Shown: one piece after another, positions 1-35,843 of the stretch
How positions within the stretch are numbered: position 1 is the first letter of the stretch
Layout: every line of letters begins with the position of its first letter
Assembly: GCA_001914535.1 (NCBI GenBank)
Contig: MNCR01000007.1
Coordinates: 1-35,843, forward strand
Direction of reading: 5' to 3'
Source: Candidatus Rokubacteria bacterium 13_2_20CM_69_15_1
GTDB taxonomy: Bacteria; Methylomirabilota; Methylomirabilia; Rokubacteriales; CSP1-6
Length of the DNA: 35,843 nucleotides
Notes under the pieces: generated by a model
Database searches by the model: none
What the model was told of the DNA's origin: nothing
The model's input: only the letters and a program-made list of their open reading frames with translations
Made by a program: the position numbers and the translations under genes

Positions 1-2
1 TG

Positions 3-1067
3 CTCGATCTCGACCGCTTCGAGCGAAACCTCCGCCGGATGGCCGAGCACGCCCGGCGCTCCGGCAAGCACCTGCGGCCCCACGCGAAGACGCACAAGAG
101 CCCGGAGATCGCGCGGCGCCAGATCGCCGCGGGCGCGCTCGGCGTCGCGTGTGCGAAGCTCGGCGAGGCGGAGGTGATGGCCCGCGCCGGGATCCGCGGC
201 CTCCTGATCACGACCGAGATCGTGGCGCCCGCGGCCCTCCGCCGACTCACCCGCCTCGTCTCCGAGGCGCCGGACACGCTGATCGTCGTGGACAACGCCG
301 ACAACGTCGTCACGCTCGGACGCGAGGCCGCGGCGGACGGCGTCGTCGTCGGCGTGCTCGTGGACGTGGACGTGGGAAACCGGCGAACCGGCGTGGCTCC
401 GGGCGAGGCGGCCCTCGGGCTCGCGCGGGCGGTCGCCACGCAGCGCGCGCTCAGGCTCCGTGGGCTCCAGGGCTACGCGGGGCACTGCGCCCACGTCGTC
501 GGTTGGGAGAAGCGGCGTGAGGCGTCGCTCGAGGCGCTCCGGCCCCTCATGGAGACGCGCGCGCTCCTCGAGCGCGACGGGCTGCCCGTCGAGGTCGTCG
601 CGGGGGGCTCGACGGGGACGTGGGACATCGACGTGGAGCTGCCTTCCCTCACCGAGCTCCAGGCGGGCTCGTACTGCGTGATGGATCTCGACTATCGCCG
701 GATCGGCGGCCGGAGCGGCCCGCTCCTCACCGACTTCGAGATGGCGCTCACGGTGGTGGCGACCGTCGTCAGCGTGCCGACACGCGACCGGGCGATGGTC
801 GACGCGGGCCTCAAGGCGTTTTCGACCGACAAGCCTTTCCCGCCCGAGGCCGTCGAGCGGCCGGGGATCGAGTACGCCTTCGCCGGCGACGAGCACGGCC
901 GGCTGACGATCACCGACCCCTCGCGCCCGCCGCGCCTGGGCGAGCGCATCGAGTTCTTCCCGCCGCACTGCGATCCGACGCTCAACCTCTACGACCGCGT
1001 CTACGCCGTCCGCGGCCCGAAGGTCGAGGCGGTGTGGGAGATCGAGGCCCGAGGGCGATCGGACTAG
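3..1067 (+). CDS. D-threonine aldolase / alanine racemase N-terminal-like PLP enzyme (5' end truncated by window)
   Basis: Frame is open from base 3 (LDLDRFERNLRRMAEHARRSG...). Motif LRPHAKTHKSPEIARRQ is typical of DSD1-type/D-threonine aldolase fold-III PLP enzymes; C-terminal HCDPTLNLYD. Confidence 0.85.
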   Translation, partial: LDLDRFERNLRRMAEHARRSGKHLRPHAKTHKSPEIARRQIAAGALGVACAKLGEAEVMARAGIRGLLITTEIVAPAALRRLTRLVSEAPDTLIVVDNADNVVTLGREAAADGVVVGVLVDVDVGNRRTGVAPGEAALGLARAVATQRALRLRGLQGYAGHCAHVVGWEKRREASLEALRPLMETRALLERDGLPVEVVAGGSTGTWDIDVELPSLTELQAGSYCVMDLDYRRIGGRSGPLLTDFEMALTVVATVVSVPTRDRAMVDAGLKAFSTDKPFPPEAVERPGIEYAFAGDEHGRLTITDPSRPPRLGERIEFFPPHCDPTLNLYDRVYAVRGPKVEAVWEIEARGRSD

Positions 1068-1590
1068 GGCTCGCCGGTCGCCAGGGGCTGGAGGGCCCGC
1101 GGGTGCAAGACGTCGAGAGCCCAGCCTACATCGAGAGGCTCTCCCAGCCAGCCCGGGCACGTCGTTCGCGCGTGCAGGTGGAGCCCTGCGCCCTCGTTCC
1201 GCGCTCGTAGCGCTCGGATGAGATCGTCGGGGACCGCCGACGGAGACGGAACGTCGGGCAGAGGACGTCCGTCCGGTCGTCGGAACCGTAGCTCCCCGTC
1301 GGGCTGTCGTTCCACCTGATACCCCTCCTCGTGGACGGCGCGGTGATGGCGCCGACAGAGCATCGCGAGGTTCGAGAGCGTGGTGGGCCCGCCATGGGCC
1401 CAGTGGCGGATGTGATGGCCCTGGCCAAACGGCAGGCCGCAGCCGGGAAACCGGCAGCCGTGGTCTCGGTGGTGCAGCGCGCGCCGTAACGCCGGGGGAA
1501 TGGTCCGCGTGCGGGCTCCGACTTCCACGATCCGCCCGTCCGGTTCGTGCCGCATCATCACCCGGCTCGCGTCGCACACGCCAGACGGCG

Positions 1591-1612
1591 GCACGTTTCC
1601 GCGGAAACGTGC
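1591..1612. repeat. Perfect 22-bp palindrome gcacgtttccgcggaaacgtgc
   Basis: Sequence equals its own reverse complement; inside the HNH gene, encoding HVSAETC on the minus strand. Confidence 0.9.
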
Positions 1613-1780
1613 GTACCGCCCTCGAGGACGGACTGGCCGGGCGCCTCCGGGTCGGTCAGCACCGGAGCGTCGACGTGGACGACGACCTGGTAGCGCTCGC
1701 CCGGCGAGCCGGGATCGATCCCGTGGTGCAACGCGGTCTCGGCGAGCAGGGCCAGCGCGTCCGCCTGCTGCTGGGCCATC

Positions 1781-1806
1781 GAGGACGTTTCCGCGGGAAC
1801 GTCCTC
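1781..1806. repeat. Near-perfect 26-bp palindrome gaggacgtttccgcgggaacgtcctc
   Basis: 12 of 13 arm positions pair. Shares core ACGTTTCCGCGG-AACGT with the 1591-1612 palindrome; encodes EDVPAETS on the minus strand. Confidence 0.85.
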
Positions 1807-2664
1807 CGCGCTGCTGGCCGCATCCATGCCGCGCCCCTTGCGATACACCGTCTCGCGCGCGGCGGCCAGCGCCTGCTTGAGCACGGCACCCGCCTCGGGC
1901 GTCAGTCGCCCGCGGATGACGACCATGCCGTCTTCGTCCTCATACACGTGTAGCGCGCGACTCGTGTGACGAGGGGTGGTCTCGCGGGCCTCGGCCAGGG
2001 CGTCGACACGGCGCCAGCCACGGACGATACGTTCGACGTGGCAGGCGGTGCCGGCCCGACCCACCGCGAGCAGCCGCTCCTCGATCTCGGGCGTGGCCAC
2101 GCGGGTCAGCGCCCGCACCTTGGCGTAGGACAGCTCCCCGCGTGCGAGCGCATCGGCCAGCCGAGGCAGCGCGCCGAGGGCGCGCGCCACGCGGACCCTC
2201 TCACGGGCGGCGCCGAGATCCAGCCCGACGCACCAGGCCAGCCAGTGGGCGCAGGAGCGGAAGCCGCGGTTCCAGCCGCCGCGGGCGTCGAATTCGCGGA
2301 TCAGCTCGAGCCAGTGAGCGGTGGCGGCGTCGAGGTGCGCGGAAAGCTCGGCGATCTCGTCGCCCAGCCGGTCCATCTCCGCAACGGGCTCTGCGGTGGC
2401 GTCGATGTGGGGCGCGCCGATCTCCATGGGTGTCGTCCTCCTCTTGATGGAGCGACTCTACACCCCGGTTTCGGCCCCTCCTGTGAGCCTCTACGACACC
2501 CGATCGCGCGGCGACCCATGATTTTCGGCAGGAACACCCCGACCGGCCTCGCCGGCCACGTAGAGCTCCCTGAGACGGAATTTGACGGCGCCGCGGCCTC
2601 GCGCCCGCTGCCGCGCGACGAACGTGTCAAGTGGAAACTTCGCTCGCGTCACGCCGGGCCGTGG

Positions 2665-3330
2665 CTAGCGGAGGATCGGCAGGAGCTCTGGGAGCGCGCC
2701 GAGCCGGAAGTCGGCCTCGGAGAAATCCTCGTGGCGCGTCGCGGGACACGGAATCGCCGCGCAGGCCATCCCGGCGGCCTTCGCGGCGAGGAGTCCGTTG
2801 CGCGAGTCCTCGACGACCAGGCACGCGCGGGGCGGCAGGCCGAGGCGGCGGGCGGTCTCGACGAAGACGTCCGGCGCCGGCTTACCGCGGCCCAGGTCGG
2901 CGCCGGAGACGAGCGCCTCGAAGAGCGGGACCAGGCCGAGCGTCTCCACGGTGACGCGGATGACGCCGAGCGCCGACGACGAGGCCACCGCGAGGCGGTA
3001 GCCCCAACCGTGGAGCGTGCGCGGGACGTCGGGGATGCCGTCCATCGGCACCGTGCGCGTCCGCGTCAGCGCCACGAGGAGCTCCGTCCGGCGGCGCGTC
3101 AGCTCGTGCTCGTCCGGAGCGAGGCCGTAGCGGCGCTTGAGGATTCGGAAGGCCTCGAGATCGGTGAAGCCGAAGAACTCCTCGTTCTCGCGGTCGGTAT
3201 ACGCGACGCCGTACGGCATCAGGAGCCCACGCATCGCCTCCACGTGCATCGGCTCGGAGTCCACGAGGACGCCGTCCATGTCGAAGACGACGGCCGTGAA
3301 CCTCCGCGGGTGTGGCTCCGGAGCCGTCAC
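2665..3330 (-). CDS. HAD-superfamily hydrolase (subfamily IA, beta-phosphoglucomutase-like)
   Basis: VVFDMDGVLVDSEPMHVEAM motif I, VASSSALGVI motif II, GRGKPAPDVF and VVEDSRNGLLAAKAAGM. GTG start overlaps the MaoC stop (GTGA). Confidence 0.9.
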   Translation of the reverse strand: MTAPEPHPRRFTAVVFDMDGVLVDSEPMHVEAMRGLLMPYGVAYTDRENEEFFGFTDLEAFRILKRRYGLAPDEHELTRRRTELLVALTRTRTVPMDGIPDVPRTLHGWGYRLAVASSSALGVIRVTVETLGLVPLFEALVSGADLGRGKPAPDVFVETARRLGLPPRACLVVEDSRNGLLAAKAAGMACAAIPCPATRHEDFSEADFRLGALPELLPILR

Positions 3331-3773
3331 GCGGCGGGACGGTAGGCGATCAGGTACTTGTGCTCGCCCTCGAGCACGGTTTCGCCCCGCTGGTTCGTGA
3401 GCGCCACGCGCAGCGTGAGGAGGCCCGCCGAGCGCTTGCGCTCGAGCCCGGCGACCTCGTGCTCCGGGTACATGGTGTCGCCGATGAACGCGGGCGCGCG
3501 GAACCGCGCCGACTGCTCGACGAACGCGATGATGGAGTCTTCGACGAGCGGGGACAGGGGCGACGCGCCGACGGCCGTCAGGGATGTCAGGAGCAAGCCG
3601 TGCGCGAGACGCCGGCCGTAGCGCGTCTTCTTACCGTACTCCTCGTCATAATGGATCGGGTGGGCGTCGCCGGTCATGCCGGCGAAGAAGAGGAAGTGCG
3701 CGTCGGTGAGCGTCTTGGACGGGCTCCGGAACCGGTCGCCGACCGTGAAGTCCTCGAAGTAGCGCTGGGTCAC
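3327..3773 (-). CDS. MaoC-like (R)-hydratase domain protein
   Basis: YFEDFTVGDRFRSPSKTLTDAHFLFFAGMTGDAHPIHYDEEYGKKTRYGRRLAHGLL is typical of MaoC dehydratases. GTG start overlaps the dus stop. Confidence 0.88.
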   Translation of the reverse strand: MTQRYFEDFTVGDRFRSPSKTLTDAHFLFFAGMTGDAHPIHYDEEYGKKTRYGRRLAHGLLLTSLTAVGASPLSPLVEDSIIAFVEQSARFRAPAFIGDTMYPEHEVAGLERKRSAGLLTLRVALTNQRGETVLEGEHKYLIAYRPAA

Positions 3774-4690
3774 CAGTTCCTCCAGAAGGCGTCGTCGACC
3801 GCGGCGGCGCTCGGCGCGCCGAAGACCTCCGCGCGGATCCGCGCGGCGCAGGGCAGGCCGCTCGTGTACCAGGCGAGGTGCTTCTTCAACTGGACGAGCG
3901 CCGTCCGGGGGTCGAAGGAGGCCTGGATCAGCCCGCAGTGCCGGCGGATGATCCGCGCCTTCTCGTCGCGGGGTATCGCGCGCCCGGCGAAGATCCAGGG
4001 GGCGCCGAGCGCGCCGCGACCGATCATGACCGCGGCGCAGCCGGTCGCGCGGATCATGGCCCGCGCGTCGTCGTGGCTCCGCACGTCGCCGTTCCCGGTG
4101 ACGGGGATGCGGACGCCGCCGACGACGGACGCGATGATCTCCCACGGCGCCAGGCCCGAGAACTGCTGCGCGCGCGTGCGCGGGTGGACGGTGATCGCGT
4201 TCACGCCCTCGCTCTCGGCGATCCGTGCGATCTCGACGGCGTTCACGGTGCGGTCGTCCCAGCCGCCGCGGATTTTGACCGTGAGAGGAACCCGGATCGC
4301 TTTCCGCACCGTGCGGAGGATCAGCGCCGCGCCGAGCGGGTCACGCATGAGAGCGGCGCCCTGGCCCTTGGAGACGATCTTCGCCACGGGGCAGCCCATG
4401 TTCAGGTCCACCGCGTCGGCCCCCGCGGCCTCGAGCCGGCGCGCCGCCTCCGCCAGCACGTCCGGGTCCGAGCCGAGCAGCTGCATCGCGATCGGGCGCT
4501 CCTCGGGCAGGTAGCGCGCCAGCTCGGCCGTGCGCGCGCTGCCCTCGACGAGGCCGCGCGCGTCGATCTCCTCGCTCGTGAGCGGCCCCGCACCACACTC
4601 GCGCGCGACCAGCCTGAACGGCGCATTGGTGATCGCCGCCATCGGCGCGAGGCGGAGGTCGAGCCCCTCAGAGGGTCTGCTTGTAGACAC
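3770..4690 (-). CDS. dus: tRNA-dihydrouridine synthase family protein
   Basis: LRLAPMAAITNAPFR, DLNMGCPVAKIVSKGQGAALM, VKIRGGWDD, VHPRTRAQQF, GNGDVRS. Confidence 0.92.
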   Translation of the reverse strand: MSTSRPSEGLDLRLAPMAAITNAPFRLVARECGAGPLTSEEIDARGLVEGSARTAELARYLPEERPIAMQLLGSDPDVLAEAARRLEAAGADAVDLNMGCPVAKIVSKGQGAALMRDPLGAALILRTVRKAIRVPLTVKIRGGWDDRTVNAVEIARIAESEGVNAITVHPRTRAQQFSGLAPWEIIASVVGGVRIPVTGNGDVRSHDDARAMIRATGCAAVMIGRGALGAPWIFAGRAIPRDEKARIIRRHCGLIQASFDPRTALVQLKKHLAWYTSGLPCAARIRAEVFGAPSAAAVDDAFWRNW

Positions 4691-5903
4691 GTCCGCCCTT
4701 CATGATCAGCTTGAGATTCTCCGCGTTCTGCAAGACGCGCAGGTTCCGGAGCGGGTTGCCCGCGACGACGAGGAGGTCGGCGTACTTTCCGGGCTCGATG
4801 GTGCCGATCCGGTCGGACATCCGGAAGAGCGCGGCGTTGACCTTCGTCGCCGAGAGCAGCACCTCCATCGGCTTCATCACCTGGGCCTTCAGCTCGAACT
4901 CGACCGCGCGCTGGACCATCATGTCGCCCAAGAGGTCGGAGCCCGAGCCGATCTGGCAGCCGGCACGGTAGGCGTACGTGAGCCCCTGCACCGACTGCTC
5001 GCGCGCCAGGTTGATCTTCTGGATCTGATGGTCGCCGATCCCGTAGCGCTTGCCCTCCCGGTAGATCGCCTCGTAGGTGACCATCGTGGGCACGAGGAAG
5101 GCGCCGGCGTCCTTGATCGCCTTCGCCGCGGCCTCGCGGATCAGGTTGCCGTGCTCGATCGAGCGGACGCCGGCTTCGATCGCCTTCCGGACCGCCGCGT
5201 CCGAGTACGCGTGGGCGAGGACGTACGTGCCGACCGCCTGAGCCTCCTCCACGGCCGCGCGCATCTCGGCCACCGTGAACTGCGTCGTGTCGAGCTCGTC
5301 GGAGGGCGACATGGCGCCGCCGGACGCCATGAGCTTGAGCTGGTTCACGTCGCGCCGGATCTGCTCCCGCGCGGCCTTCCGCACCTCCGCCTCGCCGTCG
5401 GCGATCGAGCCGACCATGCCGATGCAACAGTCGATCGGCGCGATCCATTCGGCCCGCCGCCGTTTGTCGCCGTGGCCGCCGGTCTGGGAGATGTAATTGC
5501 CCGAGACGAGGAGCCGCGGCCCGGGATAGACCCCTTCCGCGATCGCCTCACGGAATCCATAATCGGCGCCCCCCGCGTCGCGAACCGTCGTGAATCCTTG
5601 CATGAGACATTCTTCGGCTCTCCGGAGCGCCTTGGCCGCCAAGAGGCTCGGGGGCAGGTAGCGGTGCTGGTCGGTGATGTTGCCCTCGACGGCGCAGATG
5701 TGGACGTGGGCGTCGGTGAGCCCGGGCAGGAGCGTCGCGCCCTTGCAGTCGACCGTCGTGACCGGCCCGGGCAGCGGGCCGACCTTCCCTCCGGGGAGGA
5801 CGTCCTTGATGCGGTCGTCCTCGACGACCACCGCTCCGCCCTCGATCGGGTCCGCGCCGGTGCAGTCGATCAGCAGCGCGCTGGTGAAGACGGTCACGCT
5901 CAT
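4668..5903 (-). CDS. Metal-dependent amidohydrolase (imidazolonepropionase/prolidase-like)
   Basis: LLPGLTDAHVHICAVEGN, GFTTVRDAGGADYGFREAI, LAHAYSDAAVRKAIEAGVRSIEHGN, SGSDLLGD, GTIEPGKYADLLVVAGNPL. ATG overlaps the upstream stop (ATGA). Confidence 0.9.
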   Translation of the reverse strand: MSVTVFTSALLIDCTGADPIEGGAVVVEDDRIKDVLPGGKVGPLPGPVTTVDCKGATLLPGLTDAHVHICAVEGNITDQHRYLPPSLLAAKALRRAEECLMQGFTTVRDAGGADYGFREAIAEGVYPGPRLLVSGNYISQTGGHGDKRRRAEWIAPIDCCIGMVGSIADGEAEVRKAAREQIRRDVNQLKLMASGGAMSPSDELDTTQFTVAEMRAAVEEAQAVGTYVLAHAYSDAAVRKAIEAGVRSIEHGNLIREAAAKAIKDAGAFLVPTMVTYEAIYREGKRYGIGDHQIQKINLAREQSVQGLTYAYRAGCQIGSGSDLLGDMMVQRAVEFELKAQVMKPMEVLLSATKVNAALFRMSDRIGTIEPGKYADLLVVAGNPLRNLRVLQNAENLKLIMKGGRVYKQTL

Positions 5904-7423
5904 GGTCGCGCGACCTTCGCCTCGTACATCCATACCTTCTCGTCGGCGCGCGGCGACCACTCGATGTGGCTCGCGACGCCGTAGAGGTCGTGCTGCTGCC
6001 AGAGGGGCACCCACGCCGCCTCGTCGTGCGCGAGCCGTTGCAGCTCGGCGTACGCCGCGGCGCGCGCCTTCGGCTCCACGAGCGTGATCGCCTGCGCGAT
6101 CTTCGCGTCGAAGGCCGCATGGTTGCCGTAGGACGAGTAGGTCTGATTCGCCTGGAAGAGCGGCTCGATCACGGCCTGGCCGAAGAGCGACGGTCCCCAG
6201 CCGAGGAAGAACAGGTCGCCCGTGTTCCGGTTCTTGATCTTGTCCAGGTGCGTGCCCCACTCGTTCACGACGACGTTGACTTTGATCCCGATCCGCTGGA
6301 GCTGGGCCGCGATGGCGAGCGAGACGTCCTTGTCGAGCGGGTAGCGGCCCGACGGCGTGTCGAGTGTGAGCTGGAGCTTCGCCGCGTCGTAGCCGGCCTC
6401 TTTCAGGAGGGCCACGGCGCGCGTCGGGTCGTGCTTGTAGCACTCGACCGGCGCGTAGTCGACGTTGGCGGGTGACAGGGGGCCGCAGATCTTCGTCGCG
6501 CGCCACCTCAGCACTTGTGCGATCAGCTCGTCGACGTTCACCCCGTGGTTGAGGGCGCGCCGGACGCGGAGATCCTGCATCGGGCCGGGTTTGAGATTCA
6601 CCAGGGCGAGGTAGTTGATGCGCGAGGACACCGCAGCGCGGATCTTCGCGTGGCCGCTCCGCTCGACCGCCTCAACGACGTGCGGGGGGACGTCCTTCAT
6701 GATGTCGATCTCGCCCGAGAGCAGTGAGGCCAGACGCGCGCTGAACTCGGGGATGAAGCGGAAGGTCACGCGGCTCACGTCCGCGGGCCCCTGCCAGTAG
6801 TCGGGGTTCTTCTCGAGGACGAGCCGCTCGTCGCGCTTCCACTCGACGAACCTGAACGGCCCCGTGCCGATCGGCTTCTCGGCGAGCTTCGCCGGGCCGA
6901 GCTCGCGGAGCGCCTTGGCGGGTAGCACGAGGAAGTCGGTGAGCGACACGCGGTCGATGAGGCTCGGCCACGGCTTCTCGGTCACGAGCCGCACCGTGTG
7001 GTCATCGACGACCTGGACCTCTTTCACGAGCTTCCAGTACGCGGCGTAGTGACTCTTGTTCGCCGGGTTCTGGAGGTACTCCATCGTCGCCTTGACCGAG
7101 TCGGCGTTGAAGGCCTCGCCGTTGTGGAACCGGACGCCCTGGCGGAGCGTGAACTCCCACGTCGTGTCGTTGACGATCTTCCAGCCCGTCGCGAGCATGG
7201 GCTTCGGCTTGAGCGTCCGCGGGTCGCGGTCGAGGAGCCGGTCGTAGATGTGCTCCAGCTGGGCGTTCGTCGTCCAGTCGACGATCGTCACGGCGAGCAT
7301 CGTCCGCGGCTCGGCGCCGAGGGCGATCACGACCTCTTTGGACCGCGCGCGGTCCTGGGCCGGGGCCGGGCCCGCCGCGGCGAGCGACAGCGCGACCGCG
7401 AGGAGCACATTCAGGCGGCGCAT
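5900..7423 (-). CDS. ABC transporter substrate-binding protein, family 5 (peptide/nickel type)
   Basis: Signal peptide, then SKEVVIALGAEPRTMLAVTIVDWTTNAQLEHIYDRLLDRDPRTLKPKPMLATGWKI...FTLRQGVRFHNGEAFNADSVKATMEYL. Confidence 0.93.
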   Translation of the reverse strand: MRRLNVLLAVALSLAAAGPAPAQDRARSKEVVIALGAEPRTMLAVTIVDWTTNAQLEHIYDRLLDRDPRTLKPKPMLATGWKIVNDTTWEFTLRQGVRFHNGEAFNADSVKATMEYLQNPANKSHYAAYWKLVKEVQVVDDHTVRLVTEKPWPSLIDRVSLTDFLVLPAKALRELGPAKLAEKPIGTGPFRFVEWKRDERLVLEKNPDYWQGPADVSRVTFRFIPEFSARLASLLSGEIDIMKDVPPHVVEAVERSGHAKIRAAVSSRINYLALVNLKPGPMQDLRVRRALNHGVNVDELIAQVLRWRATKICGPLSPANVDYAPVECYKHDPTRAVALLKEAGYDAAKLQLTLDTPSGRYPLDKDVSLAIAAQLQRIGIKVNVVVNEWGTHLDKIKNRNTGDLFFLGWGPSLFGQAVIEPLFQANQTYSSYGNHAAFDAKIAQAITLVEPKARAAAYAELQRLAHDEAAWVPLWQQHDLYGVASHIEWSPRADEKVWMYEAKVARP

Positions 7424-7471
7424 AGAGCCTCCTTGGGTGTCATCGGGAGATCAAGGATACAACCACTCGGG

Positions 7472-8053
7472 TCAGTAGAGCTCGTCGAGCGTGAGCCTGA
7501 AGCTCGGGACGAAGGTCTCCAGGAAGTAGCGGACTTCCGGGAGGTCGATCCGCTCCACGCCCGCCCGCAGGGCCTTCTCGGCCTGCGCGAACTCCGGGTT
7601 GCCGGCCGCGATCTCCTCGAGGCACTTGAGGTAGGCGCACAGCTTGTCCGCGGCGCCGACGAGCTCGCGGTGGGCGCGGTCCGTGTCGCGAGGCCTGAAG
7701 TACGGCTCGTAGTCCGGCCGGAGCGCGTCGGGGATCATGCCGAGGAGCTTCTCCCGCGACGCGGCCTCGATCGCGTGGTAGGCCCGCTTGATGTCAGGGT
7801 TGAATTCCTTCACCGGCGAGGGCAGGTCGCCGGTGAGGACCTCACTCGTGTCGTGGTAGAGCGCCAGCGCCAGCGTTCGCTCGGGGTCGACGTCGCCGCC
7901 GAAGAGCCGGTTCTTGATGAGGGCGAGCGCGTGGGCGATGTGTGCGACCCGGAGGCTGTGCTCCTGGATGTTCTCGGGGTACGTGCTGTGCATGAGCCCC
8001 CACCGGCGGATGAACTTCATCCGCGACAGGTACGCGAAGAAGTGACTCGTCAT
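7472..8053 (-). CDS. yfbR: 5'-deoxynucleotidase, YfbR-like HD-domain protein
   Basis: SHFFAYLSRMKFIRRWGLMHSTYPENIQEHSLRVAHIAHALALIKNRLFGGDVDPERTLALALYHDTSEVLTGDLPSPVKEFN, collinear with remembered E. coli YfbR. Confidence 0.9.
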   Translation of the reverse strand: MTSHFFAYLSRMKFIRRWGLMHSTYPENIQEHSLRVAHIAHALALIKNRLFGGDVDPERTLALALYHDTSEVLTGDLPSPVKEFNPDIKRAYHAIEAASREKLLGMIPDALRPDYEPYFRPRDTDRAHRELVGAADKLCAYLKCLEEIAAGNPEFAQAEKALRAGVERIDLPEVRYFLETFVPSFRLTLDELY

Positions 8054-8075
8054 GCCGCTCCACCTCCCGCGCGGG

Positions 8076-8834
8076 TCAGACTCTGAGCTTCGGGTCCAGG
8101 GTGTCGCGGAGCCAGTCGCCGAGCAGATTGACGCCGAGCGCCGTGAGCGTGAGCGCGGCGCCGGGGAATGCGGCCAGCCACCACGCGACGTACAGAAAGT
8201 CGCGGCCCTCGGACAGCATGCTGCCCCAGGCCGGCGTTGGAGGCTGCACGCCGAACCCGAGGAAACTGATCGCGGCCTCCGCGACGATGAACGACGAGAA
8301 CTGCAGACTCGCGACCACGATGACGGAGGGCGCGACGTTCGGCAGGACGTGCCGGAGCAGGAGGCGGACCCGACTCATTCCGAGGGCCGCGGCCGCCTGC
8401 ACGAAATCGCGCTGCTTGACGGACAGCACCTCGCCGCGCACGACGCGAGCATACACGACCCATCCGGCGGCCGAAAGGCTGAGGATGATGAACGGAAACG
8501 ACAGCTGAACGTCGGCCAGGCGCATGAGCACCGCGGCGGGCCAGCGCTCGACGAACCCCGCGACCAGGCCGAGCGCCCCGCCGCCGACGGCGGTGATGAC
8601 CACGGTGCAGACGCCGATGAGGAGCGCGAGCCGCGCGCCGTGAAGGACGCGCGCCAGCAGGTCGCGGCCCAGCTGGTCGGTGCCGAGCGGGTGGCCGGGC
8701 GCGCCCGGCGGCCTGAGGCTCGCGGCGAAATCGGTCGCGAGCGGGTCGTGGGGCGAGAGCCACGGCGCCGCGACCGCCGCCGCGACGACCGCCGCCGTGA
8801 GGCCGATGCCCAGCCACGCCTTGAGGTGGTTCAC
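8076..8834 (-). CDS. Peptide-type ABC transporter permease, DppC-like (possible internal deletion)
   Basis: HPLGTDQLGRDLLARVLHGARLALLIG, EAAISFLGFGVQPPTPAWGSMLSEGRDFL, GDWLRDTLDPKLRV. GTG start overlaps the DppB-like stop. Confidence 0.9.
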   Translation of the reverse strand: MNHLKAWLGIGLTAAVVAAAVAAPWLSPHDPLATDFAASLRPPGAPGHPLGTDQLGRDLLARVLHGARLALLIGVCTVVITAVGGGALGLVAGFVERWPAAVLMRLADVQLSFPFIILSLSAAGWVVYARVVRGEVLSVKQRDFVQAAAALGMSRVRLLLRHVLPNVAPSVIVVASLQFSSFIVAEAAISFLGFGVQPPTPAWGSMLSEGRDFLYVAWWLAAFPGAALTLTALGVNLLGDWLRDTLDPKLRV

Positions 8835-9751
8835 GGCCGGAGCCGCACCCGAGGGTCGAGCCAGGCGTAGAGAAGGTCGATCGCGAGGTTGATCAGCGTG
8901 TAGGTGACCGAGATGACGAAGACGGCCGCGATGACGATGGGGAAGTCGCGGTTCAGGAGCGCCTGCACCGTGAGACGGCCGAGCCCGGGCCACGCGAAGA
9001 TCGTCTCGGTGATCACGGCGCCCCCGAGGATCTGGCCGGCCTCGAGGCCCGCGAGCGTCACGATCGGGATCGCCGAGTTGCGCAGCGTGTGCTTGCCGAT
9101 CACGCGCGCCTCGCCGAGGCCCTTGGCGCGCGCGGTCAGGATGTACTCCTCGTTGAGGACGTCGAGCACGGCCGAGCGGGTGAGCCGCGCGATCCGCGCG
9201 GCGAAGAACGCGGCGAGCACGATCGACGGCATGACGAGGTGCGCCGGGGTGCCCGTGCCGCCCGTCGGCAGCCACCGAAGCTTCACGGAGAAGACGTAGA
9301 TCAGCATGAGGCCGAGCCAGAAGCCCGGCGTCGCCTGGCCCAGCACGGTCGCGACCGTGCCGGCGTGGTCGAGCAGCGTGTTGCGGTGCACCGCCGACAG
9401 AACGCCGAGCGGCACGGCGACGCCCATCGTCAGGAGCCACGACGTGGCCGCGAGGAGCAACGTCGCGGGCAGGCGCCCGAGCACGAGATCGAGCGCGTCG
9501 CGCCGGTAGCGGAGCGACTCGCCGAAGTCGCCGCGGGCCGCGCCGCCCACGAAGCGCGCGTACTGGAGGGGCAGCGGATCGTTGAAGCCGAGCCGCTCGC
9601 GGAACTCGTTGACGTCCTTCGCCTGGATGTCCATCGGCATGAACAGGAGCACCGGGTCGCCCGACAGACGCACCATGACGAACACCGCGCTCAGCGAGAG
9701 GAAAACGACGAGCACGGTCTGGGCGAGGCGCGAGAGCAGGTAGGCCCGCAT
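8831..9751 (-). CDS. Peptide-type ABC transporter permease, DppB-like
   Basis: MRAYLLSRLAQTVLVVFLSLSAVFVMVRLSGDPV...ARAKGLGEARVIGKHTLRNSAIPIVTLAGLEAGQILGGAVITETIFAWPGLGRL. Confidence 0.93.
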   Translation of the reverse strand: MRAYLLSRLAQTVLVVFLSLSAVFVMVRLSGDPVLLFMPMDIQAKDVNEFRERLGFNDPLPLQYARFVGGAARGDFGESLRYRRDALDLVLGRLPATLLLAATSWLLTMGVAVPLGVLSAVHRNTLLDHAGTVATVLGQATPGFWLGLMLIYVFSVKLRWLPTGGTGTPAHLVMPSIVLAAFFAARIARLTRSAVLDVLNEEYILTARAKGLGEARVIGKHTLRNSAIPIVTLAGLEAGQILGGAVITETIFAWPGLGRLTVQALLNRDFPIVIAAVFVISVTYTLINLAIDLLYAWLDPRVRLRP

Positions 9752-9819
9752 GGGCCTACAGTTGTATCACCGCGCGCCGTCGGACCAGAGAAGGTCGGGC
9801 GCGACGCGCGCCAGCCGCG

Positions 9820-10782
9820 TCACCAGGCCACGGCCTCCTCGAGTGTTCGGCGATACCAGGGCGCGTCGGGGAACGTGATCGGGCGGATCGCCGGGAGCGT
9901 GACGCCGGCATCGCGATAGGCGGCGACGTACGCGCCCGCCGCGGCTCCGTCACCGACGGCGCCGAGCGCGTCGGCGAGCGTCTCCGGTGGCTCGCCGTCG
10001 CGGTCGAAGGCGCGCACGCCCTCGCCGAGGCCGCTCGCCTCGAGCATCGCGCGGTAGAAGGGCAGCGCCAGGTAGCGCGCGAGCTCCGCGCGAAACGCCG
10101 CGCGCGCGGCCGCGACGTCGCCGGCGACCGCGAGCGGCACCGCGGCGACGATCTCGAAGCCCATGAGCGTCTTGCCCGCACGCTTCCGCCCGCGCTCGAG
10201 CGCCGGCAGCGCGACGTCCCGCACGTAGGCGGGCGGGCAGAGCCAGAGGATGGCGCCGTCGGCGATCTCGCCCGCCAGCTCGAGCATCCGGCGGGAGAGC
10301 GCGGCGAGGTAGACGCGCGGTGGCGGCGGCCGCTCGGGCAACGCGAGGCTCCAGCGGACGCGGAAGTGCCGGCCCTCGAAGTCGGCGCCCGCACCCAGCG
10401 CTCCCCGGAGGACCGCCACGTACTCGCGCATCACGGCGAGCGGCTCGTCGAGGGTGAGCCCGAGCATCGCCTCCATCGTGGCGCGGTGGCTCACGCCGAT
10501 GCCGAGCGTGAAGCGCCCGCCCGTCGTCTCGGCGAGCGTGAGCGCGGCCTGGGCCATCGCGACCGGATGGCGGGGATAGATCGGGACGACGCCCACGCCG
10601 AGGCCGAGGCGTGCGGTGGCCGCGCCGTACGCGGCGAGGACGAGGAACGAGTCGCGACCGAGGCCGTGGGTGACCCACACGCTCTCGTAGCCGAGCGCCT
10701 CGGCGCGGCGGGCGAGCTCCACGGCGGCGTGGAGGTCGCGCCCCGGCATCAGGTAGGCGGCGCGCCTCAGTCGCGGATCCAC
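9820..10782 (-). CDS. LLM-class (F420-dependent type) flavin oxidoreductase
   Basis: AVELARRAEALGYESVWVTHGLGRDSF...LGLGVGVVPIYPRHPVAMAQAALTLAETTGGRFTLGIGVSH. Confidence 0.88.
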   Translation of the reverse strand: MDPRLRRAAYLMPGRDLHAAVELARRAEALGYESVWVTHGLGRDSFLVLAAYGAATARLGLGVGVVPIYPRHPVAMAQAALTLAETTGGRFTLGIGVSHRATMEAMLGLTLDEPLAVMREYVAVLRGALGAGADFEGRHFRVRWSLALPERPPPPRVYLAALSRRMLELAGEIADGAILWLCPPAYVRDVALPALERGRKRAGKTLMGFEIVAAVPLAVAGDVAAARAAFRAELARYLALPFYRAMLEASGLGEGVRAFDRDGEPPETLADALGAVGDGAAAGAYVAAYRDAGVTLPAIRPITFPDAPWYRRTLEEAVAW

Positions 10783-11042
10783 GACTCGGCCAGCGGGATC
10801 CCGGACGCGGCGCGACGGCGCGCCCGAAGCCGGACCACGTTGGAGCCGCGCGCGCCGCTCGGCGCCAGACGCAGCAGGCCGTCGACCTCCGCCCGGCGGT
10901 AGAGCCGCTGGCGCCTGATCCCCTGGCGGTAGCTCCGGAGGATACCGCGACTCACGTAGGCGTAGAGCGTCGCGGGCTTGACGCCCAGCATGCGCGCCGC
11001 CTCCTTCACGGTCAGATACTCCTCACCCTCGATGGTGACCAC
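10767..11042 (-). CDS. Helix-turn-helix (MerR/excisionase-type) DNA-binding protein
   Basis: EEYLTVKEAARMLGVKPATLYAYVSRGILRSYRQGIRRQRLYRRAEVDGLL. Confidence 0.82.
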   Translation of the reverse strand: MVTIEGEEYLTVKEAARMLGVKPATLYAYVSRGILRSYRQGIRRQRLYRRAEVDGLLRLAPSGARGSNVVRLRARRRAASGIPLAESWIRD

Positions 11043-11161
11043 GTCCGAATCCCGCCTCCGACGCTAGCAGGCTCCGTCGGCGCCGTCCAGCCATAGCTGG
11101 TTGTATCAATATAAATCAAGTATAGTCATGTATCAGGGAACGACGGGCTCAGGAGGGCGAC
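11043..11161. promoter_or_regulatory. AT-rich divergent intergenic region between HTH gene and citrate synthase; SD aggagg at 11151-11156
   Basis: ttgtatcaatataaatcaagtatagtcatgtatca is strikingly AT-rich for this window and contains TGTATCA twice (11102-11108, 11129-11135). Confidence 0.6.
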
Positions 11162-12328
11162 ATGGAGACGGCGTGGAAGGCGGGGCTCGAGGACGTGATC
11201 GCGGCCCGCTCGGCGATCTGCCAGGTGAACGGTGAGGCCGGGCGGCTCTACTACCGCGGCTATGAGGTCGGCGAGCTGGCGGGGGCGGTGAGCTTCGAGG
11301 AGGTGACGGCTCTGCTCTGGTTCGGCGAGCTGCCGGGTCCGGCCGAGGCGGCGGCCTTCGCCGCCCGCCTCCGGGCGGCGCGGGGTCTGCCCGCGCCGGT
11401 CCGCACGCTCCTCGAAACCCTGCCACGCGATACCCACCCGCTCGACGCGCTCCGGACGGCGGTGTCGCTCGCCGCCGCCCACGATCCCGACGCGGGCGCG
11501 AACGACCCGGCGGCCAACCTGCGCAAGGCGGTCCGGCTGATGACCCTCGTGCCCGAGACGGTCGCCGCGTCGCGGCGGATCCGCGCCGGTCGTGCGCCGG
11601 TCGAGGCCCCCGGGGGGGACTCGCACGGCGCGTACGTCCTTGAGCTCTGCGAGGGCCGGACGCCCTCGCCCGAGACGGCGCGCATCCTCGACGTGGTCCT
11701 GACGCTCCACGCCGACCACGAGTTCAACGCCTCGACGTTCGCCGCGCGCGTGGCCGTCGCGACCCTCGCGGACCTCCACGCGGCGGTCGTGGCGGCGATC
11801 GCGACGCTGAAGGGGCCCCGCCAGGGCGGCGCCAACGAGGACGTGCTCGCGATGCTGCTCGAGATCGGCGACCCCGCTCGCGCCGAGGCGTTCGTGGAGC
11901 GGCGGCTTCACGCGCGGGCGGCCCTCTCCAAGCACGAGCGCGGCGCGCCCACGGCGCGCGTGCCGGGCTTCGGTCACCGGGTCTACAGGGTCGACGACGC
12001 GCGCGCCCGCGTCCTGCGCGCGATGGCGAAGTCCACCGCGGCGGCCACCGGTCGAACCCGCCTCTTCGAGGTCGCCGAGCGTGTGTACGACGCGATGCGG
12101 GCGCGCACCACACTTCCCGTGAACGTGGACTTCTTTTCGGCGGTGGTCTACGACGCGCTCGGCATCCCACCGGACCTCTGCACGTCGATCTTTGCCGTCG
12201 GGCGGGTCGCGGGGTGGTGCGCGCACGCGCTGGAGCAGTTGGCCGACAACCGGCTCATCCGGCCACGGGCGGAGTACGTCGGCCCCGCGCCCCGTCCGCT
12301 GCCCGCCCGCTCGGAGGGCCGTCGTTGA
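11162..12328 (+). CDS. Citrate/2-methylcitrate synthase family protein
   Basis: GLEDVIAARSAICQVNGEAGRLYYRGYEVGEL, LTLHADHEFNASTFAAR, VPGFGHRVYRVDDARA. SD AGGAGG upstream of the ATG. Confidence 0.92.
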   Translation: METAWKAGLEDVIAARSAICQVNGEAGRLYYRGYEVGELAGAVSFEEVTALLWFGELPGPAEAAAFAARLRAARGLPAPVRTLLETLPRDTHPLDALRTAVSLAAAHDPDAGANDPAANLRKAVRLMTLVPETVAASRRIRAGRAPVEAPGGDSHGAYVLELCEGRTPSPETARILDVVLTLHADHEFNASTFAARVAVATLADLHAAVVAAIATLKGPRQGGANEDVLAMLLEIGDPARAEAFVERRLHARAALSKHERGAPTARVPGFGHRVYRVDDARARVLRAMAKSTAAATGRTRLFEVAERVYDAMRARTTLPVNVDFFSAVVYDALGIPPDLCTSIFAVGRVAGWCAHALEQLADNRLIRPRAEYVGPAPRPLPARSEGRR

Positions 12329-12332
12329 CCCG

Positions 12333-12893
12333 CTAGGCGCGGAAGATCGAGACCTCTATCGCGTCGTCGCCGAAGTCGTACGCGCGCGATTGCCAGCGGC
12401 CGTTCGCGTCGCGCACGTGTTCGAGATACGGCGCCACCTCGCGCCGGAAGACCCCGGTGTTGTCGGCGACGACGGCGGCGCCGGGCACGAGCTTCGGCTC
12501 GAGCTGCCGGAGGTAGTCGAGGTAGTCTTCCTTGGCGGCGTCGATGAGGACGAAGTCGAAGCGCCCGGACAGGAGGGGAATGATCCGCAGGGCGTCGCCC
12601 GCGACGACCTTGACGCGCCGGCCGAGCCCGGCGACCTCGGCGTTGCTCTTCACGAACTTCGCGAGGTAGGGGTTCGACTCCAGGCAGGTCAACCGGCCCC
12701 GCGGCGGCAGGGTACCCGCGATCAGGATCGCCGAATAGCCGAGGAGCGAGCCGATCTCGATCGCCCGCGTGGGCCGGCGGCGCTCGATGAGCCGCCGGAT
12801 CACGCGGCCTTTGGCCCGCCCGACGACGGGGATGCGCCAGAGCGTGGTCGCGCGGTCCATGAGCGCCAGCATCCGACGCGCCTGCTTCGTCAC
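12333..12893 (-). CDS. SAM-dependent O-methyltransferase
   Basis: AIEIGSLLGYSAILIAGTLPPRGRLTCLESNPYLAKF...FDFVLIDAAKEDYLDYLRQLEPKLVPGAAVVADN. Confidence 0.87.
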   Translation of the reverse strand: MTKQARRMLALMDRATTLWRIPVVGRAKGRVIRRLIERRRPTRAIEIGSLLGYSAILIAGTLPPRGRLTCLESNPYLAKFVKSNAEVAGLGRRVKVVAGDALRIIPLLSGRFDFVLIDAAKEDYLDYLRQLEPKLVPGAAVVADNTGVFRREVAPYLEHVRDANGRWQSRAYDFGDDAIEVSIFRA

Positions 12894-13849
12894 GCCTTAC
12901 GCCTGGCAGCGGGGAGGCGCGCGGCCACGCCGTCGGGGAGCGGGTAACGGCGCGTCGCCTTGCCGGCCTTGATGATCTGGCCGGGTAGCGTCCGCCCCAC
13001 GATCTCCTGGACGCGCCTGGAGACGGCGATGAGCTTGTCGAGATCGATCCCGGTCTCGACGCCCATCGCGTGCAGGGAGTGGACGAGGTCCTCGCTGCAC
13101 ACGTTCCCCGACGCGCCCGGTGCGAAGGGGCATCCGCCCAGGCCGCCGATGGAGGAATCGAAGTGCGTCACGCCGCATTCCATCGCGGCGAGGATGTTCG
13201 GGATCGCCATCGCCCGCGTGTCGTGCGTGTGAAGCGTCCACTCGAGCCCGGGGACGCGCGCGAACAGGTGTTCGAAGACCCGGCCGACCTGGCGTGGATT
13301 GGCCATGCCCGTCGTGTCGGCGAGGCCGACCGCGCGCGCGCCGATGTCCACGAGACGGCGGACGACGCTCTCGAGGTGTGCCAGCGGAACGTCGCCCTCG
13401 AACGGGCAGCCGAACGAGGTCGAAACGCCGCAGCTTACGGGAACCTTGGCCTGCTCGGCCACGCGCATGACGGCAGCGAGCTTCTGGATCGACTCGGCGA
13501 TCGTCATGTTCACGTTGGCGAGGTTGTGGCTCTCACTCGCCGAGACGACCGTGTGGATCGCGTCGACGCCCGCGTCCACCGCCCGCACCGCCCCCTTGTC
13601 GTTCGGCACCAGCGCCGCGTAACGCGTGCCCGGCCGGCGACGGATCTTCGCCATGACTTCCTCGGCGTCGCGCAGCTGGGGGACCACCTTGGGGTGGACG
13701 AACGAGGTGACCTCGATCCTGGGCAGGCCCGCGTCCGAGAGGAGGTTCACGACCTCGACCTTCAGCTCGGTCGGGATGAATTCGGGCTCGATCTGGAACC
13801 CGTCGCGAGTCCCGACTTCGCACATCGTCACGCGTTCGGGAAGGTTCAT
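12890..13849 (-). CDS. Hydroxymethylglutaryl-CoA lyase-like protein
   Basis: VTMCEVGTRDGFQIEPEFIPTELKVEVVNLLSDAGLPRIEVTSFVHPK...GLADTTGMANP...HTHDTRAMAIPN...GGLGGCPFAPGASGNVCSEDLV. ATG at 13849 preceded by GGAGG; the track start is 13864. Confidence 0.9.
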   Translation of the reverse strand: MNLPERVTMCEVGTRDGFQIEPEFIPTELKVEVVNLLSDAGLPRIEVTSFVHPKVVPQLRDAEEVMAKIRRRPGTRYAALVPNDKGAVRAVDAGVDAIHTVVSASESHNLANVNMTIAESIQKLAAVMRVAEQAKVPVSCGVSTSFGCPFEGDVPLAHLESVVRRLVDIGARAVGLADTTGMANPRQVGRVFEHLFARVPGLEWTLHTHDTRAMAIPNILAAMECGVTHFDSSIGGLGGCPFAPGASGNVCSEDLVHSLHAMGVETGIDLDKLIAVSRRVQEIVGRTLPGQIIKAGKATRRYPLPDGVAARLPAARRKA

Positions 13850-13962
13850 GGTATCCTCCGCCACTGCTGAGGCCAGACTCTAGCACGGCGCCCGAGGGGG
13901 CGCTCGGCCCTGGCGGAATCTCCGGGCGCGCGCCGAGCGTCTGAAGAGAGGGGAGGAAGGAC

Positions 13963-14442
13963 ATGAACCCGGACATCGGAATGAGCGAGAGCAACCGTGC
14001 GAGCGTCGTCAAGATTCTCAACACCCTGCTCGCAGACGAGTACGTGCTCTATACCAAGACCCGCAACTATCACTGGAACGTGGTCGGTCCCCAGTTCAAC
14101 GATCTCCACAAGTTCTTCGAGGCCCAGTATGGGGCGCTCAACGAAGTCGTGGACGACGTTGCGGAACGGGCCCGCACCCTCGGCGGCCCCGCCCTCGGCA
14201 CCCTCGACGAGTTTTCGAAGCACGCGCGGCTCAAGGAGCATCCGGGAAAGTACCCCGACGCCACCGGCATGCTGAAGGACCTCCTCGATGACCACGAGGC
14301 GGTGATCCGGCAGCTCCGCGTGGATCTCGAGACCGTCGGGGAGGTGTACCACGACGTGGGGACCAATGACTTCCTCACGGGGCTCATGGAGCAGCACGAG
14401 AAGATGGCGTGGATGCTGCGCGCCTTTCTCGACACGCGCTGA
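13963..14442 (+). CDS. dps: Dps-family DNA-protection / ferritin-like protein
   Basis: LNTLLADEYVLYTKTRNYHWNVVGPQFNDLHKFFEAQYGALNEVVDDVAERARTLGG. SD ggagg upstream. Confidence 0.93.
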   Translation: MNPDIGMSESNRASVVKILNTLLADEYVLYTKTRNYHWNVVGPQFNDLHKFFEAQYGALNEVVDDVAERARTLGGPALGTLDEFSKHARLKEHPGKYPDATGMLKDLLDDHEAVIRQLRVDLETVGEVYHDVGTNDFLTGLMEQHEKMAWMLRAFLDTR

Positions 14443-14445
14443 GCG

Positions 14446-15612
14446 CTAGTACGACCGCGGCATCCCGAGCACGTGCTCGCCGACGTAGGCGAGGATGAGG
14501 TTGTTGTTGATCGGCGCGGTCTTGTAGAGGCGGCATTCGCGGAACTTGCGCTCGACGTCGTACTCCTCGGCGAACCCGTAGCCGCCGTGGCAGTCGATGC
14601 ACGCGTTGGCGGCCTCCCACGCCGCCTCGGCCGCGAGGTATTTGGCCATGTTGGCCTCGGGGCCGCACGGCTGGCCGGCGTCGAACAGCGCCGCGGCACG
14701 GTCGCGCATGAGCGTCGCGGCTTCGACGGCCGTGTGAGCCTTGGCGATCGGGAACTGCACGCCCTGGTTGGCCCCGATGGGCCTGCCGAAGACGACGCGC
14801 TGGCTCGAGTACGCCACGGCCTTCTCGACGAACCAGCGGCCATCACCGATCGACTCCGACCCGACCAGGATGCGCTCGGCGTTCATGCCATCGAGGATGT
14901 AGGCGAACCCCTGACCCGCCTCGCCGATCAGGCTGTCGCCCGGGATCTCGACGTCGTCGAAGAAGAGCGCGTTCGTCGAGTGGTTCATCATCATTCGGAG
15001 CGGGCGGATCTCGAGCCCCTTGAGCCCGCGGATGTCCACGAGGAAGACCGAGAGGCCCTCGGTCCGGCGCTTCACCTGGTCCGCGGGTGTCGTGCGCGCC
15101 AGGAGCAGCATGAGGTCGGACTGGAGCGCGCGTGAGATGAAGATCTTGCGGCCGTTGACGAGATAGCGGTCGCCCCTCCGCACCGCCGTGGTCTGCAGTT
15201 GCGTCGTGTCCGAGCCGGAGTTCGGCTCGGTGACACCGAAGGCCTGCAGCCGAAGCTCCCCGGTCGCGATCTTCGGCAGATACGCTCGCTTCTGGTCCGC
15301 CGAGCCGTGACGCAGAAGCGTCCCCATGATGTACATTTGCGCGTGGCACGCGGCGGCGTTGCCGCCCGCGGCGTGGATCGTCTCGAGGATGAGGGCGCCC
15401 TCCGCGATTCCGAGCCCGGCGCCGCCGTATTCCTGGGGGATCAGCGCGGCGAGGTAGCCGGCCTGCGTCAGCTCGTTGACGAACTTCTCGGGGTACTCGC
15501 GCCGCGTGTCGAGATCGCGCCAGTACTCGCCCGGATAGCGCTTGCAGATCTCCAGCACGCCCGCCTTGAGGGCGCGCTGCTCGTCCGTGAGCGAGCGATT
15601 GATCGCCGCCAT
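14446..15612 (-). CDS. Acyl-CoA dehydrogenase
   Basis: IPQEYGGAGLGIAEGALILETIHAAGGNAA, LQAFGVTEPNSGSDTTQLQTTAVRRGDRYLVNGRKIFIS, CHGGYGFAEEYDVERKFRECRLYKTAP. Confidence 0.93.
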   Translation of the reverse strand: MAAINRSLTDEQRALKAGVLEICKRYPGEYWRDLDTRREYPEKFVNELTQAGYLAALIPQEYGGAGLGIAEGALILETIHAAGGNAAACHAQMYIMGTLLRHGSADQKRAYLPKIATGELRLQAFGVTEPNSGSDTTQLQTTAVRRGDRYLVNGRKIFISRALQSDLMLLLARTTPADQVKRRTEGLSVFLVDIRGLKGLEIRPLRMMMNHSTNALFFDDVEIPGDSLIGEAGQGFAYILDGMNAERILVGSESIGDGRWFVEKAVAYSSQRVVFGRPIGANQGVQFPIAKAHTAVEAATLMRDRAAALFDAGQPCGPEANMAKYLAAEAAWEAANACIDCHGGYGFAEEYDVERKFRECRLYKTAPINNNLILAYVGEHVLGMPRSY

Positions 15613-15623
15613 CGTCGTGATCC

Positions 15624-16412
15624 TTATCGGCCCTTGAACTGCGCCCGGCGCTTCTCGTTGAACGCGCGGACGCCCTCGAGCCGGTCTTCGGTCACCACGG
15701 TGGCATTGTACGCCTCGATCGCCAGGACCATCGCGGTGTCGAGGTCCGTCTCGAGCCCGTAGGCGATCGCCTTCTTGGCCTGCCGGACGGCGAACGGGCC
15801 GTTCCGGGCAATCGTCTCGGCGATCTCGAACGCCTTCGCGCGCGCCTGACCCCGGGGGACGAGGTGGTTGACGAGCCCCGCCGCCTTCGCCTCGTCGGCC
15901 TTCATGCGTCGCCCCGTGAAGATCAGCTCCTTGGCGAGCGGCGCGCCGAGGATCCTTGGCAGGAGCTGGGTGCCACCGATTCCGGGGAAGATCCCGAGCG
16001 TCGTCTCGGGCACGCCGAACACCGCCGTCTCGCTCGCGACGACGAAGTCCGAGAGCACCGCGAGCTCGCAGCCGCCGGCCAGGGCGAAGCCTTCGACGGC
16101 GGCGATGACGGGCACCGGGGTCTTCAAGACACGGAACGCCGCCTGCTCGAAGATCGCGTGCTGTGCGCGCCAGGCCTCGTCGGTCATCTCGTTGCGTTCC
16201 TTGAGGTCACCGCCCGCGCAGAACGCGCGGTCACCGGCGCCGGTGAGCACGACCGCGCGGACGAGGGAGTCGCGGTGGAACCCGTCGAAGCAGGCGAGCA
16301 GGTCCTCGCCCATCGCGGTGTTCATCGCGTTCATCTGGTCGGGGCGGTCGAGCGTGACGGTCACCACGAACCCGTCGTCCGAGGGTTCGACGCGCAGGTG
16401 CCGATAGGTCAT
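15624..16412 (-). CDS. Enoyl-CoA hydratase/isomerase family protein
   Basis: VTVTLDRPDQMNAMNTAMGEDLL, AFCAGGDLKE, AVEGFALAGGCELAVLSDFVVAS, FGVPETTLGIFPGIGGTQLLPRILG. Confidence 0.92.
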   Translation of the reverse strand: MTYRHLRVEPSDDGFVVTVTLDRPDQMNAMNTAMGEDLLACFDGFHRDSLVRAVVLTGAGDRAFCAGGDLKERNEMTDEAWRAQHAIFEQAAFRVLKTPVPVIAAVEGFALAGGCELAVLSDFVVASETAVFGVPETTLGIFPGIGGTQLLPRILGAPLAKELIFTGRRMKADEAKAAGLVNHLVPRGQARAKAFEIAETIARNGPFAVRQAKKAIAYGLETDLDTAMVLAIEAYNATVVTEDRLEGVRAFNEKRRAQFKGR

Positions 16413-16491
16413 TGCAACGAGAGCCGCGGGGCCGGCACCGTCGGTGGGTGGCCCGTGCAAGGTGCGACCCGGCTCCGTTCCGTTCGTGCGT

Positions 16492-17682
16492 TCATTGTAT
16501 GACTCTCTTGGCGCGGAGAGCGCGGACGTCGTCGAGGGTGTAGCCGAGCCAGGTGAGCACGTCCGTGGAATGCTCGCCCAGGGCGGGCGGCACGCGGCGC
16601 ACCTCGGGGCGCGCGTCGTTCCAGAGGATCGGCAGGGCGATGCTCGTGTAGCCGGGGACGCGCGGGTGTGGCGCCGACACCAGGACGCCGCTCTCGCGCG
16701 TCTGCGGCTCCGCCAGCACGGCGTCCACCGTGAGGATCGGCGCGCTCGGGACGCCGGCGCGCCGTAGGCGCTCGAGCAAGTCGGAGGTCTTGAGCTCGCG
16801 CGTGAGCCGGGACAACGCCGTGACGAGCTCGCCGCGATGGCGGACGCGCGAGGGGTTGTCCTCGAAGCGCGCCTCGTCCGCGAGCCCCGGCGCGCCCAGA
16901 GCCGCGGCCAGTCGACGGAAGAGCGCGTCCGATCCGGCGGCGATCATCGCGTAACCATCCGCCGTGGGGAATGCCTGGTACGGCGCGATCATCGCCGTGC
17001 CGGAGCCCTGCGGCTGTGGGACCTCGCCGGAGCCGAGGTAGCCCATCGCGTGGTACGAGACCCACATGAGGGCCGTCTCGAAGAGCGTGGTCGTGACCTC
17101 GACGGCGCGGCCCGTCGCGTCTCGCTGGCGGAGCGCGGCGACGATCCCGAGCGCCGCCCACATGCCCGTGCCCATGTCCACGATCGACGTGCCGACGCGC
17201 GCGGGCTCCTGGCTCGGGTGGCCGTTGACCGACATGAGGCCGCTGTACGCCTGCATCAGCGGATCGTAGCCGGGCAGGTCGGACAGGGGCCCGCGCCTTC
17301 CGAAGGCGGTGATCGAGCAGTAGACGAGACGCGGGTTGATCCGGGTGGCGCCGGCGAAGTCGAGCCCGAGCTCGCCGATCGCGCCGGCGCGGAGGCTCTG
17401 GACGAAGACGTCCGCGCGCGCGATCAAGCGCTGGAGGATCTCGGGTCCCCCGTCGGCTTTCAGATCGAGGGCGAGGCTCCTCTTGTTGCGGTTCATCGCC
17501 ATGAACACGGCGCTCTCGTCGCCCCAGTACGGCGGCGCCCACGCCCGGGCGTCGTCGCCGCGACCCGGGCGCTCCACCTTGACGACCTCGGCCCCCATGT
17601 CGCCGAGGATCTGTGTGCAGAAGGGCCCCGCGACGTTCTGCGTCAGGTCTGCCACGACGATCCCTTCCAGCGGCCGCGCCAC
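16492..17682 (-). CDS. CaiB/BaiF (family III) CoA transferase
   Basis: RPLEGIVVADLTQNVAGPFCTQILGDMGAEVVKVERPGRGDDARAWAPPYWGDESAVFMAMNRNKRSLALDLK. GTG start chosen at 17682; the track gives 17715. Confidence 0.92.
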   Translation of the reverse strand: MARPLEGIVVADLTQNVAGPFCTQILGDMGAEVVKVERPGRGDDARAWAPPYWGDESAVFMAMNRNKRSLALDLKADGGPEILQRLIARADVFVQSLRAGAIGELGLDFAGATRINPRLVYCSITAFGRRGPLSDLPGYDPLMQAYSGLMSVNGHPSQEPARVGTSIVDMGTGMWAALGIVAALRQRDATGRAVEVTTTLFETALMWVSYHAMGYLGSGEVPQPQGSGTAMIAPYQAFPTADGYAMIAAGSDALFRRLAAALGAPGLADEARFEDNPSRVRHRGELVTALSRLTRELKTSDLLERLRRAGVPSAPILTVDAVLAEPQTRESGVLVSAPHPRVPGYTSIALPILWNDARPEVRRVPPALGEHSTDVLTWLGYTLDDVRALRAKRVIQ

Positions 17683-17703
17683 GGCGAGGAGTCTAGCAGA
17701 AAA

Positions 17704-17733
17704 GAAACTGGCCACTCTGCAACGAAACTAGCC
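17704..17733. repeat. Direct repeat GAAACTGGCC / GAAACTAGCC, 20 bp apart
   Basis: 17704-17713 and 17724-17733, 9/10 identical, about 80-110 bp upstream of the sigma54-like -24 element. Confidence 0.5.
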
Positions 17734-17810
17734 GCCGCAAGCCGTCAATGGCGGCCCGGTACCACTGGCTAAATTCTTGTTTTTCCTCAATCCGGAAAAC
17801 GGCCCGTGGC

Positions 17811-17825
17811 TGGCACTGGGCTTGC
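17811..17825 (+). promoter_or_regulatory. Sigma54 (RpoN)-type promoter TGGCAC-N5-TTGC
   Basis: cTGGCACtgggcTTGCg, GG/GC spacing of 10 bp as in -24/-12 promoters; 28 bp before the likely ATG of the ATPase. Confidence 0.75.
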
Positions 17826-17852
17826 GGTGGGTGGGACGAGCCTCGAAAAACG

Positions 17853-19679
17853 ATGAGAACGGGACAACGGCAAGAGGCTGTGGGGCCGGAGGAAACCGGG
17901 CGCGGGGAAGGCCAGGAGCCCAAGGCCACCGCGGCGACCACAGCGCTCCGCAGTGCGAGCCAGGCGCCGATCGGGCGGCGCTTCGGGGACCTGCTCGTCT
18001 CCGACGGGGTCGTGACGCAAAAGCAGTTCGACCTGGCGCTCACCGAGCAGAGGCGGACGGGCGAAAAGCTCGGCGAGATCATGGTCCGCCTCGGGCTCAT
18101 CACCGAGGACCAGCTCGTCCACTTCCTCTCTCGCCAGTTCGGCATCCCCGAGGTCGCGTTCCCCAAGAAGATCGCGGCCGACATCATCAAGCTGATCCCC
18201 GCCCGGATCGCGCGCAAGTACTGCGTCGTGCCGATCGGACGGACGCTCGGCTCGGTGACGGTGGCCGTCGCAGACCCGGCGAATCTGTCGGCGCTCGACG
18301 ACCTCGCCTTCATGACGAGCCTGAAGGTGGTGCCGGCGATCGCGCCGCCGTCGATTATCCGGCGGGCGATCGATCGCTACTACGAGAGCACCGTGGCCTC
18401 GGGGACGATCGCGGACGTGCTCTCGGAGGTCGAGGCGGAGGCGGCGGAGATCGAAGTCATCGACGGCCACGAAGCGAGCGGCCAGGTCGACCTCGCCGCG
18501 CTGCGATCGTCGGCCGACGAAGTGCCCGTCGTCAGGCTGGTGAACTCGATTCTCCTCGACGCGATGAAGCGGGGCGCCTCCGACATCCACGTCGACCCGG
18601 GCGACGGGACCCTGATGATCAGATACCGGATCGACGGCATCCTGCACGAGGTGATGGCGCCGCCCAAGCGGGTCGAGGCTGCGCTCGTCTCGCGCCTCAA
18701 GATCATGGCGAGCCTGGACATCTCCGAGCGGCGGCTCCCGCAGGACGGGCGCATCAAGCTCCGCCAGCACTCACGCGAGGTCGACTTCCGCGTCTCGGTC
18801 CTGCCATCGATCTTCGGCGAGAGCGTCGTGCTCCGGATCCTCGACAAGCGGGCCCTCAAGGCCGACCTGACCCAGCTCGGGTTCCAGCCCGAGGCGCTCG
18901 AGGAATTCCAGAAGTCGATCAAGTGCCCGCACGGGCTGATCGTCATCACCGGGCCGACCGGCTCGGGCAAGACCACCACGCTCTACTCGGCGCTCAACAC
19001 GATCAACGCGAAGGAGCGGAACATCGTGACCGTCGAGGACCCCGTGGAGTACGAGCTCGCGGGCGCGACGCAGGTCCAGGTCAGCGACGAGATCGGCCGC
19101 ACCTTTGCCGCGTCGCTCCGCTCGTTCCTCCGTCACGATCCCGACGTCATCCTCGTCGGCGAGATGCGAGATCAGGAGACGGCGCAGATCGCCGTACGGG
19201 CCGCGCTCACCGGCCACCTGGTGCTGAGCACCCTCCACACGAACAGCGCCGCGGACAGCATCTCGCGGCTGGCGGACATGGGCGTTCCGCCCTTCTTGCT
19301 GTCGTCGTCGCTCCGCCTCGTCGTGGCGCAGCGACTCGCGCGCAAGGTCTGCCAGGAGTGCCGCGAGCCCTACGAGGCCGACGAGGAGCTCTTCATCCCG
19401 TACGGCCACACGCCGCTCGGCGTCGGGCGGTGCACGCTCTACAAGGGCCGTGGGTGCGAGGCGTGCCACTTCACCGGGATGAAGGGGCGGGTCGCGCTCT
19501 ACGAGGTGCTGGCGGTGACGTCCGAGATCCGCGGCCTCATCCTCAACAGCACCTTCGCCAGCGAGATCAGAGACGTGGCCGCGAAGCAGGGCATGAAGAC
19601 GCTGCGCGAGGCCGGCCTGCTGAAGGTGCTCCAGGGCGTGACGACCGTCGAGGAAGTGCTCCGCGTCACGTCGGAATAG
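17853..19679 (+). CDS. GspE/PilB-type secretion/pilus ATPase with N-terminal MshEN domain
   Basis: RRFGDLLVSDGVVTQKQFDLALTEQRRTGEKLGEIMVRLGLITEDQL (MshEN-like), GLIVITGPTGSGKTTTLYSALN (Walker A), RHDPDVILVGEMRDQETAQIAVRAALTGHLVLSTLHTNSA, CQEC...CEAC cysteine pairs. Confidence 0.95.
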   Translation: MRTGQRQEAVGPEETGRGEGQEPKATAATTALRSASQAPIGRRFGDLLVSDGVVTQKQFDLALTEQRRTGEKLGEIMVRLGLITEDQLVHFLSRQFGIPEVAFPKKIAADIIKLIPARIARKYCVVPIGRTLGSVTVAVADPANLSALDDLAFMTSLKVVPAIAPPSIIRRAIDRYYESTVASGTIADVLSEVEAEAAEIEVIDGHEASGQVDLAALRSSADEVPVVRLVNSILLDAMKRGASDIHVDPGDGTLMIRYRIDGILHEVMAPPKRVEAALVSRLKIMASLDISERRLPQDGRIKLRQHSREVDFRVSVLPSIFGESVVLRILDKRALKADLTQLGFQPEALEEFQKSIKCPHGLIVITGPTGSGKTTTLYSALNTINAKERNIVTVEDPVEYELAGATQVQVSDEIGRTFAASLRSFLRHDPDVILVGEMRDQETAQIAVRAALTGHLVLSTLHTNSAADSISRLADMGVPPFLLSSSLRLVVAQRLARKVCQECREPYEADEELFIPYGHTPLGVGRCTLYKGRGCEACHFTGMKGRVALYEVLAVTSEIRGLILNSTFASEIRDVAAKQGMKTLREAGLLKVLQGVTTVEEVLRVTSE

Positions 19680-19712
19680 CGCCCTCGCCCCCCGGCGCGC
19701 TCGCGTCCAGGT

Positions 19713-19741
19713 TTGACACGTCCGTGGCACGCGCCTAGAAT
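19713..19741 (+). promoter_or_regulatory. Sigma70-type promoter TTGACA-N17-TAGAAT
   Basis: -35 TTGACA at 19713-19718, 17-bp spacer, -10 TAGAAT at 19736-19741; ATG at 19754. Confidence 0.75.
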
Positions 19742-19753
19742 TTGCACCATTCC

Positions 19754-21550
19754 ATGACGTCGAAGGCGGACGATCTCGTCAAGCACCTCGCCGCGCTGAC
19801 CCAACGGTTCGCAGGACTGGCGACGAAGCTCGCCCGGGCGGCGCAGGAACTCCAGGGGTCGGGCACGCTCCCCGCCGAGTCGCTCAGCGAAGAGCTCGCC
19901 GCCGCGCGCGGCGAGTTCGTGAACCTGCGCTCGAGCGTCCTCGACGCGGCGCGCGCCCTCGCTATCGCGGCGCCCGCGCAGGCCGAGCTCGTCAGCCTCA
20001 GCGCGCTCGAGGGCGTGATCACGGCGATGGCGGAGGCGGTCACGAGCGAGGCCAAGCGCACGACCGCGGCCGAGGCCCGTCGGCGCGTCCTCGCCGTTCT
20101 GGACCGCATTATGACCATCAACCACGTGGACGATCCGAACTTCGCCGCGCTGCTCGACTGTCAGGCGAAGGCGCGAGAGATCCGCGCGGCGGTGCTCGAC
20201 CCGACGGGGCCCACGGCGGAGAGCGCGGCGGCGATCATGGAGAGCACGCCCGCCTTCTCCGCGCTGCTCACGCTGATCGAGGGACGCGAGCAGCTCGACG
20301 ACGAGAAATTCGCCGTGCTCGAGGACAGCGTCGTGAAATTGTTCGGTCGGACGCTCGCGGTGGCGGCCACGCGCGGCAAGCTCGTGGCCGGTGGAGCCGT
20401 TGCCACGCGGGCGCCGGAGCGGCCGGCCCCGCCACCGAGGGTGCTCGAAGAGCCCGTGCGGCCCGTCGTCCCGGCGCCTCTTCGGGCGACCGCGCCGCCC
20501 CTGCCCTCTCCCGTCGCGCCGGCCGCACCGCCTCCGCCGCCTCCCGTCGCGCTGGCCGCGCCACCCCCGCCGCCTCCCGCCCCGCCGGTCGCGCCGCCCC
20601 CGCCGCCCGCCCCCGTGCGGCAGGAGATGGTGGCCGCTCCGTCGCCGCCGCCGGCGGAGGAACCGGTGGAGGTCGTCGAAGCCGCGACGCTCGACGAGGG
20701 CGCCCAGTGGTGGGTCTCGGCGTGGGCCCGCTGGACGAGCTGGAAGGGCACGATCGACTTCAAGGCGGGGGTCAAGCAAGAGCTGTCGAAGTACGCCTAT
20801 CTCCTCAGCGTCCCGATCCAGCAGTCCACGGACTACGAGGAAGGGCTCCTCGCGTACGGCTACTCGATCCTGCTCGACTTCCTCGAGACGCAGAACCCCG
20901 GCATCGTGACGAAGGCGCTCAACAGCCTGAAGGCGTTCACGCCGGGCAAGGCCGGTCATGCGCCGTCGGTCGGCGCGCACCTGTACAACTTCCTGCTCGG
21001 CGAGGCCCGGCTGGTCGAGCGGTACCCTGATTTCGTGCGGAGCGTCCTGGTCGCCGCGGTGCCGGAGCCGGGGTTGTGGACGCAGGTGCGAATCTTGGAA
21101 TCGGCGACCGAGACGAGCGTCTTCACCCATCCGAGCGCGCGGGTCGGCGATCCGGACCACAACTCGCAGCGCCTCACGCAAGACCGACAGCGGTTCGCCG
21201 ATCACCGGTTCCCCGTGACGCTGCCACCGCTGACCGCGCGGTTCTTCGCGGTGGCCGCGGACGTCCGGGAACCGCGCGGCATCGACGTGAAGTTGGTGGC
21301 GGGCCGCGCCGACTCCGACGACGCATGGCTCCTGACGGTGCCGCCCGTGGGCCGCGCGGATCTCAAGTCGGAGCCGGTCCGCCTGGTACCCGAGGGAAGC
21401 TCGGTGCCCGGGCTCGGGAAGGACTACGCGACGCTGTGGGTCGCCGTGTTCAACGCGGACCCGAAGGCGCAGAAGAAGTACGAACTGACCCTGACCCTGA
21501 GGAAGGACGCGTCGCGCTCGAGCGCGTCGCCCCGGTCGGCGAGAGCGTAG
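19754..21550 (+). CDS. Uncharacterised protein with N-terminal helical region, polyproline linker and C-terminal domain of unrecognised family
   Basis: MTSKADDLVKHLAALTQRFAGLATKLARAAQEL...PPPPPPVALAAPPPPPPAPPVAPPPPPAPV...GAQWWVSAWARWTSWKGTIDFKAGVKQELSKYAYLLSVPIQQSTDYEEGLLAYGYSILLDFLE. The track start is a TTG at 19742. Confidence 0.75.
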   Translation: MTSKADDLVKHLAALTQRFAGLATKLARAAQELQGSGTLPAESLSEELAAARGEFVNLRSSVLDAARALAIAAPAQAELVSLSALEGVITAMAEAVTSEAKRTTAAEARRRVLAVLDRIMTINHVDDPNFAALLDCQAKAREIRAAVLDPTGPTAESAAAIMESTPAFSALLTLIEGREQLDDEKFAVLEDSVVKLFGRTLAVAATRGKLVAGGAVATRAPERPAPPPRVLEEPVRPVVPAPLRATAPPLPSPVAPAAPPPPPPVALAAPPPPPPAPPVAPPPPPAPVRQEMVAAPSPPPAEEPVEVVEAATLDEGAQWWVSAWARWTSWKGTIDFKAGVKQELSKYAYLLSVPIQQSTDYEEGLLAYGYSILLDFLETQNPGIVTKALNSLKAFTPGKAGHAPSVGAHLYNFLLGEARLVERYPDFVRSVLVAAVPEPGLWTQVRILESATETSVFTHPSARVGDPDHNSQRLTQDRQRFADHRFPVTLPPLTARFFAVAADVREPRGIDVKLVAGRADSDDAWLLTVPPVGRADLKSEPVRLVPEGSSVPGLGKDYATLWVAVFNADPKAQKKYELTLTLRKDASRSSASPRSARA

Positions 21551-21553
21551 CGC

Positions 21554-21934
21554 TCAGGCCTTCGGCTGGTCGGTCTTGGGCGCCTCGCCGGCCTTCGGAT
21601 GCTCGGCCACCTTGGGGTGCTCGACCGGTTTCGGATGGTCCCCCGCGAGCGTGCGTTCGAAGGGGCTCTTGCGTGGCAGCCAGCCGAGCCGATGGGCGAT
21701 CTGGCTCATGGCCTGGGCAATCTCGTCTCGTTCACCGCGAAGGTGGTGATTCTCCTTCTTCAGATCGTCGACCTCTTTGCGAAGCCGCTCAACCTCCTTC
21801 TCGATCACGCCCACCCGCTCGTTGACCTGGGTGTCGGTCACGACGAGCCCCGGCAACAGGGTGAACAGCTGCCGGGTCTCCTCGATCCACTTCGTTACCC
21901 GCTGGCTCGCTTCGGCGGCCTCTGCGGTGTCCAT
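21554..21934 (-). CDS. Small coiled-coil protein with C-terminal HPK-type tandem hexapeptides
   Basis: NERVGVIEKEVERLRKEVDDLKKENHHLRGERDEIAQAM (heptads) then DHPKPVEHPKVAEHPKAGEAPKTDQPKA. Confidence 0.65.
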   Translation of the reverse strand: MDTAEAAEASQRVTKWIEETRQLFTLLPGLVVTDTQVNERVGVIEKEVERLRKEVDDLKKENHHLRGERDEIAQAMSQIAHRLGWLPRKSPFERTLAGDHPKPVEHPKVAEHPKAGEAPKTDQPKA

Positions 21935-22079
21935 ATGGGTCCTCGTTTGCCCGGGAGAGTGCCCGTCTTCACACCGTCACGCGGGGGAGGCCGACGGTGA
22001 CCGACCCGCCTACCTGTCGTGCAGGACATTAGCATCGAGGTTCAGTCCTTGGCAACTCGCGGTGGTGGAGCCATGACTT

Positions 22080-22095
22080 GGCGGGCTTCCCCGCC
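22080..22095 (-). terminator. Hairpin GGCGGG-GAAG-CCCGCC immediately after the MetE-like stop; no clear U tract
   Basis: ggcggg-cttc-cccgcc on the plus strand, 6-bp perfect stem directly adjoining the stop at 22096. Confidence 0.35.
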
Positions 22096-23121
22096 TCAGC
22101 GCCGGCCCTGGAGCTGCGCCCGTGCGAGCGCCGCGCCGGCGGCGAGCGCGGTGAGTTTCGCGTTGCACATGTAGCGCGGCGACCAGCCGAAGCCGCAGTC
22201 GGGGTTGACCGTGAGCTTCTCCGGCGGGCAGACGTGGAGGACTTTGCCGATGCGCTTGGCGACGTCCTCCGCCGTGTCCTGGGCGAAGCCCTTCACGTCC
22301 ACCACGCCCGCGCCGAGCTCCCGCCCCTCGCCGTACGCCTTCCAGAGGTCGAGCTCGGCCATCTCGCGGCTCGCGAACTCCAGCACGAACTGGTGCGCGC
22401 GTGACTTCAAGATGCCGGGGAAATACGGCTCGTACGTCCGCTGGAAGCGCGAGCGCCCGAACCGGTTGCCGAAGCAGATGTGGAAGCCGAGCTTCACGCT
22501 GACGCCGTCTGTGGCCAGGTTGAACAGGCGCGCCATCTCCTCGCCGGAGACGTTGCCCCGCGCGGGCTCGTCGATCTGGATGAGCTCGGCGCCGGCGGCC
22601 ACCAGCCCGCGCAGCTCCGCGTTGATGACCTCGGCGAAGCGCTCGGCGACGTCAACGACGCTCCGGTAGACCTTGCCCGGGTGGATCCGGGAGCCGAAGG
22701 TGAGGGGGCCCGCGCACGTCGCCTTCGTGTGCCGCGTCGTGTGCTTCTTGAGGTACTCGAACTCCCGCACGATGCCAAGCCCGCCCGACGGCGTCTCGAT
22801 CGGGCCGACCGCCTCGTAGCGCGTCTGCTGGTCGTAACCCCACGCGCCCGCCTTGCGCCGCACGGGGATGGGCTCGATGCCCTTGATGATCGCGTAGTAG
22901 GAATCCACGTAGCCGTCGAGGCGGCGGACCTCGCCGTCGGTGATGGTGTCGATCCCCGCACGCTCCATGTCCCGGATCGCGGTGTCGGCGGCGTCGTCGA
23001 GCATCTCTTCGAGGTCGGCCGGGCCGAACTCCCCGCGTTCGTGGGCTTTGACGCCCGCGAACCACCAGCCGGGTTTTCCGTGGGAGCCGACGACGGCGGT
23101 CGGGATGAGGGGGAGCGTCAT
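22096..23121 (-). CDS. Cobalamin-independent methionine synthase (MetE C-terminal/UROD-like) family protein
   Basis: LPLIPTAVVGSHGKPGWWFAG...TDGEVRRLDGYVDSYY...LIQIDEPARGNVSGEEM...LTVNPDCGFGWSPRYMCNAKLTAL. Confidence 0.85.
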   Translation of the reverse strand: MTLPLIPTAVVGSHGKPGWWFAGVKAHERGEFGPADLEEMLDDAADTAIRDMERAGIDTITDGEVRRLDGYVDSYYAIIKGIEPIPVRRKAGAWGYDQQTRYEAVGPIETPSGGLGIVREFEYLKKHTTRHTKATCAGPLTFGSRIHPGKVYRSVVDVAERFAEVINAELRGLVAAGAELIQIDEPARGNVSGEEMARLFNLATDGVSVKLGFHICFGNRFGRSRFQRTYEPYFPGILKSRAHQFVLEFASREMAELDLWKAYGEGRELGAGVVDVKGFAQDTAEDVAKRIGKVLHVCPPEKLTVNPDCGFGWSPRYMCNAKLTALAAGAALARAQLQGRR

Positions 23122-23176
23122 GGTGTCTGGCCTCCGGCGCGCATGGTCACGGGTATTGTAACGGGGTCCGCGAGGC

Positions 23177-23884
23177 TCACCTCGCACTCCCGATGATGCG
23201 GGTGAGCGCGGCGTCGCGCCAGGCGTCCTGGGGGGTGCCCGCGAAGACGATCGCGCCGCGCTCGATCACGTAGAGACGGCGCGTGTACTCCGGCACGTGA
23301 TGGATATTCGACTCGGCGATCAGGATCGAGTGGCCGAGCTCGGTGATCGCCGCGATGGACTCGCTCACGGCCGGGATGATCGCCGGCGAGAGCCCCTCGA
23401 AGGGCTCGTCGAGCAGCAGCATCTCGGGATCGAGCGCCAACGCCCGCGCGATCGAGAGCATCTTCCGCTCGCCGCCGCTCATCTCCGGGCCCTTGCGCGT
23501 CGCGTACCGCCTGAGGGTCGGGAAGACGCGGTAGGCCTGCGCGATCCGCTCCGCCGCGGGGCGCCCGCCCGGACGCGCCCACGTCGCGATCTCGATGTTC
23601 TCGCCCACGGTGAGGTCGCCGAAGATCCCGCTGTCTTCCGGCGTGAAGCCCACGCCGAGCCGCGCGATCTCGTGCGTGCGCCGGCCGTGGATGGGCTGGC
23701 CGCGGAACTCGACGCGGCCCGCGTGCGGGTGGAGGTAGCCCATGATGGTGCGCAGGGTCGTGGTCTTGCCGGCGCCGTTCCTGCCGACGAGGCAGACCAC
23801 CTCGCGGGGCCCCACGTCGAGCGACACGGCGCGCAGGATGTGGCTCGCCTGGATGAACACGTCGATCGCGTCCACGGTCAGCAC
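23177..23884 (-). CDS. livF: Branched-chain amino-acid-type ABC transporter ATP-binding protein, LivF-like
   Basis: VVCLVGRNGAGKTTTLRTIMGYL, MSGGERKMLSIARALALDPEMLLLDEPFEGLSPAIIPAVSESI. Confidence 0.93.
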   Translation of the reverse strand: MLTVDAIDVFIQASHILRAVSLDVGPREVVCLVGRNGAGKTTTLRTIMGYLHPHAGRVEFRGQPIHGRRTHEIARLGVGFTPEDSGIFGDLTVGENIEIATWARPGGRPAAERIAQAYRVFPTLRRYATRKGPEMSGGERKMLSIARALALDPEMLLLDEPFEGLSPAIIPAVSESIAAITELGHSILIAESNIHHVPEYTRRLYVIERGAIVFAGTPQDAWRDAALTRIIGSAR

Positions 23885-23894
23885 CGCGCCGCCC

Positions 23895-24571
23895 TCACCG
23901 CGCCGGCGCGCGCCGGCCGATGACCGTATCGACGACGCGTCGATCGGCCTCGAGCGCGGCCGGCGGGCCGTCGGCGAGCACGCGGCCCTCGTGGAGCGCG
24001 ATGATCCGGTCGGAGTAGGCGAAGACGATGTCCATGTCGTGTTCGACCTGGATGATGGCGCGGATGCCGATCCGCTTCGAGGCGGCGACGAGCGTCTCCA
24101 TGATCGCCGTCTTGTCTGCCGTGCTCACGCCCGACGTCGGCTCGTCCAGCAGGATGATCTCAGGCCTCAGCGCGAACGCGGAGGCCACGTCGAGGAGCTT
24201 CTTGTCTCCCTGCGGTAGGTGCTTGGCGCGCGCGTGGCGCTTGTCGCCCAGGCCGAACAGCTCGGCGACCTCGCGCGCGCGCTCCCGAACCTCGTGGTCC
24301 GCGGCGAGCGACGCGAGGAGACGCGTGCCGCGCCCGAGGCGTGAGACCACGGCCGCCTGGAGCGTCTCCAGCACCGTGAGGTCGGGAAAGATCTGGACGA
24401 GCTGGAAGGACGACGGACGACGCCGGTCAACACGTTGATGAGCGTGGACTTGCCGGCCCCGTTCGGCCCGATGATCGACACGAACTCGCCCGCGTCGATG
24501 GCGAGGCTCACGCCGTCGAGAGCGCAGAACTCGCCGTAGAGCTTGCGGATCCCCTCGGCGCGAAGGATCAC
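23895..24571 (-). pseudogene. livG: LivG-like ABC ATPase with apparent internal deletion and frameshift
   Basis: N-terminal part VILRAEGIRKLYGEFCALDGVSLAIDAGEFVSIIGPNGAGKSTLINVLTGVV in one frame. C-terminal part FQLVQIFPDLTVLETLQAAV...LLDEPTSGVSTADK...VEHDMDIVFAYSDRI in another. The region between is missing. Confidence 0.85.
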
Positions 24572-25527
24572 GCGCGCGAGGCCTCCCGCTCCACCGCGCG
24601 CCTCTCCCAGAGCCCCGCGAGCCCGCCGGGGGCGACGATGACGATAGAGGCGAGGATCGCGCCGAAGACCAGCCGCCAGAACGGGACGACCGACATCACC
24701 CAGTCTTGAAGATAGATGAAGACGAAGGCGCCCAGGATGGGTCCGAAGAAGCTCGCGAACCCGCCGAGCAGCGTCATGAACACGATGTTGCCCGACTGCG
24801 TCCAGTAGGCGAGCGTCGGGTCCACGTTGCCCGTCGGCGGGCCGAGGAGGGCGCCCCCGACGGCGGCGTAGACGGCGGAGATCACGAACGCGTACCAGCG
24901 GTAGCGCGCCACGCCGATGCCGAGCGTCTCGGCCTTCGTCGGGTTGTCGCGCACGGTCTTGAGGCAGAGGCCGAACGGCGAGCCGACGACGCGCCACATG
25001 GCGAGCGTGGCCAGCACGAGCACGGCCAGTGAGTAATAGTAATAGGGGCCGACGAGGTAGTCGGTCTTCGGCATCCGCTCGAGGCTCCACCCGAGGAGCG
25101 CCGGGCGCAGGAAGGGCATGCCCTCGTCGCCGCCCGTCAAGCGGTAGAACTTCAGCACGAACGTGTAGAAGACCATACCGAACGCGAGCGTGAGCATGCC
25201 GAAGTAGATCTTCACGTAGCGGACGCAGAGGGCTCCGACCGGCGCGGCGACGAGCGCGCCGAGCGCGCCCGCGGCGACGAGGATGACTTCCATCGAGCGC
25301 ACCCCGCAGACGCTCGTGAGGACGGCGCCCGTGTACGCGCCGATCCCGAGGAAGAGCGCGTGCCCGAAGGAGACGAGGCCGGTGTACCCGAAGAGGAGGT
25401 TCAGCCCCAGGAGTGCCACGGCGTACGCCATGAACGGCAGCATCAGCAGGACGTGATAGGTCGACGCCGCCAGGGGCGCCAGGACGATCGCGCCGAGCGC
25501 CGCCGCGAGGACGAGCCGGCCGCTCAC
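24568..25527 (-). CDS. livM: Branched-chain amino-acid-type ABC permease, LivM-like
   Basis: LNLLFGYTGLVSFGHALFLGIGAYTGAVL, GLCLKTVRDNPTKAETLGIGVARYRWYAFVISAVYAAVGGALL. GTG start overlaps the livH stop. Confidence 0.92.
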   Translation of the reverse strand: MSGRLVLAAALGAIVLAPLAASTYHVLLMLPFMAYAVALLGLNLLFGYTGLVSFGHALFLGIGAYTGAVLTSVCGVRSMEVILVAAGALGALVAAPVGALCVRYVKIYFGMLTLAFGMVFYTFVLKFYRLTGGDEGMPFLRPALLGWSLERMPKTDYLVGPYYYYSLAVLVLATLAMWRVVGSPFGLCLKTVRDNPTKAETLGIGVARYRWYAFVISAVYAAVGGALLGPPTGNVDPTLAYWTQSGNIVFMTLLGGFASFFGPILGAFVFIYLQDWVMSVVPFWRLVFGAILASIVIVAPGGLAGLWERRAVEREASRA

Positions 25528-26411
25528 GCCCGGGCCTCGCCGAAGAGGCCGCGCGGGCGGAGCACGAGCACCGCGATCACGATGAGATAGATCAGGAGCA
25601 TCTCGAGCTTGGGGTAGACGGAGATCGCGATGGCGCGGAGGATGCCGACGCTGAGCGCGCCGACGAAGGCGCCCCGCATGGACCCGAGGCCCCCGATCAC
25701 GACGACGGCGAAGGCCTCGACGATCAGCTCGATGCCCATCTCGCTCATCGCCGCGGTGGCCGGGATGACGAGCGCCCCGCCGAGCGTGCCGAGCGCCGTG
25801 CCCAGCGTGAACACCCCCGCGAAGACGCGCCGCACGTCGACGCCGAGCGCCTCTGCCATCTCGCGGTTGTCGGCGGTGGCGCGGATGATGCGGCCGAAGG
25901 CCGTGCGGGTCAAGAGCCACCCGATCACGAGGGCGATCGCGAGGCTCGCTCCGATGACGATCAGGTTGTAGACCGGCACCGTCGTCCCGAGCACGCTCAC
26001 CCCGCCGTAGACCAGGTAGAGGCCGGAGGTGGACCGGGGCGACGTGCCCCACGTCATCCGGATCGCGTCCTCCATCATGAGGACGACCGCGAAGGTGAGG
26101 AGGAGCTGGAAGGTCTCGTCGCGGTCGTAGACGAATCGGAGCAGCCCGCGCTCGACCACGAGCCCGACGCCTCCCGCGGCGAGCCCGGCCACCGCGAGCG
26201 GCACGATGAACAGCGCGGGGGGTCCGCCCGCGGCCGCGTACCAGCCGACCGCAGAGACCCCGACGTAGGCGCCGAGCGCGTAGAAGGAGCCGCACGCGAG
26301 GTTGAAGATCTTCTGCACGCCGAAGACGACCTGAAGCCCCGCCGACACCAGGAACAGGATGCTGGCGTGGAACACGCCGCTCATTACGACGCCGACGACC
26401 TGTTGAATCAT
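25524..26411 (-). CDS. livH: Branched-chain amino-acid-type ABC permease, LivH-like
   Basis: GLQVVFGVQKIFNLACGSFYALGAYVGV, GRIIRATADNREMAEALGVDVRRVFAGVFTLGTALGTLGGAL. Confidence 0.92.
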   Translation of the reverse strand: MIQQVVGVVMSGVFHASILFLVSAGLQVVFGVQKIFNLACGSFYALGAYVGVSAVGWYAAAGGPPALFIVPLAVAGLAAGGVGLVVERGLLRFVYDRDETFQLLLTFAVVLMMEDAIRMTWGTSPRSTSGLYLVYGGVSVLGTTVPVYNLIVIGASLAIALVIGWLLTRTAFGRIIRATADNREMAEALGVDVRRVFAGVFTLGTALGTLGGALVIPATAAMSEMGIELIVEAFAVVVIGGLGSMRGAFVGALSVGILRAIAISVYPKLEMLLIYLIVIAVLVLRPRGLFGEARA

Positions 26412-26436
26412 CGACGGCGGCCCGCGCCCCGCACCG

Positions 26437-27714
26437 CTAACCGCGCGAGACCTTCCAGGAGTTGATCCAGTCGAAGAGCTTCGTGCCCGCGGGCTTCATC
26501 GCCACCTTCGTCGAGACGACCTCGACGGGGCTGATGGTGGCGAAGTCGTAGGGGTTCCGGTGGGTCGTGATCCCCTGGTAGAAGGCGCACATCTGGACGT
26601 GGTCCTCTCGCCAGCTCCGCCTGCCCGAGAGCGACTCGACCTCGATGCCCTCGAGCGCCCTGGCGACGGCCGCCTTCTCGGGCCACTTCCCGCTCTGCGC
26701 CGCGGCCTTCTCGACGGCGGCCTTGTAGGACTCGGCGCAGAAATAGGCGTGGTCGCACTCGTACGGCGGGTACTCGCCGTGCCTGGCTTTGTACTCGCGG
26801 ACGAACTGCTTGAGGAGCGCACTGCCCTTCGGGTCGTCGAAGTACATCGTGTTGTAGCCGAGCAAGAGCCCTTCCGGCGTGAACTCCTTTTTGAGCGAGT
26901 CGTGGACGCCGCCCGCCGTCGTGAAGACGCCCTTCATCGTCTTGAAGAGGCCGACCGCCGTGGCCTGCTTCATGATGATCGTCGCGTCCCCCGACCAGAA
27001 CGAGCACATGAGGAGGTCCGCCTTCGATTGCTGGATCGCGGCGATGTGCGAGGTGAAGTCGGTGACGCCGAGCTTGGGAAAGAGCTCGAGCACGAAGCGC
27101 ACGTCGGGCGCGTACTTCTTGAGGACGGCCTTGTAGGACTCCCAGCAGTCGTGACCGTAGGAGTAATCGTTGCCGATGCCGGCGACGGTCTTGATCCCCT
27201 TGAAGTACTTGGCGGTGAGCATGCCGGCCACGATCGCCTCGACTTCGTTGTCGACGCTCTTGAAGGCCCACGTGGGGTGGGGCATCGTCTCCTCGACGCC
27301 CTTCTGCGTGGTGCCGTCCCACGAGAGCCAGGGGGTCGCGAGATCTTCCGCCACCGGCCCGAGCGCCAGCGTCACGCCGGTGGAAATGCCGCCGAGCACC
27401 GCCTGCACCTTGTCCTGGAGGACGAGCTTGCGGTAGCGCTCGACCGTGTCCTTCGGGTTCGACTCCTCTTCGACGACCAGTTGCACGGTCCGTCCGAGGA
27501 TCCCGCCGGCTCTGTTGACCCGATCGACCCACCACTCGGTCCCGCGCAGCCCCGCGGCGCCCACGGGCGCCGCGATGCCCGCGCGGATCGTGAGCACGCC
27601 GACCTTCACGGGGCCGCCGGCCTGGGCGCGCGCCGGTGGTCCGTCGAGCCGCACCGTCGCGACCGCGGCCCCGGTGGACGCGAGCCTGAGAAAGCTTCGA
27701 CGAGTCGTTCTCAT
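26437..27714 (-). CDS. Branched-chain amino-acid-type ABC substrate-binding protein with Tat-like signal
   Basis: MRTTRRSFLRLASTGAAVATVRL (twin Arg) then VKVGVLTIRAGIAAPVGAAGLRGTEWWVDRVNRAGGILGRTVQLVVEEESNPKDTVERYRKLV. Confidence 0.9.
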   Translation of the reverse strand: MRTTRRSFLRLASTGAAVATVRLDGPPARAQAGGPVKVGVLTIRAGIAAPVGAAGLRGTEWWVDRVNRAGGILGRTVQLVVEEESNPKDTVERYRKLVLQDKVQAVLGGISTGVTLALGPVAEDLATPWLSWDGTTQKGVEETMPHPTWAFKSVDNEVEAIVAGMLTAKYFKGIKTVAGIGNDYSYGHDCWESYKAVLKKYAPDVRFVLELFPKLGVTDFTSHIAAIQQSKADLLMCSFWSGDATIIMKQATAVGLFKTMKGVFTTAGGVHDSLKKEFTPEGLLLGYNTMYFDDPKGSALLKQFVREYKARHGEYPPYECDHAYFCAESYKAAVEKAAAQSGKWPEKAAVARALEGIEVESLSGRRSWREDHVQMCAFYQGITTHRNPYDFATISPVEVVSTKVAMKPAGTKLFDWINSWKVSRG

Positions 27715-27866
27715 AGCGCTCTCCTTCCGCGTGCGCGCCTCGTCATCCGCAGCTTTGTATCACACTCAGCGCGGGCGCGACTCGGCCAATCCTGCGGCGA
27801 GCTCGTCGCCGTCCGGCGTTTTCGCGCGGCCCTCGCGCGCGGCGAAATTTCCCAAGCCGCCGACGG

Positions 27867-27872
27867 TATGAT
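27867..27872 (+). promoter_or_regulatory. Candidate -10 element TATGAT
   Basis: ggTATGATagtcg 16 bp before ATG 27888; no good -35 seen. Confidence 0.4.
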
Positions 27873-27887
27873 AGTCGTAGGATTTGC

Positions 27888-30131
27888 ATGCACGTCCGAT
27901 TCTGGGGCACGCGAGGCTCCATCGCCACGCCGGGAGGCAGGACCGCCGTCTACGGCGGTAACACGTCGTGCACCGAGGTCCGCGCCGCCGACGGGACCGT
28001 CGTCGTCCTCGACTGCGGCACCGGCGCCCGCGAGCTCGGACTCCACCTCGTGCGGACCGTGCCCCAGCCGATGCGACTCCATCTCTTCATCGGCCACACG
28101 CATTGGGACCACATCCAGGGGTTTCCGTTCTTCGTCCCCGCGTTCCTGCCCGGCGCGGAGCTGAACGTCTACGCGCCCGTCGGCTTCCAGCGGAGCCTCG
28201 AGGACGCGATGGCGGGGCAGATGGAGTACGCGTACTTCCCCGTGAAGCTCCGCGAGCTGCGGAGTCGCATCCACTACACGGAGCTCGACGAAGGCTTCCT
28301 CCGCGTCGGGGACGTGCTGGTGGAGACGCAGTACCTGAACCACACAGCGCCGACGATCGCGTACCGGTTGTCCAGCGACGGCGCGACGGTCGCCTACGTG
28401 ACCGACCACGAACCGTTCTGGGGCGTGCCGGGCCGGGTGTCGCGGCACCCCGGCGACGAGCGTCACATCGCGTTCTTGCGCGGCGCCGACCTCGTCATCC
28501 ACGACGCCCAGTACACCGAGGACGAGTATCGGAGCAAGGTCGGCTGGGGGCACAGCCCCCTCGAGTATGCGGTGGACGTCTCGCTGGCGGCGGGCGTGCG
28601 CCGTCTCGTCCTCTTCCACCACGACCCGCAGCACGACGACGCGGCCGTGCAAAGCATCGAGGCGCGTGCGCAGGCGCGCGCGACCGCGCCCGGGCCGGGG
28701 CTCGAGGTGCTCGCCGCGCGTGAGGGGCTCGAGCTCGAGGTGCGCGGCAACGGGACGGCACGCGACGTGGCCGCCGCCTCTGCGCTTCGGCACCGGGAGG
28801 TCGCGGGCGGGCGCGTGCTGGTCGTCAGCCGCGACGACACGGAGGTCGCCGCGATCCAGGAGATCCTGAGCGAGGATACCCTCCTCCTGCTCCGCCTTCC
28901 GGACATGCCGTCGGTGCTCAGCCGGGGGTCCGAACTCCTGCCGGACCTGGCGATCATCGACCGGGAGTTGCTCGACAGCGAGGGCGCGGGCGCCCTCGAC
29001 ACGCTGCGGGCGCGCCTGGGACGGGCGAACTTCCCCGTCGTCGTGCTCGCCGACGGCTCGGCCCCGGCCGACGCTGTCGGCTGGGGCGAAGCGTCGTCCA
29101 CCGATTACCTCGCCCGGCCCTTCAGTCCGCCGATGCTACGGGCGCGGGTCCGCGCGTGGCTCTCGCGCACGCTGACGGCCGACGGCCCACGCGGGACGCG
29201 GGCGCGCCCGGTCGAAGGCATCGAGCGCCAGGGCGGCCGGGAGCGCTGCGCGGCCCTCCTCGCGTCGGTGCCGCTCTTCGCCGCGCTCACGAATGAGCAG
29301 CGCGAGTCGTTGCTCGCACACGCGTCCGAGGAGGTCTTCCCGGCGGGGCGCTCGATCATCCAGGAGGGCGATGCGTCGGACCGCCTCTTCGTGATCCTCG
29401 CTGGTCGCGCGCGCGTGCTCGAGGTCGCTCACGGCAGTCCCGCGGAGGTGATCCTCGGCGAGCTCGGCCAGGGTGAGATCCTGGGCGAGCTCACCGCCAT
29501 CCGCCACCAGCCGCGGTCGGCCACCGTCGTGGCGGTCGAGCGGACGCACTGTCTCGTGCTCGACGCGGACGACTTCGGGCGCGCGCTCCAGACCTCGGTG
29601 GGGCTCGCGCTCGCCCTGCTGCGGATGGTCGCCGGGCGGCTGGACGAGGCCGACCGGCAGCTCTCGCGGTACGCGCCCGATCCGGTGACGGGGCTCACGA
29701 GCCGTCGCGCCTTCCACGACCAGTACCGGCGCCTTGCGGCCGTGGCCCGCCGGCGCGGCACCGGCGCGCTGATGCTCGTCCTCGACGTGGTCCAGCTGAG
29801 GGCGATCAACGACCGCTTCGGCTACGGCGTCGGTGACGACGTCCTGCGCGCCGTGGCCGACGCGTTGATCGAGGCCACGCGCACCACGGACCTCGTCGCC
29901 CGCCACGGGAGCGACGAATTCGCGGTCTTCCTCCCCGACGCGGCGCCCACCTCGGCCGACCTCATCGTGGCCCGCGTGCGCGACAAGGTCGCGGCGCTGG
30001 CGGCCAAGCGCGGTCTGCCGGTGGACCATATCCGCTGCAACGTCGGCGTTGCCCACAGCCAGTCGCCTCCGGAGACGTTCGACGAGCTGCTGCGCGAGGC
30101 GGACGCGGACATGCATCGGACGAAGGCGTAG
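27888..30131 (+). CDS. Multidomain signalling protein: MBL-fold hydrolase + receiver-like domain + cyclic-nucleotide-binding domain + GGDEF (GSDEF) domain
   Basis: MHVRFWGTRGSIATPGGRTAVYGGNTSCTEV...HTHWDHIQGFPFF (MBL); GGRVLVVSRDDTEVAAIQEIL...PDLAIIDREL...DYLARPFSPPML (REC-like); FPAGRSIIQEGDASDRLFVILAGRARV...GELTAIRHQPRSATVVA (cNMP); DPVTGLTSRRAF...RTTDLVARHGSDEFAVFLP (GGDEF). Confidence 0.92.
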   Translation: MHVRFWGTRGSIATPGGRTAVYGGNTSCTEVRAADGTVVVLDCGTGARELGLHLVRTVPQPMRLHLFIGHTHWDHIQGFPFFVPAFLPGAELNVYAPVGFQRSLEDAMAGQMEYAYFPVKLRELRSRIHYTELDEGFLRVGDVLVETQYLNHTAPTIAYRLSSDGATVAYVTDHEPFWGVPGRVSRHPGDERHIAFLRGADLVIHDAQYTEDEYRSKVGWGHSPLEYAVDVSLAAGVRRLVLFHHDPQHDDAAVQSIEARAQARATAPGPGLEVLAAREGLELEVRGNGTARDVAAASALRHREVAGGRVLVVSRDDTEVAAIQEILSEDTLLLLRLPDMPSVLSRGSELLPDLAIIDRELLDSEGAGALDTLRARLGRANFPVVVLADGSAPADAVGWGEASSTDYLARPFSPPMLRARVRAWLSRTLTADGPRGTRARPVEGIERQGGRERCAALLASVPLFAALTNEQRESLLAHASEEVFPAGRSIIQEGDASDRLFVILAGRARVLEVAHGSPAEVILGELGQGEILGELTAIRHQPRSATVVAVERTHCLVLDADDFGRALQTSVGLALALLRMVAGRLDEADRQLSRYAPDPVTGLTSRRAFHDQYRRLAAVARRRGTGALMLVLDVVQLRAINDRFGYGVGDDVLRAVADALIEATRTTDLVARHGSDEFAVFLPDAAPTSADLIVARVRDKVAALAAKRGLPVDHIRCNVGVAHSQSPPETFDELLREADADMHRTKA

Positions 30132-30157
30132 CGGCGCCCGGCGGCGGCGCGCTCGCC

Positions 30158-30901
30158 TCAACGGCGCGTCTTCCGCTCGACGAAAGCGCGGATCCGCGCG
30201 CGCGCGTCCGGGCTCGTGCGGAGCGCGGCGCCGTACGCCTCGGGGCCGCGCCCCCGCTCGCCCCTCCGGATCGCCGCCACGATCTCCTTCGTCGCCGCGA
30301 GGCCGGCGCGCGGCGCGCGCGCGATGTCGGCCGCGAGCGCGGCCACGCTCGCCTCGAGCGTGGCCGAGGCGACGACGCGGTTGACCAGCCCCATGTGGAG
30401 CGCCTCGCTCGCACGGATCGTCCGGCCGGTCAGCAGGAGCTCGCGCGCCCAGCCGCCCGCGACGACGTCGAGCAACCGCGCGATGCCGTAGGCGGGGTTG
30501 AAGCCAAGCGTGACCTCGGGGAGGCCAAAGCGCGCCCGGTCGGAGGCCACACGGAGGTCCTGCGCGACCGCGAGCATGAGGCCGCCGCCGAGCGCCCACC
30601 CGTCGATCGCGGCGATCGAAACTTGTGGCAGCCCGGCGAAGCGGTCGAGGAGCGCCGCCTGCCGGGTCGCCAGGGCCTCGGCCTCGTCCCCGCTGAGCGT
30701 CACCATCTCGGCGATGTCGTTGCCGGCGCAGAAGGCCCGGCCGCGGCCAGCGACGACCAGGACGGCGACGTCGTCCATGGCGGCCACTCGTGTCAGCGCC
30801 TCCTCGAGCGCGCCCGTCAGGGCGCGGTCGAGCGCGTTGAGCGCCGCGGGGCGGTTGAGGCGGAGCCAGGCGACGCGGTCGGTCGTGTCGAGCTCGATCA
30901 A
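30158..30901 (-). CDS. Enoyl-CoA hydratase/isomerase family protein
   Basis: VAWLRLNRPAALNALDRALTGAL, AFCAGNDIAEM, AAIDGWALGGGLMLAVAQDLRVAS, FGLPEVTLGFNPAYGIARLLDVVAG. TTG start overlaps the upstream stop. Confidence 0.9.
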   Translation of the reverse strand: MIELDTTDRVAWLRLNRPAALNALDRALTGALEEALTRVAAMDDVAVLVVAGRGRAFCAGNDIAEMVTLSGDEAEALATRQAALLDRFAGLPQVSIAAIDGWALGGGLMLAVAQDLRVASDRARFGLPEVTLGFNPAYGIARLLDVVAGGWARELLLTGRTIRASEALHMGLVNRVVASATLEASVAALAADIARAPRAGLAATKEIVAAIRRGERGRGPEAYGAALRTSPDARARIRAFVERKTRR

Positions 30902-32265
30902 AAGGAGCTCCCCTTCGTGTCGGCCAGGTACTCGGCCTTGGCGCGCTCGAGCTCGGCGATGATCGCCTGCCGCTCGGTCGTGAGGCGTCGGGCGGCGTGC
31001 TCGCGCGTGAGCGCGAGGACGGTGAAACGGAGGCGGCTCGTGAAGCGGCCCGCCCCGACCCAGTACCGGTAGGCGACGACGCCCGAGAGCGGGAGCGACA
31101 CCGCGAAGGCCAGCGCCCACGCCGCGCCGAGAAGCCGGGCGACCAGCCAGATCTCGATCCCCCAGAAGAGCGGATACGCGACCACCGAGGCGAGGAACCG
31201 CCACGTCGCGTAATCCGTCTCTTTCCGCGCCATCCGGCGCGCCGTCCAGCGCGGGATCCAGTAGGGGAGGAGATTCACGCAGGCGCCGTAGGCGAAGAGG
31301 GGAAAGCCGACGAGCGCCTCCCAGCCGCGCCGGAGGCGCTGGCGGGGACGCGGCGGCTCGGGTCGTGCGCGCACCGCCTCGTCCTTGATGCGGTAGAGCG
31401 CGAGCAGGGCGCGGTAGCCCTGGATCCCGTGCCAGAGCCGCTCGACACGCTCCGGATCGCGCGCCCTGAAGTGGTTGACGGCGTCCACGATGGCCCGCGA
31501 GAGGCGGATCGGGTCGATCTGCTCGGAGCCGAGCCCGCGCTCTTCCGCGAGCTCACGCGCGAGATCCCCGCGGTAGAGCTCCTCGACGGCCCGCACGAGC
31601 TCGGTCGTGTCGATCCGCTCGACGTGCACCACTTCGGCCTCCATCGCCCACTGGATCGCGGTCGTGAGCGCCTCGACGGCCTTCGCCGGGTCCCGGCGGT
31701 ACGCGTCGAGGTACGGCGTGACCGGCACGGGTGGGCCGAACGACACGAGCACGCGTCCCCGGAACGACTTGCGCGCCTCGAAGCTGAGCCCCACGGGGAC
31801 CACGCCGAGCTCGCCGGGTCGCTCGGTTTCGTGGGCGAGCGCGATGCGTGCCGCGCCCGTCTTGATGCGCTGGACGCGCGTTTCTGCGTGCGTCGTCCCC
31901 TCGGGGTAGATCGCGACCAGGCGCCCCTCGGCGAGCGCCGCGGCGCACGCCGCGAACGTGTCGACGTGCGTGTCCAGCGTTCGTGGGTCGTCCCCTTTGC
32001 GATAGACGGGGATCGCCCCGCAGGCCCCGAGGAACCGCGCGACGAGCGGGTGACGGAAGAGCGCGGCGGTGGCGAGGTAGTGGACCTTCCGCCGCACGGT
32101 GGCGCCGACCAGCAGCGAGTCGATCAAGTTGTTCGGGTGGTTGATGCAGAGGAGCACCGGGCCGGCGTCGGGCACCCGCTCGGGATGGCGTGGGTCCACC
32201 GACTTGAAGAAGAACCAGAGCCAGAAGCGAGCGGTCGCGCGGACGAGCCGGTAGAACCGATCCAT
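30898..32265 (-). CDS. PlsC-like 1-acyl-glycerol-3-phosphate acyltransferase family protein with C-terminal membrane segments
   Basis: GPVLLCINHPNNLIDSLLVGATVRRKVHYLATAALF...IPVYRKGDD...VAIYPEGTTHAETRVQRIKTGAARIAL. Confidence 0.88.
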   Translation of the reverse strand: MDRFYRLVRATARFWLWFFFKSVDPRHPERVPDAGPVLLCINHPNNLIDSLLVGATVRRKVHYLATAALFRHPLVARFLGACGAIPVYRKGDDPRTLDTHVDTFAACAAALAEGRLVAIYPEGTTHAETRVQRIKTGAARIALAHETERPGELGVVPVGLSFEARKSFRGRVLVSFGPPVPVTPYLDAYRRDPAKAVEALTTAIQWAMEAEVVHVERIDTTELVRAVEELYRGDLARELAEERGLGSEQIDPIRLSRAIVDAVNHFRARDPERVERLWHGIQGYRALLALYRIKDEAVRARPEPPRPRQRLRRGWEALVGFPLFAYGACVNLLPYWIPRWTARRMARKETDYATWRFLASVVAYPLFWGIEIWLVARLLGAAWALAFAVSLPLSGVVAYRYWVGAGRFTSRLRFTVLALTREHAARRLTTERQAIIAELERAKAEYLADTKGSSF

Positions 32266-32300
32266 CCGGTCCTGCGTGGGCCGGGTGTGGAGCGCCGTGG

Positions 32301-32855
32301 TCAAGGAGTCTGATCCCGCAGCGCGTGGCGCTTCACGAGGTCTTCGAAGCTCTCGACGGCCAGGGCCCTCGCCCACGTGGCGCCCTCCGACTCCCGGCCG
32401 TAGGCCTCGGCCATGTACACGGTCGCCTCCTCCTTCGTCCGGAACAGACGCCAGAGATGGCCTTTGCCGCCGCCGACCCGCCGGAGGTTGAAGACCGGGT
32501 CGGCATGTGATGCTGGCTCGAAGACGTTCGCCTGGCCGAAGCGGTCGAGCGTGATCCACGCCGCGGCAACCCCGCGCGCGGAGACGACCCGCGCGCGGAG
32601 CGACTCCTCGCGCGGGAGCGACTCGATGTCGCGGAGATGCGGACCGTAGTACACGGCCACGGAGTCGGCGGGCAGCGAGAGCCTGACGGGTAGCGGCGTC
32701 CCGGCGCCGTCGAGAAGCGCCTTCGACTCCTCGCCGAGCCAGACCGCGCCAGGCTCGACGAGGTCGGCCCACGCCTCGACGACCAGTCCCTTGGGGATCA
32801 GCCCCCGCCGCCGCGCGATCTCGTCCTTGTCCGTCGTGAGGTACAACCGGCTCAC
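32301..32855 (-). CDS. Conserved-looking hypothetical protein
   Basis: VSRLYLTTDKDEIARRRGLIPKGLVVEAWADLVEPGAVWLGEESKALLDG...; GTG start overlaps the prpF stop (GTGA). No family recognised. Confidence 0.7.
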   Translation of the reverse strand: MSRLYLTTDKDEIARRRGLIPKGLVVEAWADLVEPGAVWLGEESKALLDGAGTPLPVRLSLPADSVAVYYGPHLRDIESLPREESLRARVVSARGVAAAWITLDRFGQANVFEPASHADPVFNLRRVGGGKGHLWRLFRTKEEATVYMAEAYGRESEGATWARALAVESFEDLVKRHALRDQTP

Positions 32856-33973
32856 GGGATGCGGAGGAAGCCCTCCATGAGGCGGCGCGCCGTCCGGTAG
32901 ACGGTGACGCGCTCGGCCCAGGGCGCCCCGTCGCGGACGCGCACCGCGGCATCGATGGGCAGGACCCCCGACGGATGGCCGAGCCTGAGTGGACCCGCGG
33001 GTGACCTGCCGGAGGCACGCGTGGCTCCGGTCGCGCACTCATGAACGAGAGTCCCATCCAGGCGCGCGGCGACGGCGAGACACATCGCCGCGGTGAGCGC
33101 GAACGCGCGGTGGCAGTTGCCCATCGAGATCACGCGCGCGACGAGGTCGACCTGGTCGAGGGGGTAGCGCGCCCCGTCGAGCGCGGTGAAATCGGTCGGC
33201 GGCGCGACGATGGCGATCTTCGGCACGGCAGAGCTCCCCGGGATCCCCATCCGCCGCGCCGCCTCCGCGCGGATCGCCTCGAGGCGGGCCGACAACGAGC
33301 GATCGGCGTCGACGGCCTGCGGAGTCTCCGTGCCTGCGAGGCCGAGATCCTTGGCGCGCACGAAGACGACCGGGTTGGTCGCGTCCACGAGCGAAGCCTC
33401 GACGCCGTCCACCAGATCGCGCGGCCTCCCCGTCGGCAGCAGGCGCCCGGTCCCCGCGCCGCCCGGGTCGAGGAAGTCGAGCGCGATCCGGGCGCCACGC
33501 CCCGGGACGCCCGCGAGCTCGAAATCGCCCTCCACCGCGGCCTCGCCGTCCTTCACGGGGACGTGCGCGACGATGAGCTTCCGCGTGTTGGTGTTGTGGA
33601 TGCGCACGCGCGTCTCGCCCGCGACCCCGGGCACCAGGCGCTCGTCGATGGCGAAGGGCCCGACGGCCGAGGAGCAGTTGCCGCAGTTACCCTGGTAATC
33701 CACGACCGGGTTCTTCACGTCGACCTGGGCGAAGGTGTAGTCCACGTCGGCGCCCGGGTGCGACGGCGGGCCGATGATGCACGCCTTGGAGAGCGAGGAG
33801 ATGCCGCCGCCGAGCCCGTCGAGCTGGCGGCCGTACGGGTCGGGACTCCCGAGCGCCGTGAGAAGAATCCGGTCGCGGTCGGGACCGGCGCCCGGCAGGT
33901 CGGTCGCGTGGAAGAAGAGCGCGCGGCTGGTCCCGCCGCGCATGAACACGGCGCGGATCCGTTTCTGGGTCAC
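32852..33973 (-). CDS. prpF: PrpF-like aconitate/2-methylaconitate isomerase family protein
   Basis: IRAVFMRGGTSRALFFHATDLPG, GGGISSLSKACIIGPPSHPGADVDYTFAQVDVKNPVVDYQGNCGNCSSAVGPFAIDERLV. Confidence 0.92.
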   Translation of the reverse strand: MTQKRIRAVFMRGGTSRALFFHATDLPGAGPDRDRILLTALGSPDPYGRQLDGLGGGISSLSKACIIGPPSHPGADVDYTFAQVDVKNPVVDYQGNCGNCSSAVGPFAIDERLVPGVAGETRVRIHNTNTRKLIVAHVPVKDGEAAVEGDFELAGVPGRGARIALDFLDPGGAGTGRLLPTGRPRDLVDGVEASLVDATNPVVFVRAKDLGLAGTETPQAVDADRSLSARLEAIRAEAARRMGIPGSSAVPKIAIVAPPTDFTALDGARYPLDQVDLVARVISMGNCHRAFALTAAMCLAVAARLDGTLVHECATGATRASGRSPAGPLRLGHPSGVLPIDAAVRVRDGAPWAERVTVYRTARRLMEGFLRIP

Positions 33974-35843
33974 GCGCGTGCTCGCGTGTGCGCCAGGAGG
34001 CCGCCCGCGAGGAGAATGTCGCGCTCTCGCGCCGTCAGCACGCATGAGGCCGAGAAGCGCCGGCCCGTGCGCGTGTCGAGGACGGGCACGCGCTCGCCCG
34101 CAGCGAGCGCGGCGCGCAGGCCGTCGAGGCGCAACCGGCCGCCCGCCTCGATCGCCTCGTACGACGCGGGGTCGTCGAGCGTCAGCGGCACGATGCCCCA
34201 GTTGATCAGGTTCGCCCGGTGGATCCGCGCGAACGACCTGGCGAGCACCACCCGCACGCCGAGATACATCGGGCCGATCGCCGCGACCTCGCGCGAGGAG
34301 CCCTGACCGTAGTGCTCGCCCGCGACGAGGATCCCGCGCCCGGCCGCCTTCGCGCGCGGGACGAACTCCGGGTCGAGGTATTTGAAGCAGAACTCCGCGA
34401 TCGCCGGGATGTTGGAGCGGAAGACGAGGATCGCGGCGCCGGCAGGGGAAATGTCGTCGGTCGAGACCTTGTCGCCGAGCTTCAGCAGCACGGGAGCTTC
34501 GAGCGTCTCGGCAACGGCTTCACCCAGCGGAACTGACTTGATGTTCGGCCCGCGGATGACCTCGCCCTGGCCGTCCGGCATGACGAGCCCTGCACCCGAG
34601 GCGGCGAAGCTCTCGGGCAGGTAGGCGGCGGCCGGCGCGCCCACCGTCCGCGGGTCGGTGATCGCGCCCGTCAGCGCGGAGGCGGCCGCGGTGACCGACG
34701 AGCACAGATAGACCTCGTCGCCCTTCACGCCGCTCCGTCCCGGGAAGTTGCGGTTGAAGGCGCGGAGACTCTTCGTGCCGGCCGCCGGGACGTGGCCGAT
34801 GCCCGCGCACGAGCCGCACGTCGGCTCGGAGAGGAGCGCGCCGGAGGCGAGGAGGTCGGCGAGCAGCCCTTCGCGCGCCATCGTCTCGAGGATGCGGTGG
34901 CTCCCCGGGAACAGGACGAACGAGACGTCGGGGTGCACGTGCCGGCCCTGGAGCACCTGGGTCACCGCCCACATGTCCTCCCACGAGCCGTTGGTGCACG
35001 AGCCCACCATCACCTGCTCGACCTTCGTTCCTTCGACCTCCTCGACGGGCACGACGCGATCGGGCGAGCCCGGCAGAGCCACGAGGGGGGTGATCGCGGA
35101 AAGGTCGAGCTCGAGGCGAGCGTCGTACTCGGCGTCCTCGTCGGCCGCCTGTGGCGTCCACGCGTGCTTCCGGTGGAGGCGACGGAAGTAGTCGCGGGTC
35201 ACCGCGTCCGACGGGAAGAGGCTCGTCGTCAGGCCGAGCTCGGCGCCCATGTTGGCGATGGTCATCCGCTGCGGGAGCGAGAGCGAGGCGACGCCCGGCC
35301 CGGCGTACTCGAAGACCTTCCCCGCGCCGCCCCGCACGCTCAGACGGCGGAGCAGCTCGAGGATCACGTCCTTCGCCGTCACCCACGGCTGGAGCTCGCC
35401 CGTGAGCCACACGCGGACGACCTCGGGCATCGCGAAGGCGTACGGGCCGCCGCCCATCGCCACGGCGACGTCGAGGCCGCCCGCGCCGATCGCCAGCATG
35501 CCGGCGGCGCCGCAGAGCGGGGTGTGGCTGTCGGTGCCGAGCAGCGTCTGCCCGGGCGCCGCGAAGCTCTCGAGGTGCACCTGGTGGCAGATCCCGTTGC
35601 CTGGCTTGGAGAAAATCGCGCCGTACCGGCGCGCGGCGGTCTGGAGGTAGCGGTGGTCGTCGGAGTTACGCGAGTCCACCTGGTAGACGTTGTGGTCGAC
35701 GTACGCGACGACGCACGACGGCGTGACGCGCGGAAAGCCCATCGCCTCGAACTGGAGCAAGGCCATCGTGCCGTTCGTGTCGGTGAGGAGCACCTGGTCC
35801 ACGGCGAGGCCGATCTCCTCGCCCGCGACGGGCTTGCCCGCGG
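33970..35843 (-). CDS. Aconitate hydratase family protein (5' end outside window)
   Basis: LLTDTNGTMALLQFEAMG, LLGTDSHTPLCGAAGMLAIGAGGLDVA, MVGSCTNGSWEDM, EPTCGSCAGIGHVP, FNRNFPGRSGVKGDEVYL, GQGSSREVAAIGPMYLGVRVVLARSFARIHRANLINWGI. Frame open to the window edge (AGKPVAGEEIGLAVDQ). Confidence 0.93.
   Translation of the reverse strand, partial: AGKPVAGEEIGLAVDQVLLTDTNGTMALLQFEAMGFPRVTPSCVVAYVDHNVYQVDSRNSDDHRYLQTAARRYGAIFSKPGNGICHQVHLESFAAPGQTLLGTDSHTPLCGAAGMLAIGAGGLDVAVAMGGGPYAFAMPEVVRVWLTGELQPWVTAKDVILELLRRLSVRGGAGKVFEYAGPGVASLSLPQRMTIANMGAELGLTTSLFPSDAVTRDYFRRLHRKHAWTPQAADEDAEYDARLELDLSAITPLVALPGSPDRVVPVEEVEGTKVEQVMVGSCTNGSWEDMWAVTQVLQGRHVHPDVSFVLFPGSHRILETMAREGLLADLLASGALLSEPTCGSCAGIGHVPAAGTKSLRAFNRNFPGRSGVKGDEVYLCSSVTAAASALTGAITDPRTVGAPAAAYLPESFAASGAGLVMPDGQGEVIRGPNIKSVPLGEAVAETLEAPVLLKLGDKVSTDDISPAGAAILVFRSNIPAIAEFCFKYLDPEFVPRAKAAGRGILVAGEHYGQGSSREVAAIGPMYLGVRVVLARSFARIHRANLINWGIVPLTLDDPASYEAIEAGGRLRLDGLRAALAAGERVPVLDTRTGRRFSASCVLTARERDILLAGGLLAHTRARA

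Follow-up and report, generated by a model that had tools for sequence, protein, structure and literature searches.

A four-domain MBL, pseudo-receiver, cNMP-binding and GGDEF protein conserved in Rokubacteria, which probably links two bacterial signalling molecules

The stretch of DNA analysed here, hereafter the window (35,843 nucleotides), belongs to a MAG of a soil bacterium of the Rokubacteria. Its forward strand carries an ORF that starts with ATG and encodes 747 aa without internal stops (Table 1). The first-pass annotation had described this ORF as a fusion of metallo-beta-lactamase (MBL), receiver-like, cNMP-binding and GGDEF domains, and both the reading of the frame and a Pfam search returned the same coordinates and domain order. 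Lactamase_B_2 (1.5e-15), cNMP_binding (aa 482-569, 4.9e-20, 71.7 bits against a cut-off of 27.5) and GGDEF (aa 598-746, 1.1e-28) were detected, while Response_reg was found weakly (aa 310-422, 1.1e-4; 22.8 bits, below the cut-off of 30.2). Across the family, Pfam found the MBL, cNMP and GGDEF domains in each of 23 members and Response_reg in 21 of the 23 at E<=0.01. All four folds are present in a full-length AlphaFold2 model (pLDDT 74, pTM 0.54), in which a long helix (571-593) joins the cNMP domain to GGDEF, the linker 429-449 is of low confidence and the mutual placement of the domains is unreliable. PleD/WspR, RNase Z/YhfI and CRP-type proteins are among the PDB structures whose folds this model matches.

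Table 1. Coordinates of the four-domain ORF, its domains and the flanking genes in the window
Feature	Coordinates	Strand	Evidence or remark
Full ORF, MBL-pseudoREC-cNMP-GGDEF, 747 aa	27888..30131 (stop included)	+	ORF, Pfam, orthologues
MBL domain, aa 1-290	27888..28757	+	Pfam Lactamase_B_2 39-245; AF2 pLDDT 87; invariant metal-site residues
Pseudo-receiver domain, aa 305-428	28800..29171	+	D358 kept; acidic pair = S314/R315; A388; R410
cNMP-binding (CRP-type) domain, aa 456-590	29253..29657	+	Phosphate-binding cassette G533 E534 ... R543 S544 A545
GGDEF domain, aa 591-747	29658..30128	+	GSDEF 674-678; I-site R665/D668 plus R696
Periplasmic binding protein, branched-chain amino acid type ABC transporter	26437..27714	-	Divergent, upstream; kept beside ORF in 6 Rokubacteria loci
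Enoyl-CoA hydratase	30158..31204	-	Convergent, downstream; kept beside ORF in 9 Rokubacteria loci

The four-domain fusion is a real, conserved family. In 95 genomes of the phylum, full-length, co-linear orthologues (83-50% identity) were found in 27 of the 57 Rokubacteria genomes of the host's own family, and 6 more of the 57 have gene fragments consistent with the same gene. Close kin of the ORF are in Candidatus Rokubacteria. Outside the phylum the gene is sporadic: a Nitrospirota search found it in 4 of 295 sampled genomes and an Acidobacteriota search in 2 of 396, both samples including the genomes used as search centres. In Chloroflexota, one Chloroflexi MAG carries an orthologue. A tblastn search of plasmids gave only two distant MBL matches. 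The MAG that holds the window is 76% complete, which could leave room for a misassembled or frameshifted chimera of unrelated genes, a case that the annotation itself had raised. However, dozens of independent assemblies show the same domain order and length between conserved flanking genes, and purifying selection acts on all four domains. Such a chimera is extremely improbable, and misassembly is ruled out by the orthologues and synteny. The flanking genes (transport, enoyl-CoA hydratase, acyltransferase) also indicate vertical inheritance rather than a chimera, since they are conserved within Rokubacteria. Their conservation is confined to that group and they are divergent or convergent; for these reasons no functional partner was found among the neighbouring genes of the loci compared, and the periplasmic binding protein and enoyl-CoA hydratase are positional context, not functional partners. 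Elsewhere in the window, on the reverse strand (32855-35802), the gene of a PrpF-like protein overlaps the end of an aconitase-family gene, and the two are likely a two-gene unit.

The MBL domain has the HxHxDH plus His/Asp/His two-metal site of class II/IIb MBL cyclic nucleotide phosphodiesterases. The HTHWDH motif lies at aa 70-75, as previously read, and H70, H72, D74, H75, H152, D173 and H245 are invariant in 25 of 25 four-domain orthologues and across 80 aligned homologues. An AlphaFold2 model of the domain alone (pLDDT 87, pTM 0.90) matches the folds of RNase Z (1y44), YhfI (6kns), PhnP, the AMP-bound Brucella protein 3qh8 and Apyc1 (7u2r), together with a PhnP-family diphosphatase. The substrate cannot be read from the fold. 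By sequence the domain matches RNase Z and ELAC proteins best, and the RNase Z model scores 79.5 bits against a cut-off of 292.95. In a profile alignment, two conserved blocks are separated by about 30 residues (165-195), versus about 65 in B. subtilis RNase Z (153-218), a stretch which we take to be the position of the tRNA-binding arm. A tRNase Z was rejected because this arm (exosite) region is absent and the score is far under the cut-off; with no room for the arm, a small-molecule phosphodiesterase is favoured. The NCBIfam model of a cyclic-nucleotide-degrading phosphodiesterase, NF041851, aligns end to end (aa 1-261 to model positions 1-236 of 253) at 34.1 bits, so far below its cut-off of 400 that the substrate is a matter of prediction. 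By analogy, the domain is probably a phosphodiesterase for cyclic mononucleotides; YhfI prefers cAMP/cGMP (PMC9117128). Alternatively, its substrate may be RNA, 2',3'-cyclic phosphates, a linear dinucleotide (pGpG, for example) or some metabolite that resembles a nucleotide, the cNMP and GGDEF domains being regulators only. The RNase Z and ELAC matches and the resemblance to PhnP and a PhnP-family diphosphatase point this way, as do MBL domains fused to GAF domains in other phyla, which mean that the substrate need not be a cNMP. Against RNA speak the missing arm region and the low RNase Z score, and we consider another substrate unlikely.

In CRP-type domains the phosphate-binding cassette marks true cNMP binders. 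Here G533 and E534 are found in 25 of 25 orthologues, R543 in 24 and A545 in 23, in agreement with the pattern G-E ... R-(S/T)-A of cNMP-binding domains, and this kept pocket is predicted to bind cAMP or cGMP. In the receiver-like domain, D358 at the phosphoacceptor position and R410 at the Lys position had been recognized before. To these we add the loss of the acidic pair, replaced by S314/R315 in the ORF and lost in all 25 four-domain orthologues. Position 358 is Asp in 22 of the 25, position 388 is Ala in 14 (as in the ORF) and Thr in 11, and position 410 is Lys in 17, so the response-regulator set of acidic pair, Asp, Thr/Ser and Lys is incomplete. Judged by these residues, the domain is a pseudo-receiver; an active phosphoreceiver was rejected because the acidic pair is gone in all members. 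In L129, a two-domain paralogue from the host genus, the receiver is intact (VDDD, D, T, K), which suggests that the receiver degenerated in the longer forms.

The GGDEF domain was scored on a PleD-numbered checklist for diguanylate cyclases (PMC12943098) in the 25 four-domain orthologues. The metal ligands D327 and E370 are present as D633 and D676 (E370 as Asp) and the guanine-recognition residues N335 and D344 as N641 and D650, each in 25 of 25; the L347 position and the DEF residues are invariant too. The RTTD at 665-668, five residues upstream of the GSDEF at 674-678, had been proposed as a c-di-GMP inhibitory site, and this holds, as R665 and D668 (RxxD) and R696 (R390) are kept in 25 of 25, the pattern of an I-site receptor. 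A second arginine, the R313 equivalent, is not conserved. The signature GG(D/E)EF is absent from the ORF, and the second Gly (G369 equivalent) drifts among the orthologues (15 Gly, 6 Ser, 3 Ala and 1 Thr), being Ser in the host genus. For the phosphate contacts K442 and R446 the ORF offers K746 only (Lys or Arg in 21 of 25). Its last residue is 747, one past the K442 equivalent and short of position 750, where R446 would fall; no orthologue checked has an R446 equivalent, and most of them end earlier or carry an unrelated short tail. The F330 position is occupied by Q/H/R/N/K/E, and DxD has lost its second Asp. The host genome encodes two further GGDEF proteins, in which both the signature and the basic tail are kept. 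A Hypr (cGAMP) synthase is not supported, since the D344 position is Asp in all, not Ser, and there is no Hypr signature. With metal, guanine and I-site residues invariant, sensing of GTP or c-di-GMP explains the domain no less well than synthesis does; from its residues, the domain could serve in synthesis, GTP sensing or c-di-GMP sensing.

A maximum-likelihood tree was built from 86 MBL-domain rows (SH-aLRT supports, midpoint root as a convention only). In it, the four-domain proteins all lie on one side of a branch with support 97. Three-domain MBL-REC-cNMP proteins of Rokubacteria are grouped at 99 and joined with the four-domain clade at 96, and MBL-REC and MBL-REC-GAF proteins of many phyla fall outside both groups. 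The simplest order of gain would be MBL, receiver, cNMP and GGDEF. GGDEF was probably added last because the four-domain clade is sister to the MBL-REC-cNMP group, and such an addition makes the MBL domain the likelier core output. Pairwise dN/dS within the genus, although rough and mutually non-independent, stays well under 1 for each of the four domains, with 0.13-0.29 for GGDEF, 0.17-0.29 for MBL and 0.17-0.63 for the cNMP domain, which as a whole evolves faster. On these approximate values, a decaying GGDEF relic is unsupported, as its dN/dS is as low as that of MBL, and this similarity suggests that GGDEF is selected for some function.

The comparison also exposes a large, apparently uncharacterised MBL family fused to receivers and GAF domains in many phyla. 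L031, L056 and L126 are three-domain MBL-REC-cNMP proteins without GGDEF, all from Rokubacteria. Much more numerous are fusions of MBL to a receiver (intact in L129 and L131) or to receiver and GAF, found in Pseudomonadota, Verrucomicrobiota, Actinomycetota, Cyanobacteriota, Myxococcota and others; no characterised member of this MBL-receiver family was found in the literature. Judged by sequence, proteins of the two-domain form resemble response regulators whose output domain is MBL. A second MBL-family gene (L128) is cut by the contig end at the first bases of contig C112 in G000, a genome of the host genus, and the 31 residues that are present are similar to the beginning of L129, the two-domain MBL-REC paralogue. 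Two records are probably mislabelled or contaminated: L097, whose MAG bears the name Klebsiella pneumoniae, groups as sister to a Verrucomicrobia copy, and L069, from a MAG named Halobacteria archaeon, lies beside an Ectothiorhodospiraceae one.

Four members of the genus (G000-G003) were searched for other components of messenger signalling. Class III cyclases gave 4-18 matches per genome, PilZ domains 3-10 and HD-GYP domains 3-6, which makes both messenger systems plausible in these cells. No EAL domain was matched in these four genomes, so c-di-GMP would have to be broken down by HD-GYP proteins or by an enzyme not yet known. That the MBL domain itself hydrolyses c-di-GMP or pGpG under cNMP control is very improbable; if true, it would be a new class of c-di-GMP turnover, neither EAL nor HD-GYP, fused to its own GGDEF.

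The reading that we prefer, tentatively and with somewhat less than even confidence, is a one-chain integrator in which an MBL phosphodiesterase is the output and is tuned both by cNMP and by either GTP or c-di-GMP; its substrates, ligands and direction of control we infer from the observed domains, residues, conservation and phylogeny. The MBL domain would be a two-metal phosphodiesterase, most likely on cAMP or cGMP, and the conserved output. The receiver fold, its phosphorylation chemistry lost, may serve as a structural or relay module. Binding of cAMP or cGMP by the CRP-type domain would set MBL activity, as in Dictyostelium GbpA/GbpB. The late-added GGDEF, with GTP-binding and inhibitory-site residues but an incomplete catalytic set, would be mainly a sensor of GTP or c-di-GMP, its cyclase activity being at most weak. 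However, no biochemical work on any member was found, the MBL sequence is closest to RNase Z and its fold leaves the substrate unread, and the invariance of D327, N335, D344, L347 and DEF exceeds the needs of a pure c-di-GMP sensor. The second Gly is, moreover, kept in most orthologues, and the imperfect GSDEF protein PFLU5960 of Pseudomonas fluorescens is thought to gain activity by a mutation near the active site (PMC4395868).

A diguanylate cyclase that is gated by cNMP and has MBL as an accessory hydrolase would account for the same domains in another way: cAMP or cGMP would switch c-di-GMP synthesis on or off, MBL would remove cNMP or another metabolite, and the state of one messenger would be translated into that of another. 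The predicted helix that leads straight from the cNMP domain into GGDEF fits this gating, as do the invariant metal (D633, D676), guanine (N641, D650) and I-site residues, the 15 orthologues with the second Gly and the low GGDEF dN/dS. There are precedents in the cAMP-activated cyclase Lcd1 (GAF) and the cNMP-gated EAL enzyme Bd1971 (PMC8846402, PMC6717892). Yet the host genus has Ser for the second Gly, no orthologue has the R446 equivalent, and neither the F330 position nor the second Asp of DxD is kept. We regard gated synthesis as a serious rival, somewhat less likely than the integrator. Of the mechanism first proposed, a signalling protein on one chain, its MBL centre and cNMP pocket intact, is supported, while cNMP gating of dinucleotide synthesis is less secure, given the Ser, the absent R446 equivalent and the drift of the second Gly among G/S/A/T. 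As an integrator, the protein probably connects two signalling molecules of bacteria. On one bacterial polypeptide chain, cyclic-mononucleotide hydrolysis and sensing would be combined with a c-di-GMP/GTP module, making the protein a direct crosstalk point between two major bacterial nucleotide messengers.

The architecture looks unreported, although each component domain is known. No paper on it, or on MBL and GGDEF in one chain, was found in the open-licence literature, which is weak evidence of novelty. Every pairwise coupling has a precedent except MBL with GGDEF. Dictyostelium GbpA/GbpB are class IIb MBL phosphodiesterases activated by downstream cNMP domains (PMC11988041). The four-domain protein, which likewise has an MBL catalytic domain followed by a CRP-type cNMP domain, would be their bacterial counterpart, a likeness drawn from descriptions and not from sequence; GbpA/GbpB, however, are eukaryotic, have two cNMP domains and lack receiver and GGDEF. 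B. subtilis YhfI and Apyc1 share the MBL fold and the HxHxDH two-metal centre, but are single-domain proteins of about 250 aa with 17-20% identity in structural alignment. Bd1971 (cNMP-EAL) and Lcd1 (GAF-GGDEF) also have cNMP sensing and c-di-GMP metabolism coupled within a single polypeptide (PMC6717892, PMC8846402), but without MBL; Bd1971 has EAL and not GGDEF, and Lcd1 senses cAMP through GAF. With PleD/WspR the protein has in common the GGDEF fold, the I-site and a receiver fold N-terminal to GGDEF. Unlike them, it has a degenerate receiver, a cNMP domain between receiver and GGDEF, GSDEF and no R446 equivalent. In Caulobacter CC_3396 and in FimX, a degenerate GGDEF acts as a GTP sensor that controls the phosphodiesterase of the same chain (PMC12943098, PMC8846402). 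While that phosphodiesterase is an EAL domain, in the four-domain protein it would be MBL.
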